Shown piece by piece: positions 1 through 64,000 of a stretch of 64,000 bases of DNA. The notes beneath the pieces are model-generated. The model was not told the origin of the DNA. It saw only the letters and a list, made by a program, of their open reading frames with translations, and did no database searches. The stretch's first letter is position 1, and every line of letters starts with the position of its first letter. Source of the stretch: Actinotalea soli (GTDB lineage Bacteria; Actinomycetota; Actinomycetes; Actinomycetales; Cellulomonadaceae). The stretch spans positions 1 through 64,000 of the forward strand of contig NZ_JAGEMK010000004.1 of assembly GCF_017565425.1 (NCBI RefSeq). Reading direction: 5' to 3'. The position numbers and the translations under genes are program-made.

Positions 1-51
<51 letters not shown>

Positions 52-108
52 CTACCGCCCCGGAGGGCTCCCCGAGCGCCGCGAGCGCACCGGACGGACG
101 CCGACGGC

Positions 109-1515
109 TCAGTGCACGGGGACCGCGGCGGCCGTGAGGGCCTGGGTGATCTGCTCGACCTGGTCCTTGGCGTCGCCGAAGAGCATCGCGGTGTTCTCGC
201 GGAAGAACAGCGGGTTCTGCACCCCCGCGTACCCCGTGGCCATCGAGCGCTTGAACACGACCACCTCGCGCGCCTTCCACACCTCGAGCACCGGCATGCC
301 GGCGATCGGCGAGCCCGGGTCCTCGAGGGCCGCCGGGTTGACGGTGTCGTTGGCGCCGATGACGAGCACGACGTCGGTCTCGGCGAGGTCGTCGTTGATC
401 TCGTCCATCTCCAGGACGATGTCGTAGGGCACCTTGGCCTCGGCCAGCAGCACGTTCATGTGCCCGGGGAGCCGCCCCGCGACGGGGTGGACGCCGAACC
501 GCACGTCGACCCCGGTTGCCCGCAGCCTGGCCACGAGCTCGGCCACCGGGTACTGGGCCTTGGCCACGGCCATGCCGTACCCCGGGGTGATGACCACCGT
601 CCGTGCCGACGCGAGGGACTCCGCGACCTCGACCGCCGTCGTCTCGCGGTGCTCGCCCTGCTCGCCGCTCGCGGCCGAGACGGTGCCGCCCTCGGCCCCG
701 AAGCCGCCGAGGATCACCGAGACGAAGGACCGGTTCATCGCCCGGCACATGATGTACGACAGGATCGCGCCCGAGGAGCCGACCAGGGCACCGGTCACGA
801 TGAGCAGGTCGTTGCCGAGCATGAACCCGGCGGCAGCCGCGGCCCAGCCCGAGTACGAGTTGAGCATCGAGACGACGACGGGCATGTCCCCACCCCCGAT
901 CGAGGCCACCAGGTGCCAGCCGACCAGCAGGGCGATGACCGTCATGACGACCAGCGGCACCAGCGCGTTCTGCGCGACGAACCAGGCCATGAGGCCCAGG
1001 GACGCCACGACGGCGACCAGGTTGAGCAGGTGCCGGTGGGGCAGCATCAGCGGCGAGGAGGACATCTTCGCGGAGAGCTTGAGGTACGCCACGACCGAGC
1101 CGGTGAAGGTGATCGCGCCGATGAAGACCCCGAGGAAGACCTCGATCTGGTGCACCGTGTCGGGGGCGGCCGTCAGGTAGGAGTTGAAGCCCACCAGCAC
1201 CGCGGCGAGCCCGACGAAGCTGTGCAGGATCGCGATGAGCTCGGGCATCTGCGTCATCTCGACGCTGCGGGCCCGCCACACGCCGACGCTCGCGCCGATC
1301 GCGAAGACCAGGGCGATGAGCACGGCGGTCACCAGCAGCGACCGCTCGGCGTGCTCGAGGGCCAGCACGACGGTCGCCCCGAGGGCCAGCACCATGCCGA
1401 TCATCCCGAGGAGGTTGCCGCGGCGGGCCGAGGCCTGCGTGGACAGGCCCGCGAGGCTGAGGATGAACAGGACCGCCGCGACGAGGTACACGGCCTGCAC
1501 GAGGGAGGTGAGCAC
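109..1515 (-). CDS. pntB: NAD(P) transhydrogenase subunit beta
   Basis: Membrane subunit of proton-translocating transhydrogenase, which moves hydride between NADH and NADP+ using the proton gradient. The 468-residue product has many hydrophobic segments in residues 1-260 (domain II), then a soluble NADP(H)-binding domain III with the family GYGMAVA motif near residues 312-318 and a late [10 protein letters not shown] segment. The length is close to the roughly 460 residues usual for the family. The GTG start at 1515 lies one base after the pntA stop, so the two subunits are translationally coupled. The gene is complete. Confidence 0.95.
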
Positions 1516-1516
1516 G

Positions 1517-3073
1517 TCAGGAGTCCTTCCGGAACATGCCGAGCATCCGGTACGTGACCAGGAACCCGCCGAAGATGTTGATGCTCGCGACGGAGGCCGC
1601 CACGAACGCGATGGTCGACACCACGAGGTCGGCCGAGCCGATCTGCAGCAGCGCGCCGACCAGGATGATCCCCGAGATGGCGTTGGTCTGGGCCATCAGC
1701 GGGGTGTGCAGCGAGTGGGTCACGTTGAAGATCACGTAGTACCCGATGATCACCGCGAGGCCGAAGACCGTGAGGTGCTGCTGGGTCTCGGCCGGGGAGA
1801 CCGTGAGCAGCAGCATGGCCAGCACGGCCCCGAGGCCTGCGGTGACCGTGCGGCGGGTCCGACGACGGCGTGCGGCCTCGTGGGCGATCCGGGCCTGCTC
1901 GGCCGGGTCGACGTGAGGGACGACCTCCTGCGTGGGGGCCGGGGCCGCCGAGACCTGCACCGGTGGCGGGGGCCAGAGCACCTCCCCCGTGCTGACCACC
2001 GTCATGCCGCGCTGGACCGGGTCGGTCAGGTCGAGGGTCAGCTCGCCGTTGCGCTCGGGGGTCAGCAGGGCCATGAGGTGCACGATGTTGGTACCGAAGA
2101 GCTGCGAGGTGTGCCGGGGCAGGCGGCTCGTCAGGTCCGTCCAGCCGAGGATCACCACACCGTTCTCGCTGACGACCCGCTCCCCCGGGACGGTGAGCTC
2201 GCAGTTGCCGCCCCCCGAGGCCGCGAGGTCGACGATCACGCTGCCCGGGCGCATCGCGGCGACCATGGCCGCCGTGATGGTCGTGGGGGCCGTGCCGCGG
2301 ACCAGGGCCGTGGTGATCACGACGTCGGCCTGGGCCGTCTCCTGGGAGTACATCTGCTCGGTGAGCCGCTGCTGCTCGGCGGTCAGCTCCCCGGCGTACC
2401 CGTCGGCACTGACCTCCTGCTGGGCGGCCGCGGCCTGCACGAACTGCGCACCCATGGACTCGATCTGCTCGCCGACCTCGGGTCGGACGTCGAAGGCCCG
2501 GACCTGGGCGCCCAGGCTGCCCGCGGCGCCGATCGCTGCCAGCCCCGCGACCCCGGCGCCGATGACGAAGACCTTGGCCGGCGGGGTCTTGCCCGCCGCC
2601 GTGACCTGGCCGGTGAACATGCCGCCGAACTCCTCGGCGGCCTCGATCACCGCGCGGTACCCGGCGACGTTCGACAGGGTGCTCAGCACGTCGATGGACT
2701 GCGCACGCGAGATCCGCGGCACGGCGTCCAGCGCGAGGGCCGTCAGCCCGCCGGCGGCCAGGGCCTCGACCCGCTCGGGGTGGGTCGAGGGGGCCATCAT
2801 CGAGATGAGCGTGGTGCCGGGGGCCAGGGCAGCGACGCGCTCGGCCGGAGCGGCGTCGATGGTGGTGACGACGTCAGCCGCCCACGCCTCGGCCGCCTCG
2901 ACCACGGTCGCCCCGGCCTCGGCGTAGGCCTGGTCGGGATAGCTCGCGCCGGCACCGGCCCCGGCCTGGACGACGACGTCGTAACCCAGCTTGCGCAGCT
3001 GGGTGACGGTTGCGGGGGTGGCGGCGACGAGCCGCTCGCCCGGGCGGGACTCCCGGGGCACACCGATCTTCAT
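1517..3073 (-). CDS. pntA: NAD(P) transhydrogenase subunit alpha
   Basis: NAD(H)-binding subunit of the membrane transhydrogenase, 518 residues. The N-terminus (MKIGVPRES) is characteristic. An alanine-dehydrogenase-like Rossmann fold follows with GAGVAG near residues 172-177. The C-terminal 110 residues hold hydrophobic helices, so this is the fused alpha form rather than split PntAA/PntAB. An Arg-rich linker near residues 398-407 separates the soluble and membrane parts. It is first gene of the pntA-pntB pair. A palindrome resembling a LacI-family operator lies about 65 bases upstream of its ATG. Confidence 0.95.
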
Positions 3074-3137
3074 CAGGTCTCTCCTCGTTGATCGCGCCGG
3101 GGCCAGGAACCCGGTGCACGCTTCGACGGTAGTCCCG

Positions 3138-3149
3138 GAAAGCGCTTTC
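3138..3149. promoter_or_regulatory. LacI-family operator-like palindrome upstream of pntAB
   Basis: The 12-base perfect palindrome GAAAGCGCTTTC lies in the 164-base gap between mazG and pntA, about 65 bases before the pntA start. A central GCGC flanked by GAAA/TTTC is the classical core of operators for LacI/GalR-family repressors. Control of pntAB by such a regulator is inference; no regulator gene is adjacent. Confidence 0.5.
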
Positions 3150-3237
3150 TAGGAGGACGTAGGTCTCAGTCCACCTGATGGACAGGCAGGATGACGGGCC
3201 GGGGGCGGGCGGTGGTGCCCTGGGGCCTCGAGGCGGC

Positions 3238-3948
3238 TCAGGCCTGCTCGGCCCGGCGCAGCTCGCCCTCGAGCCGGCGGACGGCCCCGCGCAGGGCACC
3301 CTCGGCATCAAGACCACGCTCGTGAGCCTCGGCGACCAGGGCGAGGATCCGCGCACCGAGCTCGGCCTCACCCTGGTCGCCCGCGTCCGCGACCACGGCC
3401 CCGCCCGGTACCTCTCGTCCCGGGCCGCCCGTCTCGAGCCCCGCGCGGCTGGCCCGGCTGAGCACCTTCTGCGCACGGGCCAGGGCCGGGAGCCCGGCGG
3501 GGATGCCGTCGAGCACCGAGGCGCGGTTCTTCTCGGTCTTCTTGATGCGTTCCCAGCGGGCGTGCTGGTCCTCGCTGCCGGCCGGGGCGTCCCCCGAGCC
3601 ACCCTCGCGGGCCTCGCCGACCTCGAAGACGTGGGGGTGCCGGCGCCGGAGCTTGGCGGTGATCCCCGCAGCCACCTCGGCGATGCCGAACGGCTCCTCG
3701 GGGTGCTCCTTGGCCACGCGGGCGTGGAAGACCACCTGGAGGAGCAGGTCACCGAGCTCCTCGCGCAGGTCCTCCCGGTCCCCGCTCTCGATCGCCTCGA
3801 CGACCTCGTGGACCTCTTCGATCGCGTACGGCACCAGCGAGGCGTGGGTCTGCGCGGCGTCCCACGGGCAGCCACCGGGCGAGCGCAGCAGGTCCATCAC
3901 GGCGACGAGCTCTCTCAGCTCGGCCGTCCCGTCACCGGTCGACGGCAC
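3238..3948 (-). CDS. mazG: MazG nucleoside triphosphate pyrophosphohydrolase
   Basis: All-alpha house-cleaning enzyme that hydrolyses (d)NTPs to NMP and pyrophosphate. The 236-residue product contains the GGCPWDxxQTHxSL signature near residues 26-39 and the metal-binding EExxE (EEVHE) followed by EELGDLL. The GTG start at 3948 is three bases after the stop of the upstream lipoprotein gene, so the two are probably cotranscribed. The order mfd, lipoprotein, mazG is widely conserved in actinobacteria. The C-terminal region after residue 165 has diverged and resembles a second, degenerate helical domain. Confidence 0.92.
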   Translation of the reverse strand: MPSTGDGTAELRELVAVMDLLRSPGGCPWDAAQTHASLVPYAIEEVHEVVEAIESGDREDLREELGDLLLQVVFHARVAKEHPEEPFGIAEVAAGITAKLRRRHPHVFEVGEAREGGSGDAPAGSEDQHARWERIKKTEKNRASVLDGIPAGLPALARAQKVLSRASRAGLETGGPGREVPGGAVVADAGDQGEAELGARILALVAEAHERGLDAEGALRGAVRRLEGELRRAEQA

Positions 3949-3951
3949 GGG

Positions 3952-4470
3952 TCACTCCCCGACGTGGAGCCAGGGCAGGGTCTCGGCGGTGATCTGGCCG
4001 GTCTCGGGGTCCAGCTCGCCGTACCGCGGGTTGATCGTGACGTCCGCCTCGAAGATCTCCGCCTCGACCTCGCTGATGATCGCGGGGGCGTCCTCGAGCT
4101 GCTGCAGGCTCTGGGAGGCCAGCGAGAAGCGGAGCACCTCGAGGGCACCCTCGCTCAGCTCGGGCAGCTCCTGGCCGCTCTCGGCGAGCCCCTGGTTGAC
4201 GACCTCGACGGCCTGCTCCTCCGAGACCGCCACGCCGTTCTCCGCGGCCGCCTCGAGGAAGTACGGGGCGACGATGAGCCCGACGAGCACCGTGCGCGCG
4301 TCGACCCCCTGGAAGATCGGCGCGAGGTCCTGCTGGGCCGCGTCGAGGGTGGACTGGGTGATCGTGCGCCCCTCGACCACGGCCGCCGCGCCCGGGGTCG
4401 TCGAGCACCCCGCCACGAGCATCGCCGTCGTCGTCGCTGCTGCGACCGCTGCTGCCGTCCGCACCCTCAC
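3952..4470 (-). CDS. SurA-like N-terminal domain lipoprotein
   Basis: Exported lipoprotein of about 172 residues. A signal peptide ends in the lipobox LVAGC, followed by a region resembling the N-terminal chaperone domain of SurA-type proteins (VVEGRTITQSTLDAA, then a helical core). No PPIase domain is present, so a role as an extracytoplasmic folding factor is only suggested by the fold. A longer reading frame reaches 4518, but GTG at 4470 is chosen because GAGGGAGG lies about 7 bases before it and the signal peptide then begins properly with MRVRT. It lies between mfd and mazG. Confidence 0.75.
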   Translation of the reverse strand: MRVRTAAAVAAATTTAMLVAGCSTTPGAAAVVEGRTITQSTLDAAQQDLAPIFQGVDARTVLVGLIVAPYFLEAAAENGVAVSEEQAVEVVNQGLAESGQELPELSEGALEVLRFSLASQSLQQLEDAPAIISEVEAEIFEADVTINPRYGELDPETGQITAETLPWLHVGE

Positions 4471-4566
4471 GTGCACGCCTCCCTCGTCAGGGCACCTGGC
4501 GGCACCCGCGCCGAACATCGTAGGCGACCCGGGCCCCGCGCCGGGCGCGCCGGTCCGTGGTGGACC

Positions 4567-7500
4567 TCAGAACCCCTCGGCCGCCCGCGTCCCGACGGCG
4601 GCGGCCGCCGCGACGTCGCCCCCGAGGACGGCCTCGATGAGCTCGGTCGCCCAGGCCAGGACCTCCGCACCCGCGAGCGGACGTCCGCCGATGCGCGCCG
4701 TCGTCGGGAAGGGCACCAGGGCGGTGCGCACCGCGGGCTTGAGCACGGTGCCGGGGTACAGCCGCTTGAGCCGCAGGGTCGCGGACTCGGCGAGCTCGAC
4801 CGGCGCGAACCGCACGAACTTGCCCTGGGCGGTGACGTCGGTGAGGCCTGCCTCGCGGGCCCGGTTGCGGAAGGCAGCCACTGCGAAGAGGTTCTCGACG
4901 GGCGCGGGGGGCGTGCCGTACCGGTCCGTCAGCTCGGCGCGCACGGCCTCGATCTTCTCGGCCGTCGTCGCGTCGGCGACCTTGCGGTAGGCCTCGAGCC
5001 GGAGCCGCTCGTGGGCGATGTAGTCGTGCGGCACGTGGGCGTCGACCGGCAGCTCGAGGGTCACGTCGGCCGGACGCTCCTCGGCCTCGCCGCGGTAGGC
5101 AGCGACGGCCTCGCCCACCATGCGGACGTAGAGGTCGAACCCGACCCCCTGGATGTGCCCCGACTGCTCGCCGCCCAGCAGGTTGCCCGCCCCACGGATC
5201 TCGAGGTCCTTGAGGGCGATCTGCATGCCCGCACCCAGGTCCGTGTTGGCGGCCATGGTCGCCAGCCGGTCGTGGGCCGTCTCGGTGAGCGGCCGCTCGG
5301 GCGGGTACATGAAGTAGGCGTAGGCCCGCTCGCGCCCACGGCCCACACGGCCACGCAGCTGGTGCAGCTGGGACAGGCCGAGCAGGTCGGCCCGCTCGAG
5401 GATCAGGGTGTTGGCGTTGGAGATGTCCAGGCCGGTCTCGACGATCGTCGTGCAGACCAGGACGTCGAACCTCTTCTCCCAGAAGTCGACGATCACCTGC
5501 TCGAGACGGTGCTCGCCCATCTTGCCGTGGGCCGTGGCGATCCTGGCCTCGGGGACCAGCTCGGCCAGCCGCGAGGCGGTGCGGTCGATCGAGTCGACCT
5601 TGTTGTGGATGTAGAAGACCTGCCCCTCGCGCAGCAGCTCACGCCGGATCGCCGCGGTGACCTGCTTCTCGTCGAAGGCCCCGACGAAGGTCAGCACGGG
5701 GTGCCGCTCCTCGGGCGGGGTGGCCAGGGTCGACATCTCACGGATGCCCGTCACGGCCATCTCGAGGGTGCGCGGGATGGGGGTCGCGCTCATCGCGAGC
5801 ACGTCGACGTTGGTGCGCAGCTGCTTGAGGGTCTCCTTGTGCTCGACGCCGAACCGCTGCTCCTCGTCGACGATCACCAGGCCGAGGTCCTTGAACCGCA
5901 CCGAGCCCGTGATGAGGCGGTGCGTGCCGATGACCAGGTCGACCGAGCCGTCGGCCAGCCCCTCGACCACCTCGCGGGACTCGGACTCGGTCTGGAACCG
6001 GGACAGCGCCTTGACGGTCACCGGGAACGGCGCGTAGCGCTCGGCGAAGGTGTCCAGGTGCTGCTGGACCAGCAGGGTCGTGGGGACCAGCACCGCGACC
6101 TGCTTGCCGTCCTGGATGGCCTTGAAGGCCGCGCGGACGGCGATCTCGGTCTTGCCGTAGCCGACGTCGCCGCACACCAGGCGGTCCATCGGCACGGTCT
6201 TCTCCATGTCGGACTTGACCTCCTCGATGGTGACGAGCTGGTCGGGGGTCTCGACGTGGGCGAAGGCGTCCTCGAGCTCGGCCTGCCACGGGGTGTCCGG
6301 CCCGAAGGCGTGCCCCTGCGTGGCCATCCGTGCCGAGTACAGGCGGATGAGCTCGCCGGCGATCTCCTTGACGGCCTTGCGGGCCCGGCCCTTGGTCTTG
6401 GCCCAGTCCGAGCCGCCCATCTTGTTGAGGCTGGGCGACTCGCCACCGGTGTACTTGGTGACCTGGTCGAGCTGGTCGGTCGGCACGTACAACCGGTCCC
6501 CCGGCTGCCCGCGCTTGGAGGCCGCGTACTCGATGACGAGGTACTCGCGGCGCCCCGCCGTCGGGCCGCTGCCGATGGTGCGCTGGACGAGCTCGACGAA
6601 CCTGCCGACGCCGTGCTGCTCGTGGACCACGAAGTCCCCCGGGCGCAGGGCCAGGGGGTCGACCGTGTTGCGGCGCCGCGAGGGCATGGTCCGCATGTCC
6701 CGCGTCGAGGTGCCGGCCCGCCCGGTCAGGTCCGCCTCGGAGAAGACGGCGAGCCGCAGCCCGTCCGCGACGAAGCCCCGGCCGACGGGGGCAGGGGTCA
6801 CCAGGACCACGCCGCTCGCGGGCGCCTCGGTGATCTCACCGACCAGGCGGGCCGGGACCTCGAGGGAGCCGAGCTGCTCGACCATGCGCTGGGCCGGGCC
6901 GTGCCCCTCGGTGGTGAGCACCAGGCTCCAGCCCTCGCGCTGCAGCCTCTGCAGGTCGGCGACCGCACGCTGCACGTCGCCCTGGTACCCGCGGACGTCC
7001 CGCGCCCCGACCACCAGGCTCGTCGCCTCGCCGTCGGGCCCCACGCCAGGACTCGTGTCAGAACCTGGGGTACCTGGGGCACCCTCAGCCTCTGACACGA
7101 GCTCGTCGGTGGCGAGGGTGAAGCTGCTCAGCGTCCACCAGCCCAGACCCCGCTGGAGGGCGAGCTCACGGGTCTCGGCGTACCCCGCGAAGGAGGCCGC
7201 GCGCAGGTCGATCGGGGTGCTGCCCCCGGCGGCGGCCGCGGTCCACGCGGCGTCGAGGAACTCCTGGGTCGTGGCCATCAGGTCGTGGGCCCGGCGGCGC
7301 ACCCGCTCGGGGTCGGCGACCACCAGCAGGGCCCCGGCCGGGACCAGGTCCAGCAGGGGCACCATCTCCTCGACCAGGGCCGGGGCGAGGGACTCCATGC
7401 CCTCGACGGCGATGCCCTCGGCGAGCTTCTCGAGCATCTCGGCGGCCCCCGGCAGCTGCTCGACCAGGGCTGCCGCCCGCGCCCGGACCGGCTCGGTCAG

Positions 7501-8265
7501 CAGGATCTCGCGGCAGGGCGGGGCCCACAGGCCGTCCACCGCGACCTCGAGGCTGCGCTGGTCGGCGACCGCGAACCAGCGGATCTCCTCGACCGTGTCC
7601 CCCCAGAACTCGACCCGCTGGGGGTGGTCGTCGGTCGGCGGGAAGATGTCGAGGATCCCGCCGCGCACCGCGAACTCCCCGCGACGCTCGACCATGTCCA
7701 CCCGGGTGTACGCGGCTGCCACCAGGCGCTCGACGACGTCCTCGAGGTCGGCCTGGGCCCCGGCCTGCAGGGCCACCGGCTCGAGCTCGCCGAGGCCGGC
7801 GACCACCGGCTGCAGCAACGCCCGGACAGGGACCACGAGCACCCGCACCGGGCCGCCCTGCACGCTGCTCTCGTCGGGGTGGGCCAGACGACGGAAGACC
7901 GCGAGACGCCTGGCCACGGTGTCGCTGCGCGGCGAGAGCCGCTCGTGCGGCAGGGTCTCCCAGGACGGCAGCACGGCGACGTCGTCGGCGGGGAGGTAGC
8001 AGCGCAGGGCAGCCGCGAGGTCGTCGCCCTCGCGGCCGGTCGCGGTCACCGCGACGACGCAGCCCGAGCGTGCGGGGTCCCCCGTGCCCGCCTCGGCCTG
8101 CGCGACCGCGTCGAGGACCGTCGCCACGATCGGCGCCCGGGCCCCCGCCGGGGTGACCAGGTCCAGCACGGGGGTGCGGGTCAGGGCCGAGGCCCCGGCC
8201 AGCTCGCGGGCCGTGGCGACGGCGGGGTCGGCGAGCAGGGCGGGCAGCAGGCCGGTGAGGTTCAT
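4567..8265 (-). CDS. mfd: transcription-repair coupling factor Mfd
   Basis: ATP-dependent translocase that removes RNA polymerase stalled at DNA lesions and recruits UvrA. The product is about 1232 residues. It has the UvrB-homology N-terminal module, the RNAP-interaction domain (LRPGDFVVHEQHGVGRFVEL), a superfamily 2 motor with Walker A GDVGYGKTE near residue 697 and the DEEQRFGV motif near residue 798, and the C-terminal TRCF domain. The open frame continues to 8943, but the ATG at 8265 is preceded by AGAAGG and begins the conserved N-terminus, so the extension is not coding. It is divergent from the ABC exporter at 8395 and marks one edge of the island. Confidence 0.96.
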   Translation of the reverse strand: MNLTGLLPALLADPAVATARELAGASALTRTPVLDLVTPAGARAPIVATVLDAVAQAEAGTGDPARSGCVVAVTATGREGDDLAAALRCYLPADDVAVLPSWETLPHERLSPRSDTVARRLAVFRRLAHPDESSVQGGPVRVLVVPVRALLQPVVAGLGELEPVALQAGAQADLEDVVERLVAAAYTRVDMVERRGEFAVRGGILDIFPPTDDHPQRVEFWGDTVEEIRWFAVADQRSLEVAVDGLWAPPCREILLTEPVRARAAALVEQLPGAAEMLEKLAEGIAVEGMESLAPALVEEMVPLLDLVPAGALLVVADPERVRRRAHDLMATTQEFLDAAWTAAAAGGSTPIDLRAASFAGYAETRELALQRGLGWWTLSSFTLATDELVSEAEGAPGTPGSDTSPGVGPDGEATSLVVGARDVRGYQGDVQRAVADLQRLQREGWSLVLTTEGHGPAQRMVEQLGSLEVPARLVGEITEAPASGVVLVTPAPVGRGFVADGLRLAVFSEADLTGRAGTSTRDMRTMPSRRRNTVDPLALRPGDFVVHEQHGVGRFVELVQRTIGSGPTAGRREYLVIEYAASKRGQPGDRLYVPTDQLDQVTKYTGGESPSLNKMGGSDWAKTKGRARKAVKEIAGELIRLYSARMATQGHAFGPDTPWQAELEDAFAHVETPDQLVTIEEVKSDMEKTVPMDRLVCGDVGYGKTEIAVRAAFKAIQDGKQVAVLVPTTLLVQQHLDTFAERYAPFPVTVKALSRFQTESESREVVEGLADGSVDLVIGTHRLITGSVRFKDLGLVIVDEEQRFGVEHKETLKQLRTNVDVLAMSATPIPRTLEMAVTGIREMSTLATPPEERHPVLTFVGAFDEKQVTAAIRRELLREGQVFYIHNKVDSIDRTASRLAELVPEARIATAHGKMGEHRLEQVIVDFWEKRFDVLVCTTIVETGLDISNANTLILERADLLGLSQLHQLRGRVGRGRERAYAYFMYPPERPLTETAHDRLATMAANTDLGAGMQIALKDLEIRGAGNLLGGEQSGHIQGVGFDLYVRMVGEAVAAYRGEAEERPADVTLELPVDAHVPHDYIAHERLRLEAYRKVADATTAEKIEAVRAELTDRYGTPPAPVENLFAVAAFRNRAREAGLTDVTAQGKFVRFAPVELAESATLRLKRLYPGTVLKPAVRTALVPFPTTARIGGRPLAGAEVLAWATELIEAVLGGDVAAAAAVGTRAAEGF

Positions 8266-8394
8266 CTGTCCTTCTCGGGGCACGACGCAGGCCCGGACGC
8301 AGGGGTGCGCCCGGGGATGGTGCGAGTCTATGGTCCGCCCGACCGCCCGTTCGGCGCACGCGCGATGACCACTTTGTGGTGTTCTGTAGTCCCC

Positions 8395-10248
8395 ATGAGT
8401 GATGTCGACCCGCTCGAGGTCCTTGCCGCACGGGCGGGCGGCCCCCGGTCGGCGCGTCGGCTGACCCGTCTGCTCGTCCGGTCGACCCAGCAGGTGTGGC
8501 GGGCCGGGCCTCGCGTGCTCCTCGCGGTGCTGGGCCTGCAGGTGCTCGCCGCGGCAGCCCTCGCGGCGCAGATCCTCGTCGTCGAGCGGGTGCTCACGGT
8601 GATCCTCGACGTCGCCGACGACCCCGACGCCCTGCCCCGGCTGTGGCTGCCGGTCGCGCTGCTCGCCCTGGTCACCGCGATCACGAGCCTCTCCGGGGCC
8701 GTGCAGCAGAACGTCGAGCGGCTGCTGGGCGAGAAGGTCGCGGCCGCCATGTGGCGCGACGTGCTGCGCACCGCGACCGGCGTGAGCCTGCGCAACTTCG
8801 AGGAGCCGACCTTCTTCGACCGCCTGCAGCGGGTCGAGACCAACGCGCTGTTCCGCCCCTACCAGGTCACCCAGGGGCTGGTGATCATGCTCGGGGCGGT
8901 CTTCGGCAGCCTCGGCGTGGGCACCGTGCTCGTGACCCTGCACCCCGCGCTGCTCCCCCTGCTCGTGCTCGGTGGGGCGCCGCTCGTGCTGACCAGCCGC
9001 CGCGAGAGCCGCCTCGAGTTCGACTTCGCGGTCGAGCAGACCCCGGCGCTACGGCTGCGCGAGTACCTCATCGGCCTGCAGACCGGGCGGGACGAGGCCG
9101 CCGAGGTGCGCGCCTTCGCCCTGGCCCGTGAGCTCGGCCGACGGATCGACCTCCTGTACGGCACCTACCTCAAGGCCCTGCGCGGGCACATCCTGCGCCG
9201 CTCGCGGCTCAGCGCCCTGGGCAACCTCGGGGCCGCCGTGGCCCTGGCCGCCACCCTCGTCGTGATGGTGTGGTTGGTGGCGGAGGGAGAGATCACCGTC
9301 GCCTCGGCCGGGGCCGCGATCGTCGCGATCCGCATGCTCGCCCACCAGGTGCAGGCCCTGAGCAACGGCATCCGTCTGGTCTTCGAGTCCGGCCTGTTCC
9401 TGGACGACGTCGACGCCTTCCTCACCATGGACCCGGGCCAGGGCGAGCGGGTCGAGGGCCAGCCCGACCCGCCGTCGACCTTCGAGCTGCTCGAGGCCGA
9501 GGACCTCGCCTTCACCTACCCGGGCAGCGAGGCACCCGCCCTCGACGGCGTCACGGTCCGGCTGTGTCGCGGGGAGGTCGTGGCCCTGGTCGGGGAGAAC
9601 GGCTCGGGCAAGACGACCCTGGCCAAGGTGCTCGCGGGCCTGTACCAGCCCACCGGTGGGCAGGTGCTGTGGGACGGGGTCGACGCCCGGCAGTACCGCA
9701 GCGCGGGCCTGCGCGAGCGCATCACGGTGATCTTCCAGGACTTCGTCGAGTACGGCCTGAGCGCGACCGACAACATCGCGATCGGCCGGCCCGACGACGA
9801 GCCCGACCCCGAGCGTGTGCGGCGGGCAGCGGCCGACGCGGGGATCGCCCGGGCCATCGAGTCCCTCCCCGCGGGCTACGACACGATCCTCTCGCGCGAG
9901 TTCCCGGGCGGCCGCGACCTCTCGGGCGGGCAGTGGCAGCGCGTGGCCCTGGCCCGGGCCTTCTACCGCGACGCACCGCTGGTCATCCTCGACGAGCCGA
10001 CCGCCGCCATGGACCCCCGCGCCGAGCACGAGCTCTTCGCCTCGCTGCGCTCGATGCTCGCGGGCCGCAGCGCGCTCGTGGTCTCCCACCGGTTCTCGAC
10101 CGTGCGCACCGCCGACCACATCTACGTCATGGACTCGGGGCGGGTCGCCGAGCACGGCACCCACACCGAGCTCATGGCCGCCGACGGCGTGTACGCCGAC
10201 CTGTTCCGGCTCCAGGCCGCCGCCTACATGCCCGACGCCGAGGCCTGA
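8395..10248 (+). CDS. ABC exporter, permease-ATPase fusion, of the RiPP cluster
   Basis: Half-transporter of 617 residues expected to work as a homodimer. The first ~330 residues hold the transmembrane helices. The ATPase follows, with Walker A GENGSGKTT near residue 400, signature LSGGQWQRVALARAF near 508, and Walker B LVILDEPTAA near 528. There is no C39 peptidase domain, so it does not remove leaders itself. This matches the D-type exporters of lasso-peptide clusters. The ATG at 8395 is the only reasonable start, yet no Shine-Dalgarno is visible. An inverted repeat ACCAC-TTT-GTGGT (8368-8380) lies just upstream. It converges with the kinase gene after a 21-base gap. Confidence 0.85.
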   Translation: MSDVDPLEVLAARAGGPRSARRLTRLLVRSTQQVWRAGPRVLLAVLGLQVLAAAALAAQILVVERVLTVILDVADDPDALPRLWLPVALLALVTAITSLSGAVQQNVERLLGEKVAAAMWRDVLRTATGVSLRNFEEPTFFDRLQRVETNALFRPYQVTQGLVIMLGAVFGSLGVGTVLVTLHPALLPLLVLGGAPLVLTSRRESRLEFDFAVEQTPALRLREYLIGLQTGRDEAAEVRAFALARELGRRIDLLYGTYLKALRGHILRRSRLSALGNLGAAVALAATLVVMVWLVAEGEITVASAGAAIVAIRMLAHQVQALSNGIRLVFESGLFLDDVDAFLTMDPGQGERVEGQPDPPSTFELLEAEDLAFTYPGSEAPALDGVTVRLCRGEVVALVGENGSGKTTLAKVLAGLYQPTGGQVLWDGVDARQYRSAGLRERITVIFQDFVEYGLSATDNIAIGRPDDEPDPERVRRAAADAGIARAIESLPAGYDTILSREFPGGRDLSGGQWQRVALARAFYRDAPLVILDEPTAAMDPRAEHELFASLRSMLAGRSALVVSHRFSTVRTADHIYVMDSGRVAEHGTHTELMAADGVYADLFRLQAAAYMPDAEA

Positions 10249-10269
10249 GGCCCCGCAGCCGAGGGTCCC

Positions 10270-11241
10270 TCAGACCGGGGTGGGGACGGGCGCGAGCTCG
10301 GGGATCCGGGACCGCAGGGCCGCGGCGATGCTCGGGTCGAAGGGCGGCCCCCACGGCACGTGCGCGTGGTAGACGGGCACCTGGGCGACGACGGCCGCGA
10401 GGTGAGCGAGGTGGCCGCGCTGGACGGCAGGGTCCTTCCAGCCGAGCAGTCGCGGGAAGGACAGCAGGTCGAGCAGCGCCTCCCGGGGCTCCTGCCGCAC
10501 GACCTTGACGTGCTTGCGTCGGCGGTCCGGGTACGGCACGACGATCGCCGCGAGCGGCAGGTCGTCCTCGACCTCGGTGCTCAGGCTGAGGATCTGGCGC
10601 TGGTCGGCGCTCGTCCGACGCCCCGGGGCGCCGGTGGAGAACAGCTCGACCAGGGTGTCGGCCCCCTTGCGCAGCCGGAGCTCGGTCGCGCCGAGGCGGA
10701 CCGTCGGGCGACCGGCACCGGTCTCGACGCACAGCACGTCGTCCGTCACGAGGGAGGCGCCGTCGGCGCACATCAGGGTCGCCATGGTCGACTTGCCGCC
10801 CCCGGAGGGCCCGACGAAGGCCAGGGCCCGCCCGTCGACCTCGACCGCGCTGGCGTGCAGCACGGCCCGGCCGCGGCGGTACAGCTGGAAGGCCAGCATC
10901 GCCCCGGTCGTGAGCACCACGGCCACCCCCGGGTCGGCCCCCTCGACCACGTGGACCGTGACCTCGGCGAGGTCGGCCGAGACCTCGAACTCGCAGGTGC
11001 CCGTGAACCGCAGCAGCACGGTGCCGTCGGGGCGCTCGTAGAAGGCGTAGGAGACGACGTCGTCCCACTCGAGCTCGAGGAGCACGGTCCCGTCGACCGG
11101 CTCCGCCTGCTCGGCGCGGGAGCGGGGAGCACCCCACCGGACGGTCACGTCGGGCCGGGTGCCGTGCGGCACCGGGCGGCTCTGGTGGAGCGGGAACTCC
11201 GAGGAGACGACGAGGCCGTAGAGCCGTTGCAGGTCGGTCAT
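10270..11241 (-). CDS. HprK-like serine kinase of the RiPP cluster
   Basis: Protein of 323 residues with the HPr kinase-type P-loop GPSGGGKST near residues 144-152, then a segment (SLVTDDVLCVE) typical of the nucleotide fold of this family. Family knowledge: HprK homologues inside lasso-peptide clusters (paeninodin type) phosphorylate the C-terminal Ser of the precursor. The precursor here also ends in Ser. True HPr kinases are longer and act in carbon control, and no HPr gene is nearby. The ATG at 11241 overlaps the B2 stop by 4 bases, so the kinase is made together with the leader protease. The frame extends further upstream but without support. Confidence 0.8.
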   Translation of the reverse strand: MTDLQRLYGLVVSSEFPLHQSRPVPHGTRPDVTVRWGAPRSRAEQAEPVDGTVLLELEWDDVVSYAFYERPDGTVLLRFTGTCEFEVSADLAEVTVHVVEGADPGVAVVLTTGAMLAFQLYRRGRAVLHASAVEVDGRALAFVGPSGGGKSTMATLMCADGASLVTDDVLCVETGAGRPTVRLGATELRLRKGADTLVELFSTGAPGRRTSADQRQILSLSTEVEDDLPLAAIVVPYPDRRRKHVKVVRQEPREALLDLLSFPRLLGWKDPAVQRGHLAHLAAVVAQVPVYHAHVPWGPPFDPSIAAALRSRIPELAPVPTPV

Positions 11242-11723
11242 GCCGCACCTCCGGGGACAGGGGACGCAAGGACGTGGAACTCGGACCGGGTGGGGTCCAG
11301 GCTCGCGCCGTCGACCTCGATCCAGGCGTGGGCCTGGACCGCTCCGTCGATCTTGGCCACGCCCACCCGCAGCACGGGGTCGCGGTGGCGCAGCAGGTGG
11401 GCGAGGAGCAGGGACTGACGCAGGCAGGTGCCGTTGAAGGGGCCGCGGTCCAGGACGCGCAGGGCCAGGTCGCACCGTTCGGCGTCGCGCGGGCTGAGGA
11501 GGTCCCAGCCGTCGGTGTCCTCGGGGACTGCCCCGTCGAGCCCTGGCACCACCGAGGTGGGGGCCTCGGCATCGAGGCGCAGGGCTGCTCCGGCGAGCCG
11601 GCTGGCCGTCGGGAGCCGCAGGGTGCGGATCGCGAGCTCGGCAGCGGTCGCCGCGAGCGCGGCGTGCAGCAGGACGGCCCAGCGGCGCGGCCCGAGGCCG
11701 ACGACGGTGCGCAGCGTGCTCAT
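11238..11723 (-). CDS. lasso-peptide B2-type leader protease (transglutaminase-like)
   Basis: Cysteine protease of 161 residues of the transglutaminase-like B2 family, which cleaves the leader off lasso-type precursors when guided by a B1/RRE protein. The expected triad is visible: Cys100 in FNGTCLRQSLLLAHLLR, His132 in AHAWIEVDG, and Asp143 in SLDPTRSEF. The length is usual for a stand-alone B2. The N-terminus has hydrophobic helices, also common in the family. It sits downstream of the precursor gene on the same strand, separated by two strong hairpins, and overlaps the kinase gene by 4 bases. Confidence 0.88.
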   Translation of the reverse strand: MSTLRTVVGLGPRRWAVLLHAALAATAAELAIRTLRLPTASRLAGAALRLDAEAPTSVVPGLDGAVPEDTDGWDLLSPRDAERCDLALRVLDRGPFNGTCLRQSLLLAHLLRHRDPVLRVGVAKIDGAVQAHAWIEVDGASLDPTRSEFHVLASPVPGGAA

Positions 11724-11753
11724 GCGGGCCCCTCTCGGCCGGGTGCGGGACGT

Positions 11754-11813
11754 CCGAGGCGCCCCGGGGTCCCGGGGCGCCTCGGGGGACCGATGCCGGG
11801 ATCAGGTCCCGGC
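11754..11813 (-). terminator. two tandem hairpins between precursor and B2 genes
   Basis: Reading from the precursor gene, the first stem pairs TGCCGGGA with TCCCGGCA (11794-11813, 5-base loop). The second is a perfect 14-bp stem (arms 11754-11767 and 11772-11785, 4-base loop). No T-run follows either, so they are more likely attenuator or RNA-stability structures than full terminators. This would give much more precursor mRNA than processing-enzyme mRNA. Confidence 0.6.
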
Positions 11814-11827
11814 ACCGGCCCGCGGCA

Positions 11828-11947
11828 TCAGGAGATGCCGCCGCCGTGGCCGGGCTTCGGGCCCTTGCCCTTGCCCTTGCCGCGACCGTGGAGCGTCAGG
11901 TCGGCGACCGAACCGACCTTGGTGATCGAAGGCTTCTCGTACCCCAT
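11828..11947 (-). CDS. RiPP precursor peptide with lasso-type leader and Gly/Lys-rich core
   Basis: A 39-codon gene. The leader (residues 1-19, beginning MGYEKPSITKVG) matches the lasso leader pattern Y-x2-P-x-(L/I)-x3-G-x5-T exactly: Tyr3, Pro6, Ile8, Gly12, Thr18. If Thr18 is at -2, as usual, the 20-residue core starts at His20 and reads HGRGKGKG, then KGPKPG, then HGGGIS. It has nine Gly, four Lys, one Arg, two His, two Pro and a C-terminal Ser. It has no Asp or Glu, so the acceptor for a lasso macrolactam is missing. GGGAG lies 6 bases before the ATG. The gene is on the same strand as B2 and the kinase, with B1 nearby. The leader identification is strong; the final product is unknown. Confidence 0.85.
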   Translation of the reverse strand: MGYEKPSITKVGSVADLTLHGRGKGKGKGPKPGHGGGIS

Positions 11948-11995
11948 GTTGGACTCCCATTCGACGTGCGACGCCTCTGTACGCCGCATGGTCGG

Positions 11996-12047
11996 ATGCT
12001 AGGGCGATACCGCCGGGTTCTGTGTCAAAGCGGACATTTTTCACCCG
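11996..12047 (-). promoter_or_regulatory. promoter region of the precursor gene with CGGGTGA element
   Basis: Read on the minus strand: CGGGTGA (12041-12047), then 12 bases, TTGACA (12023-12028), a 21-base spacer, and TAGCAT (11996-12001). The ATG lies about 48 bases further on. The -35 and -10 are good matches but the spacer is longer than the normal 17 bases, suggesting activator dependence. The same architecture recurs at 13695-13745 and 37075-37124. Confidence 0.5.
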
Positions 12048-12090
12048 ATCGGTCTTCGCCCGGTCTCGACGCCGACCTCTCCGCCTGCGT

Positions 12091-13254
12091 CTACTGCCGG
12101 GCGACCGCCTCGAGGTACGCGCGACGGGCTCGAAGGTCACCGTCCGCCTCGTGCAGCGGGTTGGGCAGGTCGTCCTCGGGGCGCCTCGTGTCCCGGCGCT
12201 CCCGGAGATGGCCGGCTGCCTCGACGATCAGGGCCCAGGCGCTCGACGCCGTCCCCGTCCGCACGCTCGTGAAGCGGGTGCGGCCGGTGCGCCCGTCGAC
12301 GCCCCGCGGCGGCACGCTCCCCCACCGGTCCAGGAGACGCAGCGCCGCGCGCCACAGAGCGCCGCGCCGCGACCGCCACGGCAGCGCCGGGCACCGGTCC
12401 GACCCGAGCACGAGCGACGCCCGGTCGAGGGCGACCCGCACCAGCATGTCCACCCGCGCCGCCTCCGCCCGTCGAACGACCTCCTCGACGTCCTCGACCG
12501 CCGCCCAGGCGCACTCGACGTCCTTGAGCCACAGCAGCCGGTAGGCCCCGGAGTGGGTCGCGTGGTAGGCCAGGTGGAGCAGCGTGTCGACCCGGTCGAG
12601 GGTCGGCACCGTCACCGACCCGACCCGCACCGGTCGGCGGCGGGCGAGGACCTCATGGGTGCTCCAGCGGAGCCGACGGCGCAGGGTCGCGTCGTTCACG
12701 AGGTGCCAGTGGAGGTCGAGGACCGTTCCCCGCGGGAGGAAGAACGTCAGCTCGGCTCGCTCCTGGCGGTTGATCAGGTCCCAGTTGAGGTCGATCTGCT
12801 CGGCGCCCAGCCCGTGCAGCAGGTCGATGACGTCAGCGAGACGGTGCGGGTCGACGAGCAGGTCGAGGTCCAGGTAGCCCCTCATGTCGGGGGACGGCCA
12901 CAGGTCCGCGGCGACCACCGGGCCCTTGACCACGGCCCACGCGACGCCAGCCCGGTCGAGGGCCGCAGCCAGAGGTCCGAGCTCGGCCAAGGTCGCGAGG
13001 TGGCGCACCATCTGCTCGGTGCGCTGGGCCCCCAGGGCCGCAGCGAGCTCGCGTGGTGGCTCCTCGAGCGCGCCGAGGTAGCGCGCCACCGCCGGGGCCA
13101 GGCGATGGGCGTCCACCACCTCGAGGACCTCCTCGGCCGGCAGCGACCGGACCGCTGCGTCGAGGAGGGGCGCCGCCCCGGCCGCGAGGTCGTGCAGCCC
13201 GACGGCCGCCACGAGGGTCTGCACGACGGGATCCTTGGGTGGTCGAGCGGTCAC
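12091..13254 (-). CDS. nucleotidyltransferase-like protein of the RiPP cluster
   Basis: Protein of 387 residues resembling the 'uncharacterised nucleotidyltransferase' family often found in lasso-type RiPP clusters. Visible features are VVKGPVVAADLWP (Lys110-Gly111) and, about 18 residues later, RGYLDLDLLV (Asp129 and Asp131), the usual metal-binding D-x-D of the polymerase-beta nucleotidyltransferase fold. The remainder is mostly helical. Its substrate is unknown; transfer of a nucleotidyl group to the peptide or a carrier is only an inference. GTG start at 13254. It lies upstream of the precursor on the same strand, but the promoter at 11996-12047 separates them. Confidence 0.75.
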   Translation of the reverse strand: MTARPPKDPVVQTLVAAVGLHDLAAGAAPLLDAAVRSLPAEEVLEVVDAHRLAPAVARYLGALEEPPRELAAALGAQRTEQMVRHLATLAELGPLAAALDRAGVAWAVVKGPVVAADLWPSPDMRGYLDLDLLVDPHRLADVIDLLHGLGAEQIDLNWDLINRQERAELTFFLPRGTVLDLHWHLVNDATLRRRLRWSTHEVLARRRPVRVGSVTVPTLDRVDTLLHLAYHATHSGAYRLLWLKDVECAWAAVEDVEEVVRRAEAARVDMLVRVALDRASLVLGSDRCPALPWRSRRGALWRAALRLLDRWGSVPPRGVDGRTGRTRFTSVRTGTASSAWALIVEAAGHLRERRDTRRPEDDLPNPLHEADGDLRARRAYLEAVARQ

Positions 13255-13325
13255 CGGTCCTCCTCAGGCCAGCCCCCGGACGACGTCAGCGGGCAGGGTC
13301 AGCCTAGGAGTGCCGCAGGGCAGCG

Positions 13326-13351
13326 GACAGGGTGAAACCGAACCGCTACGC
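13326..13351 (+). promoter_or_regulatory. possible leaderless promoter for the B1 gene
   Basis: TACGCT (13346-13351), a TAnnnT-type -10, ends 7 bases before the ATG at 13359, and no Shine-Dalgarno is present. This is the arrangement of leaderless actinobacterial transcripts. Upstream lies CGGACA followed by GGGTGAAA, related to elements at the other island promoters. Confidence 0.4.
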
Positions 13352-13358
13352 TCCGGCC

Positions 13359-13610
13359 ATGAAGCTCCGTACCGAGGACGTGACGTGGCAGGAGATCGAC
13401 GGCGAGCTCGTCATCCTGGACCTCGCCCAGTCCAGCTACCTCACCACCAACAAGACCGGCGCCTACCTCGCGAACCTGCTCCTCGAGGAGCAGACCGAGG
13501 AGAGCCTCACCGCAGCACTGGCGGCCGAGTACGAGCTGTCGACCGAGAGTGCCGCGACGGACGTCCGGGCGTTCCTCGAGCAGCTCCGTGAGCAGGCCCT
13601 CCTCGCCTGA
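13359..13610 (+). CDS. PqqD/B1-type RiPP recognition element protein
   Basis: Stand-alone RRE protein of 83 residues. It has the compact winged-helix pattern of the PqqD family: beta strands (VTWQEIDGELVILDLAQSSYLTTNKTGAYLANLL) followed by helices with an acidic C-terminus. In lasso systems B1 binds the Tyr and Pro of the leader and delivers the precursor to B2. The in-frame GTG at 13332 would add nine residues, but ATG at 13359 gives the family-typical N-terminus (MKLRTEDV) and fits a leaderless promoter. It faces the same way as the following glycosyltransferase, with a 179-base gap holding a separate promoter. Confidence 0.85.
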   Translation: MKLRTEDVTWQEIDGELVILDLAQSSYLTTNKTGAYLANLLLEEQTEESLTAALAAEYELSTESAATDVRAFLEQLREQALLA

Positions 13611-13694
13611 GCACGCCTCCTCCTGCCGAGCTTCGCCCCCCGCCTCGGCCGGCCAGGTCCTCGATCGCGTCGGTGCGGACGTCCGGCGGCCAGA

Positions 13695-13745
13695 CGGGTG
13701 ATTTTGCCACTTTGAGCCCAAAGGTCCGTTTTCGGCGCCTACGCT
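13695..13745 (+). promoter_or_regulatory. promoter of the glycosyltransferase-asnB operon with CGGGTGA element
   Basis: CGGGTGA (13695-13701), 10 bases, TTGAGC (13712-13717), 22 bases, TACGCT (13740-13745). The GTG start at 13790 follows about 45 bases later. Between -35 and -10 lies AT-richer sequence than the surroundings. The layout parallels the precursor and WbaP promoters. Confidence 0.5.
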
Positions 13746-13789
13746 GTTCCTCGCGGCCCACCGGTCGCACCTGACCGCGAGGAGACGCA

Positions 13790-15934
13790 GTGCACGCTCG
13801 GACCAGGGGGCCCGCGGCCACGGGCCAGCCGGACACGGACAGCGCAACCGGTGCGACGACGGACGGCGCCGCGCAGGCCCCGCTCCACGTCGTGGTCGTG
13901 ACGTACAACAGCACCGCCCCTCTCGCCGGGCTCCTGCCGACGCTGGACGCAGGCCTGGTGGGCACGCGATGGCGGATGACCGTGGTCGACAACGCCTCCG
14001 CCGACGGCACCGTGGACATGGTGCGTGCGGCCCGCCCTGAGGCGCAGGTCATCGAGATGGGGCGCAACGCGGGCTACTCCGCCGCGATCAACGCCGCAGC
14101 AGCGACCGCCACCCCCGACGAGCACCTTCTCGTCCTCAACCCCGACGTCCGGCTGCTCCCCGGCTGCGGGGAGGCGCTCCTCGCGACCCTGGACGACCCC
14201 GCCGTCGGCGTCGCCGTCCCGCGACTGCTCGACGCAGCCGGACGGACGTGGCCCTCGCTGCGGCACGCGCCGTCCGTCACCCGTGCCTGGGCAGAGGCCC
14301 TGCTCGGCGGGAACCGCGCCGCACGTCACGGGCTGAGCGAGCTCATCCCCGACGGGCCGACCTACGCCTCGCCCGCGGACGTCGACTGGGCCACGGGAGC
14401 CGTGCTGGCCATCTCGGCCCGGTGCCGCGCTGCGGTCGGCGACTGGGACGAGTCCTTCTTCCTGTACTCCGAGGAGGTCGACTACTGCGCTCGGGTGCGC
14501 GACCACGGCTTCGTCGTGCGCTACGAGCCCGCGGCCGTCGCCGAGCACGACAGCGGGCCCTACGGCCCGAACCTCACCCTCTGGCGCCTCGTGGTCCGCA
14601 ACCGCATCGTGCACTTCGCTCGACGCCACCCGGGCCTCCGGGCCCATGCCTTCCGTGCGGGGACCTTCGTCGGGCAGGCGTTGCGGGCCCCCCGGAGCGC
14701 GGCCGGCCGCGCCGGGGCCGCGGAGGCGTGGTCGACCTCGCTGCGCGAGGTCCGCGAACCCGGCGTGATCTGGTTCGCCGCCCAGGACTGGTGGTACCAC
14801 AACCGTGCCCACTCCGACTTCCAGCTCATGCAGGAGGTGGCGCGCGGGCGCCCCGTCCTGCTGGTCAACAGCCTGGGTCTCCGGATGCCCCGGCGCGGGG
14901 TCAGCAGCAACCCCGGCCGCCGCATCAGCCGCAAGCTGCGGAGCATGGCCAAGCTCGTACGGCGTCCCGTCCCGGGCCTGCCGCAGTACCACGTGATGAC
15001 GCCCGTGATGATCCCGGCCTACGGGTCCGGGATCGCCGCGCGCCTCAACGCCTGGTCGGTGCGTCAGCAGGTCCGGATCGTCTCCCGCCTGATCGGGGTC
15101 GGACAGCGGCCCTACGTCGCCGCGACGATCCCCACCGCGTGGCCCGTGCTGCGCCCGCTGCGGCGGAGCGCCCTCGTCTACAACCGGTCGGACCAGCACT
15201 CCGCCTTCCCGGAGGCCGATCAGCAGCGGATCGCCGAGCTCGAGCACGCCCTGATGCGGCACGCCGACCGGGTGCTGTACGTGAGCCACGAGCTGATGCG
15301 TGCGGACGGCGACGCCGTGGGCGACCGAGGCGTCTTCTTGGGCCACGGTGTCGACCTGGACCACTTCTCGCGCGGACCCGGCGCGGGCGGCAGCCACGGA
15401 GCCAGGCCCGCCGAGCTGGCCGACGTACCCGGCCCGATCATGGGGTTCTTCGGCGGCATCGACGACTACGTGGTCGATCTGGAGCTCCTGGCGAGCACCG
15501 CGCGCGCCCTGCCGGAGGTCAGCATGGTGCTGGTCGGTGACGCGACCTGCCCCCTCGACGACCTCCTCGCCCTGCCCAACGTGCACTGGCTCGGGTTCCA
15601 GCCGTACAGCCGCATCCCCGAGCTCGGACGGACCTTCGACGTCGCCCTGATGCCGTGGCTCGACAACGAGTGGATCCGGTTCGCCAACCCGATCAAGCTC
15701 AAGGAGTACCTGGCCCTGGGGCTCCCCGTCGTCTCGACGCACTACCCCGAGGTCGAGCACGAGGACGGCACGGTCGCCGTCGCCAGGACACCCGAGGAGT
15801 TCGCCGCGCTGGTTCGCGAAGCCCTCGACGACCCGCCCGACCCCGCCGCGCTGCGCGCGGCGGTGGAGTCCTCGTCGTGGAGCTCTCGGGCCCAGGACCT
15901 CATGAACATCGCGACCACGGCCCGGAGGGCATGA
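13790..15934 (+). CDS. two-domain glycosyltransferase (GT2 + TuaH/GT4-like)
   Basis: Fusion of 714 residues. Residues ~25-270 are a GT2 domain of the rhamnosyltransferase type (VVVTYNS, VVDNASADGT, NPDVRL, then a WATGAV segment and FFLYSEEVDYCARV). Residues ~320-705 resemble TuaH-like GT-B transferases, beginning WFAAQDWWYHNRAHSDFQLM and ending in the donor-binding part (LKEYLALGLPVVSTHYPEVE). It probably adds two successive sugars to a lipid-linked repeat unit at the membrane. The GTG start is preceded by GCGAGGAG. The asnB start lies one base after its stop, so the two form a coupled operon. Confidence 0.85.
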   Translation: MHARTRGPAATGQPDTDSATGATTDGAAQAPLHVVVVTYNSTAPLAGLLPTLDAGLVGTRWRMTVVDNASADGTVDMVRAARPEAQVIEMGRNAGYSAAINAAAATATPDEHLLVLNPDVRLLPGCGEALLATLDDPAVGVAVPRLLDAAGRTWPSLRHAPSVTRAWAEALLGGNRAARHGLSELIPDGPTYASPADVDWATGAVLAISARCRAAVGDWDESFFLYSEEVDYCARVRDHGFVVRYEPAAVAEHDSGPYGPNLTLWRLVVRNRIVHFARRHPGLRAHAFRAGTFVGQALRAPRSAAGRAGAAEAWSTSLREVREPGVIWFAAQDWWYHNRAHSDFQLMQEVARGRPVLLVNSLGLRMPRRGVSSNPGRRISRKLRSMAKLVRRPVPGLPQYHVMTPVMIPAYGSGIAARLNAWSVRQQVRIVSRLIGVGQRPYVAATIPTAWPVLRPLRRSALVYNRSDQHSAFPEADQQRIAELEHALMRHADRVLYVSHELMRADGDAVGDRGVFLGHGVDLDHFSRGPGAGGSHGARPAELADVPGPIMGFFGGIDDYVVDLELLASTARALPEVSMVLVGDATCPLDDLLALPNVHWLGFQPYSRIPELGRTFDVALMPWLDNEWIRFANPIKLKEYLALGLPVVSTHYPEVEHEDGTVAVARTPEEFAALVREALDDPPDPAALRAAVESSSWSSRAQDLMNIATTARRA

Positions 15935-15935
15935 C

Positions 15936-17888
15936 ATGTGCGGCATCGCCGGAGTACGGCACCTCGACGGACGACCCACCTCGGCCGCGGGCCTCGAAGC
16001 CATGGCTGCGACCCTGGTCCACCGCGGCCCGGACGCCGTGGGGTACTGGCAGGGCGACGGGGTGGGCTTCGCCCACACCCGTCTGTCGATCATCGACCTG
16101 CCCAGCTCGGCCCAGCCCATGGCCTCCCCCGACGGGCGGTGGCAGCTCGTCTTCAACGGCGAGATCTTCAACTACCGCGAGCTGCGCGAGGAGCTCGGTG
16201 GTGCACTGCGCACGCAGGGCGACACCGAGGTCGTGCTGACGGGTGTCGCGCGGCACGGCATCGGCTACGTCGACCGGCTCCGCGGCCAGTTCGCCTTCGT
16301 CGCCCACGACACCGTCGACGGGACGACCTACATGGTCAGGGACCGCCTCGGGGTGCTGCCGCTCTTCTACAGCTTCGCCGGAGGCACCCTGGCCTTCGCC
16401 TCGGAGCCCAAGGCCATCTTCGCCGGCACCGACCTCGAGCCCGAGGTGGACCACGCGAGCCTCGGCGCCTACCTCCGCGGTCGGTCGGTCCCCGCACCGC
16501 ACACGCTCTTCGCGGGGGTGCACAAGCTCCTGCCCGGACACTGGGCACGGCTCGACAGGGACGGGACCCTGACCCACCACCAGTACTGGTCCCTCCCTGC
16601 CCCGGACCCCGTCCGCGACTGGACTCCCGCGACCGCGGTGGACGCCGTCGAGCAGGCCGTGCGTGCCGGAGTCTCCTCAGCCCTCGTCGCCGACGTCCCC
16701 GTCGGTGCCTACCTCAGCGGCGGTGTCGACAGCAGCCTCATCGCCGCGGTGGTGTCGGACCTGCGGCACGGCGGGGAGGTCTCGACCTTCTCCGCCGGCT
16801 TCGGCGACCCGCGCTACGACGAGCTGCCCTGGGCCCGGCGGGTCAGCGCGGAGCTCGGCACCACCCATCACGAGGTCGAGGTCCGCCCGGACGACTTCGA
16901 GGGCCTGTGGAAGACGTTGACCTGGCACCGTGACGCCCCGGTGTCCGAGCCCGCCGACATCGCCGTCTTCCGGCTCGCACAGCTGGCGCGCACCAAGGTC
17001 AAGGTGGTGCTCTCGGGCGAGGGCGGGGACGAGCTGTTCGCGGGCTACCCGAAGTACCGCATGGCCCGCGCGCTGCAGGCCACCGACGTGGTCCCGGGGG
17101 CGTTGCGGGCCCAGGCGGCTGCCCTCCTCGAACGCCGGATCCCCGGCGCGGGCGCCCGGGCTCGGATCGCCCTGCGGGCGGCGGGGGCGCGCACCGAGGC
17201 CGAGCGCTTCGCCACGTGGTTCGCCCCCTTCACGACGGCCGACCGTGCCGCCCTGCTCCAGGGGACCGTCGAGCACCCCGACCACCTCCTGCCCGGGCAC
17301 CAGCGCGACGTCATCGGGCGGATGCTCGCGGCGGACGTGCGCAGCTGGTTGCCGGACAACCTGCTCGAGCGTGGGGACCGGATGTCGATGGCAGCCTCGC
17401 TCGAGCTGCGGCCACCTCTCCTCGACCACCGTCTCGTGGAGCTGGCCTTCCGGCTGCCGTCCTCGGTGAAGATGCGCGGGGGCACGACGAAGTGGGCCCT
17501 CAAGGAGGTGGCTCGGCGCTACCTCCCCGACGAGGTCGTCGACCGGAAGAAGGTCGGCTTCCGCGTCCCCCTCGACTCCTGGTTCCGGACCGGGTTGCGC
17601 GAGTCGGTCTGGGACCGTCTGACCGGACCGGAGTCCTTCGTCTCCCAGGCCCTCGACAAGGACGAGGTGCGCGCCCTGCTCGAGCGGCACGAGTCCGGCC
17701 GGTTCAACGAGGAGTCGAAGATCTGGACCCTCATGTCCCTCGAGGTCTGGCACGAGACGTTCTTCCGGCCGACCGTGGTGCCGACCGACCACCCGGACAC
17801 CATCACCACGGCAGGCACGCGGAGCGCGACCCGGGCGACGTCCGAGGCGCTTCCCCCGGGCACCGCGGCTGACCAGCAGAGCAGCTGA
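15936..17888 (+). CDS. asnB: glutamine-dependent asparagine synthetase-like amidotransferase
   Basis: Protein of 650 residues. It has an N-terminal class II glutaminase domain beginning MCGIAGV (nucleophile Cys2) and a C-terminal ATP-pyrophosphatase domain with SGGVDSS near residue 260 and LSGEGGDELFAGYPKY. The ~30-residue tail is low complexity. Lasso cyclases belong to this superfamily but generally lack a working glutaminase Cys. With Cys2 kept, amidation of a small molecule or a sugar carboxylate in the polysaccharide is the simpler reading. It is coupled to the glycosyltransferase, not to B1/B2. Participation in peptide maturation is possible but unproven. Confidence 0.8.
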   Translation: MCGIAGVRHLDGRPTSAAGLEAMAATLVHRGPDAVGYWQGDGVGFAHTRLSIIDLPSSAQPMASPDGRWQLVFNGEIFNYRELREELGGALRTQGDTEVVLTGVARHGIGYVDRLRGQFAFVAHDTVDGTTYMVRDRLGVLPLFYSFAGGTLAFASEPKAIFAGTDLEPEVDHASLGAYLRGRSVPAPHTLFAGVHKLLPGHWARLDRDGTLTHHQYWSLPAPDPVRDWTPATAVDAVEQAVRAGVSSALVADVPVGAYLSGGVDSSLIAAVVSDLRHGGEVSTFSAGFGDPRYDELPWARRVSAELGTTHHEVEVRPDDFEGLWKTLTWHRDAPVSEPADIAVFRLAQLARTKVKVVLSGEGGDELFAGYPKYRMARALQATDVVPGALRAQAAALLERRIPGAGARARIALRAAGARTEAERFATWFAPFTTADRAALLQGTVEHPDHLLPGHQRDVIGRMLAADVRSWLPDNLLERGDRMSMAASLELRPPLLDHRLVELAFRLPSSVKMRGGTTKWALKEVARRYLPDEVVDRKKVGFRVPLDSWFRTGLRESVWDRLTGPESFVSQALDKDEVRALLERHESGRFNEESKIWTLMSLEVWHETFFRPTVVPTDHPDTITTAGTRSATRATSEALPPGTAADQQSS

Positions 17889-17910
17889 GACAGCGGGGAA
17901 CCGGCATCCT

Positions 17911-17948
17911 GCTGGGTGGCTGACCTCCGCGGAGGTCAGCCACCCAGC
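17911..17948. terminator. 38-base perfect palindrome, bidirectional terminator
   Basis: A perfect palindrome centred on CCGCGG begins and ends with GCTGGGTGGC/GCCACCCAGC. It lies 22 bases after the asnB stop and 21 bases before the end of the convergent acyltransferase gene, where a two-way terminator is expected. No T-run is present. An 11-base direct repeat, CAGCGGGGAAC (17891-17901 and 17948-17958), brackets it. Confidence 0.7.
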
Positions 17949-17969
17949 AGCGGGGAACGGCGTGAGGGC

Positions 17970-18506
17970 TCAGCGCGCGTCGTCGTGGTGCCCGTCCAGG
18001 CCTGCCCGCCACCCCACCACGCGTGCCGGGCTTCCGACAGCGATGCATCCCGCAGGGAGCGACCGGGAGACCACCGAGCCGGCCCCGACCACAGCCCCGT
18101 CACCGACGGTGACCCCCGGCAGGACGACGACGCGCGCGCCGAGCCACACGTCCGAGCCGATCACCACGTCCCGCTCGACCTTCGGCTGGTCCATGATCGG
18201 CACGCCGTGCCTGGTCCCGTAGTTGCTGGCCGTGATGAAGACCTCCGGCGCGAGCAGCGCGTTGTCCCCCAGCACGATCCGGCCCGTCGAGTCCCCCGCC
18301 CACAGGCAGGACCGCTCACCGACGTGGACGTCGTGACCGAGGCTGATCCGCTCGCCGTTGCGCAGGCTCGCCGTGGGCGACATCCGCAGGCCCGGACCAG
18401 CGCTCATGCGGCGCCTGGGCTCGACGTGGGCGTAGGAGTAGAAGCGGGCGACCTTGAGCAGGTGGACGAGCAGGCGCGGGCGGAGCACCGCCGGGAGCCG
18501 ACTCAT
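17970..18506 (-). CDS. hexapeptide-repeat acyltransferase
   Basis: Protein of 178 residues with left-handed beta-helix repeats: ISLGHDVHVGERSCLWAG, IVLGDNALLAPEVFITAS, then VVIGSDVWLGARVVVLPGVTVGDGAVVGAGSVVS. This is the pattern of WcaF/maltose-acetyltransferase-like O-acetyltransferases. It likely acetylates a sugar of the polysaccharide. The ATG overlaps the upstream GT2 stop by 4 bases. It is last gene of the minus-strand operon running from 23071. Confidence 0.85.
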   Translation of the reverse strand: MSRLPAVLRPRLLVHLLKVARFYSYAHVEPRRRMSAGPGLRMSPTASLRNGERISLGHDVHVGERSCLWAGDSTGRIVLGDNALLAPEVFITASNYGTRHGVPIMDQPKVERDVVIGSDVWLGARVVVLPGVTVGDGAVVGAGSVVSRSLPAGCIAVGSPARVVGWRAGLDGHHDDAR

Positions 18507-19354
18507 CCGGGGACCCGTGAGGTCCGGTCGGCCGCCCAGGACCGGTCACCCGTGGCGCGACGTCGCGCGGCCAGCACCCGGCTGGCGACGGTCACCACCA
18601 CGAAGGCGAGCAGATCGGCCAGGCTGATGACACGCGCCCGGGCCAACCTCAGCAGGTCCTGCAGCCCGTGGTCGGACTCGGGCGGCCGCAGCTGGTCGAG
18701 CTCGCGGTTGCCGTTGACGATGCGCGCGCGGCGAGCCACGAGGGCGGACACCGTCCGTGCTGCGTGAGCGACGAACTCACCGCTCACGACCACCCGCTGA
18801 CTCACCGGGAACTGCCGCAGGACCCACCCGTCGTCGTTCGTGACGTCGGGCAGCGCACCGATGTCGGCGAGGGCTGCGGCGTTGAGCGCGAAGACGCCGG
18901 AGCCGACCATCGAGGAGCTCACGTACGGCAGAGCGGTCCAGGCCCGGTAGTAGCGGCGCACCCACCACGAGGAACGAGAGGCGTCCACCCGGAGCCGCGC
19001 CGAGGCCAGGACGGGCTCCGCCCGCCCCAGGACACGGCACACGGCGAGGGCCGTGGACGTCGGCAGCTCGATGTCCGCGTCCAGGACCACGACCGGCCCA
19101 CCCGCAGCGTGATCGATGCCCTCACGGATCGCCGCGATCTTGGACGGGCGGTCGAGGTCGATCACGACGACCGGGAAGCGCAGCCTGTCGGCCGCGGCCC
19201 GTGCCCTCGCCACCGTGCCGTCGCTGGAGCCGTTGCTCACGACCACCACGTCGAAGTCGTCGGGCCGCGCGCCGGCGAGCAAGACCTCGAGACAGCGCTC
19301 GATCACGGACTCTTCGTCGTGCGCAGGGATGACGATCGTCGCTCGATCAGCCAC
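18503..19354 (-). CDS. glycosyltransferase family 2
   Basis: GT2 enzyme of 283 residues: TIVIPAHDEESVIERCLEVL at the N-terminus, VVVVSNGSSDGT for nucleotide-sugar binding, and VVLDADIELP as the metal-binding D-x-D region near residue 90. A hydrophobic segment near the C-terminus (VISLADLLAFVVVTVASRVL) may anchor it to the membrane. It probably transfers the sugar made by the preceding four genes. It lies 45 bases after the oxidoreductase gene and overlaps the acyltransferase gene by 4 bases. Confidence 0.85.
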   Translation of the reverse strand: MADRATIVIPAHDEESVIERCLEVLLAGARPDDFDVVVVSNGSSDGTVARARAAADRLRFPVVVIDLDRPSKIAAIREGIDHAAGGPVVVLDADIELPTSTALAVCRVLGRAEPVLASARLRVDASRSSWWVRRYYRAWTALPYVSSSMVGSGVFALNAAALADIGALPDVTNDDGWVLRQFPVSQRVVVSGEFVAHAARTVSALVARRARIVNGNRELDQLRPPESDHGLQDLLRLARARVISLADLLAFVVVTVASRVLAARRRATGDRSWAADRTSRVPG

Positions 19355-19399
19355 GGATGCCCTCCTGCTCGACGACTCGCGCGGCGGACCCGTGCGGCG

Positions 19400-20695
19400 T
19401 CATGGCACCAGGTCCACCATGGCCGCCTGCGCCGCCCGCAGCTGGTCCACGAGCCGTCCCTGCGGCAGCTCGACGTCGGCGTAGGTCAGGGCGCCGTCCT
19501 TCGGGACGTCCCTCAGCAGCCGGCACCCCTCGGCCACACCGACCGGCAGCAGCGCGTCGCGCGCGGTGACGTCCGCCCGCTCGGCCTCGCCGTAGTAGTG
19601 GTAGCCACCGAGGGCGTCGAGCACGGTCCCTGCCGCCAGGTCGGTCTTGGCCGTCGTGACGGCCTCGACCGTGGGGGCGCCGACCGGGACGATCGTGGCC
19701 TCACCGAGCAGGGCGGCACGGGCGATCGTGTTGGGCACCTCGAAGTGGCACAGGTGGTACGGCGTGTAGAAGCTGTAGAGCGGTCCGGTACCCAGCTTGT
19801 AGAGCTCGAGGTAGTGCCGCTGCTTGGGGTCGTCATGGGTCGCGAAGACGTAGACGCCCGGTCCGGGCTGCGCGCCGACGACGTAGTCCACGGCGCCGCC
19901 CAGGGCACGAAGCTCGTCGACGTCGTACCGAGCCGTGAGCGTGTCGATGTGCTCGGGGTGGTCCCGGCCGAGCATCCCGCGCCGGTGCACCGACATGCCG
20001 GTCGCGTTGGCCACGACGGCCTGCTCGATGCTGATCTTGGTCCCGTCCGCGAAACTCGTGACCATGTGGGGGTCCTGCCCCCAGCGGCGTGCGAAGCCCT
20101 CCTGCGTCGTGGGGTTGCGGTAGGGGTCCTGCAGACCCTTGATGTTGCCGCAGACGAGGGGCTCGAGCCCCATCCCCTTGACGAAGCGGTACAGGTTCAT
20201 CTGCACCCCCGGCTGGTCCCCGTCGCAGCCCGTGTAGACGACCCCGGCCGAGGCTGCCCGGCGAGCGAGCTCGGGCCCGACCGTCGCGTCGACCTCGGCG
20301 TTCATCAGGACGAGGTGCTTGCCGTGCTCGAAGCAGGACAGGGCGATGCGCGCGCCCAGCTCGACGGCTCCGGTCACGTCGACCACCACGTCCACCCCGT
20401 CGGCGCGGGTGACCGCCTCCATGTCCGGGGTGACGGCCGGCGTCCCGGCCAGGACGGCGCGGTCCAGCGCCGCGGCGTCGTCCACGTGCACGACCTTCTC
20501 GACCCCGGCCTCGGTGAAGGCCCGCTCGCCCTGCTCGGGGCGACGCGCCGCGATGGCCACGACCTCCATGCCCGGGACCGAGTTGACGATCTGGTTGACC
20601 AGCCCCCGGCCCATGAACCCTGCACCCACCAGGGCGACGCGGATCGGGCGGGAGTCCCGCTGGCGCTCGGCGAGCATCCTGTCGACGATGATCAC
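19400..20695 (-). CDS. NAD(P)-dependent oxidoreductase with SAF-like C-terminal domain
   Basis: Protein of 431 residues. A Rossmann fold opens with VALVGAGFMGRGLV, then ARRPEQGE. The middle resembles homoserine-dehydrogenase-like oxidoreductases (GCDGDQPGVQMNLYRFVKGMGLEPLVCGNIKG). The C-terminus (TKTDLAAGTVLDALGGYHYYG) looks like a SAF domain. Members occur next to RfbF, an SDR and an RmlC-like protein in surface-polysaccharide clusters; the reaction is not settled. GTG at 20695 is chosen because it overlaps the RmlC-like stop by 4 bases; ATG at 20677 is the alternative. The longer frame to 21100 overlaps a better gene. Confidence 0.75.
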   Translation of the reverse strand: MIIVDRMLAERQRDSRPIRVALVGAGFMGRGLVNQIVNSVPGMEVVAIAARRPEQGERAFTEAGVEKVVHVDDAAALDRAVLAGTPAVTPDMEAVTRADGVDVVVDVTGAVELGARIALSCFEHGKHLVLMNAEVDATVGPELARRAASAGVVYTGCDGDQPGVQMNLYRFVKGMGLEPLVCGNIKGLQDPYRNPTTQEGFARRWGQDPHMVTSFADGTKISIEQAVVANATGMSVHRRGMLGRDHPEHIDTLTARYDVDELRALGGAVDYVVGAQPGPGVYVFATHDDPKQRHYLELYKLGTGPLYSFYTPYHLCHFEVPNTIARAALLGEATIVPVGAPTVEAVTTAKTDLAAGTVLDALGGYHYYGEAERADVTARDALLPVGVAEGCRLLRDVPKDGALTYADVELPQGRLVDQLRAAQAAMVDLVP

Positions 20696-21237
20696 TGGTC
20701 GGCCCCCAGGCTCGCGACCAGGGGCCACGAGGCGTCCTTGTCGGAGATGAGGGTCACCTCGTGCGGCCAGGAGATGCCGAAGGCGGGGTCGTCGTAGCGG
20801 TACCCCTGCTCGCCCCCGGGCACGTACGGGCCACTGACCTGGTAGGTCACCTCGGTGCCGTCGACGAGGGTCTGGTAGCCGTGGGCCACGTAGGCGGGGA
20901 TGAACAGCGCCCGCCGGTTCTCGGCCGTGAGCTCGACCATGACGTGCTGGCCGTAGGTCGGGGACTCGGGACGGACGTCGACCGCCACGTCCACGATCGC
21001 CCCCGCGGTGCACCGGACGAGCTTGCCCTCGGCGTGCGGGGGCACCTGCCGGTGCAGACCGCGCAGGGTGCCTGCCTTGTGGTTGTACGACAGGTTGCAC
21101 TGGGCGACGCCGACGTCGATGCCGTGGGCGGCGAACTCCTCGGCGTCGAAGGTCCGCGCGAACAGCCCACGGTCGTCGGAGAAGGGGTCCAGGTCGACGA
21201 TGATCGCACCGTCGACGGCCGTGGTCGTGTACCTCAT
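20692..21237 (-). CDS. RmlC-like dTDP-4-dehydrorhamnose 3,5-epimerase family protein
   Basis: Cupin of 181 residues with RmlC landmarks: FSDDRGLFARTFDAEEFAAHGI, CNLSYNHKAGTLRGLHRQ with the catalytic His, VDVRPESPTYGQ, and IPAYVAHGYQTL. Because it sits in a CDP-sugar operon it may act on a CDP-linked 4-keto sugar rather than dTDP-rhamnose. The ATG at 21237 overlaps the SDR stop by 4 bases, which fixes the start; the frame extends to 21405 without support. Confidence 0.85.
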   Translation of the reverse strand: MRYTTTAVDGAIIVDLDPFSDDRGLFARTFDAEEFAAHGIDVGVAQCNLSYNHKAGTLRGLHRQVPPHAEGKLVRCTAGAIVDVAVDVRPESPTYGQHVMVELTAENRRALFIPAYVAHGYQTLVDGTEVTYQVSGPYVPGGEQGYRYDDPAFGISWPHEVTLISDKDASWPLVASLGADQ

Positions 21238-22262
21238 GGCTGCACCGTCCAGAAGAGCTTCTCGTCCACCTGGCCGGTGGCCATGAGGTGCTGGATCTGC
21301 TTCAGGCGCGTGTGGCCCCGGCCCTGGAAGGTGGGGGCGTCGAGGTCGATGCGCTCGAAGACCTCGCGCAGCTGCACGGCGCCCTTCTTGACGTCCCACT
21401 CGCACTCGAAGCCCGGGAGCACCCGGCGGATCTTGTCGAAGGCCACCTGGTAGCTGCGGTTGTCGGCGCTCGGCGGGCCGAACGTCACCTCGCAGCCCGG
21501 GAACTCGGCCGCGACCGTCTCGGCGATCTCACGGACGGTGCGGTTGTTCTCCTCGCTGCCCACGTTCAGGACCTGGGCGTGCACGTCGGCACGGGGGGCG
21601 GCGAGCACCATCCGGATCGCGCGGGCGATGTCCAGGCCGTGCACCAGCGGCCGCCAGGGCGTGCCGTCGCTCGTCATCGCGATGCTCTTCTCCGTCCAGG
21701 CCAGCCCGGCGAGGTTGTTGAGCACGATGTCGAAGCGCATGCGCGGGGAGGCGCCGAAGGCCGTCGCGTTGCGCAGGAAGGTCGGCGAGAAGGAGTCGTC
21801 GGCGAGCGGGGTCACGTCGCGCTCGACCAGTGCCTTGCAGCGCGCGTACGCGGTCTGCGGGTTGGTCGGGCTCGTCTCGTCGACCACGCCGTCGGCCACG
21901 CCGTACACGCTGCACGAGGACATGTAGACGAAGCGCGAGACCCCGGCCTCCTTGGCCAGGGTCGCGAGGCGCACCGAGCCGTGGTGGTTGATGTCGTACG
22001 TGACGTCACCGATGAGGTCACCGATGGGGTCGTTGCTGAGCTCGGCCATGTGGACGACCGCGTCGAACCCCTCGAGGTCGGCGACCGTGATGTCGCGGAT
22101 GTCCTTGGAGACGGTCCGGGGCACCTCGGGCGAGCCGTGGTAGAGCCAGCCGTGACGGTAGTAGCCCGTGTCGACGCCCACGACGTCGTGCCCCTCCGCG
22201 AGGAGGGTGGGGGCGAGCAGGGAGCCGAGGTACCCCTCGGTACCGGTGACGAGAACGCGCAC
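21234..22262 (-). CDS. extended SDR-family sugar-nucleotide epimerase/dehydratase
   Basis: Protein of 342 residues. The NAD-binding motif GTEGYLG lies at residues 7-13, MSSCSVYG follows mid-protein, and the catalytic Y-x3-K is in AYARCKALVE. It resembles UDP-glucose-4-epimerase-like extended SDRs; the substrate is uncertain. It could be the 4,6-dehydratase or an epimerase acting on the CDP-sugar made by the previous gene. The GTG at 22262 lies two bases past the RfbF stop and begins directly with VRVLVTG, which fixes the start. Confidence 0.85.
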   Translation of the reverse strand: MRVLVTGTEGYLGSLLAPTLLAEGHDVVGVDTGYYRHGWLYHGSPEVPRTVSKDIRDITVADLEGFDAVVHMAELSNDPIGDLIGDVTYDINHHGSVRLATLAKEAGVSRFVYMSSCSVYGVADGVVDETSPTNPQTAYARCKALVERDVTPLADDSFSPTFLRNATAFGASPRMRFDIVLNNLAGLAWTEKSIAMTSDGTPWRPLVHGLDIARAIRMVLAAPRADVHAQVLNVGSEENNRTVREIAETVAAEFPGCEVTFGPPSADNRSYQVAFDKIRRVLPGFECEWDVKKGAVQLREVFERIDLDAPTFQGRGHTRLKQIQHLMATGQVDEKLFWTVQP

Positions 22263-22264
22263 GA

Positions 22265-23071
22265 TCAGTCCTTCCAGATCTTCCACGGGGCGGTGCCGGA
22301 GTCCCAGAGCTTGTTGAGCTCGGTCCAGTCCCGGAAGGTGTCCATCCCCATCCAGAAGCCCTGGTGCTCGAAGACCGACAGCTGCCGGTCGCGGGCGAGG
22401 GTCTGCAGGGGGGCGGACTCGAGCATCATGTCGACGTCGTCCGGGATGTACTTCTCGACGAACTCCCGCTCGAAGAGGAAGAAGCCGCCGTTGACCCAGC
22501 CCTCGGCGAGGGTGGGCTTCTCGTTGAACTCGGTGACGGTCGAGCCGTCGACGTGCATCTCGCCGTAGCGGCTGCTCGGGTGGACCCCCGTGAGGGTGCC
22601 CAGGAGTCCCGAGCGCTCGTGGTGCTCGACGAGCGAGGTGATGTCGACGTCGCCGATGCCGTCGCCGTAGGTCAGGGCGAAGCGCGGGGCGTCGAGGTGC
22701 TGGGCGAGCCGGGCGACCCGCGCGCCGGTACCCGTGGTGAGCCCGGTCTCGACGAAGGTGATCTCCCAGTCCTCACGACCGACCTCGTTGTGGAACACGG
22801 GCTCGTCGCCGTTGCCCAGGTGCAGCGTGAAGTCCGAGGTGAGGTGCCGGTAGTCCAGGAAGTACTGCTTGATCAGGTCGGACTTGTAGCCGAGCGCCAG
22901 CACGAACTTGCGGAACCCGTGCTCGCTGTACGTCTTCATGACGTGCCACAGGATCGGCCGACCGCCGATGTCCACGAGCGGCTTGGGCAGCTTCTCGCTC
23001 GCCTCGCGCAGCCGTGTCCCCATGCCACCGCACAGGATCACCACCGGAATGTCACTCACGTCGTGGGCCAT
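22265..23071 (-). CDS. rfbF: glucose-1-phosphate cytidylyltransferase
   Basis: Makes CDP-glucose from CTP and glucose-1-phosphate, the entry to CDP-sugar synthesis. The 268-residue product has the nucleotidyltransferase signature CGGMGTRL at residues 14-21, then KPLVDIGGRPILWHVMK, and RfbF-specific parts FALTYGDGIGDVD and QGFWMGMDTFRDWTELNKLW. The ATG at 23071 is preceded by GGAGGGG. It is first gene of a six-gene minus-strand operon, divergent from the Wzz-like gene. Confidence 0.92.
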   Translation of the reverse strand: MAHDVSDIPVVILCGGMGTRLREASEKLPKPLVDIGGRPILWHVMKTYSEHGFRKFVLALGYKSDLIKQYFLDYRHLTSDFTLHLGNGDEPVFHNEVGREDWEITFVETGLTTGTGARVARLAQHLDAPRFALTYGDGIGDVDITSLVEHHERSGLLGTLTGVHPSSRYGEMHVDGSTVTEFNEKPTLAEGWVNGGFFLFEREFVEKYIPDDVDMMLESAPLQTLARDRQLSVFEHQGFWMGMDTFRDWTELNKLWDSGTAPWKIWKD

Positions 23072-23186
23072 GTCGCCCCTCCCCCAGGTCGTCGAGTCGC
23101 CGGCGCTCCCGGGACGAGTGACCCGACGCACCGCGTCCTTGCAGGCCCAACGATACGGGTACGGAGGGGAGCAATTCGGACAGATC

Positions 23187-23210
23187 GTGTGAAAATCACC
23201 CGTTTGCGTC
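23187..23210 (+). promoter_or_regulatory. TCACCCG element upstream of the Wzz-like operon
   Basis: CGTGTGA (23187-23193), 11 bases, TTGCGT (23205-23210). TCACCCG occupies 23197-23203, about 89 bases before the chosen wzz-like start, and GTGA-AAA-TCAC forms an inverted repeat. It partly matches the element at three other island promoters, but no clear -10 at the 21-22-base distance is visible. It is also about 126 bases upstream of rfbF. Confidence 0.4.
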
Positions 23211-23288
23211 AGGGTCGGGCGTCCGTCGTGGGGCACTATGGACGAGGGCTCGTCGGTGCGCCCTCCCCACACCCCTTGGATGGAGCTC

Positions 23289-24260
23289 ATGGACGTCTGG
23301 ACCCTTCTCCGCACGACCCTACGACGCTGGTACGTCTTCGTACCCGTCCTCGTCGTCGCCCTCGCCCTCGGCTACACGGCGGCCCGCGACCTCCCCCCGG
23401 TCTACGTGACGCAGAGCTCGGCCATCCTCACGGGCCCGGCGCTCATCCCCGGCGACGAGGAGGGCGAGATCGACGAGATCAACCCCTTCCTGAGCCTGGG
23501 CGGCTCGCTCACGACGACCACCGCGGCCATGGTCGTGCTGATGGACAGCGAGCCCACCCGCTACGAGCTCGACGAGGCCGGCCTGGAGACCGAGTACGAG
23601 GTCGACCGGGTCGACGCGGTGCTCTACTTCGACGTCGAGGGGCTCGACGAGGTCGCCGTGACCGAGACGGCCAACGAGCTCGTCCGGATCGCCGACGTCA
23701 AGCTCGCGGAGCTGCAGGAAGCAGCCGACAGCGACCCGGACACCCGCATCCAGGTGGTCCCGCTGACCTCCCCCCAGGTCGCCCTCGAGGGCTCGACCGG
23801 AGGCGTGCAGCTCATCGCGGTCGCGGGCGTCGTCGGGCTCGTGCTCGGCTCCGGCCTGGCGGTCGCCCTGGACGGCTTCCTCACCTGGCGGCGGCGGCGC
23901 GCGGAGGAGGCCACCCTGGCCTCCGAGAGCGTCAGCGCCGTCGGATGGTCGCCCGCCGACGAGAGGGACCCGGTCGAGGGCGACCCGGTCGAGGGCGGCC
24001 AGGTCGAGGGCGGCCAGGTCGAGGGTGGCCAGGTCGGGGGCGACGTCGTCGAGCTCCCCGAGGCGCCGACGTGGGCCGCAGCCGAGGAGCCGAGGGACGA
24101 GGACGCCCCGGCGACCGAGCCCGACGCGACCGAGCGTGCACGCCACGTCGCGCCGGAGAGCCCCGAGGCCACCGACGCGACGCACGACCAGGCCGATGCC
24201 GAGCCCTCCGAGCACGACCACCTGGCGTCGAGCGGCAGACGGACGACCGAGCACGGCTGA
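23289..24260 (+). CDS. Wzz/YveK-like polysaccharide chain-length protein
   Basis: Polysaccharide co-polymerase of about 323 residues. One transmembrane helix follows the start (WYVFVPVLVVALALGYTAA) and another is near residues 175-195 (LIAVAGVVGLVLGSGLAVAL), enclosing an extracytoplasmic domain. The cytoplasmic tail of about 120 residues is acidic and disordered, with a tandem pentapeptide repeat; no BY-kinase domain is fused and none is nearby. ATG 23289 is favoured because the first helix then starts in the normal place; ATG 23238 is an alternative with 17 more residues. It precedes wzy by 8 bases. Confidence 0.8.
   Translation: MDVWTLLRTTLRRWYVFVPVLVVALALGYTAARDLPPVYVTQSSAILTGPALIPGDEEGEIDEINPFLSLGGSLTTTTAAMVVLMDSEPTRYELDEAGLETEYEVDRVDAVLYFDVEGLDEVAVTETANELVRIADVKLAELQEAADSDPDTRIQVVPLTSPQVALEGSTGGVQLIAVAGVVGLVLGSGLAVALDGFLTWRRRRAEEATLASESVSAVGWSPADERDPVEGDPVEGGQVEGGQVEGGQVGGDVVELPEAPTWAAAEEPRDEDAPATEPDATERARHVAPESPEATDATHDQADAEPSEHDHLASSGRRTTEHG
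23967..24041 (+). repeat. five tandem 15-base repeats inside the Wzz-like gene
   Basis: Five in-frame 15-base units encode DPVEG, DPVEG, GQVEG, GQVEG, GQVGG in the cytoplasmic tail of the chain-length protein. Unit number can change by slippage without breaking the frame. Confidence 0.9.
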
Positions 24261-24268
24261 GGGCACCC

Positions 24269-25684
24269 ATGAGCAGCCCCGTGGACCCTCCGCAGCGACT
24301 CCTGCGCGACCCTCTCCTCGTCGTCCACCTGGTCCTGATCCTGTCCCTGGCGATCCCGGGGCGCCTCATCGTCGAACCGTTGGGGGCCCTCGGAGCCCCC
24401 GCGACCATCCTCACGATCGGCGCGGTCGCCCTCTACGTGATCGCCCGGATGATCCCGGGTTACCTCGCCGACGGGTACCAGCCGATGCGGGTCCCGCTGA
24501 TCCTCTTCTGGGTCGTGATGCTGGTCAGCTACGGCGCGGGCAAGGTGCAGGTCCTCAGCGTCCTGGAGACGAACGCGAGCGACCGTGCCCTGATCGTCCA
24601 GACCGGGTACGTGGCCCTCGCGCTCCTCGTCGCCGACGGCACGCGTACCCGGCGAGACCTCGACCGGCTGCTGCGCCTGGTCGTGGTCATGGCCTCGGCA
24701 CTGGCGGTCTACGGCATCGTGCAGTTCGTCACGGACATCGCCCCCGACATGTACATCCACGTGCCGGGCCTCACCCTGCAGGCCGCCGAGGTCTCGGCCG
24801 AACGCTCGATCTTCACCCGGGTGCAGGGCACGGCGCTCCACCCCATCGAGTTCGGTGTGGTGCTCGCCATCGCCCTGCCCGTCGCGCTGCACTACATGCT
24901 CCACGGCACCGCCGACGGCCGCCGCTCGCACTGGTGGAAGGTCGCTGTGGTGACCATGGTCGTCGCGTCACCGATGGCCGTCTCGCGATCCTCGGTGCTG
25001 GGGATCGGGGTCGGGGTCGGGGTGCTCGCCCTGACGTGGACCAACCGCCAACGTCTCATCGGGGCCGTGGCCGGGATGGTCCTCCTCGTCGCGATGCGCT
25101 CCACCTTCCCCGGCCTGCTCGGCACCCTGCGCGCCATGTTCGTCTTCGCCGGGGACGACCCGAGCATCGAGGGCCGCACCCAGGACTTCCCGCGCGTCAT
25201 GGCCTTCTTCCAGGAGAACCCGTGGCTGGGACGTGGCCTCGGGACGTTGGTACCCGCCGAGCACTTCTTCCTCGACAACCAGTACCTGGGTGAGCTGATC
25301 ACCGGGGGGCTCGTGGCCCTGGCGATGCTCATCGCACTGTTCCTGGCGGCGATCGGCGTGGGCCGCGGCGTGTTCCACCACGCGCAGGGCCCCGACGCGC
25401 GCGCCCTGGGCCAGGCCCTGGTCGCCGCCTCGGCGGTGAGCCTCGTGACCTGGGTCACCTATGACGGGATGGGCTTCCGCACCAACGCCGCGCTGGCGTT
25501 CATCGTCTTCGGCGCGACGGGCGCCCTCTGGCGGCTCGAGGTCGGGCGTCGGCACTGGGGGCGCGGGCTCAACAAGCGCCCGCCAGCCGTCGAGCGCCCC
25601 GAGCCCGGGCCTGTCGAGACGCGCACCGCGCAGACGACGGCGGGCCAGGTCGCCGAACCTGCAGCCCTCGGAGGGCCCTCATGA
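24269..25684 (+). CDS. O-antigen ligase/polymerase-like membrane protein (Wzy)
   Basis: Polytopic protein of 471 residues with about 10-12 hydrophobic helices. It has a large periplasm-facing loop containing GRTQDFPRVMAFFQENPWLGRGLGTL, the arrangement of the Wzy_C/O-antigen ligase family. It is expected to polymerise lipid-linked repeat units on the outer face of the membrane. It follows the Wzz-like partner by 8 bases, and its stop overlaps the next gene's ATG by 4 bases. The C-terminal ~40 residues are a polar Pro-rich tail. Confidence 0.85.
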   Translation: MSSPVDPPQRLLRDPLLVVHLVLILSLAIPGRLIVEPLGALGAPATILTIGAVALYVIARMIPGYLADGYQPMRVPLILFWVVMLVSYGAGKVQVLSVLETNASDRALIVQTGYVALALLVADGTRTRRDLDRLLRLVVVMASALAVYGIVQFVTDIAPDMYIHVPGLTLQAAEVSAERSIFTRVQGTALHPIEFGVVLAIALPVALHYMLHGTADGRRSHWWKVAVVTMVVASPMAVSRSSVLGIGVGVGVLALTWTNRQRLIGAVAGMVLLVAMRSTFPGLLGTLRAMFVFAGDDPSIEGRTQDFPRVMAFFQENPWLGRGLGTLVPAEHFFLDNQYLGELITGGLVALAMLIALFLAAIGVGRGVFHHAQGPDARALGQALVAASAVSLVTWVTYDGMGFRTNAALAFIVFGATGALWRLEVGRRHWGRGLNKRPPAVERPEPGPVETRTAQTTAGQVAEPAALGGPS

Positions 25685-26571
25685 CTCGCCGCCCCCGCCC
25701 CCTCGACCGCGCCCTGGGGCTGGGCCTGGGCGTGGCCGTCGCCGGCCTGCTGGCGGCGTGCAGCCCGCCCTCCCCCGACCCGGGAGCGGCGGCCACACCC
25801 TCCGCGACCAGCGACCCGACCTCGCCCGAGGACCAGAGTCCCGTCCCTCCGGACCGCGCAGACTGGCCCGACGACGCGTCCACCGGGGTCACCGAGGGCG
25901 TCGATCTCCGTGAGCGGACCCCGGGCACCTGGGACGCCTCGAGCACCGCGTACGAGGGGGTCCTGGTCCCGGGGGACGTCACGCTCACCGGGGACGACGT
26001 CGTGCTCCGCGACGTCCGCGTCGAGGGGCACCTCCTCGTCACGGGCGACTCCGTGGTGCTCGAGAACGCGGAGGTCGCCACCCTGTCGATCTCCGGGGCG
26101 ACGAACGTGACCGTGCGCAGCACCGAGGTCTTCGGGCTCGAGGGCGAGGACGGCATCCACCTCACCTCGGACCGCGGTCGGGTGGCCGACATCGTGATCG
26201 AGGACAGCTGGATCCACTCGCCGAAGGTGACGGAGTCGAGCCACTACGACGGGATCCAGGTCCGAGGCGTCGACCGCCTCACGTTCCGGGGCAACGCCGT
26301 CGAGCTGGGACCGCACACCCCCGAGCTCAATGCCGCGGTCTTCCTCGAGCAGGCCAACGGCGACAACTTCGACGTCGTCATCGAGGACAACTGGCTCGAC
26401 GGAGGCGGGTTCCCGCTCTACCTCAGCGGCACGGGCGTGACGGTCGCGGGCAACGTCATCGGGCCGGCCCGCGGCTACGGTCTGGTCTACCCGGACGCAG
26501 AGCCCCAGGACCTCGTTCAGGACGGGAACGTCCTCGGCGAGGACGGTGCGGCGGCCACCCTGGAGTGGTGA
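25681..26571 (+). CDS. parallel beta-helix lipoprotein, first paralogue
   Basis: Lipoprotein of 296 residues: signal peptide with lipobox LLAAC, Pro/Ser-rich linker, then about 200 residues of right-handed beta-helix with repeating VTLTGDDVVLRDVRVEG, VTGDSVVLENAEV coils. A strongly conserved block (EDGIHLTSDRGRV, SHYDGIQVRGVDRL, ELGPHTPELNAAVFLEQANG) is shared with the genes at 30411 and 31696. Beta-helix folds are common in polysaccharide lyases, C5-epimerases and adhesins. No catalytic assignment is possible here. ATGA overlap with wzy indicates cotranslation and a link to the polymer. Confidence 0.8.
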   Translation: MTRRPRPLDRALGLGLGVAVAGLLAACSPPSPDPGAAATPSATSDPTSPEDQSPVPPDRADWPDDASTGVTEGVDLRERTPGTWDASSTAYEGVLVPGDVTLTGDDVVLRDVRVEGHLLVTGDSVVLENAEVATLSISGATNVTVRSTEVFGLEGEDGIHLTSDRGRVADIVIEDSWIHSPKVTESSHYDGIQVRGVDRLTFRGNAVELGPHTPELNAAVFLEQANGDNFDVVIEDNWLDGGGFPLYLSGTGVTVAGNVIGPARGYGLVYPDAEPQDLVQDGNVLGEDGAAATLEW

Positions 26572-26574
26572 CCC

Positions 26575-27708
26575 TCACCCGGGGATGAGCAACGGCGCGC
26601 TCTCGTGCTCTCGAGCCCGGGCCTCGAGGTGCTCGAGCCTGCCGGTGAGCCCTGGCCCCGGCTCGAGCCCCACCGCACTCAGCACCTCGGCCCAGCGATG
26701 GGCCCAGTCGTGCCGACGCAAGGACTCGACCACCCCGGCACGGCTGGCCCGCGCCACCCGGAGCGGGTCCCCGTCCAGCTCGCCGATCACGTCCACGACC
26801 CTCGGCTCGGGCGCAGCGATCTCGACGAGGGCGTCCGGCCAGTCGAAGCACCGCGCGAAGTCGGCGACAGCCGGAGCCGAGCCGAGCAGCACGGCACCGG
26901 CCGCGAGCGACTCGAAGTAGCGGTTGGTGAGCGACTCCTCGCCCGCTGTCCGACCGACCCGTCCCGGCTCGTCGTTGTTCTTGTAGACCACGCTGTACCG
27001 GCTGCGCTGGAGCGACCGCGCGAGCGCAGCCCGGTGCTCGCGAGGGCCGGTGACGTCGAACGGGCCTCTGACGGTGTCGTACTGGTAGTGGAGGCTCCCG
27101 GCCGCCGCGGCGGCGAGGAGCGCCTCGTGGGTGCCGTCGAGCCGCCGTCCGTAGCTCATCACATCCGTCCCCCGCACCGGCGCCGGCACCGGGGGGGCGA
27201 AGAGGTCGACATCGACCGCGGTGGGCAGGTAGGTGCACGGCACCCCGCTGATCGCCTCCACCGCGGCGGCCGCGTCCCGGCTGAAGAGGAACACGTGGTC
27301 GAAGCCGCGCAGCAGACGCAGGTAGTCCTCGACCTGGGGGACCTGCGGGGTCCACAGCTCGACGATGAACGCGACCTTGGCCGCCGACCGCTCGAGCTGC
27401 GGACGCACGAGAGGCAGAGCGCCGAGCTCGTGCGCGGCGGCGAAGACGCCGAAGAAGAGATCCGTCTCGACGGCCTCGTCGACCCGCACCATCGGCGCTC
27501 GGCGCGAACGCCCCACCCTGCGGCCGACGCGGTTCACCGCCCCGTGGACCAGAGCCCCCGCGCCGCTCGCCCGGCGACCGCCCGGGGCCAGGAGCGTGGC
27601 GTCCTCGACCGCACAGATGACATCCTCGAGCTCGTACTGCGAGGCCTGCCAGACCTTCTGCTCGAGGGCCCGTCGGGAGAGGACGACGGCACGGCTGCGC
27701 GATGACAT
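26575..27708 (-). CDS. CgeB-like GT-B glycosyltransferase
   Basis: Protein of 377 residues of the glycosyltransferase type resembling CgeB or GT1/GT4. It has a central VMSYGRRLDGTHEALL and a C-terminal donor domain (VYKNNDEPGRVGRTAGEESLTNRYFESLAAGAVLLGS). The acceptor is unknown. ATG 27708 is chosen, as the longer frame reaching 27882 runs into the divergent promoter region. It stands alone, convergent with the beta-helix gene (3-base gap) and divergent from the next GT2. Confidence 0.7.
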   Translation of the reverse strand: MSSRSRAVVLSRRALEQKVWQASQYELEDVICAVEDATLLAPGGRRASGAGALVHGAVNRVGRRVGRSRRAPMVRVDEAVETDLFFGVFAAAHELGALPLVRPQLERSAAKVAFIVELWTPQVPQVEDYLRLLRGFDHVFLFSRDAAAAVEAISGVPCTYLPTAVDVDLFAPPVPAPVRGTDVMSYGRRLDGTHEALLAAAAAGSLHYQYDTVRGPFDVTGPREHRAALARSLQRSRYSVVYKNNDEPGRVGRTAGEESLTNRYFESLAAGAVLLGSAPAVADFARCFDWPDALVEIAAPEPRVVDVIGELDGDPLRVARASRAGVVESLRRHDWAHRWAEVLSAVGLEPGPGLTGRLEHLEARAREHESAPLLIPG

Positions 27709-27875
27709 GGCGGTCACGATAGCGACCCGGACGACCAGCGACGCGGCCCCGTCACCCGAACGGCCCACGCCGGGTTCGTCATTGCTTGTCCGATATGTAC
27801 CATCGAAACCACTCGCACCGGAGCGGGCCCGAGCCCCGCCGTCCGGCGGGCTGATGACCGACGAGGGGCGCACCC

Positions 27876-28706
27876 ATGGCACGAGGCCGAGCAGTCCAAC
27901 GCGTGGCCGACGCGCTCCGTACGACCGTCGGCATCTGGGCCCTGTTCGAGGCGCGCAACAAGGCCCTCGGCTGGCCCGCGGCCCTGCGCTGGCGGCTGCG
28001 CGAGCGAGCCGAGCTGCGGCGCCTGCGTGCGACCGTCACCGTCCCGCCGGCCAGCGTCACCACCGTGGTCCCCACCTACCGGCGGCCCGAGCTCGTCGTC
28101 GCCGCGGTCCGCAGCGCCCTCGCCCAGGACGTCGCCGACCACACCGTGATCGTGGTCGACGACGGTGCCGGCCTCCCGCCGCTGCCCGAGGACGACCGCC
28201 TGGTCGCGGTCTCGCTGAGCTCGAACACGGGCGTGCTCGGGCTCGTCCGCAACGTCGGGCTGGGGCTGGCCCGGTCCCCGGTCGCCGCCTTCCTCGACGA
28301 CGACAACACCTGGCACCCCCACCACCTGTCGACCGCCCTCGCGGCGATCGAGGCAGGGGCCGAGGGCGTCTACACGGCAGTCGAGCGGGTCCACCCCGAC
28401 GGCACCGAGCTCGACGTCCTCTCGACCCCCTTCGACCGGCGTCGCCTGTCGGACGACTCCTTCATCGACGCCAACAGCATCGTCGTCCGGCTGGGACGGG
28501 GCGTGCGGTTCAGCACCCTCCCACGTCGACGGGCCACGCTGCCCAAGGAGGACTGGGAGTTCCTCTGGCGCTTCAGCCGCCGCCGCCGCGTGGTGCACGT
28601 GCCCACGGTGACCGTGCGGTACACGGTCAACCCGGAGAGCTACTACACGTCGTGGTCCTCCCCGGACTCCCCGCCCGTGACGGCGCCGACGGAGCGCACG
28701 CCGTGA
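27876..28706 (+). CDS. glycosyltransferase family 2
   Basis: GT2 enzyme of 276 residues. After a ~55-residue amphipathic N-terminus, the fold begins SVTTVVPTYRRPELVVAAVRSAL, followed by VIVVDDGAG and the metal site AAFLDDDNTW near residues 139-148. The late KEDWEFLWRFS segment resembles the catalytic-base region of the family. GTG of wzx overlaps its stop by 4 bases. The 167-base divergent region upstream holds GTCACCCG (27751-27758) and TTGTCCGATA (27786-27795), resembling pieces of the other island promoters. Confidence 0.85.
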   Translation: MARGRAVQRVADALRTTVGIWALFEARNKALGWPAALRWRLRERAELRRLRATVTVPPASVTTVVPTYRRPELVVAAVRSALAQDVADHTVIVVDDGAGLPPLPEDDRLVAVSLSSNTGVLGLVRNVGLGLARSPVAAFLDDDNTWHPHHLSTALAAIEAGAEGVYTAVERVHPDGTELDVLSTPFDRRRLSDDSFIDANSIVVRLGRGVRFSTLPRRRATLPKEDWEFLWRFSRRRRVVHVPTVTVRYTVNPESYYTSWSSPDSPPVTAPTERTP

Positions 28707-30169
28707 CCCAGGAGACCGAGAGCCCGGTCAGCGCCCAGGGTCTCGCCTCGGGGACACGCTGGATGGTGATGGGACGCCTGGTGACCCAGGTCTCCCGGTT
28801 CGTGGTCTCGATCCTCCTCGCCCGCCTGCTGACCCCCGAGGCCTTCGGCCTCGTCGCCGTGGCGATGACGACGATCCTCGCCCTCGAGGTCTTCAAGGAC
28901 CTCGGGACGGGGGCAGCCGTCATCCAGCGCCCCGAGGTCGACCAGGCCCTGCTCAGCAGCGTCTTCTACTTCAACGTCCTCGCGGGGGTCGTGTGCGCAG
29001 CGGCCATGTTCTTCGGCGCCCCGCTCATCGCGACGGCCTTCGGCACCCCTGACGCGACCTCGGTGGTGCGCGCCCTGTCGGTCATCATGGTGCTGAGTGG
29101 GCTCACCCAGACCCACCACGCCGTCCTGCGGCGCTCGATGCGCTTCAGCGGGGTCGCGGCGGTCGAGATGGCCGGAGCCCTGGTGAACGGGGCCGTGAGC
29201 ATCACGCTCGCCCTGCTCGGCGCGGGGGTCTGGGCCATGGTGTGGGGCAACATCGCCGGCGTCCTGGCCGGGTCGGTCATCGCGTGGATCCGCTCCGGGT
29301 GGAAGCCGTCGGCCGTGCTCCGCGCCGCGCCGCTCCGTTCGATCGCCGGCTTCAGCCTGAACACCGCAGCCTTCAACGCGACGACCTTCGCCCTGATGAA
29401 CGCTGACAAGATCCTGGTGAGCCGGTCGCTGGGGGCACCGGCGCTCGGCGTCTACTCCCTCGCGCAGCGGACGATCAACTACCCGATGGAGTCGGTCGCG
29501 CACGTCCTCATGACGGTGCTCTTCCCCGCCTTCTCCCGCATCCAGGACGACAACGCCGCGCTGCGTCGCGGGTACACGCGGGCCCTCGGCGCGATCGCCT
29601 TCCTGACCTTGCCCCTCATGGTCGGCGCGGCCACCGTGGCCCGACCCCTGGTCGAGGTCGTGCTCGGCGAGGAGTGGACCGACCTGATCCCCCTCCTGTG
29701 GTTCATGGCCCCCGCCGGCGCACTGGCAGCCCTGCTCAGCGCCGTGAACACCCTGTACTCGGCCAAGGGTCGGGCGGACTGGATGTTCCGGTGGGGACTC
29801 GCGAGCGGTGCGTTCACCCTCGTCGGCTTCGTCGTGGGCCTCCGCTGGGGCTTGGTCGGGCTCGCGGTCGCCTACCTGGCCGTGACCCTGATCCAGACGC
29901 CGGTGGGGCTGTGGATCGTGCTCCGGCTGATCGACATGCGCCTCAGCACGCTGCTGCGCAGCCTGCTGCCCTACGTCGCCATGACCGCCGCGATGGCCGC
30001 CGCGACGAGCGGGGTGGTCGCGGCGACGGCCGGAGCCGGGGCGGCTCCCTGGGTGCAGCTCGCCGTGGGGGTCCTGACCGGGGCCGTCGTCTACGGGGGG
30101 CTCGCCGCCTGGGTGCACCCGCCGGCGGTGGCGGACTCCTTGACGCTGATCCGGCGCGGCGAGAGGTAG
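28703..30169 (+). CDS. polysaccharide flippase (Wzx-like)
   Basis: MOP-superfamily exporter of 488 residues with 12-14 hydrophobic helices, beginning GTRWMVMGRLVTQVSRFVVS with RLLTPEAFGLVAVAM, typical of the lipopolysaccharide/teichuronic-acid flippase branch. It carries undecaprenyl-linked repeat units across the membrane to Wzy. GTG 28703 overlaps the upstream GT2 stop by 4 bases and fixes the start; the open frame from 27365 is an accident of composition. It is last gene of its operon; the 241 bases after it hold the promoter of the second beta-helix gene. Confidence 0.88.
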   Translation: MTQETESPVSAQGLASGTRWMVMGRLVTQVSRFVVSILLARLLTPEAFGLVAVAMTTILALEVFKDLGTGAAVIQRPEVDQALLSSVFYFNVLAGVVCAAAMFFGAPLIATAFGTPDATSVVRALSVIMVLSGLTQTHHAVLRRSMRFSGVAAVEMAGALVNGAVSITLALLGAGVWAMVWGNIAGVLAGSVIAWIRSGWKPSAVLRAAPLRSIAGFSLNTAAFNATTFALMNADKILVSRSLGAPALGVYSLAQRTINYPMESVAHVLMTVLFPAFSRIQDDNAALRRGYTRALGAIAFLTLPLMVGAATVARPLVEVVLGEEWTDLIPLLWFMAPAGALAALLSAVNTLYSAKGRADWMFRWGLASGAFTLVGFVVGLRWGLVGLAVAYLAVTLIQTPVGLWIVLRLIDMRLSTLLRSLLPYVAMTAAMAAATSGVVAATAGAGAAPWVQLAVGVLTGAVVYGGLAAWVHPPAVADSLTLIRRGER

Positions 30170-30324
30170 GGCGGCCCGCGCCCCGGACCGGGCACGGCGA
30201 AGATCTTTATCACAGATCAGGCCCGTCGTCACGATCAACATGTCCGCACTGCGAGACCTCAGCCCGACGAAAAGGGTCACGGCGGCACAGAGCAGGGCCA
30301 ATCGTCGGCAGCACCTTGCGAAGT

Positions 30325-30345
30325 TCACCCGTTCGGGCGGTACGG
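30325..30345 (+). promoter_or_regulatory. TCACCCG element upstream of the second beta-helix gene
   Basis: TCACCCG (30325-30331) lies about 83 bases before the ATG at 30411. A possible -10 TACGGT (30340-30345) with TTGCGA 19 bases before it would place the element in the spacer. GTTCG and CGAAC form an inverted repeat nearby. It matches the other island sites only in the core heptamer. Confidence 0.35.
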
Positions 30346-30410
30346 TGGTCACGAACCGATAACGATGCGCCGAAGACGTCGCGCCCCCTACCCCCCAAGG
30401 ACGCCCCTTC

Positions 30411-31502
30411 ATGCCCCGTGCCCACACACACCTCGTGCGTGCTGCGGCGGTCTCGGCCGTCGTGGCCCTGAGCGCCGCAGGATGCTCCGCCGCCGACCCC
30501 GAGAACGACCCGTGGGAGCAGGTGGACGGCGGTGCGGTCGAGGCCCTCGAGCCCGACCCCACGACGGCCCCCACCTCCCCGAGCCCTGCCCCCAGCCCGA
30601 CCGACGAGCCCGAGCTGGTCGAGGAGCCCGCGCCCGTCGACCCCACGGTCGAGCAGCCCGCCGTCGAGCCGGTCAGCGAGGCAGACCCCGAGCCCCGCGA
30701 GGACGACTCCCCGTCCCGCGGCGGGACCCGTGACCCGGAGCCCAGCGCCCCGGAGCCGACCACGCCCGCCCCGACCACCCCCGGCGGCGGCTCGCCGACC
30801 ACCGGGCCCGGGGTCGATGCCGGGCTGACCGACCCGGGCGCGCTGCGCACCGTGCCCGCGAGCGGCCTCAAGGACGGCGAGGTGCTCCAGAACGCGCGGA
30901 TCACCGGTGACATGGTCGTGACCGGCAAGGACGTCACGCTGAAGAACGTCCAGGTCGACGGCGAGATCATCCTCCGGGGATCGGGCGCGACGGTGACCGA
31001 CTCCAAGGTCGGAGCGCTCAGCGTCTCGGGGGCCGCCGGTGTCACCATCTCCCGCGTCGAGATCTCCGGCGCCTCGGGCAAGGACGGCATCCACGTCACC
31101 TCGGACACCGGGCGGGTCACCGACCTGGTCATCGAGGACTCCCGCATCCACTCGCCGGCCGTGACCGCCAACAGCCACTACGACGGCATCCAGGTGCGCG
31201 GCGTGGACGGCCTCACCCTGCGCGGGAACTCCTTCGAGCTCGGCCCGCACAAGCCGCAGCTCAATGCCGCGATCTTCCTCCAGGAGGCCAACGGCGGGAA
31301 CACGAACGTGACGATCGACGACAACTACGTCGACGGCGGTGGGTTCACCCTCTACCTCGCTGGCAAGAACGTCGCGATCACGAACAACACCTTCGGCCCG
31401 AACGGCCGTTGGGGCCTGGTCTACCCGAAGTCGGACACCTCCTCGGTCGCCTTCCGCGGCAACGTGTGGGCCGAGTCCGGCTCGAAGGCCTCCCTGGGCT
31501 GA
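30411..31502 (+). CDS. parallel beta-helix lipoprotein, second paralogue
   Basis: Lipoprotein of 363 residues: lipobox LSAAGC, a ~100-residue Pro/Glu/Thr-rich stalk, then a right-handed beta-helix of ~220 residues ending in NTFGPNGRWGLVYP. The beta-helix region is nearly identical over long stretches to that of the gene at 31696 and clearly related to 25681. The stalk suggests display through the cell wall. A function in modifying or binding the exported polysaccharide is inferred from position. It is a single-gene unit closed by a strong terminator. Confidence 0.8.
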   Translation: MPRAHTHLVRAAAVSAVVALSAAGCSAADPENDPWEQVDGGAVEALEPDPTTAPTSPSPAPSPTDEPELVEEPAPVDPTVEQPAVEPVSEADPEPREDDSPSRGGTRDPEPSAPEPTTPAPTTPGGGSPTTGPGVDAGLTDPGALRTVPASGLKDGEVLQNARITGDMVVTGKDVTLKNVQVDGEIILRGSGATVTDSKVGALSVSGAAGVTISRVEISGASGKDGIHVTSDTGRVTDLVIEDSRIHSPAVTANSHYDGIQVRGVDGLTLRGNSFELGPHKPQLNAAIFLQEANGGNTNVTIDDNYVDGGGFTLYLAGKNVAITNNTFGPNGRWGLVYPKSDTSSVAFRGNVWAESGSKASLG

Positions 31503-31546
31503 GCTCGCACCTCAGCGACGGAAGCCATCACCCGTCGTCGAGGGTC

Positions 31547-31584
31547 AGGACGGGGCGGGACGCGAGAGCGTCCCGCCCCGTCCT
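31547..31584 (+). terminator. strong hairpin terminator
   Basis: A perfect 17-bp stem (31547-31563 with 31568-31584) closed by a GAGA tetraloop and followed by TCGTCGTTC. It separates the second and third beta-helix genes. Confidence 0.8.
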
Positions 31585-31695
31585 TCGTCGTTCCCGCCAC
31601 CAGCACGAGGCAACCCCTCAGGACCCTCCCGACCCTGCCGATGACTCCGACGACCGACAGCTGTCGGCCCGTCCCTCCGCTGAGGACCCGTCATC

Positions 31696-33207
31696 GTGCC
31701 CCTGCCTCGTGCCCCCAGGACCAGCAGCCCACGACCGCCGCGCGCCCGGCGTGGGTCCGTGCGGCTTCTCCTCCTCCCCCTGCTCCTGACCGCCCTGGTC
31801 TCGACCGGCCTCGCGAGCGCGGCTCCGGCCGCCGAGGCGGCCACCCCTCGACTGACGATCGCGCTGACCGTGACCGGTCCGACCACGATCACCCAGGGGG
31901 CCTCCACCTCGATCCGCACGACCTACCGCAAGCACGGCTCCCCCGTCGCGTCCGCGAACCTGACCCTGCAGCGACGCACCGACGGGCGGTGGGTGGACGT
32001 GCGCGGTCCCGTCGCCATCCGCAAGGGCATCGGTACGCGCGGCCTCACCCCGTCGACCAGCGGGACCTTCCGCCTGCGGAACCACGACAGCAGCGCCCAC
32101 AGCCGCACCTTCACGGTGACGGTGCGCAAGCCCGCCGTCTCGGCCACGGTGAGCACGACGAACGTCACCGCGGGGCAGTCCGCCACCGTCACGGCCAGCT
32201 ACACCACGGCAGGGATCGCCCCGGCGCGAGCGACCCTCGTCCTGCAGCGCAAGAGCGGCAGCGCCTGGGTCGACGCCGGCTCCTTCGTGGCTCAGCACGG
32301 TGCCGGGACGCGCACCGTGACGCCGACCGCGACGACGACCTACCGGGTCCGCAACCACTACCGGTCGGCGACGACCGCGCCCTTCACGGTGACGGTCGCG
32401 CCCCCCGCCGCACCCGAACCGGTGGTCCCGCCGGCGGTCCCGCCGGCTGCCCCGCCCGCCGCGGGAGGATCCGGGGGCGGCCAGACCTGGACGACCGTCT
32501 CCCGGCTCCCTGACAACACCCTGACCGGCGTCCGCTCCGGCACCACCCTCACCACCTCGAGCAAGACGTCGCTCTCGGCCACGGCCCAGACCGTCGAGGG
32601 TGTGCGGTTCACCGGGGACCTCGTCGTGACGGGGAACGACCTCGTCCTGCGTGACGTCGTCGTCGACGGGGAGCTCATCGTGCGCGGATCGCAGCGCGTG
32701 ACCCTCGAGCACTCGACGGTCGGGGCCTTCAGCATCTCCGGCTCGACGCGGGTGACGGCGCGCCGTCTCGACGTGCGTGGGCGCAGCGGCAAGGACGGGG
32801 TGCACGTCACCTCGGACACCGGGCGGGTGGCCGACGTGCTCATCCAGGACTCGCGCATCCACTCCCCCGCGGTGACCGCGACCAGCCACTACGACGGCAT
32901 CCAGGTGCGCGGTGCCGATCGCCTGACCCTGCGCGGGAACTCCTTCGAGCTCGGCCCGCACAAGCCGCAGTACAACGCCGCGATCTTCCTCCAGGAGGCC
33001 AACGGCGGGAACACCGCGGTGACCATCGAGGACAACTGGATCGACGGTGGTGGCTACGTGCTCTACCTCGCCGGCCGGCACGTCACGCTCACCAGGAACA
33101 CCTTCGGCCCGAACGGTCGGTGGGGTCTGGTGTTCCCGGCCTCGGACCTGTCCTCGGTCACCTTCGAGGGGAACACCTGGGGCACAGGAGCTGCCGCGAC
33201 CCTCTAA
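31696..33207 (+). CDS. secreted parallel beta-helix protein with Ig-like repeats, third paralogue
   Basis: Exported protein of 503 residues. A long Arg-rich signal region with hydrophobic core (LLLLPLLLTALVSTGLASAAPAA) has an AxA-type cleavage site and no lipobox. Two ~85-residue Ig-like repeats follow (TVTGPTTITQGAS..., then VSTTNVTAGQSATVTAS...), both containing TFRLRNH/TYRVRNH, then a Pro/Ala linker and a beta-helix from ~280 on. Unlike its two paralogues it is released or held by the Ig-like domains. The GTG start has GAGGA about 10 bases upstream. It converges with the GT4 gene after 15 bases. Confidence 0.8.
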   Translation: MPLPRAPRTSSPRPPRARRGSVRLLLLPLLLTALVSTGLASAAPAAEAATPRLTIALTVTGPTTITQGASTSIRTTYRKHGSPVASANLTLQRRTDGRWVDVRGPVAIRKGIGTRGLTPSTSGTFRLRNHDSSAHSRTFTVTVRKPAVSATVSTTNVTAGQSATVTASYTTAGIAPARATLVLQRKSGSAWVDAGSFVAQHGAGTRTVTPTATTTYRVRNHYRSATTAPFTVTVAPPAAPEPVVPPAVPPAAPPAAGGSGGGQTWTTVSRLPDNTLTGVRSGTTLTTSSKTSLSATAQTVEGVRFTGDLVVTGNDLVLRDVVVDGELIVRGSQRVTLEHSTVGAFSISGSTRVTARRLDVRGRSGKDGVHVTSDTGRVADVLIQDSRIHSPAVTATSHYDGIQVRGADRLTLRGNSFELGPHKPQYNAAIFLQEANGGNTAVTIEDNWIDGGGYVLYLAGRHVTLTRNTFGPNGRWGLVFPASDLSSVTFEGNTWGTGAAATL

Positions 33208-33222
33208 CGGCCCCCGCCGCAC

Positions 33223-34410
33223 TCACGAGAGTGCGCGGAAGACCCCCACGTAGGCCTCGGCCTGGGTGCTCCACCGCAGGTGCTCCTCGATGCGCTTGCG
33301 CCCCAGGGCGCCCATCTCGTGGCGGCGCTCGGGGTCGTCGAGCAGGGTCGCGATGCCACGGGCCAGGGCGCCGTCGTCGTCCTCGTGGACCACGAGCCCG
33401 GCTGCGCCGGCCGAGCGGCGGTTCTCGGTGAGGTCGAAGCCCACCACGGGCAGCTCGTAGGCCATGTACTCCATGGTCTTGTTCATCGTGGACTTGTCGT
33501 TGAAGTCGTTGACCGGGTCGGGGGTGACGCCCAGGTCGGCGCTCGACAGCCAGCGGCTGATCTCGGCCGGGCCCACCTTGCCGGTGAAGGTCACGTACTC
33601 GTCGAGCCCCAGGCGGGTGCTCTGGGCGCGCAGGTCCTCGAGGCAGTCGCCGAACCCCATCAGACCGAAGTGGGTGTCGGTACGCCCGAGGACGTTCACG
33701 TAGTGGTCGATCGCACCGAGGAGCCGGTCGACGCCGTCCTGCGGCCCCATGATGCCGAGGTAGCACACGAGGTGCTCACGGCCGTGGCGCAGGGCCGGGT
33801 CGGGCTCCTCGCTGCGCATCCGGTCCGGGTCGGGGGCGCTCATCACGATCGTCGAGCGCTCGAGGGGGACCTTGCCGCGGGTGCTCGCGATCTCACGGTA
33901 GGACTCGTTGGTCGAGATCACGTGGTCGGCCGTGGCGTAGGTCGCGCGCTCGAGCAGCAGGAGCCCGCGGTGGAGCAGCCCGCGGCGACCGAACCTGGCC
34001 TCGAAGACCTCGGGGCACAGGTCGTGCTGGTCGTAGACGAACGCCTTCCGGCCGACGAGCTTGTGCAGCCGAGCGAGCAGCCAGTACGTGTCCGGCGGGT
34101 TGCAGGCCTGCAGGACGTCGAAGCCCTCGTTCCGTCGCACGTGGACCGACAGGACCGCGGTACGCAGCCACGCGTAGACGAACTCGATGAAGTAGCCGAG
34201 GATCCCCGACCGAGCCTTGGCAGGCGGGTAGGTGTGGATCCGGACGCCGTCCAGCGTGCGGTGCGCAGGCTGGCCGACCTCGCGCGGGCAGATCACCGAG
34301 ACCTGGTGACCCGCCGCGACGAGGGCCTGGCACTCGAGCCACACCCTGCGGTCGAGGGGGACGGAGAGGTTCTGCACGACGACGAGCACGCGCGCGGGGG
34401 GTCGGGTCAC
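33223..34410 (-). CDS. glycosyltransferase family 4
   Basis: GT-B enzyme of 395 residues: N-terminal VLVVVQNLSVPLDRRVWLECQALVAAGHQV, a DQHDLCPEVFEARFG segment, and a C-terminal donor site (GVTPDPVNDFNDKSTMNKTMEYMAYELPVVGFDLTENR). It likely adds an internal sugar of the repeat unit. GTG at 34410 overlaps the upstream dehydrogenase stop by 4 bases. It is last gene of the operon starting at 37041. Confidence 0.88.
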   Translation of the reverse strand: MTRPPARVLVVVQNLSVPLDRRVWLECQALVAAGHQVSVICPREVGQPAHRTLDGVRIHTYPPAKARSGILGYFIEFVYAWLRTAVLSVHVRRNEGFDVLQACNPPDTYWLLARLHKLVGRKAFVYDQHDLCPEVFEARFGRRGLLHRGLLLLERATYATADHVISTNESYREIASTRGKVPLERSTIVMSAPDPDRMRSEEPDPALRHGREHLVCYLGIMGPQDGVDRLLGAIDHYVNVLGRTDTHFGLMGFGDCLEDLRAQSTRLGLDEYVTFTGKVGPAEISRWLSSADLGVTPDPVNDFNDKSTMNKTMEYMAYELPVVGFDLTENRRSAGAAGLVVHEDDDGALARGIATLLDDPERRHEMGALGRKRIEEHLRWSTQAEAYVGVFRALS

Positions 34411-35525
34411 AGGGGGCTCCAGATCGAGGTCGCGGTCACGAGGGACCGGTCGAGGTCGGCAAGGGATGCAGCCCCCGTGAGGGCCATGACGTGGGTCAGG
34501 TCGGCACGCAGGGCCTCGAGGGCCTCGACCACACCGGCCTCGCCCCCTGCGGCGAGGCCCCAGACCACAGGACGGCCGACCATCACGGCCGAGGCACCGA
34601 GGGCGAGGGCGACGAGGCAGTCGAGGCCGGAGCGGATGCCGCCGTCGACCAGGACGGGCGCCCGACCGGCGACGGCGTCGACGACCTCGGGCAGGGCGAT
34701 CGCGCTGGGCACGGCCCGGTCGAGCTGACGACCACCGTGGTTGGAGACCACGACCCCCGCAGCACCCGCATCGAGGCAGGCGACAGCCTCGTCCCCGCGG
34801 AGCACACCCTTGACGAGCACGGGCAGGCCGCTGGCCTCAGCAAGCCACGAGATGGCTTCGAGAGTGATCGTCGGGTCCTGCTCGGCGGCGCGGCGGGCGT
34901 CGGCCCGCCCGGGGTCGAGGTGCTGCTGCAGGTTCACCAGGAAGTGGTCGTCCGGGATCGCGATCCTGGTGCCGGTCACGCGCCGCTTGATGCCCACGTA
35001 GGGGGTGTCCCCGGTGAGCACGAGGGCCCGGGCGCCGGCGCTGACGGCGCGCTCGACCAGGCGGAGGGTCAGGTCGCGGTCCCGCATCGCGTAGACCTGG
35101 AACCACCACGGCGCGGACCCCGCCGCGGCGACCTCCTCGAGCGGGGTCGAGGAGCGCGTCGACAGCGCGAGCAGGCTCCCGGTCGCGGCCGCGGCACGGG
35201 CCGTGGCCCGCTCCCCCTCGGCGTGGGCCAGGCCCTGGAAGGCCGTGGGGGCCAGCACCACGGGCGAGGAGACCTCGGCGCCGAGGAGCGAGGTGGGCAG
35301 GTCGACCCGGCCGACGTCGCGCAGCACCCGAGGGCGGACACGGTAGTGCTCCCAGGCCGTCCGGGACTCGTGGAGGGTGGTCTCGGCCCCGGCCCCGGCG
35401 GCGAAGTAGTCGTAGACCTCCGCGGGGAGCAGGGCTGCGGCCTTGTCCTCGTGCTCCGCCAGGGCGGTGAGGGTCATCGAGGTGCGGTCGACCGGACCGC
35501 GGCCATCAGTAGGCACCTGCGCCAC
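34407..35525 (-). CDS. FMN-dependent alpha-hydroxy-acid oxidizing protein
   Basis: Protein of up to 372 residues of the lactate dehydrogenase/glycolate oxidase flavoprotein family. The conserved residues are visible: Tyr in VYDYFAAGAG, Tyr in WWFQVYAMRDRD, Lys in VLVKGVLRGDEA, and His and Arg in SNHGGRQLD, then VLVDGGIRSG for FMN phosphate. The substrate is unknown. The position between WbaP and a GT4 gene, overlapping both, is unusual for a lactate enzyme. GTG 35525 overlaps the wbaP-like end by 20 bases; ATG 35477 is a possible shorter start. The homologue MftD occurs in mycofactocin clusters, but no other mycofactocin gene is here. Confidence 0.82.
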   Translation of the reverse strand: MAQVPTDGRGPVDRTSMTLTALAEHEDKAAALLPAEVYDYFAAGAGAETTLHESRTAWEHYRVRPRVLRDVGRVDLPTSLLGAEVSSPVVLAPTAFQGLAHAEGERATARAAAATGSLLALSTRSSTPLEEVAAAGSAPWWFQVYAMRDRDLTLRLVERAVSAGARALVLTGDTPYVGIKRRVTGTRIAIPDDHFLVNLQQHLDPGRADARRAAEQDPTITLEAISWLAEASGLPVLVKGVLRGDEAVACLDAGAAGVVVSNHGGRQLDRAVPSAIALPEVVDAVAGRAPVLVDGGIRSGLDCLVALALGASAVMVGRPVVWGLAAGGEAGVVEALEALRADLTHVMALTGAASLADLDRSLVTATSIWSPL

Positions 35526-37041
35526 CGATCACTGCGCGTCCTGTCTTCCACAGGATCATCAGGTCCATCATCACCGACCAGTTGTCCACGTAGCGCAGGT
35601 CGAGGCGCACCGACTCCTCCCAGTCCAGGTCGGCCCGGCCGCTGACCTGCCACAGGCCGGTCAGGCCCGGCCGCACGTGCAGCCGGCGGTGCACGGCGTC
35701 GTGGTACTGCTCGACCTCGGAGACGAGCGGCGGGCGCGGCCCGACGAGGGACATGTCCCCCTTGACGATGTTGAACAGCTGCGGCAGCTCGTCGAGGGAG
35801 TACTTGCGCAGGAACCGGCCGACCGGCGTGATCCGAGGGTCCGCGTGCATCTTGAACATGGGGCCGTCGCGGTCGCTGCTGGCCAGGAGCTCGTCCCGGC
35901 GCCGGTCGGCGTCGACGTACATGCTGCGCAGCTTGTACATCGTGAACTCGCGACCGTCGATGCCGACCCTGGTCTGCCGGAAGAAGGCCTCGCCCGGCGA
36001 GGTCACGCGCACCGCGACGGCAGCCGCACCGATCAGCGGCAGGGCCACGAGGGCGAGGGCGGTGCCCAGGACCCGGTCCAGGGTCGCCTTGGCGAGCATC
36101 CGGCGTCGCGAGGCGCCGACCTCGACCTTGAGCAGCGAGAGCGTGGTGGTCGGCTTGAGGGACAGACGCGGTCCCAGGACCTCGACGAGGTCGGGCGCGA
36201 CGAGCAGCTCGGCGCGCGCCTTGCCCAGGGCCCAGGACAGCCGCCGCAGCGCGTCGCCCCGGAGCACGGACCCCGCCACGACCACCGCGTCGACGACGTG
36301 GTCGACGACCACCTGGGGCACGTCGGCGATCGCCCCGAGCACCTCGACGTGCTGCTCCTCGGGGGACAGCGTCACGTCGAGGGAGGGGGTGCACGCACCG
36401 ACCACCTGGTAGCCGTGGTACGCCGAGCCCGAGAGCTCCTCGGTCAGCCGCGCGACCTGGGTCGGATCACCGACCACGAGGGTGCGGATCGTCCCCACCC
36501 CGCGACGGCGCCGGTGGTGCAGCACCCTGCGCTGCGCGTAACGGGAGAGGCAGGAGACGACCACCACGACCGGGACGGCGACGAAGACCAACCGACGGGG
36601 CACCGCGACCTGGGTGGTGTAGGCCGCAGCCATGAGGGCCGCGGCGAGGAGCAGCCCACCCTGCACGACCGACTGGAACTCGGCGGGGCCGTCGCCCAGG
36701 GCGCTCAGGTCGTAGCCGCGCATCACGGCGACCGCGAGGGCGAACCCCAGCCCCGTGACGACCCCGGCGGCGACGGTGACCTGGTCGAGGCCGACGATCG
36801 TCGTCAGCACGGTGACGCTGACGAGGCTGCCGAGGACGATGTCGGCCACCACCGCGAGGAGCATGTACCGCATCGCGGCCCGCTCCCAGCCGATCCGGCG
36901 ATGCTCCTCGAGGTCCTGGAGGCTGCGCTGCGGGGGGTCGAAGGGCTGCTGCGAGGCCCAGGACCGTCGAGGCCCCGAAGTCCGACCCCGTCGCTCACCC
37001 CGCGCCGAGCGATCGATGTCGCGATGCGCAGTTACCGTCAC
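35506..37041 (-). CDS. polyprenyl glycosylphosphotransferase (WbaP-like), chain-initiating
   Basis: Transfers the first sugar-1-phosphate to undecaprenyl phosphate to start each repeat unit. The 511-residue product has four to five hydrophobic helices in the first half, a CoA-binding-like middle region, and the C-terminal catalytic domain with YKLRSMYVDAD, KYSLDELPQLFNIVKGDMSLVGPRPPL and RPGLTGLWQVSGR. The GTG start is preceded by GGTGGA. It heads a three-gene minus-strand operon. A hairpin and a promoter with the shared CGGGTGA element lie just upstream, next to pth, at the right edge of the island. Confidence 0.93.
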   Translation of the reverse strand: MTVTAHRDIDRSARGERRGRTSGPRRSWASQQPFDPPQRSLQDLEEHRRIGWERAAMRYMLLAVVADIVLGSLVSVTVLTTIVGLDQVTVAAGVVTGLGFALAVAVMRGYDLSALGDGPAEFQSVVQGGLLLAAALMAAAYTTQVAVPRRLVFVAVPVVVVVSCLSRYAQRRVLHHRRRRGVGTIRTLVVGDPTQVARLTEELSGSAYHGYQVVGACTPSLDVTLSPEEQHVEVLGAIADVPQVVVDHVVDAVVVAGSVLRGDALRRLSWALGKARAELLVAPDLVEVLGPRLSLKPTTTLSLLKVEVGASRRRMLAKATLDRVLGTALALVALPLIGAAAVAVRVTSPGEAFFRQTRVGIDGREFTMYKLRSMYVDADRRRDELLASSDRDGPMFKMHADPRITPVGRFLRKYSLDELPQLFNIVKGDMSLVGPRPPLVSEVEQYHDAVHRRLHVRPGLTGLWQVSGRADLDWEESVRLDLRYVDNWSVMMDLMILWKTGRAVIGGAGAY

Positions 37042-37052
37042 AGGTCCACCCC

Positions 37053-37072
37053 CAAGTCCGTCGTCGGACTTG
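37053..37072. promoter_or_regulatory. inverted repeat at the WbaP transcription start
   Basis: CAAGTCCG-TCGT-CGGACTTG is a perfect 8-bp inverted repeat 12 bases before the GTG start and just downstream of the predicted -10. It could be an operator or an RNA hairpin near the ribosome-binding site. Confidence 0.5.
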
Positions 37073-37074
37073 AG

Positions 37075-37124
37075 GGTATACCGACCGATACGTCCCGAAG
37101 GCGTTAAGTGTCCGATTTCACCCG
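37075..37124 (-). promoter_or_regulatory. promoter of the WbaP operon with CGGGTGA element
   Basis: Read on the minus strand: CGGGTGA (37118-37124), 10 bases, TTAACG (37102-37107), 21 bases, TATACC (37075-37080). Same order and spacing as the precursor and GT-asnB promoters. Confidence 0.5.
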
Positions 37125-37141
37125 GTTGCCGGAGTGGCTCC

Positions 37142-37750
37142 TCAGGCGGGCGCGTGGAAGCGCTGCTGGGCCGCGGTCAGCCCGTCGCGGACCACCATCT
37201 CGACCGCGTCGGCGGCGGCGTCGAGGAGCCACGGCAGCTCCTTGCGCTCAGCAGCCGAGAAGTCCTTGAGGACGTAGTCCGCGGCGTCCATCCGCCCCGG
37301 CGGCCGCCCCACCCCGACCCGGACCCGGAGGTAGTCGCGGGTCCCCAGGGCCGAGGAGATGCTCCGCAGGCCGTTGTGACCTCCCTCCCCGCCGCCGGAC
37401 TTGAGGCGGACCTGCAGGTACGGGATGTCGAGCTCGTCGTGGACCACCAGCACACGCTCCGGCGGGACCTGGAGGTACTGCGCGAGGGCCCCCACGGGGC
37501 CTCCCGAGGTGTTCATGTACGTGGTGGGCCGCGCGATCACCACGCGGGGGCCCGGCGCGCCGCCGGGCAGGACCCCCAGGCGCACGTCGGCGACCTGGGC
37601 ACGGCTGCGGTGCGAGACGAGGCTCGCCCCGCAGCGGCCGAGCATCTCGTCGAGGACCATGTGGCCCACGTTGTGACGGTTGCCGGCGTACCCCGGGCCC
37701 GGGTTGCCGAGGCCCACGACCAGCCAGGGTTCGCTCACGGTCGACGTCAC
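37142..37750 (-). CDS. pth: peptidyl-tRNA hydrolase
   Basis: Releases tRNA from peptidyl-tRNA that drops off the ribosome. The 202-residue product has the family motifs VVGLGNPGPGYAGNRHNVGH with the catalytic His, PTTYMNTSGG, and HDELDIP, then GGGEGGHNGLRS. It follows rplY after a hairpin. In many actinobacteria and firmicutes pth lies close to mfd; here 28.9 kb of island separate the two. Confidence 0.95.
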   Translation of the reverse strand: MTSTVSEPWLVVGLGNPGPGYAGNRHNVGHMVLDEMLGRCGASLVSHRSRAQVADVRLGVLPGGAPGPRVVIARPTTYMNTSGGPVGALAQYLQVPPERVLVVHDELDIPYLQVRLKSGGGEGGHNGLRSISSALGTRDYLRVRVGVGRPPGRMDAADYVLKDFSAAERKELPWLLDAAADAVEMVVRDGLTAAQQRFHAPA

Positions 37751-37771
37751 CGCCTTCGTCCGGGTGCGCGC

Positions 37772-37800
37772 GACGCCCGGCCCCCTCGGGACCGGGCGTC
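37772..37800 (-). terminator. hairpin between rplY and pth
   Basis: A 9-bp perfect stem GACGCCCGG/CCGGGCGTC with an 11-base loop follows the rplY stop on the minus strand. It lacks a T-run, so it may only attenuate read-through into pth. Confidence 0.55.
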
Positions 37801-37844
37801 GTCACGCACGGAGGATCAGACCACGCCCCCGACGGGGCGGTGGC

Positions 37845-38468
37845 TCAGGACTCGTCTGCTGCGGCGGAGGCGGCGGACTGGGCCGAGGCCTCCTCGGCGA
37901 TGGCCACCTCGAGGGCCTCGTCCTCGGCCGAGGCGCGCGGGGTCGAGATCGCGATGATGAGGTCCTCGGGGTCGCCCTGGTAGGAGGCACCCTCGGGGAG
38001 CACGAGGTCGCCACCGCGCACCGAGGCGCCGTCCTCGAGGCCCTCGATCGACACCTCGACCCACTCGGGGAGGTTCGTGGCCTCGGCCTCGAGCTGGACG
38101 GCCTGGGTCTCGACGACGTGGATCGTGCCGGGGGCCGACTCGCCCACGACGTGCACGTTCACCTCGACGGTGACCTTCTCGCCCTTGCGGACCTCGAGCA
38201 GGTCGATGTGCTCGATGAAGCCCTTGATGGGGTCGCGCTGGACGTCCTTGGCGATCGCGAGGGTCTTCTTGCCGTCGAGCTCGACGGAGTAGAGCGCGTT
38301 CGAGTGCTTGAGGGCGAGCATCGTGGAGTGGCCGGGCAGCGTGATGTGCACGGGCTTCTCGCCGTGGCCGTACAGGACGGCGGGGACCTGGTCGGCGCGA
38401 CGGATACGGCGGGCGGCGCCCTTGCCGAACTCGGTGCGGGCGGTGGCGAGCAGCTTGACCTCGGACAC
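37845..38468 (-). CDS. rplY: 50S ribosomal protein L25/general stress protein Ctc
   Basis: 5S rRNA-binding protein of 207 residues with the long Ctc/TL5-type C-terminal domain. It starts (M)SEVKLLATARTEFGKGAARRIRR with AVLYGHGEKPVHITL, followed by the beta-rich C-domain (VNVHVVGES..., GASYQGDPEDLIIAIS) and an acidic Ala/Glu tail. GTG 38468 is chosen: AGGAG sits 6-7 bases upstream and the family N-terminus begins here; the frame reaching 38561 is not supported. Neighbours prs and pth are conserved. Confidence 0.93.
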   Translation of the reverse strand: MSEVKLLATARTEFGKGAARRIRRADQVPAVLYGHGEKPVHITLPGHSTMLALKHSNALYSVELDGKKTLAIAKDVQRDPIKGFIEHIDLLEVRKGEKVTVEVNVHVVGESAPGTIHVVETQAVQLEAEATNLPEWVEVSIEGLEDGASVRGGDLVLPEGASYQGDPEDLIIAISTPRASAEDEALEVAIAEEASAQSAASAAADES

Positions 38469-38739
38469 GGGGAACTCCTGGAGTCGGTGGGTACTGGACG
38501 TCGGTGGCTGGCCGGCTGCACGAGCAGGTACCAGCGGGGCGGCGGCCTCGGCGCGGGACACAGGACGGACGCGCGCGCACGACCGCCGCGTCGATCACGG
38601 AGCCGTACCGGGTGTCGCGGGAAGTCCCCGCACCGGCCGTCCGACGTCCCTCGCCGAGGCAACCAGGGGAGTCTACCCGTTCCCGGCGGCGGGGACGACC
38701 CGCCTGGTCAGGAGGGGCCGCGCCGCGGCGGGCGAGGCC

Positions 38740-39723
38740 TCAGGCGGCGCCGTCGAAGAGGGAGGTCACCGATCCGTCGTCGAAGACCTCGCGGATCGCG
38801 CGGGCGAGGAGCGGCGCGATGGACAGCACCGTGAGCTTGTCGAACTGCCGGTCCTCGGAGATCGGCAGGGTGTCGGTCACGATGACCTCGCGCGCCCCGG
38901 ACTCGGACAGCCGTCGGGCCGCCGGGTGGGACAGCACGCCGTGGGTCGCCGCCACGATGACGTCCTTGGCCCCGGCCGCGAGGACGACCCGAACAGCCTC
39001 CGAGATGGTGCCACCGGTGTCGATGAGGTCGTCGGTGAGGATCGCGGTGCGCCCCTCGACGTCGCCCACCACGCGGTTCGCGACGGCACGGTTGGGCTTG
39101 GTGACGTCACGGGTCTTGTGGATGAAGGCCAGGGGGCAGCCGCCGAGCTTCTCGGCCCACTGCTCGGCGACCCGGATCCGCCCGGCGTCGGGCGAGACGA
39201 CGGCCACGTTGCTCTGGTCGACCCTGGTCCGCACGTAGTCCACGAGCAGGGGCATCGCCCAGAGGTGGTCCACGGGGCCGTCGAAGAACCCCTGGGTCTG
39301 AGCCGCGTGCAGGTCCACGCTCATGAGGCGGTCGGCCCCGGCCGTCTTGAACAGGTCGGCCATGAGCCGGGCCGAGATCGGCTCGCGGCCCCGGTGCTTC
39401 TTGTCCTGGCGCGAGTAGCCGTAGAACGGCTGGACCACGGTGATCGTCTTGGCCGAGGCCCGCTTGAGGGCGTCGACCATGATGAGCTGCTCCATGATCC
39501 ACTCGTTGATCGGCGCCGTGTGGCTCTGGAGCACGAAGGCGTCGGCCCCGCGCACGCTCTCGCCGTACCGGACGTAGATCTCGCCGTTGGCGAAGTCGTA
39601 GGCCGTGGTCGGCACGAGCTCGACGTCGAGCCCTCGGGCGACGTCCTCGGCGAGCTCGGGGTGTGCTCGGCCCGAGACGAGGACGAGACGCTTGGCGCCG
39701 TCGGCGGAGGTGATCCCGGTCAT
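38740..39723 (-). CDS. prs: ribose-phosphate pyrophosphokinase
   Basis: Makes PRPP from ribose-5-phosphate and ATP. The 327-residue product has VLVSGRAHPELAEDVARGL, FANGEIYVRYGESVRG, the ATP-binding flexible loop YGYSRQDKKHRGREPISA, DLHAAQTQGFF, and the PRPP loop DDLIDTGGTI. ATG 39723 lies 4 bases after the glmU stop, so the pair is cotranscribed. The 271 bases between its end and rplY hold no gene; they contain the rplY promoter region. Confidence 0.96.
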   Translation of the reverse strand: MTGITSADGAKRLVLVSGRAHPELAEDVARGLDVELVPTTAYDFANGEIYVRYGESVRGADAFVLQSHTAPINEWIMEQLIMVDALKRASAKTITVVQPFYGYSRQDKKHRGREPISARLMADLFKTAGADRLMSVDLHAAQTQGFFDGPVDHLWAMPLLVDYVRTRVDQSNVAVVSPDAGRIRVAEQWAEKLGGCPLAFIHKTRDVTKPNRAVANRVVGDVEGRTAILTDDLIDTGGTISEAVRVVLAAGAKDVIVAATHGVLSHPAARRLSESGAREVIVTDTLPISEDRQFDKLTVLSIAPLLARAIREVFDDGSVTSLFDGAA

Positions 39724-39727
39724 CGCG

Positions 39728-41323
39728 TCAGTGCCCTTCGGTGGTGTGGCCTGCATCGGGGGCGCCCCCTGCCCCATGCTGCTCCCGCTCGGCTCGCGCC
39801 TGGGAGGAGAGTCCCTCGTCGCCGTCCCCCTCGCCCAGGGCCGAGGCCGCGGCCTCGGCGGACGGGGTGCCGGCCCGGCGGCGCAGCACCCAGCGGTCGA
39901 CGCTGCGCTGCGGTGCGGTGTTCAGGCCCAGGGACCCCGGGGCGACGTCGTGCCGGATGACCGAGCCCGCGCCCGTGTAGGCGCCGTCCCCGATGGTGAG
40001 CGGGGCGACCAGCGCGTTGTCCGAGCCGATCCGCACGTGCGACCCGACGGTGGTGCGGTGCTTGTTCACGCCGTCGTAGTTGACGAAGATCGTCGCGGCA
40101 CCGATGTTGCTGTGCTCACCGATCGCGGCGTCCCCGACGTAGGACAGGTGGGGCACCTTCGAGTGGGCGCCGATCGTGGCGTTCTTGGTCTCGACGAAGG
40201 CACCGATCTTGCCCTCGGTGCCGAGGTCGGTCCCGGGCCGCAGGAACGAGTAGGGCCCGACGCTCGCCCCGGCTCCGACACGCGCCCCCGTGCCGTGGCT
40301 GCGGATCACCTCGGCCCCCGCACCGACCTCGACGTCGGTCAGCGTGGTGTCGGGCCCGATGGTCGCCCCGGCGGCCACGCGGGTCGTGCCGTGCAGCTGG
40401 GTGCCGGGCAGCAGGGTCACGTCCTGGGCGAGCTCGACGTCGACGTCGACCCAGGTCGTCGCAGGGTCCACGACGGTCACGCCTGCCGCCATCCAGTCCG
40501 CCAGGACGCGCCGGTTCTGCTCGGCGCGCAGGACAGCCATCTGTGCGCGGTCGTTGACGCCCTCGACCAGCACCGGGTCGTCGACCTGCACGGCGCGCAC
40601 CGCCCCGCCGTCGGACCGGGCGATCGCGAGCACGTCCGTCAGGTACACCTCGCCCTGGGCGTTGTCTCGCCCCAGCCGGCCGAGGGCCCCGCGGAGCACC
40701 GCGGCGTCGAAGACGTAGACCGAGGAGTTGATCTCGGCGATCTCCCGCTGCTCGGCGGTCGCGTCCTTGTGCTCGACGATCCCGGTGACCTCGCCGGTCG
40801 AGCCGTCGCGCAGGATGCGGCCGTAGCCCGTGGGATCGGGGACCTGGGTGGTCAGGACCGTGACCGCGTTGCCGTCGGCGACGTGGGCCGCCAGGAGCTC
40901 GGCGAGGGTGCCGCCGTCGAGCAGCGGGATGTCGCCTGCGAGGACCACCACGGGGCCCTCGACCTGCCCCTGGACCGGGCCGTCCTGGTCGCTCGCGGCG
41001 TGGTCCTGGGCCAGGTCGGCCTGGGCGGCCGCGTCCAGCACACCCAGGGCGCACTGGACCGCCCGGCCCGTGCCCGGCACGGCGTCCTGGTCGGCGATGA
41101 GGGCGCGGGGGTCGAGCTCGAGGGCGTGGGCGGCGACCCGGTCGCGCTCGTGGCGCACGACCACGGCGACGCGACGGGGGTCGAGCGAGCGGGCCGCGGT
41201 CATCGCGTGGCCGAGCATCGAACGTCCGCCGAGGGTGTGCAGGACCTTGGGGGTGGCCGAGCGCATCCGGGTGCCCTCACCTGCGGCAAGGACGACGACG
41301 GCGGCGGGGCGGGGGGTGGTCAC
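39728..41323 (-). CDS. glmU: bifunctional GlmU uridylyltransferase/acetyltransferase
   Basis: Makes UDP-N-acetylglucosamine, needed for peptidoglycan and also a possible donor for the surface polymer. The 531-residue product has the N-terminal pyrophosphorylase domain with [11 protein letters not shown] and the KVLHTLGG lysine, a [12 protein letters not shown] segment, then C-terminal left-handed beta-helix repeats ([31 protein letters not shown]). A disordered tail of about 45 residues (APQRSVDR onwards) is common in actinobacterial GlmU. GTG start. It is followed by prs. Confidence 0.96.
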
Positions 41324-41411
41324 GCGGGGCTCCCGTCGGAGGTGCAGCTGGTCATGCCGGGCGAGCGGCTGCGCCGGGGGTCCGGGCGCCCGGTCACTCT
41401 ACCGTCGCAAG

Positions 41412-41483
41412 CTCCGCCCCCAGGACTCGAACCTGGACTGCACGGCTCCAAAGGCCGGCGTGCTGCCATTACACCAGGGCGGA
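41412..41483 (-). tRNA. tRNA-Gln (UUG)
   Basis: 72-base cloverleaf on the minus strand: acceptor TCCGCCC paired with GGGCGGA, T-arm CCAGG-TTCGAGT-CCTGG, and anticodon loop CTTTGGA giving TTG. The anticodon stem has one unpaired outer position (C opposite T). The 3' CCA is not encoded. It lies just upstream of glmU. Confidence 0.9.
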
Positions 41484-41544
41484 CCGTGGCCGGCGGCCGC
41501 GGACGGTCCCCCAGTCTGCCAGGGGTTCACGGCATGATGGGTCG

Positions 41545-42189
41545 GTGGCCTCCTCGAGCAAACGCCCCGCGCGGGCCCGGATGACCGGCACCCAGCGGCG
41601 GGAGCAGCTGCTCGACGTCAGCCGCCAGCTCTTCGCCGAGAAGGGCTTCGAGGGCACCAGCGTCGAGGAGATCGCCGCCCGCGCGCAGGTCTCCAAGCCC
41701 GTGGTGTACGAGCACTTCGGCGGCAAGGAGGGGGTCTACGCGGTGGTCGTCGACCGCGAGATCCAGGCCCTGACGGGGGCCCTGACCGGGGCCCTGGAGG
41801 CCGGCGGCCACCCCCAGGTGCTCGTCGAGCGCACCGCCCTCGCGCTGCTGGACTACATCGAGTCCTCGACCGACGGCTTCCGGATCCTGGTCCGGGACTC
41901 GCCCGTGGCCCAGACCACCGGCACCTTCTCGAGCCTCATCGGTGACGTCGCGATGCAGGTCGAGCACCTGCTCGCCGACCAGTTCACGCGGCGCGGCCTC
42001 GACCCGCGCACGGCCCCGATCTACGCGCAGATGCTCGTCGGCATGGTCGCGCTGACCGGCCAGTACTGGCTCGACGCCCGGAACCCCGACAAGTCCGAGG
42101 TCGCGGCCCACCTGGTCAACCTGGCCTGGTTCGGGCTCTCGGGGCTCCAGCGCCGACCGACCCTGCGCGGCGACCAGGACGACGCATGA
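41545..42189 (+). CDS. TetR-family transcriptional regulator
   Basis: Regulator of 214 residues. The N-terminal helix-turn-helix is clear: RREQLLDVSRQLFAEKGFEGTSVEEIAARAQVSKPVVYEHFGGKEGVYAVVVD. The C-terminal ligand domain resembles the conserved actinobacterial TetR located beside glmU. GTG start. The next gene's ATG overlaps its stop by 4 bases, so a TetR and a MarR regulator are translated together. Confidence 0.9.
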   Translation: MASSSKRPARARMTGTQRREQLLDVSRQLFAEKGFEGTSVEEIAARAQVSKPVVYEHFGGKEGVYAVVVDREIQALTGALTGALEAGGHPQVLVERTALALLDYIESSTDGFRILVRDSPVAQTTGTFSSLIGDVAMQVEHLLADQFTRRGLDPRTAPIYAQMLVGMVALTGQYWLDARNPDKSEVAAHLVNLAWFGLSGLQRRPTLRGDQDDA

Positions 42190-42674
42190 CCGACGAGGTC
42201 GACCGCATCGTCGAGTCCTGGCGCCGCGAGCGCCCCGACCTCGACGTCACCCCCCTCGCGGTGCTGTCCCGGGTCAGCCGCCTCGCACGACACCTGGACC
42301 TCGCCAGGCGCGGTGCCTTCGCGCGGCACGAGCTCGAGCTGTGGGAGTTCGACGTCCTCTCGGCCCTGCGCCGCGCGGGCGAGCCCTACCAGCTCTCCCC
42401 CGGCACCCTCGTGACCCAGACGCTGGTCACGAGCGGCACCATGACCAACCGGATCGACCGGCTCGCGGCCCGCGGGCTGGTCGAGCGCCTGCCCGCCCCG
42501 AGCGACCGGCGCGGCGTCCTGGTGCGCCTGACCCCCACCGGCCGGACCCGCGTGGACTCGGCTCTCGAGGACCTGCTGCGCGTCGAGCACACCCTGCTCG
42601 CCGGCCTGCCCGAGGCCGACCGGGACACCCTGGTAGACCTCCTCCGGGTGCTCGTGGCCCCCTTCGACGGCTGA
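42186..42674 (+). CDS. MarR-family transcriptional regulator
   Basis: Winged-helix regulator of 162 residues: ELWEFDVLSALRRAGEPYQLSPGTLVTQTLVTSGTMTNRIDRLAARGLVERLPAPSDRRGVLVRLTPTGR is the typical recognition helix and wing. It is cotranslated with the TetR gene and converges with the ABC-F gene; the 54 bases between are GC-rich with possible short stems. The target is unknown. Confidence 0.88.
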   Translation: MTDEVDRIVESWRRERPDLDVTPLAVLSRVSRLARHLDLARRGAFARHELELWEFDVLSALRRAGEPYQLSPGTLVTQTLVTSGTMTNRIDRLAARGLVERLPAPSDRRGVLVRLTPTGRTRVDSALEDLLRVEHTLLAGLPEADRDTLVDLLRVLVAPFDG

Positions 42675-42728
42675 GGGCCGTCCCCCGCGGCGCGGCTCCG
42701 GGCGCCCGGCGCCGATCAGCCCTCGACC

Positions 42729-44629
<1,901 letters not shown>

Positions 44630-44630
<1 letters not shown>

Positions 44631-45583
44631 CAGCGCTCGTCCTGGCTCAGGGGCTCGCGCGCCGCGGTCCGGGTGACCAGTCGTGCGCCCGTCACGGGCC
44701 CGGACACGGTCCGGACACCGTCGGCCACGCCCGAGGCGGTCATGGCCGCCGCGATCGCGAGGGAGTGCTGGCCCGAGCGGGCCAGGGCCGCGACGGTCGG
44801 GCCCGATCCGCTCACCACGACCCCCAGGGCCCCGGCGTCCTCGGCGACGGCGAGGGTCTCGGCGAGCTGGGGGGCGAGCTCGAGGGCCGCAGCCTGCAGG
44901 TCGTTCGTGAGGGCCTGCCCCAGGGCCACGGGGTCGCCCGCGCTCAGGGCCTGCAGCAGCGCCCGGTCCGGCTCGGGGTCCTCCTCGCTGCCGCCGATGA
45001 GCTCGTCGAAGGCGCCGAAGACCTGCGGGGTGGACAGGCCCGAGGTGCGCAGACCCAGGGCCCAGTGGTACTCGCCGCGGCTGAGGGCCGGGGTCAGCAG
45101 GTCTCCCCGGCCGCGCCCGACGGCGGTCTGGCCCAGCAGCGCGAAGGGCACGTCCGAGCCGAGCTCGGCGGCCAGCTCGTGCAGCTGCTCGCGCGACAGG
45201 CCCGTGCCCCACAGCGCGTCGCAGGCGAGCAGGGCGGCTGCGGCGTCGGCCGACCCCCCGGCCATGCCGCCCGCGACGGGAACCCCCTTGTCCAGGTGCA
45301 GGTGCACACCAGGGTCGACGCCGGTCGCCTCGGCGAGGAGGTGCGCGGCGCGCAGGGCGAGGTTGCTCGCGTCGGTGGGGACGAGGTCGGCCTGCTCGCC
45401 GGAGACGCTCAGGGAGGTCGTCTCGGCCTCACGCGCCGTGACCTCCTCGTAGGCCGAGACGGCCTGGAAGACGGTCGCGAGGGGGTGGTAGCCGTCGTCC
45501 TGACGGCGCCCGACGGCGAGGGCGAGGTTGATCTTGCCGGGTGCGCGGACGCGCACCTCGCGGGCCGTGGTCGAGGTGGTCAC
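44630..45583 (-). CDS. ispE: 4-(cytidine-5'-diphospho)-2-C-methyl-D-erythritol kinase
   Basis: GHMP kinase of the non-mevalonate isoprenoid pathway, supplying among others undecaprenyl carriers. The 317-residue product starts [26 protein letters not shown], has the glycine-rich ATP loop [19 protein letters not shown], and the C-terminal [14 protein letters not shown]. It overlaps rsmA by 4 bases and the ABC-F gene by 1 base. Confidence 0.95.
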
Positions 45584-46449
45584 CGGTCCACTCTTGCACG
45601 GGTGGGCAGGTGCTCGGCGACGCGGGCGAAGGCCTCGATGCCCAGACGTTCCCCCCGGTCCCCGGGATCGACCCCGGCCGCCCGCAGGGCCTGCTCGGCA
45701 GCAGCCGGCGAGCCCGCGAGCCCGGCGAGGGCCGCCCGGAGGGTCTTGCGCCGCTGGGCGAACGCGGCGTCCACGACGGCGAAGACGTGCTCACGGGGGG
45801 CCGTGGTCGTCGGGTGGTCGCGGCGCTCGAGGGCGACCAGGGCCGAGTCGACCCGCGGCACCGGCCAGAAGACCGAGCGGCCGATCGAGCCCGCGCGCCG
45901 GGCGGAGGTGTACCAGGCGGCCTTGGCCGAGGGGATGCCGTAGGTGCGGGACCCCGGAGGGGCCACGAGGCGGTCGGCGACCTCGGCCTGCACCATGACC
46001 AGCACGCGGTCCAGGGAGGGGAACCGCTCGAGGAAGGTCAGCAGCACCGGCACCGCGACGTTGTAGGGCAGGTTCGCCACCAGTGCCCGCGGCGCGGGCT
46101 CGGGCAGCTCGGTGATGGTCAGCGCGTCGGCCGCCAGGACCGTCAGCCGCTCGGCGGCCTCGGGGTGGCGCTCGGCGACGGTGCTGGGCAGCTGCCGGGC
46201 CAGCACCGGGTCGATCTCGACGGCGACCACGCTGGCCCCGACCTCGAGCAGCCCCAGGGTCAGCGAGCCGAGACCGGGCCCGACCTCGACCACCGCGTCC
46301 CCTGCCCCGACCCCCGCCACGCGGACGATGCGGCGCACCGTCCCGGGGTCGACCACGAAGTTCTGCCCCCAGGTCTTGGTGGGGCGGACACCAAGACGCC
46401 CTGCCAGGTCCCGGATCTGGGCGGGGCCGAGCAGGGCGTCGTGGGTCAT
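45580..46449 (-). CDS. rsmA: 16S rRNA (adenine1518/1519-N6)-dimethyltransferase
   Basis: KsgA-type methyltransferase of 289 residues acting in small-subunit maturation. Visible motifs: [36 protein letters not shown] (SAM site), [13 protein letters not shown] (catalytic NLPY) and the C-terminal [12 protein letters not shown]. It is first gene of the rsmA-ispE-ABC-F set. An array of GCTCTCG stems lies directly upstream. Confidence 0.95.
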
Positions 46450-46463
46450 GCCGAGAGCCTACG

Positions 46464-46555
46464 GCTCTCGCGGAAGAGCGCGGTGCCGAAGCTCTCGCGG
46501 AAGAGCGCGGTGCCGAAGCTCTCGCGGAAGAGCGCGGTGCCGAGGCTCTCGCGCG
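46464..46555. repeat. 27-base tandem repeat upstream of rsmA
   Basis: Three near-perfect copies of a 27-base unit starting GCTCTCGCGGAAGAGC (from 46464, 46491 and 46518) and a partial fourth copy. Each unit contains a small hairpin (GCTCT/AGAGC). A further inverted repeat GAGAGCC-TAC-GGCTCTC lies at 46453-46469. The array fills the whole gap between the rpf-like stop and the rsmA start. Confidence 0.85.
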
Positions 46556-46556
46556 G

Positions 46557-47900
46557 TCAGCGCAGGCCGAGCTTGGTCGAGCAGGCGGGCCACTGGCCCC
46601 ATCCCGACCGGGCCTGCAGGGCCTGGGCCCGCTCGGTCTGCTCGGCGGGCGAGGCCTCCGAGGGCAGACCGGCGCCACCCACGGACTGCCAGGTCGAGAC
46701 GCTGAACTGGTAGAGGCCGTGGTACAGCCCGTTCGAGGACACGATCGTCGGGTTGCCGCCCGACTCGCACTGCGCGAGCTGCGCCCAGACGTCCCCGTTG
46801 ACGACCGGAGCCGCCGGTGCGGGCGCGGGTGCGGCTGCGGGGGCAGGGGCCCCGGGGGTGGCGGCCGGGACCGGGACCGGCTCGGGCTCAGGGGCCGGGC
46901 GCTCGGTGGTCCCGACGCGCACGACCTCCTCGACGGGGGCGATCGTGACGATGTCGGAGAGCTCGAGGCGCGACTCCTCCTCGCCGTCGACCGTGATGAC
47001 GCGGTGCACCGTGGTGCGCTCGCCCTCCTGGCCCTCGACCGCGACCTCGGTCTCGTCGGTGTAGAGGTCGGCAGTCTCCTCGGTGGTGCTGCCGAACTCG
47101 ATCGCGTGGGTCGTGGTGACCTCCTCGGCGACGACCCGCTCGACGCGGACGATCACGCGCCCGGTCTCCTCGTCGAGCTCGACCGAGACGCGGTCCAGGT
47201 CTCCGACGGTGATGTCGAGGTCCACGAGCACCTGCTCGAGGCCCACCGAGCCGTCAGCGACCTCGTGGGTCTCCCCGTCGGCGACGACGTCGACGGGCCC
47301 CTCGCCCGCGAGCAGCACGGCGAGGTCGGCGCGCCCCTCGCCCGAGGAGCGTGAGGCCATGAGGCGCACGTCGTCGCCCCGGCCCGCGAAGGCCTGGAGG
47401 GCGTCGTCGGCCGTGAGGGCCGTCGTCCACACGCGGGCCTCCTCGCCGTCGGCGAGCACGATCACCTGACGTGCGTGACGCACGACGATCTCGTCGCCGT
47501 CCCGGAGGGCCGAGTCGACCGCAGGGGCGACGAGGTCACGGTCGCCCACGGTGACGGCCTCGTTCTCGAGGAGGCCGTCGATGCTTCCCGCGAAGGTCGA
47601 CACCTCGACGGCCTCGCCGTTGACGTCGAGGGTCACGGTCTTGTGCGCCGCGGCGACGGCGAAGGAGCCGCCACCGAGCACGAGCACCGCGGCCAGGGCC
47701 CCGATGCCCAGGGCGCGGCCTCGCCGCGGGGTCGGGCTCGTCGAGCTGGGGGACTCGTGCGCCGTGGTGCGGCGCAGGGAGGGCTTGAAGGTCACAGGCT
47801 TCCAGACGTCGGGCTTGTCCGGGCACAGGCCTGGCCGGGCGTGCGCGGGGGCGCTGCTCGAGACCAACCTGATCCGGCCGTCATGACCGACCCTGCTCAT
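46557..47900 (-). CDS. resuscitation-promoting factor-like protein (RpfB type), copy 1
   Basis: Exported or membrane-anchored muralytic protein of up to 447 residues. A cytoplasmic N-terminus is followed by one hydrophobic helix (ALGIGALAAVLVLGGGSFAVAAA), repeated ~50-residue DUF348-type domains (KTVTLDVNGEAVEVSTFAGSIDGLL...), a G5 domain, a Pro/Ala linker, and a C-terminal transglycosylase-like domain (VWAQLAQCESGGNPTIVSSNGLYHGLYQFSVSTWQSVGG) with the catalytic Glu in CESGG. It cleaves peptidoglycan in growth and exit from dormancy. The start is uncertain: ATG 47900 or GTG 47795; neither has a strong ribosome-binding site. Confidence 0.85.
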   Translation of the reverse strand: MSRVGHDGRIRLVSSSAPAHARPGLCPDKPDVWKPVTFKPSLRRTTAHESPSSTSPTPRRGRALGIGALAAVLVLGGGSFAVAAAHKTVTLDVNGEAVEVSTFAGSIDGLLENEAVTVGDRDLVAPAVDSALRDGDEIVVRHARQVIVLADGEEARVWTTALTADDALQAFAGRGDDVRLMASRSSGEGRADLAVLLAGEGPVDVVADGETHEVADGSVGLEQVLVDLDITVGDLDRVSVELDEETGRVIVRVERVVAEEVTTTHAIEFGSTTEETADLYTDETEVAVEGQEGERTTVHRVITVDGEEESRLELSDIVTIAPVEEVVRVGTTERPAPEPEPVPVPAATPGAPAPAAAPAPAPAAPVVNGDVWAQLAQCESGGNPTIVSSNGLYHGLYQFSVSTWQSVGGAGLPSEASPAEQTERAQALQARSGWGQWPACSTKLGLR

Positions 47901-47927
47901 CGGGGTGCGGCCGCCGCCGTGCACCGG

Positions 47928-47969
47928 GTTCCGGTGCGCCCGGGACTAGTTCCGGTGCGCCCGGGACTA
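47928..47969. repeat. 21-base direct repeat upstream of the first rpf-like gene
   Basis: Two perfect adjacent copies (47928-47948, 47949-47969) of a unit beginning GTTCCGGTGCG and ending GGGACTA, between the promoter region and the coding start. Confidence 0.85.
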
Positions 47970-48036
47970 CCGGGAGGGGGAGCACTAGCAGAACAGTGGG
48001 TGCAGCCCCGTGGCGACATGCGACCGTAACCTATTC

Positions 48037-48051
48037 GTGACCTTCTGTCAC
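48037..48051. promoter_or_regulatory. BldD-box-like palindrome in the rpf leader region
   Basis: GTGACCTTCTGTCAC contains TGAC-N5-GTCA, a match to the TNAC-N5-GTNA pattern known for the c-di-GMP-binding regulator BldD. TAGGTT (minus strand, 48029-48034), a TAnnnT -10 candidate, is adjacent. The site lies in the gap between the two rpf-like genes. Confidence 0.4.
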
Positions 48052-48094
48052 GCGATCCCGGCGGGCCGGTGTGCTATGTCCCGATCCGTCTGGG

Positions 48095-49228
48095 TCAGCG
48101 CAGGCCGAGGACCGACGAGCAGTGCGGCCACTGACCCCACCCCGACCGGGCCTGGAGCGCCATGGCCCGCTCGGTCTGCTCGGCAGGCGAGGCCTGGGAC
48201 GGCAGACCGGCTCCACCCACGGACTGCCACGTCCCCACCGAGAACTGGTAGAGCCCGTGGTACAGCCCGTTCGAGGAGACGATGCTGGGGTTCCCCCCCG
48301 ACTCGCACTGCGCGAGAGCCCCCCACACGCCCTCGCCCGTGACGGTCGGGGTCGGCGCGGTGCGCGTCCCGACCCGGACCACCTGGTCCACCGCCTCGGC
48401 CAGGACGATCTCGCCGAGCACGGTGCGGGCGACCTCGACGCCCCCGGCCTCGTACGCGACGTAGGTGACGACCCTGCTGCCCTCGCTGCCCCGCACGCTC
48501 ACGACCTCGGTGCCCTCGTCGAGCCCGGGGTCGTCGGTGCGGAGCGTCTCGAAGGGCTCGGTGCTCGTCTCGGACCGCGTCACCGGGACGGCGCGGGTGA
48601 TCATGACGGCGAGACCGTCGGCGAGCGGGGTGTCCAGGGGGACCGACAGCTGGTCGTACGGGCCCAGCACGGTCCCGGCCTCGCGGAGGGCCTCGCCGAC
48701 GGTGAGGGCCGCGGTGGACAGCTCGCTGGTCTCGCCGTCGACGACGAGGTGCACGGCCTTGGGGGTCGAGAGCTGGAGCATCGCCGCATCGGTCGGGACG
48801 CCGTCGCGGCCCAGCGGGGCCGAGCGCGAGGCCGAGGCGCGCACGCCGTCGTCGCGCAGACCGAGCTCGGCGAGCACCTCCCCGACGGTGAGCGCGGTCG
48901 ACCACACCGTCCGCTCCTCGCCGTCCACCTCGACGACGACCTCGCGGGCGTGCCGGACGAGGACCTCCTCGGCGCCGACCAGGCTCGCGTCGACCGCCGG
49001 GACCACGAGGTCACGGTCGCCGACCTCGACCCCCTCGGCGGCGAGCACGTCAGCGACGGTCCGCCCGAAGGTCGAGACGGTCGTCCGCTCGCCGTCCACC
49101 TCGAGGACCACGGTCTGGTGCAGCACCGCGAAGGCACTCGTCCCGGCCACGACGAGTCCCAGCACCAGCGCCTGCGCCACCAGACGCAGACGCCCGGGCA
49201 GGGCACGCTCGCCAGGGGTCGGGATCAC
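48095..49228 (-). CDS. resuscitation-promoting factor-like protein (RpfB type), copy 2
   Basis: Second muralytic protein, 377 residues, with the same order: N-terminal helix (LVAQALVLGLVVAGTSAFAVL), three DUF348-type repeats, a G5 domain (ETSTEPFETLRTDDPGLDEGTEVVSVRG), and the same transglycosylase-like C-terminus (ALAQCESGGNPSIVSSNGLYHGLYQFSVGTWQSVGG). The two C-terminal domains are almost identical while the rest has diverged. It lacks the long Pro/Ala linker of copy 1. GTG 49228 is chosen because GAGGA sits 6 bases upstream; longer frames reaching 49372 or beyond lack such a site. Confidence 0.85.
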   Translation of the reverse strand: MIPTPGERALPGRLRLVAQALVLGLVVAGTSAFAVLHQTVVLEVDGERTTVSTFGRTVADVLAAEGVEVGDRDLVVPAVDASLVGAEEVLVRHAREVVVEVDGEERTVWSTALTVGEVLAELGLRDDGVRASASRSAPLGRDGVPTDAAMLQLSTPKAVHLVVDGETSELSTAALTVGEALREAGTVLGPYDQLSVPLDTPLADGLAVMITRAVPVTRSETSTEPFETLRTDDPGLDEGTEVVSVRGSEGSRVVTYVAYEAGGVEVARTVLGEIVLAEAVDQVVRVGTRTAPTPTVTGEGVWGALAQCESGGNPSIVSSNGLYHGLYQFSVGTWQSVGGAGLPSQASPAEQTERAMALQARSGWGQWPHCSSVLGLR

Positions 49229-49398
49229 GAGGTCCTCAGGGGCACGGCGTCGTCCGTCCGTCGGGGGCAGGGGCACAGGTCGGGTGCTGCTGGAGGTGCT
49301 GGTGCGTGCGCTGCTGCCCAACGGTCGCCCGGGTCGGCCGCACGCGCCCCCCGACGGTAACGGAACGGACACGGTCGCGGGTAGTCCCGAGGTCCCCG

Positions 49399-50340
49399 TC
49401 AGGGCTCGTCGGCCCAGCTCCCGTAGAGGTGCTCGGCGTTCGCGCTCACCTGGTCGCACAGCGCGGCGAGGTCGACCTCGAGCTCCTCGGCGACCCGGCG
49501 GGCGGTCCCTGCGAGGAGGTAGGGCGCGTTGGGTCGGCCGCGGAAGGGGTGCGGCGTCAGGTAGGGCGCGTCCGTCTCCAGGAGCACCCGGCTCAGCGGC
49601 GTGACGTGCAGCGCGGCCCGCAGCTCGTGGCTGCTGGCGAAGGTCACCGGCCCCGCGAAGGACAGGTACCAGCCACGGTCCACGCACAGCCGCGCCATCG
49701 CGGCGTCCCCCGAGAAGCAGTGGAAGACGGTGCGCTCAGGGGCGCCGTCGGCCAGCAGCAGGTCGATCACCTCGGCGTGGGCGTCGCGGTCGTGGATCTG
49801 CAGCGCCAGGCCCAGCTCCTTGGCCAGGGCCACGTGCGCCCGGAAGGACTCGCGCTGCACCGCACGCCCGCGCTCCCCGGTCCGGAAGTGGTCCAGACCG
49901 GTCTCGCCGATCACCCGGATGCGGTCGTTGCCCCGCGCGATCTCGGCGATCGCGGAGATCGCGTCGTCGAGGGAGACGTCGTGGCGGGCCTCCCGCGCGG
50001 GCTCGAGGCCGTCGGGGCCCACCTCGAGGACGCCGGCGTGCAGCGGAGCCTCGTTGGGGTGGATCGCGACCCCGCCGAGCAGGGCTCGGTGCTGCCGGAC
50101 GGCCGAGTCCGTCCAGCGTGCGGCCGGCAGGTCGCAGCCGATCTGGACCATGCGGGTGACCCCCACGGCGGCCGCACGCTCGAGCTGCTCGAGGACCGCG
50201 GGTGGTTCAGCCCCACCGTCGAAGCCCCCCGCACCGGGGGCCGCGTGGTCGAGGTGGGTGTGGTCGTCGACCAGCGGTGCGGGCAGGGGCTCGGGCAGCG
50301 CGGGCCAGGAGCGGTCCCGCTCTCGTCCCCGTGGGCTCAC
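49399..50340 (-). CDS. tatD: TatD-family metal-dependent DNase
   Basis: TIM-barrel hydrolase of 313 residues: VDDHTHLDH metal site at the N-terminus, VAIHPNEA, RVIGETGLDHFR, LQIHDRDAHAEV, FHCFSGDAAMA and the late LLETDAPYLTPHP. GTG 50340 overlaps the metG stop by 4 bases. The order metG-tatD-rpf-rsmA-ispE is conserved in actinobacteria. Confidence 0.93.
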   Translation of the reverse strand: MSPRGRERDRSWPALPEPLPAPLVDDHTHLDHAAPGAGGFDGGAEPPAVLEQLERAAAVGVTRMVQIGCDLPAARWTDSAVRQHRALLGGVAIHPNEAPLHAGVLEVGPDGLEPAREARHDVSLDDAISAIAEIARGNDRIRVIGETGLDHFRTGERGRAVQRESFRAHVALAKELGLALQIHDRDAHAEVIDLLLADGAPERTVFHCFSGDAAMARLCVDRGWYLSFAGPVTFASSHELRAALHVTPLSRVLLETDAPYLTPHPFRGRPNAPYLLAGTARRVAEELEVDLAALCDQVSANAEHLYGSWADEP

Positions 50341-51959
50341 GAGGCCGCCTGCTCCTCGATCCGTGGGAAGAGGGACGGCCCCTTGGTCACGACGGTGCCG
50401 GGGACGAGCCGGCCGAAGGTCGCCGCCTCGGCGACCTGCTGGTCCGCGAGCGCCCCGAGGGTCGGTTCGGCCCCCAGGGAGTCCCACAGCGCCGCGGCCG
50501 CCCGGGGGGTCACCGGGTGGAGCAGCACGGCCAGGGTGCGCAGGGCCTCGGCGGCGGTCACGAGCGTCGTGGCGAGGCGACCACCCTGGGGGTGGGTGCC
50601 GTCCGCGTCGACCTCGGTCTTGGCGACCGCCCAGGGGGCCTGCTCCGTCACGTAGCCGTTCGTCGCGTCGACCAGGGTCCACACCGCGGCGAGGGCCTCG
50701 TGCAGGGCGAGCCGGTCGACCGCGCTCTCGGCGTCGGCGACGGCCTGCGCCGCCACCTCGGCGAGGCGCTCCTCCCCCGGGCCGGCGGGGCCCGACCCGG
50801 GCAGCACGCCGCCGTAGTACTTGCCGACCATCGCTGCGACCCGCGAGGCCAGGTTGCCCAGCCCGTTGGCGAGCTCGGCCGTGTACCGGGCGTGCAGGTC
50901 CTCCCAGGAGAAGGAGCCGTCCTGGCCGAAGGCGATCGCCCGCAGGAAGTAGTAGCGGAAGGCGTCCGAGCCGAAGGTGTCGATGATCTGCGCGGGGGCG
51001 ATCCCGGTGAGCTTGGACTTGCTCATCTTCTCGCCGCCCACCAGCAGCCAGCCGTGCGCGAAGACCTGCTTCGGCAGGGGCAGGCCCGCGGCCATGAGCA
51101 TGGCCGGCCAGATCGCGGCGTGGAACCGCAGGATGTCCTTGCCCACGAGGTGCACGTCGGCGGGCCACACGGTCTCGAAGAGGGCCTGGTCCGCGGCGTC
51201 CTCCGACCCGTAGCCCACGGCGGTCGCGTAGTTGAGCAGGGCGTCGATCCACACGTAGAGGACGTGCTCGGAGTCCCACGGGATGGGGATGCCCCAGTCG
51301 AAGGTCGACCGCGAGATCGACAGGTCCTGCAGGCCGCGGCGGACGAAGGCGATCACCTCGTTGCGCGCCGACTCGGGCTGCACGAAGGTCGGGTTGGCCT
51401 CGTAGAGCTCGAGCAGGCGCTCCGCGTAGGCGCTCATCCGGAAGAAGTAGTTGTTCTCCGCCAGCATCTCGACAGGTCGGCCGTGGATCGGGCAGAGCTG
51501 CTGGCCCTCGAGCTCGCCCGTGCCGGGGACGAGGTCCCCGGGGAGCTTGTACTCCTCGCACCCCACGCAGTAGGGCCCCTCGTAGGAGCCCTGGTAGACC
51601 TCGCCGCGCTCGTGCAGGGCGGACCAGAACCGCTGGACCCGCTCCTTGTGCCGCGGCTCCGTGGTCCGGATGAAGTCGTCGTTGGAGACGTCGAGGGTCT
51701 CGAGGACGGGCTTCCAGGCGGTGTCGACCAGCCGGTCCACCCACTCCTGCGGCCCGACGCCGTGCGCCTCGGCCGTGCGCAGCACCTTCTGGCCGTGCTC
51801 GTCGGTGCCCGTGAGGAACCGCACGGGCTCCTGCCGCTGCCGGTGCCACCGCGCGAGGACGTCCGCAGCGACCGTCGTGTACGCGTGCCCGATGTGGGGG
51901 GCGTCGTTGACGTAGTAGATCGGGGTGGTGACGTAGAACGTCTGACAGTCGGCGGGCAT
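50337..51959 (-). CDS. metG: methionyl-tRNA synthetase
   Basis: Class I synthetase of 540 residues charging tRNA-Met. It has HIGH as HIGHAY near residue 23 (APHIGHAYTTVAAD), the connective-peptide Cys cluster (YCVGCEEY...CPIH), WDSEHVLYVWIDALLNY, and KMSKS in GGEKMSKSKLTG. No C-terminal tRNA-binding extension is fused. ATG 51959 gives the family N-terminus (ADCQTFYVTTPIYYVND); the longer frame is rejected because it crosses the divergent pncA start. Confidence 0.96.
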   Translation of the reverse strand: MPADCQTFYVTTPIYYVNDAPHIGHAYTTVAADVLARWHRQRQEPVRFLTGTDEHGQKVLRTAEAHGVGPQEWVDRLVDTAWKPVLETLDVSNDDFIRTTEPRHKERVQRFWSALHERGEVYQGSYEGPYCVGCEEYKLPGDLVPGTGELEGQQLCPIHGRPVEMLAENNYFFRMSAYAERLLELYEANPTFVQPESARNEVIAFVRRGLQDLSISRSTFDWGIPIPWDSEHVLYVWIDALLNYATAVGYGSEDAADQALFETVWPADVHLVGKDILRFHAAIWPAMLMAAGLPLPKQVFAHGWLLVGGEKMSKSKLTGIAPAQIIDTFGSDAFRYYFLRAIAFGQDGSFSWEDLHARYTAELANGLGNLASRVAAMVGKYYGGVLPGSGPAGPGEERLAEVAAQAVADAESAVDRLALHEALAAVWTLVDATNGYVTEQAPWAVAKTEVDADGTHPQGGRLATTLVTAAEALRTLAVLLHPVTPRAAAALWDSLGAEPTLGALADQQVAEAATFGRLVPGTVVTKGPSLFPRIEEQAAS

Positions 51960-52009
51960 GCCCGCCATCGTAGGCGTGCGCGAGCCGTGTCCGTGCCTAG
52001 GGTGGAGGC

Positions 52010-52609
52010 ATGAGCACCGACACCACACAGCCCCGCGCCCTGCTGGTCGTCGACGTCCAGCCGACCTTCTGCGAGGGCGGTGCGCTCGGGGTCGACGGCG
52101 GCGACGCCGTGGCCGAGCGGGTCGCCACCTTCGCCGCCGACCACCGCGACGGCTACGCCCTGGTCGTCACCACCCAGGACTGGCACATCGCCCCCGGCGC
52201 GCACTTCAGCGACGAGCCCGACTTCGTCGACAGCTGGCCGCCGCACGGCCTCGCCGAGACGGCCGAGGCCCAGCTCCACCCGGCCCTCGCCGGGCTCCTC
52301 GCCGACGTCAGCATCAAGAAGGGGCAGTACGACGCGGGCTACTCGGGTTTCGACGGGCGCGACGCGGCCGGCCGCGAGCTCGGGGCCGTCCTCGACGACG
52401 CCGGGGTGCGTGCCGTCGACGTGGTCGGCATCGCCGAGTCCCACTGCGTCCGGGCGACGGCCCTGGACGCCGTGCGCCACGGCTACGTGACCCGGGTCCT
52501 GACCGACCTCACCGTGCCGGTGACCCCCGAGCTGGGAGCCGCGGCGCGGGCCGAGATGCAGACCGCGGGGGTCGAGCTGCTCCCCTCGGCCGAGGCCGTG
52601 CGCGACTGA
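52010..52609 (+). CDS. pncA: nicotinamidase
   Basis: Converts nicotinamide to nicotinate in NAD salvage. The 199-residue isochorismatase-fold protein has the catalytic Asp in LLVVDVQPTFCEGG, metal ligands in TTQDWHIAPGAHF, the Lys in SIKKGQYDAGYSGFDG, and the nucleophile Cys in GIAESHCVRATALDA. It is divergent from metG with 50 bases between. Confidence 0.92.
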   Translation: MSTDTTQPRALLVVDVQPTFCEGGALGVDGGDAVAERVATFAADHRDGYALVVTTQDWHIAPGAHFSDEPDFVDSWPPHGLAETAEAQLHPALAGLLADVSIKKGQYDAGYSGFDGRDAAGRELGAVLDDAGVRAVDVVGIAESHCVRATALDAVRHGYVTRVLTDLTVPVTPELGAAARAEMQTAGVELLPSAEAVRD

Positions 52610-52646
52610 GCCCGGCGATCCGGCCGGGGACGGTGGCGGGGCTGGG

Positions 52647-53840
52647 TCAGGGCGGCGTCAGCCGCACGAGACGGTCGTCCCCCGCCCGCGGGTCGCCCCG
52701 CCCGTCGGTGTTGTTGGTGAGCACCCACAGCGCGCCGTCGGGCCCTGCCACGACGTCACGCAGCCGACCGAGCTCACCCTCGAGGGTGGCGACGGGCTCG
52801 AGGGCCGGGGCGTCGAGGTCGACCGACCAGAGCCGAGCGCCCCGCAGCGCGGCGAGGTGGACCGTCGAGCCCGTGACCGCGATGCCGCTCGGTGAGGCCT
52901 CCGAGGTCGGCCAGGTGACGAGCGGGTCGGTGAAGCCCGGCCCGCCGCCGGTGCCCTCGACCTCGGGCCACCCGTAGTTGGAGCCGGGCTCGACGAGGTT
53001 GAGCTCGTCGACCTCGCTCTGGCCGAACTCGCTCGCGACCATGCGGCCGTCCTCGTGCCAGGCGATGCCCTGGACGTTGCGGTGACCTCGGCTCCACACG
53101 GGGCTGGCGGGGTCGGGGTTGCCCGGCGCCGGGTCGCCGTCGACGGTGACCCGCAGGACCGCCCCCGCGAGGGAGCCGGGCTGCTGGGCGCTGCCCGGCT
53201 CGGCGGCGTCGCCGGTGGTGACGTAGAGGTGGCCGTCGGGGCCGAAGGCCAGCCTCCCGCCGTTGTGGGTGCTGGCCGCCGGGATCCCGTCGAGCACCAC
53301 CTCGAGCGGCCCGAGCCTGGGTCTCACGGGGTCGGTGAGGTCGAGGGCGCCACGCACCACCTCGTTCCCGGTCGCCGTGGTCCGGTAGAGCAGCAGCGGC
53401 GGCCTCCCGCCGTCCTGCGTGCCGACGTCGGGCGGGACGGCGACCCCCAGCAGGCCGCCCTCGCCGTCGGTGAGCGTGCCCTCGACGAGCTCCTCGGCCC
53501 CGGGGCCGGCCAGGTGCGCCGGCCCCGCCTCGGTCACGAGCAGCACCCGGGCCGCATCCCGCTCGGTCACCAGCAGCGCACCTCCGGGGAGGAAGGCGAG
53601 CGACCACGGGGCGTCGAGGCCCGTGAGGACGTCCTGCGGCTGCTCGGTCGCCGCGGGGAGCGTGGGGCCCGCCGGGAGCGCGGGTCCGGCGTCGTCCGCC
53701 CCGGACGGCTGCGTGGATCCGTCGCCCGGCGTGGGACCCACCAGGCTCGGGCCCGCGGACTCCTCGGAGGGCTGCGCGCCGCACGCCGCGGTCAGGGCGA
53801 GGCCCAGGACGGCGACGGCTGCTGCTCGAGGTCCTCGCAC
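52647..53840 (-). CDS. sorbosone/glucose dehydrogenase-like beta-propeller lipoprotein
   Basis: Lipoprotein of 397 residues: lipobox LTAAC, then a six-bladed propeller of the soluble quinoprotein glucose/sorbosone dehydrogenase family (LDAPWSLAFLPGGALLVTERD, HNGGRLAFGPDGHLYVTTGDAAEPG, SRGHRNVQGIAWHEDGRMVASEFGQSEVDELNLVEPGSNYGWPEVEG). The His and Arg-Asn (GHRN) positions expected near PQQ are present. Such proteins may oxidise sugars outside the cell, although many actinobacterial members are untested and no PQQ synthesis gene is here. Confidence 0.85.
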   Translation of the reverse strand: MRGPRAAAVAVLGLALTAACGAQPSEESAGPSLVGPTPGDGSTQPSGADDAGPALPAGPTLPAATEQPQDVLTGLDAPWSLAFLPGGALLVTERDAARVLLVTEAGPAHLAGPGAEELVEGTLTDGEGGLLGVAVPPDVGTQDGGRPPLLLYRTTATGNEVVRGALDLTDPVRPRLGPLEVVLDGIPAASTHNGGRLAFGPDGHLYVTTGDAAEPGSAQQPGSLAGAVLRVTVDGDPAPGNPDPASPVWSRGHRNVQGIAWHEDGRMVASEFGQSEVDELNLVEPGSNYGWPEVEGTGGGPGFTDPLVTWPTSEASPSGIAVTGSTVHLAALRGARLWSVDLDAPALEPVATLEGELGRLRDVVAGPDGALWVLTNNTDGRGDPRAGDDRLVRLTPP

Positions 53841-53906
53841 GCCTGGCTCCTGCCCTCGGTTCCTCGGTGCCCTCCAGTCTGCGGCGCGGGGTCGGCCCGC
53901 GCCCGT

Positions 53907-54749
53907 TCAGCGTCCGCGTGCCGCGATGGCCGCCGCGTAGAGCTCGCGCTTGGGGGTGCCGGCCGCGAGCGCGACCTCGGCGACAGCCTCCTTGAGCCGC
54001 TCGCCGCCGTCGGCCCGGGAGAGCACCTCGGCCACGAGGTCGGCCATGGCCGGGGCCGCGGCCTGGGGGGCACCGCCGACCACCACGCAGATCTCCCCAC
54101 GGGGCCCGGCCTCCTCGGCCCAGCCGGCGAGCTCGCCGAGGGGGCCGCGGACGACCTCCTCGTAGGTCTTGGTCAGCTCACGGCACACGGCTGCCGGACG
54201 GTCCGTGCCGAGCACCTCGGCCATGGTCGCCAGGGTCTCGGCGACGCGGTGCGGGGACTCGAAGAAGACCATGGTGCGTCGTTCGGTGGCGAGCTGTCCG
54301 AGGGCGCGGGTGCGGTCACCCGGTCGGCGCGGCAGGAATCCCTCGAAGCAGAACCTGTCGGTCGGCAGCCCCGAGACCGCGAGGGCGGCGAGCACCGCGC
54401 TCGGGCCGGGGGCCGTGGTCACCGGCAGCCCGGCCTCGACCGCGGCCCGGACCAGGGTGAAGCCGGGGTCCGAGACCGTCGGCATCCCCGCGTCGGAGAC
54501 GACGAGCACCGTACCCCCGGCGCGCACGACGTCGAGCAGCTCGGCGACCCGGGCCCCCTCGTTGTGCTCGTGGTGGCTCAGCAGCCGGCCTCCGGGACGC
54601 ACACCGAGGCGCTGGGCGAGGCCGAGCAGGCGCCGGGTGTCCTCCGCCGCGACCACCTCGGCGGTCTCCAGGAGCCGCCGCAGCCGGGGCGAGGCGTCCT
54701 CCGCGTCGCCGATCGGCGTGGCCGCCAGCACGATCCGCCCGCTGCTCAT
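53907..54749 (-). CDS. rsmI: 16S rRNA (cytidine1402-2'-O)-methyltransferase
   Basis: Tetrapyrrole-methylase-fold rRNA methyltransferase of 280 residues: [89 protein letters not shown] and ESPHRV. It is divergent from the protein mannosyltransferase gene (41-base gap), an association conserved in actinobacteria. Confidence 0.95.
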
Positions 54750-54790
54750 GGCGGCCAGGCTACGCGGCTGCCCGGCCCTACGATGACGGC

Positions 54791-56359
54791 GTGACCAGCA
54801 CCCTCCCGGCGGGCCGCGCGGCGAGCGACCGCAGGCGGGCACCCACCGGGCCCCGGGGCGGGCCGGGCGGGGAGGCCCTGTGGGGCTGGGTGACCGCCCT
54901 CGCGGTCACGGCCCTGGCCGCCGCGCTGCGGCTGCGGGACCTAGGGCGTCCCGCGGTCCTCGTCTTCGACGAGACGTACTACGTCAAGGATGCCTGGACG
55001 CTGCTGCAGCTCGGGTACGAGGGCCGGTGGCCCGACGACCCCGACCCGGCCTTCGAGTCCGGTCAGGTGGACGGCTACTCGAGCGATCCCGCCTACGTGG
55101 TGCACCCACCGGTGGGCAAGTGGGTCATCGCGCTGGGGATGCGGCTGCTGGGCGCGCAGGACCCGGCCGGGTGGCGGCTCGGCTCCGCCGTGGCCGGGGT
55201 GCTCGCGGTGCTGCTGCTCACCCGCATCGCCACGCGCCTGTTCCGCTCGGCTGGCCTCGGCGCGATCGCCGGGCTGCTCCTCGCGGTCGACGGCGCCGCG
55301 ATCGTGCACTCCCGTACGGCCCTGCTCGACGGGATCCTCATGGTCCTGCTGCTCGCGGCCTTCGGCGCCCTGCTGCTCGACCGTGACCGCACCGGGGAAC
55401 GCCTCGCCCGGCAGACGGGTCCTCCGTGGGCGCCCCCGGGCTGGGGGCCGGGCCTGGGCCTGCGCCCGTGGCGCGTCACCGCGGGCCTCCTGCTCGGCCT
55501 CGCGGTGGGCACCAAGTGGTCGGCCCTGTGGTTCGTCGCGGTCTTCGGCCTGCTGACGGTCGGCTGGGACCTTCTCGCCCGTCACCGGTCCGGGGCCTCA
55601 CGCTGGTGGCAGACGGCGCTGCTGCGGGACGGGCCGCTGGCCTTCGTGAGCGTCGTGGGGACGGCCGCGGTGAGCTACGTCGCGGGGTGGGCCGGGTGGT
55701 TCGCCACCCGCGGCGGGTACGCGCGCACCTGGGCGGCCGACCACCCGGGCGAGGGCATCACCTGGCTGCCGGAGGCACTGCGCTCCTGGGTGCACTACCA
55801 CCAGGAGATGTGGCGCTTCCACACCTCCCTGACCACGGAGCACGGCTACGCCTCCCACCCGGCGGGCTGGCTGCTGCAGGTGCGACCCACCTCCTTCTTC
55901 TTCGAGTCCGCCGAACCGGCCCTGCAGGTGTGCGGGGCCGAGCGCTGCGCGCAGACCGTGACGTCGCTGGGCAACCCGCTGCTGTGGTGGCTCGCGAGCG
56001 CGGCCGTGCTGGCCTGCGCCTGGTGGGTGGTCCGACGTCGCGACGGGGTCGCCCTCGCGGCGCTCTCGGGGCTTGCCGCGGGCTGGCTGCCGTGGTTCGC
56101 GTACTCCCACCGCACGATCTTCGCGTTCTACGCGATCGTCGTCCTGCCCTGGATGGTGCTGTGCCTGACCTGGGCGATCGGGCGGCTCCTCGCGTGGGGC
56201 GAGGCCGAGCCGTGGCGCCGGACGGTGGTGCGCGGCGTCGCCGTCGTCGGGCTCGTGCTGGTGCTCCTGACCACGGCGTGGTTCCTCCCGGTGTGGACCG
56301 GGCAGGTCACCACCTTCCGCGAGTGGCAGCTGCGTCAGTGGTGGCGCGGCTGGGTCTGA
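54791..56359 (+). CDS. pmt: protein O-mannosyltransferase (PMT family)
   Basis: GT39 membrane enzyme of 522 residues transferring mannose from polyprenyl-phosphate-mannose to secreted proteins. It has many hydrophobic helices. The first external loop carries [28 protein letters not shown] with the catalytic Asp-Glu, followed by [20 protein letters not shown]. The C-terminal helical bundle includes [23 protein letters not shown] start. The exported lipoproteins and Pro/Thr-rich stalks in this window are possible substrates. It converges with the next gene after 6 bases. Confidence 0.93.
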
Positions 56360-56365
56360 CCCCGC

Positions 56366-57673
56366 TCAGCCCTGCGGGTCCAGGTCGAGGAGCCCGAGGG
56401 AGCGCCACCTCTCGACGAGGGCCGGGAGGCGGGCCGCGAGCGGGCGCTGGCGGTCGGGCACGGCCCACGCCACCTCGGCCAGCGTCGCGATCTGGGCGAG
56501 CCGGGTCAGCCCCCGGGGCTCAGGGTCGACCAGCCACCCCGAGGGCAGCACGGCCTCGAGCCCGGCGATCCCCGCGGACGGTTCTGGCCCCGCGACGGGA
56601 GGCTCGTCGAGCGGGGCACCGGCCCGAGCCAGGACCAGCCCCGCTCCTCGGCCCACGGCGGCCTCCTCCTGCGCGGTGAGACGCCCGTCGCCGAGGTGGC
56701 GGAGCACCGTCCCCTGCCCCGCGGCCTCCCCCAGCAGCGCCGCGGAGCCGACGACGAGCTTGCCGGCCCCGTGCACCTCCTCCGCAGCTCGGGCGACCAG
56801 CGCAGCCGTCGGCCCCGCCCCGGCCGTGCTGGGGTCTGCGGCAGGGCCGGGGCCGGGCTGCGCGCCGCGCAGGGCGAGCCGGACCGCAGGCCCGGGGGTC
56901 GTGGCGAGGACCCTGCCCAGCACCTCCTGCATCCAGCTCTCGTCCCAGCCGTCGTGCCCTCCCGCGGAGCCGGCGCGCCGCCCGAGGGCGGGGAGCCGCA
57001 CCTCGGGCACCACGGTCACGTGCCGGGCGACGGCGTAGGTGAGGATCTCGGCGTAGTCCTCGACGTCGTACTCACCGCCCCCCTCACCCACCCGCAGGTG
57101 CAGCACGTCGAGCTTGAGGTCGGTCATGACGGCGACCACCCGCTTGACGCCCGCGACGTCCACCGCCGCGGGGCGCAGACCGAGGTCGAGACCGCGCCAC
57201 AGGAACCGCGGGTGGTCGACGACCTCGACCGCGGGGAAGCTGAGGGCCGCAGGACGGTCGCGGGTGCCGCGGTCCTCGGGCAGGCGATGGCCCATCTGGT
57301 GCAGGGTGGTCGCCCCGCGCAGGAGCCCGGGGGCGGCGAGGGCGGTGATCTCGGCACGGTCCCGGCTCACCGTGAGGCGGTACGCCTCACGCAGCCGCGG
57401 GGCCTCGAGGGCATCGACCAGGCCCAGCTCACGGGGGTCACGGGCGAGGGTGAGGACGATCGCAGGGCCGGCGGTCGGCTCCTCGTGGGTCACCGAGACC
57501 GGGACGCCGCTGATCTCGCCGATGCGCCCCGCGGCGAGGACCGCCGTGCCCACCGCGGACGGGTCCGTCCCGGCGACCACCCGCATGCCCGGCCGCAGGT
57601 CGAAGGGGGCCCCGGGACGCAGCTCGACCGAGCGCGGGGTGGGCAGGACCTCACGACCGTCCCTCACCGGCAC
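56366..57673 (-). CDS. GH20-like protein lacking catalytic residues
   Basis: Cytoplasmic-looking protein of 435 residues. It follows the two-domain layout of beta-N-acetylhexosaminidases: an N-terminal GH20b-type domain (LPTPRSVELRPGAPFDLRPGMRVV... LRGATTLHQMGHRL) and a TIM-barrel-like part (FPAVEVVDHPRFLWRGLDLGLRPAAVDVAGVKRVVAVMTDLKLDVLHLRVGEG). The family's RGxMLDVxRH is reduced to RGLDLGLRP, PEIDxPGH to PEVRLPALG, and the catalytic GGDE pair is missing (LRLALRGAQPG in its place, approximately). No signal peptide is seen. It is probably a non-enzymatic derivative. Confidence 0.7.
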   Translation of the reverse strand: MPVRDGREVLPTPRSVELRPGAPFDLRPGMRVVAGTDPSAVGTAVLAAGRIGEISGVPVSVTHEEPTAGPAIVLTLARDPRELGLVDALEAPRLREAYRLTVSRDRAEITALAAPGLLRGATTLHQMGHRLPEDRGTRDRPAALSFPAVEVVDHPRFLWRGLDLGLRPAAVDVAGVKRVVAVMTDLKLDVLHLRVGEGGGEYDVEDYAEILTYAVARHVTVVPEVRLPALGRRAGSAGGHDGWDESWMQEVLGRVLATTPGPAVRLALRGAQPGPGPAADPSTAGAGPTAALVARAAEEVHGAGKLVVGSAALLGEAAGQGTVLRHLGDGRLTAQEEAAVGRGAGLVLARAGAPLDEPPVAGPEPSAGIAGLEAVLPSGWLVDPEPRGLTRLAQIATLAEVAWAVPDRQRPLAARLPALVERWRSLGLLDLDPQG

Positions 57674-57731
57674 CGTCCTCCTGACCTCTGTCCCGCGGCT
57701 GCGGGGGCCTCGCGGGACGAGGTCCTCACGA

Positions 57732-57776
57732 CGAAGGGCCCTGCGGCTGGACGCACCAGCACAGCAGGACCCTTCG
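57732..57776 (-). terminator. hairpin downstream of tRNA-Ala
   Basis: A 13-base arm (57732-57744) pairs with 57764-57776 with one mismatch, about 7 bases beyond the tRNA 3' end. Confidence 0.55.
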
Positions 57777-57780
57777 TAGC

Positions 57781-57855
<75 letters not shown>

Positions 57856-57907
57856 TTGAGCGGGTAACAGGCTAGCACCACGTCGGCGGTGCTACCCACC
57901 CGCGGCC

Positions 57908-58999
57908 TCACTCCCCCGACGCACGCCGACGGGCGAGGATCGCGTCCAGGTCGAGGGACCTGGCCGGGCCCGTCGAGCTCGCGGTGGCGGGTGCTGCCGA
58001 GGGAGTCGACTCCTCCGGACGGCCGGACGCGCCGTGCCCCTCGTCCGCCGACGGCGCGTCCGCGGCGAGCTGGCCCACCGCGGTCAGGGCGACGTCGTCG
58101 AGCACGAGCGGAGCGGGCTCTCGACGCGGGGCCGCTGCCTTGAACGTGTAGGACGGGCGTGGCACGGGGACCGGGGCCCAGGTCTCGGTCTCGGCCGACC
58201 GGGCCTCGGACCGTGCCTGCGCAGCCGTGCGATCCGGTGCCTCGGAGGCCTCGGCGACGCGGCCCTGCACCGCCCCCGCGGACACCGTCCCCGCCCCGGT
58301 GGAGCTGCGGTCGGTCCGGGCGCTGGTCACGCTCTCCCGCGGGACGCGGGCCATGACCTCGGTGCTCGCCTCGGAGGGGTGGACGGCGCGCCCCGTCGTG
58401 CGGCGGGCGGGCTGCCGTGCGGCGCTGTCGACCGCCACGGGGGCGCGGGTGGCAGCGCCGGCCTCCCAGGCGGCGTCCGCGCGGGCCCCGGCGATCACCG
58501 CGCGCCGTCCCAGGCCCAGCACGGTGGCCAGGAGCGCGGTCGGCACCGCGCCCGCGAGCACCGCCGCGCCGGCCGCGCCGACGAGGGCCCAGCCGCCGAC
58601 GGCGAGGAGGAGCAGGGCGGCGCACAGCAGGGCACGACGACGGGCAGCCGCCGAGCGGCGGGCCAGGTGGGCAGCGCGCTGGGCGTGCTCGGCGGCACTG
58701 CGCCGGGCGGCGTCCGCCGAGATGCGGTCCGTGGTCGCGTGCGGCCGGTCCATGGGTCCACCCCCTCCTCGTGCTGCTCGAGCCGTGCTGTGCAGCGGGA
58801 AGGGTGACCGTCCCGCACTCGCCGTGACCGTCGCCCCCGCCCGGGTGGCCTGGGCCACGCGCAGGACCCGCAGGCGCTCGGAGTACCTGTCGTCCGCGCG
58901 GGACTCGAGCAGCTGCTGGCGGTACCGCAACCGGTGCGGCACCAGGTAGGCGATCCACAGGCCAGCCATGGCGATCACCACGAGCCCGGCCTGGTTCAC
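57908..58999 (-). CDS. GlpR/SepX-like membrane protein
   Basis: Protein of about 363 residues. The N-terminal helix (GLVVIAMAGLWIAYLVPHRLRYRQQLLESRADDRYSERLRVLR) is diagnostic of the actinobacterial SepX/GlpR family. Two more helices lie near residues 125-165 (ALLCAALLLLAVGGWALVGAAGAAVLAGAVPTALLATVLGL), followed by a disordered C-terminal half. Known members recruit the gephyrin-like Glp protein to the division site. The glp homologue is two genes upstream in the same operon. GTG 58999 is chosen since the helix then starts normally; the frame to 59026 adds nine residues. Confidence 0.8.
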   Translation of the reverse strand: MNQAGLVVIAMAGLWIAYLVPHRLRYRQQLLESRADDRYSERLRVLRVAQATRAGATVTASAGRSPFPLHSTARAARGGGGPMDRPHATTDRISADAARRSAAEHAQRAAHLARRSAAARRRALLCAALLLLAVGGWALVGAAGAAVLAGAVPTALLATVLGLGRRAVIAGARADAAWEAGAATRAPVAVDSAARQPARRTTGRAVHPSEASTEVMARVPRESVTSARTDRSSTGAGTVSAGAVQGRVAEASEAPDRTAAQARSEARSAETETWAPVPVPRPSYTFKAAAPRREPAPLVLDDVALTAVGQLAADAPSADEGHGASGRPEESTPSAAPATASSTGPARSLDLDAILARRRASGE

Positions 59000-59063
59000 G
59001 TCACGACGGTAGGCGAGCCCGAGCACGGCGGCCCGCAGCGGCCGCGGCGTGTCGGCGGGGGAA

Positions 59064-59669
59064 CTACACCGGTGTGGTTCGCGTGCGGCGCCACCGGGCC
59101 ATCAGGCCTTCGGGGAGCTCCTCCGCGGTCACCGCGAAGGTGCGGTGGTCCCGCCACTCCCCCTGGATGTGCAGGTAGCGCTCCCGCACCCCTTCGTCGC
59201 GCAGTCCGAGCTTCTCGACCACGCGCAGGCTCGGGGTGTTCTCGGGCCGGATGTTGATCTCGACGCGGTGCAGACCGACCGGACCCAGGCAGTGGTCGAC
59301 CGCGAGGGCCACGGCCGTCGGCGTGATGCCACGACCGGCGACGTGCTCGCTGATCCAGTACCCGATGCTCCCCGAGCAGAGCGACCCGCGCACGATCGTC
59401 GAGACGGTCAGCTGCCCGACGAGCTCCCCCCGGTACTCGACGGCGAAGGGCAGCGCTGCGCCCGAACGCGCCTGCCCCGAGAGCGCACGCACGAACTCCC
59501 CGAAGCTCGGCGGCGGGCCGGACACGGGCTCGGGGGAGGTCGCCTCCCACGGGTCGAGCCAGCGCGAGTTGGCCGCGCGGGCGTCCAGCCACGCCCGGGC
59601 GTCGCGTCGTCGCAGGGGCCGGAGGACGACGTCGTCCTCGCGCAGGACCACGGGCCAGCCGCGCGCCAC
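59064..59669 (-). CDS. RimJ/RimL-like GNAT N-acetyltransferase
   Basis: Acetyltransferase of 201 residues: VVLREDDVVLRPLRRRDARAWLDARAANSRWLDPWEAT, then IGYWISEHVAGRGITPTAVALAVDHCL with the CoA-binding GRG and LHRVEINIRPENTPSLRVVEKLGL. It probably modifies a protein N-terminus. GTG 59669 lies one base after the glp stop, so the two are coupled; the longer frame overlaps glp. The gene order glp-rimJ-glpR is conserved in actinobacteria. Confidence 0.9.
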   Translation of the reverse strand: MARGWPVVLREDDVVLRPLRRRDARAWLDARAANSRWLDPWEATSPEPVSGPPPSFGEFVRALSGQARSGAALPFAVEYRGELVGQLTVSTIVRGSLCSGSIGYWISEHVAGRGITPTAVALAVDHCLGPVGLHRVEINIRPENTPSLRVVEKLGLRDEGVRERYLHIQGEWRDHRTFAVTAEELPEGLMARWRRTRTTPV

Positions 59670-59670
59670 C

Positions 59671-60888
59671 TCAGCTCTCCAGCACCAGGCAGGCGAGGGT
59701 GTCCCCGGCCCGCACCTGGGTCGTGTCCTCACCGACGACGGCGAGGGCGTTGGCCCCGGCCAGGGAGGAGAGCGCGACCTGGGACGGGTCACCCACGGGG
59801 CTCACCGTGTAGCCGTCGGTCGGCGAGCCGAGCACCCGCGCGGGCACGAACTGCCGTACCCCCGACGGCGAGGCCCACGGCCGGGTGGCGGCGGCCCGCA
59901 GCGAGGGCCGGAAGATGTCGGCGTGGCCGCCCATGGTCCGCAGCGCCGGGCGCACGAAGACCTCGTAGGCGACCTGGGCCGAGACCGGGTGCCCGGGGAG
60001 CGCGAAGACCGGGATGCCGTCGACGGTCCCGAAGCCCTGCCGGGCACCCGGGGCCATCGCGACGTGGTCGAAACGCACCGTGCCCAGCGGGGCGAGCACG
60101 TCCGTGACCGTGTCCCACGGACCGGCGCTCAAGCCCCCGGTGATCACCAGGAGGTCGGCCCGGACGAGCTGGTCGGCGATGATCTCGCGCAGGCCCGCGC
60201 GGTCGTCGGGGACCGGCCCCACGCGCACGGCCGTCGCACCGGTGTCCTGGATCGCGGCCGCGAGGGCGTGCGCGTCGGCGTCGTGCACGCCGCCGTCGGT
60301 CCGGGGCCGACCCGGCAGGACGAGCTCGTCCCCCACGGAGACGACCACCACGCGCGGTGCTGGGTGGACGCGCAGGCGTCCGCGGCCGAGGGCGGCCGCG
60401 ACCGCGAGGTGCCGGGCCCCGACCCGGGACCCCTCGGCGAGGAGCCGGTCGCCGGCGGCGGCGTCCCGCCCGACCGGGCGGACGTGCTCGCCGGGATCGG
60501 CCCCGCCACGGACAGCCACCCGGGCGCGACCGCGGTCGGTGCGCTCGACGGGCACCACCGCGTCGGCCCCGTGGGGCAGGGGCGCCCCCGAGGCCACCAG
60601 GATCGCCGAGCCCCCGACGAGACGGAGCGGTTCGGTCGAGGAGACGGGCGCGTCGTGGACCACCGGCAGGACGACCTCACCCACCGGGGCCGGGCCGCGC
60701 AGACCGACGTCCTCGGACCGGACCGCGTAGCCGTCGCAGTCGGCGACCGCCCACGGCGGCACGTCGTAGGGGGCCGTGACGTCCTCGGCCAGGATGCACC
60801 CGGCAGCGTCCGAGAGCACGACGTCCAGGGGCGGCACGGGGCGCGCGGCGTCGAGCACCGCGGCGAGGTGGTCGTGCACGGATCTCAT
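59671..60888 (-). CDS. glp: gephyrin-like protein Glp/MoeA family
   Basis: Protein of 405 residues with the MoeA/gephyrin layout: RSVHDHLAAVLDAARPVPPLDVVLSDAAGCILAEDVTAPYDVPPWAVADCDGYAV, the subdomain III motif LLVITGGLSAGPWDTVTDVL, GFGTVDGIPVFALPGHPVSAQVAYEVFVRPAL, and a C-terminal barrel. In Corynebacterium the homologue Glp binds FtsZ and the membrane receptor GlpR rather than serving only in molybdopterin insertion. The neighbours support that division role. galU, usually just upstream, is absent. Confidence 0.88.
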   Translation of the reverse strand: MRSVHDHLAAVLDAARPVPPLDVVLSDAAGCILAEDVTAPYDVPPWAVADCDGYAVRSEDVGLRGPAPVGEVVLPVVHDAPVSSTEPLRLVGGSAILVASGAPLPHGADAVVPVERTDRGRARVAVRGGADPGEHVRPVGRDAAAGDRLLAEGSRVGARHLAVAAALGRGRLRVHPAPRVVVVSVGDELVLPGRPRTDGGVHDADAHALAAAIQDTGATAVRVGPVPDDRAGLREIIADQLVRADLLVITGGLSAGPWDTVTDVLAPLGTVRFDHVAMAPGARQGFGTVDGIPVFALPGHPVSAQVAYEVFVRPALRTMGGHADIFRPSLRAAATRPWASPSGVRQFVPARVLGSPTDGYTVSPVGDPSQVALSSLAGANALAVVGEDTTQVRAGDTLACLVLES

Positions 60889-60967
60889 AGGAGCACCATC
60901 ATGTCAGGACGAGGGTCCCCGGCCGGTCCTGGGACACCAACGACGGAAACTTTGCGATGATGTGACC

Positions 60968-61624
60968 ATGAGCGGCACAGTCCAGCCCTACCCCGTCCCG
61001 CACAGCGGCCAGGACGTGGGAGAGGCCAAGGACGCCCTGCGCGCCGCGATCCGCGCCGAGCGCGAGAAGAGATCCCCCCGCACCCGGGCCCGAGCAGGTG
61101 TCGAGATCGCCCAGGTCGTCGGCGACCTCCCGCAGGTGCGCGAGGCCGGCTGCGTGGCCGCCTACGTCTCCCGGCCCACCGAGCCCGACACCCTGCCCCT
61201 GCTCGAGATGCTCGCGGGGCGAGGGGTCCGGGTGCTGCTGCCCGTCCTCGGGAGCGGCCTGCAGCGCGACTGGGCGTGGTTCACCAGCGCCGACGACCTC
61301 CAGGTCCGTGCCCCGGGCCGCCCCCCCGAGCCGGGCGGCCCGACCCTCGGGGCCGGCGCGCTGGTGGAGGCCGAGGCGATCATCGCCCCGGCCCTCGCGG
61401 TGGACACCGGTGGCGCCCGGCTCGGCCAGGGGGGCGGGTGGTACGACCGGGTGCTGGCCTACGCCCGCCCCGAGGCGACCGTGGTCGCGATGGTCTTCCC
61501 CGAGGAGGTCTACGACGCGGTCGAACGACCGCTGCCGCGTCAGGACCACGACCGTACCGTCGACATCGTGGCCACCCCGACCGGCTGGACGTGGGTCAGG
61601 GAGCCCGAGGGCTCCGGGCACTAG
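60968..61624 (+). CDS. 5-formyltetrahydrofolate cyclo-ligase
   Basis: Folate enzyme of 218 residues making 5,10-methenyl-THF from 5-formyl-THF with ATP. Landmarks: LRAAIRAEREKRSPRTRARAG (nucleotide binding), VAAYVSRPTEPDTLPLLE, and the glycine-rich RLGQGGGWYDRVL near residues 155-167. ATG 60968 is chosen; the longer frame lies inside the divergent glp gene. The 79-base shared intergenic region holds both promoters. Confidence 0.92.
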   Translation: MSGTVQPYPVPHSGQDVGEAKDALRAAIRAEREKRSPRTRARAGVEIAQVVGDLPQVREAGCVAAYVSRPTEPDTLPLLEMLAGRGVRVLLPVLGSGLQRDWAWFTSADDLQVRAPGRPPEPGGPTLGAGALVEAEAIIAPALAVDTGGARLGQGGGWYDRVLAYARPEATVVAMVFPEEVYDAVERPLPRQDHDRTVDIVATPTGWTWVREPEGSGH

Positions 61625-61631
61625 CAGGGCA

Positions 61632-61680
61632 CGCGGCCGCACGTCGGCGGCGAGAGCACGGCCTGCCGACGCGGCCGCCC
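61632..61680. terminator. bulged hairpin between convergent genes
   Basis: GCGGCCG-CA-CGTCGGC pairs with GCCGACG-CGGCCGC around a ~16-base loop, between the cyclo-ligase stop and the penicillin-acylase-family stop. Confidence 0.55.
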
Positions 61681-61694
61681 GGGTCAGCGCAGCG

Positions 61695-64000
61695 TCAGCC
61701 CGCGGGGCGCAGGGTGAGCTCGCGCGAGCTGGCCTCCTCGACCGCCTCGCGGCGGAAGGGCCACGGGAAGGTCTCCCCCTCGGCCCAGGCCGAGAACTGG
61801 TCGGTGTAGTGGACGCTGCCCGGGTGACCCGAGGTCCCCGTGAGGTTGACCCAGGTCGAGGCGTCGAGATCGGCCAGGTCCACGACCATGCGCATCGACG
61901 GCGCGGCGGTCACGGCGAAGGAGTCCGCCGCGGCGTCCCACGAGGTCGCGTTGATGATCGAGGAGCCGCCGGGCACCGCGAGCGGGCTCGGGTTGACCAG
62001 CTCGCGCACCGGACCGGGGGCGGCCTCCCCGCCGAGGACAGGGTGCTCGGGGGCTGCGGTGTGCAGGCGTCCCCACTGCCACTCGTCGGCGGTCTTGCCG
62101 AGCTCGACCGTGAGCTCGAGGCGGGCCTCGGTGAGAGCACGGACGAGGATCTCGTCCCGGCTCTCGACCACGTTGACCGTGCGGCGGTCGTCCCACCACG
62201 CGCTGTCCGGGTCGTCGAGGAGGTCCTCGACGACGGCGAGCCACCGGCTGTTGCCGCTGGGCCACTGGTCCTCGGGCAGGTCGTCCCAGAAGGTCAGCTC
62301 CAGGAGCTTGGCCCACACGGCGGAGAAGTACGCGGCCGCGGCGGAGTCGGTGCCCTGCACGTGGTCCCAGTCCCGCAGCAGGTCCACCCCCTCCTCGGTG
62401 AAGGCGTCGACCTCGAGCTCGAGGAGGGCAGGGATGAGGCTCTCGGCGTACGGGCTCCAGGCGTCGTTCTGGAGCTCGTTGGTCATCTCGACGTCGATCC
62501 GGGTGCCGTCCGCGACGAGGGCGTCGAGCTGGTCGCGGATCCGCTGCGACCGGTACCCGTAGTCCCAGTCCGCGGTGAGGAAGGGCTGGGTCCCGGAGGC
62601 GGTCACGGCCTGGTTCGCCGCGACCACGTAGCCGACAGCCGGGTCGAGGACCGCGGGCATCGAGGAAGGCTCGACCCAGCCCTGCCAGTCGTAGCGCGAG
62701 TCCCAGCCGGGCCGGGGCCAGGTCCCGTCCGAGGGCACCGGGCCGTCCAGGACCCGTGCTCGCACGGGGATCCGCCCCGGGGCCTGGTAGCCGATCTGGC
62801 CCTCGGTGGTCGCGAACACGATGTTCTGGGACGGCACGTCGAAGAGGGCCGCGGCCGCCGCGACGTCGGCGGCGTCCGAGGCCGTCGCGAAGGCGAGCAC
62901 GGCGTCCGCGGTGTGGCCCGGCTCGAGCGCCGTCCACGCGAGGGCCACCTCGGTGGTGCGCCGGCTGCCCTCGGCGGTGGGCGAGGCTGCGACCCGTCCG
63001 AGGTCCATGACGTCGGAGATGATCGGGCCGTGCACCGTGGTGCGCACCTCGATCTCCTCCGACGGCCCCCCGGCGACCTCGATGGTCTCGGTGCGCGTCT
63101 CGAACGGGACCTGCTCACCGTCGCGCAGGTAGGTGTCGCCGGCGGGGCTGGTGCGCTGGAGGAAGAAGTCCGTGACGTCGGCACCGAGGTTCGTGATGCC
63201 CCAGGCCAGCTCGGCGTTGTGACCGATGATGACCCCGGGGAACCCCGAGAAGCCGAAGCCCGAGACGTCGTAGGGGCACTCGGGACCGACCGCGGTGCAG
63301 TGCAGGCCGACCTGCGACCAGATGCCCGGGGCCGAGATCGACAGGTGCGGGTCGTTCGCCAGGATCGGCGAGCCCGAGACCGTGTGCTCCCCGGAGACCA
63401 CCCAGGAGTTGGATCCCGTGCCGTCCCCCTCGCCGAGGAGGTGGGGCACCGCGCCGAGCACCTCGGCGGTCGCGTCGAGGGCCCGCTGCAGCTCGGCGCC
63501 CAGCAGCGTGCCGTCAGGGTCGGCACCCGGGTGGTCGGGGGCGCCGCCCACTCCGGCGGCGGTGGGCCTCACGTCACCCTCGGCCACGATCGGGGCGTTG
63601 ACGTCCTGCGGGTACCGGGGAAAGAGGTCGTTGACCCGGCCGACGTCGCGGACGGTCGCGTAGATCAGGGCGCGTGAGAGCTCCTGGTCGTAGTTGCCCT
63701 TGAGGTCCCACGCCATCGCCTTGAGCCAGGCGAGGGAGTCGATCGGGTCCCACGGATCAGGGTCGGCGACGTCGATCTGCAGGCCCAGCACCGCGTACTC
63801 GACGCCCAGGGACTCGGTGGGGGTCGCGTCGAGGTACGCGTTGACCCCCTCGGCGTAGGCCGTGAGCGCCTCGCGGGTCTCGGGGGCGAGGATCTCCCAC
63901 TCCTGCTCGGCGACGGCGCGCCAGCCGAAGGTCCGGATGACCTTGTCGGCCGCGAGGGCCTCGTCGTTCTCCCCGACCAGCTCCGAGAGACGTCCCGCGG
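61695..64000 (-). CDS. penicillin acylase family protein (N-terminus cut by window end)
   Basis: Ntn-hydrolase of the penicillin G amidase/quorum-quenching acylase family. At least 768 residues are visible; the coding frame continues unbroken to base 64000 (RLSELVGENDEALAADKVIRTFGW...). The autoproteolytic site is seen as GTGSNSWVV, giving the beta-chain N-terminal Ser. ANDPHLSISAPGIW and the later NDAWSPYAESL, typical of the family, follow. Members hydrolyse amide side chains of beta-lactams or acyl-homoserine lactones; the substrate here is unknown. Signal peptide and start lie outside the window. Confidence 0.92.
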   Translation of the reverse strand, partial: AGRLSELVGENDEALAADKVIRTFGWRAVAEQEWEILAPETREALTAYAEGVNAYLDATPTESLGVEYAVLGLQIDVADPDPWDPIDSLAWLKAMAWDLKGNYDQELSRALIYATVRDVGRVNDLFPRYPQDVNAPIVAEGDVRPTAAGVGGAPDHPGADPDGTLLGAELQRALDATAEVLGAVPHLLGEGDGTGSNSWVVSGEHTVSGSPILANDPHLSISAPGIWSQVGLHCTAVGPECPYDVSGFGFSGFPGVIIGHNAELAWGITNLGADVTDFFLQRTSPAGDTYLRDGEQVPFETRTETIEVAGGPSEEIEVRTTVHGPIISDVMDLGRVAASPTAEGSRRTTEVALAWTALEPGHTADAVLAFATASDAADVAAAAALFDVPSQNIVFATTEGQIGYQAPGRIPVRARVLDGPVPSDGTWPRPGWDSRYDWQGWVEPSSMPAVLDPAVGYVVAANQAVTASGTQPFLTADWDYGYRSQRIRDQLDALVADGTRIDVEMTNELQNDAWSPYAESLIPALLELEVDAFTEEGVDLLRDWDHVQGTDSAAAAYFSAVWAKLLELTFWDDLPEDQWPSGNSRWLAVVEDLLDDPDSAWWDDRRTVNVVESRDEILVRALTEARLELTVELGKTADEWQWGRLHTAAPEHPVLGGEAAPGPVRELVNPSPLAVPGGSSIINATSWDAAADSFAVTAAPSMRMVVDLADLDASTWVNLTGTSGHPGSVHYTDQFSAWAEGETFPWPFRREAVEEASSRELTLRPAG

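Follow-up and report, generated by a model that had tools for sequence, protein, structure and literature searches.

A lasso-type gene cluster without a cyclase in Actinotalea soli, a probable source of a linear phosphopeptide

Introduction

What can a gene cluster make when its precursor carries a canonical lasso leader but a core with no residue on which to close a lasso ring? The question is raised by a small gene of Actinotalea soli located in the window, i.e. the 64,000-nucleotide stretch of contig NZ_JAGEMK010000004.1 analyzed here. An earlier note on this DNA had proposed that a lasso chassis is reused there, either for a linear, phosphorylated or conjugated peptide or for one cyclized by new chemistry. 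Besides the window, the comparison includes a sister genome, C106 (presumed Actinotalea sp. C106; 660-contig assembly), A. fermentans and kinase-bearing lasso loci of relatives. The features of the cluster are as follows.

About 8398–10248, forward strand: MsbA-like ABC exporter (family match; start codon unsettled)
10270–11241, reverse strand: HprK-like precursor kinase (best NCBIfam families TIGR04355 and TIGR04352, also PF07475; all below cut-offs)
11238–11723, reverse strand: B2 leader peptidase, transglutaminase-like (NF033537, 48.7 bits, cut-off 33; PF13471)
11724–11827: 104-bp gap between A and B2, without a cyclase remnant
11828–11947, reverse strand: precursor A, 39 residues (leader, 11891–11947, residues 1–19; core, 11831–11890, residues 20–39; then the stop codon)
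11864–11881, reverse strand: in-frame repeat of the GGCAAG hexamer (Gly-Lys), three copies in the window and five in C106
12091–13254, reverse strand: NTP_transf_5 nucleotidyltransferase (PF14907, E 4.8e-36)
13359–13610, forward strand: B1, a discrete RRE of the PqqD family (PF05402, E 5.6e-16; NF033530, E 1.8e-14, below cut-off)

The precursor and its neighbors

The leader of precursor A, YEKPSITKVGSVADLT, follows the pattern Y3-x2-P6-x-I8-x3-G12-x5-T18 exactly, as the earlier note had read it, and displays the YxxP motif and the Thr at position −2 of the lasso leader family NF033521 (lasso_leader_L3), which it matches with an E-value of 6.6e-7 and 29 bits (cut-off 19). It is the sole match above the cut-off in the genome (G000). 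One further match, of 11.9 bits, lies inside a 1041-residue open frame, and two weak leader-like pattern matches elsewhere in the window, in short frames, were judged to be due to chance. No second precursor was found in the locus. That core (His20 to Ser39, 20 residues) is Gly/Lys-rich and basic, as had been described: it is 45% Gly, has a net charge of +5, contains neither Asp nor Glu, which leaves core positions 7–9 without an acceptor, and ends with Ser39. It offers two His and several Lys.

The neighbors named in the note (B2, B1, an HprK-like kinase, a nucleotidyltransferase and an ABC exporter) were all recovered with family profiles; the set was right, although the exporter falls outside the interval then given for the cluster. 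All six cluster genes are open in the window. B2 has intact Cys/His/Asp motifs (TCLR, AHAW and LDP), and the kinase keeps Walker A GPSGGGKST, VLHASAV and TDD (H, K and DD motifs). No SipW-like SpI leader peptidase occurs among the six cluster genes, B2 being there instead, and the ten proteins scanned include no RiPP-type modifying enzyme beyond the cluster set. A scan of genome contigs confirmed no relatives of the nucleotidyltransferase. An mfd gene lies near the cluster, as do polysaccharide-type locus enzymes; just past B1 come a two-domain glycosyltransferase, an AsnB protein and an acetyltransferase.

Absence of a lasso cyclase

The absence of a cyclase gene (C), a point that the note did not mention, concerns the whole genome. 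A 12-row C profile found no lasso C in A. soli or C106; it detected the cyclases of three out of three control genomes at E 1e-167 to 1e-169, these cyclases being themselves rows of the profile. At E ≤ 1e-5, the Asn_synthase profile PF00733 found nothing in C106 and only one AsnB in A. soli, the control cyclase of genome G161 being recovered at 2.5e-12. Likewise, tblastn with the cyclases of relatives as queries revealed no cyclase remnant in the window: the 12 matches with E below 0.05 fall in AsnB (10) or antisense to the B1 gene (two, from stop-to-stop query frames that run over the B1 gene), and the two that overlap positions 11238–11990 have E-values of 6.3 and 9.7. Judged by its sequence, which has no Asp/Glu acceptor, the core cannot form a lasso isopeptide, as the earlier note had held; no lasso cyclase was found in the genome.

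Related clusters retain the cyclase

Kinase-bearing lasso clusters of other Actinomycetota (Isoptericola, Luteimicrobium, Jiangella, Georgenia and others) consist of genes homologous to those of the window. We found 51 kinase loci, from which two weak ones from other phyla (L127 and L128) were dropped, leaving 49, two Actinotalea contigs included. C is present in 44 of these, that is, in all those complete enough, the other five being contigs that terminate near the kinase, whereas the window has none. Where A, B2 and C are all seen, which leaves aside four of the 44 C-bearing loci, C is located between A and B2 in 38 cases out of 40 (the exceptions are L099 and L118); in L106 and L115, further cluster genes are found there too. 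The positions of the nucleotidyltransferase and mfd genes vary. Note that mfd lies near the cluster in seven C-holding loci of other genera; the synteny is imperfect, with an arrangement that varies by genus, and L107 of Luteimicrobium, the closest match, has its transferase elsewhere.

The cores of relatives were counted after removal of a chance leader match (L087). Every one contains Asp or Glu, with the acceptor at position 7–9 in 44 of 51 and first at position 10 or 13 in the other seven, and their net charge ranges from −6 to +3; 42 of the 51 end with Ser, like the window core. The family-wide and named locus sets overlap, and their counts are kept separate. In a midpoint-rooted kinase tree, a single supported group (100/98) unites the window with C106 and A. 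fermentans; it is placed among relatives in which every complete locus includes C.

Altogether, we consider it probable that the cluster is an Actinomycetota phospho-lasso (paeninodin-like) cluster whose cyclase has been lost and whose product is now a linear peptide. At the sequence level, this reading is founded on gene content, intact motifs, the lack of a cyclase and of an acceptor, the terminal Ser and conservation in a second species.

Conservation in Actinotalea and alternative explanations

The second species, C106, has the same C-less gene order and core. The 120 aligned bases of the precursor gene are all identical, the flanks being 87% and 81% identical; this identity could stem from recent recombination rather than from constraint. 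The dN/dS ratios between the window and C106 are 0.11 for the ABC protein, 0.12 for the kinase, 0.22 for B2 (95 codons), 0.35 for B1 and 0.37 for the NTP transferase, the last two (about 0.35) evolving faster than the other cluster genes. In A. fermentans (G003), only the exporter and the kinase were detected, on a 3.2-kb contig; searches for the precursor, B2 and the transferase gave nothing, and the only match to the C profile is weak and partial (24.8 bits, in a 685-residue frame). This pattern fits either decay in that species or an assembly gap.

Could the cluster be a decaying one, in which the loss of C was accompanied by drift of the core through repeat slippage and the other genes are on their way out? 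The joint disappearance of C and of the acceptor would be so explained, as would the slippage-prone repeat whose copy number differs between species, the detection of no more than exporter and kinase in A. fermentans and the raised dN/dS of B1 and the transferase. However, six genes out of six are open in the window, B2 and the kinase retain their catalytic motifs, and the precursor DNA is conserved, including the leader and the terminal Ser. Moreover, the ABC, kinase and B2 genes are under purifying selection though both species are devoid of C, and such selection on the cluster genes other than the precursor (dN/dS 0.11–0.37) speaks against simple decay, which we regard as unlikely. Relatives do carry the acceptor, as a decayed-outlier reading would have it, but the second half of that reading was not borne out: the core and the C-less layout recur in a second species, with intact genes under purifying selection, and the window copy does not give the impression of a decayed outlier.

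A peptide cyclized or cross-linked by new chemistry, with an enzyme encoded locally or elsewhere, is very unlikely. Polysaccharide-type enzymes nearby and the His and Lys residues of the core would provide catalysts and sites, but this branch of the earlier proposal found no candidate enzyme among the ten proteins scanned, and the 12 kb of C106 contig examined contain nothing equivalent to the genes past B1, save for another glycosyltransferase, which the one past B1 matches with 30% identity. Finally, AsnB (15936–17888) is the sole Asn_synthase protein found in the genome (PF00733, E ≤ 1e-5) and lies 2.3 kb from B1, but its role as a trans-acting cyclase was discarded as highly implausible, since it has a glutaminase domain (N-terminus MCGIAG), passes the asparagine synthase cut-off of 267 with 446 bits, stays below the cut-off of an exopolysaccharide amidotransferase family with 473 bits, reaches 196 of the 525 bits required for the closest lasso cyclase family, does not match the C profile at E ≤ 0.001 and has no Asn_synthase equivalent in C106, while the core offers no acceptor.

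Other loci without a cyclase or an acceptor

A second, distant C-less A/B1/B2/kinase/nucleotidyltransferase/ABC cluster adjoins an O-antigen ligase gene in two genomes that are 99% identical to each other; its core has Asp at position 20 and does not end with Ser. In a class- and phylum-level survey of 92 leader-family cores, which omits the window, L055 and L070 and sets the start of each core two residues past the first Thr found within residues 14–22 of the match, Asp or Glu occurs at positions 7–9 in 66 cores, elsewhere in eight and nowhere in 18. Gly/Trp-rich lasso-leader peptides were set aside as parallels: the B1, B2, C, kinase and transferase profiles have no match in eight such loci with their flanks (L220–L223 and L226–L229; L223 is a 4.5-kb contig), and a literature search listed nothing relevant to these peptides.

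Discussion

Measured against lasso peptides, the cluster has the leader, B1 (RRE) and B2 but neither C nor the acceptor. Two known systems come close. In Bacillota, according to PMC13381572, a linear phosphopeptide is made without C by kinase, NTP transferase, RRE and MsbA-like genes; this class, the linear polyphosphorylated peptides (LPPs, 2026), is described there as restricted to Bacillota. LPP clusters and the window share a YxxP leader, a discrete RRE, an HprK-like kinase, an NTP transferase, an MsbA-like exporter, the lack of a cyclase and polysaccharide surroundings. However, LPP clusters use a SipW-like signal peptidase where the window has a lasso B2, the LPP leader consensus YxxPxVLxHQxIxFETxxS is not followed by YEKPSITKVGSVADLT, and phosphorylation in the tested LPP case is at core Ser3 (PMC13381572), against the C-terminal Ser39 proposed here. 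The window cluster would resemble LPPs in its working, yet is not a member of that class as there defined. Paeninodin and pseudomycoidin clusters, as presented in PMC9266682, share with the window B1, B2 and a kinase for the C-terminal Ser (an activity predicted in the window), and pseudomycoidin also a nucleotidyltransferase gene; PadeK targets the C-terminal Ser, and PsmN is tied to hexoses on that Ser. Both products are macrolactams made with C (PMC9266682), in contrast to the window, which lacks C and an acidic ring residue.

For a phospho-lasso cluster that lost its cyclase, the reading that we favor, the chemistry is inferred, cleavage, phosphorylation, glycosylation and export being carried over from characterized homologs. 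B1 would bind the YxxP leader and present the precursor, and the kinase would phosphorylate Ser39, perhaps repeatedly; the nucleotidyltransferase may attach a sugar or a nucleotide to the Ser39 phosphate. B2 would cleave after Thr18-Leu19, and the ABC protein would export a 20-residue cationic peptide, which, speculatively, may act at the cell-surface polysaccharide of the adjacent locus. The chassis reuse put forward in the earlier note is thus supported, in its linear, phosphorylated and possibly conjugated version.

A search of the open-licence literature found no published C-less lasso-leader cluster in Actinomycetota, PMC13381572 (Bacillota) being the only relevant paper. More tentatively, cyclase loss might be an evolutionary path by which lasso peptides of Actinomycetota repeatedly gave rise to a distinct class of linear phospho-glycopeptides, processed by B2 and incorporated into, or bound to, the cell-surface polysaccharide; the Actinotalea version would be a polycation of Gly-Lys repeats, with hexamer slippage tuning its length. 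The cluster seems to be a lasso pathway caught after dropping its defining step, which relatives retain, and makes it possible to test whether leader, RRE, B2 and kinase are the selected parts and the knot is dispensable. It would carry the linear-phosphopeptide idea of 2026 past Bacillota, with a different peptidase, and such clusters would escape genome-mining rules built on the presence of a cyclase or of an acidic ring residue.

The precursor and its core

The earlier note had proposed a lasso-leader precursor, which is borne out by a match to the NCBIfam lasso leader NF033521 (29 bits, cut-off 19), the sole one above cut-off in the whole genome:

11828-11947, - strand, precursor A, leader/core MGYEKPSITKVGSVADLTL/HGRGKGKGKGPKPGHGGGIS, NF033521 match

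A GGGAG element, read from the window sequence, lies directly 5' of its ATG. The neighbours listed in that note, namely the leader peptidase B2, an HprK-like kinase, an NTP_transf_5 transferase, the PqqD-type RRE B1 and an MsbA-like ABC exporter, are all present, and the core is indeed basic (net charge +5) and devoid of Asp and Glu, with its terminal Ser retained. Among 51 precursors of relatives (49 distinct; positions counted from the second residue after the Thr), 44 have Asp or Glu at core position 7-9, the first acidic residue of the remaining seven being at 10 or 13; their cores have net charges of -6 to +3, and Ser is the last residue in 42, while eight of the nine others end in Ser-Arg. 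Precursors with a first acidic residue at 10 or 13 and with the cyclase present were seen in L086, L088, L090 and L094 (Georgenia, Oceanitalea), L080 and L099; if the core began two or five residues further on, this residue would stand at position 8. The window core tail, KPGHGGGIS, resembles that of a Jiangella core (SKPGGGGGIS, L092), so that the change in the window may be limited to the ring and loop region.

Absence of the cyclase

Besides the acceptor, the window cluster lacks the lasso cyclase C, a feature absent from the earlier note. Kinase relatives occur in 18 of 221 genomes of the same family, the window's own counted in; 51 loci were collected from named genomes and 49 used. Cyclase was found in 44 of these 49, and the five others (L078, L079, L108, L109, L126) are short contigs or a contig beginning at the kinase. 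Where precursor, C and B2 were all seen, they stand in this order in 38 of 40 loci. A C profile built from 12 relatives' cyclases gave no match at E <= 0.001 in the window genome or in the sister genome taken as Actinotalea sp. C106; three control genomes, which contributed their own cyclases to the rows of the profile, gave E values of 1e-167 to 1e-169. With PF00733 at E <= 1e-5, one Asn_synthase protein was found in the window genome (AsnB, 15936-17888) and none in C106, and the window A-B2 junction showed no remnant of a cyclase.

In the midpoint-rooted kinase tree, the window and two Actinotalea genomes form one group (support 100/98), the relatives around which hold the cyclase wherever the locus is complete. 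The mfd gene adjoins the window exporter; seven C-holding loci of other genera (L098, L101, L102, L105, L107, L113, L114) also have it in the flanks that were fetched, in varying arrangements. The nearest match to the window order, Luteimicrobium L107 (mfd, transferase, exporter, kinase, B2, C, A, B1), differs in C and the transferase position only. The simplest reading of these gene orders is that the cyclase was lost at the window site, inside the Actinotalea lineage.

Probable maintenance of the cyclase-free cluster

A single C106 contig carries the B2 start and, about 100 bp on, the precursor, followed by the transferase and B1; the cyclase is thus missing from the B2-precursor interval there. 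Since both species are without C, their divergence most likely came after its loss. The precursor DNA is identical at 120 of 120 aligned bases, the sole difference being five GGCAAG units in C106 versus three in the window, with flanks at 87% and 81% identity; this identity could instead have come from recombination. The window and C106 genes give dN/dS values of 0.11 (exporter), 0.12 (kinase), 0.22 (B2, 95 codons), 0.35 (B1) and 0.37 (transferase), and in the window B2 and the kinase retain their catalytic motifs. Against a maintained cluster, the genome taken as A. fermentans yielded only the exporter and kinase, which share a 3.2 kb contig, and neither B2 nor the transferase nor the precursor; the C profile gave one weak partial match there, inside a 685-aa frame. 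On balance, the cyclase-free cluster does not appear to be a case of simple decay.

Window B1 (13359-13610) is 97-100% identical to its C106 counterpart over the first ~100 bases and 60-70% thereafter, a mosaic pattern.

A second cyclase-free cluster and other acid-free precursors

G1015 and G1045, genomes from a different family of the same phylum (99% identity over 13 kb, the two counted as one case), hold the order PqqD-B2-A-kinase-NTP_transf_5-ABC adjoining an O-antigen ligase (Pfam on the G1015 copy):

L230:5727-8923 and L231:4031-7227, second C-less cluster (PqqD, B2, lasso-leader precursor, HprK-like kinase, NTP_transf_5, ABC)

No cyclase was found in the fetched stretch, and the whole-genome matches to the C profile (~20 bits) and PF00733 (30.7 bits, above cut-off) are short and partial, in 394-aa and 270-aa frames. 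The core starts with HGRG, as the window core does; it has 42 residues, two Cys, Asp at 20, a last residue other than Ser, and at position 10 Asp in one genome and Asn in the other. This second case suggests that cyclase-free, B2-bearing clusters arose more than once.

Small ORFs of the lasso-leader family whose Gly/Trp-repeat cores lack acidic residues were seen in L149, L153, L154, L181, L187-L189, L192-L195, L198, L202, L204, L208 and L209, three running past the end of the fetched stretch; none of eight such loci examined together with their flanks (L220-L223, L226-L229) matched B1, B2, C, the kinase or the transferase. Cationic Gly-rich precursors without an acidic core residue adjoin B1 in L225:7457-11006, L239:7925-9146 and L224:7821-10418, those of L225 and L239 being also Tyr/Arg-rich. 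Precursor and B1 are separated in L225 and L224 by a frame of 624 aa that carries an SGGxD motif and that Pfam assigns to Asn_synthase in L225; L239 has no such frame at that place, and its 87%-complete genome gave no match to Asn_synthase.

Class assignment and proposed route

Two defining features of lasso peptides, the cyclase and the Asp/Glu acceptor, were looked for and are missing, so the predicted product is not a lasso peptide. In Bacillota, an lpp cluster with a kinase, an RRE, an NTP transferase and an MsbA-like exporter, without a cyclase, is described as yielding a linear polyphosphorylated peptide (LPP), and clusters of this kind as often lying at capsular polysaccharide loci; that account reports no visible effect of the NTP transferase in a heterologous host and a final product not identified (PMC13381572). 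The window has the same gene set, but B2 where LPP clusters have a SipW-like peptidase; as its peptidase and leader consensus differ, the cluster, judged by its genes, is not an LPP as published. No published account of such an Actinomycetota cluster was found within the open-licence literature.

The paeninodin kinase PadeK is described as acting on the linear precursor by phosphorylating its C-terminal Ser, and the pseudomycoidin nucleotidyltransferase PsmN is linked to hexoses on the C-terminal phosphoserine (PMC9266682). From these homologue activities and the lpp-like gene set, we infer a route in which B1 would guide phosphorylation of Ser39, the peptide might be glycosylated, B2 would cleave after Leu19 and the cleaved peptide would be exported.

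B1 is separated from the polysaccharide genes common to the window and C106 by genes for a two-domain glycosyltransferase, AsnB and an acetyltransferase (13790-18506), none of which turned up in the 12 kb of C106 contig fetched.

With its epimerase, sugar-type nucleotidyltransferase, glycosyltransferases and hexapeptide acetyltransferase, the window neighbourhood fits a polysaccharide locus; that the peptide is connected with the polysaccharide is a speculative idea. By analogy, the window cluster would work like an LPP.
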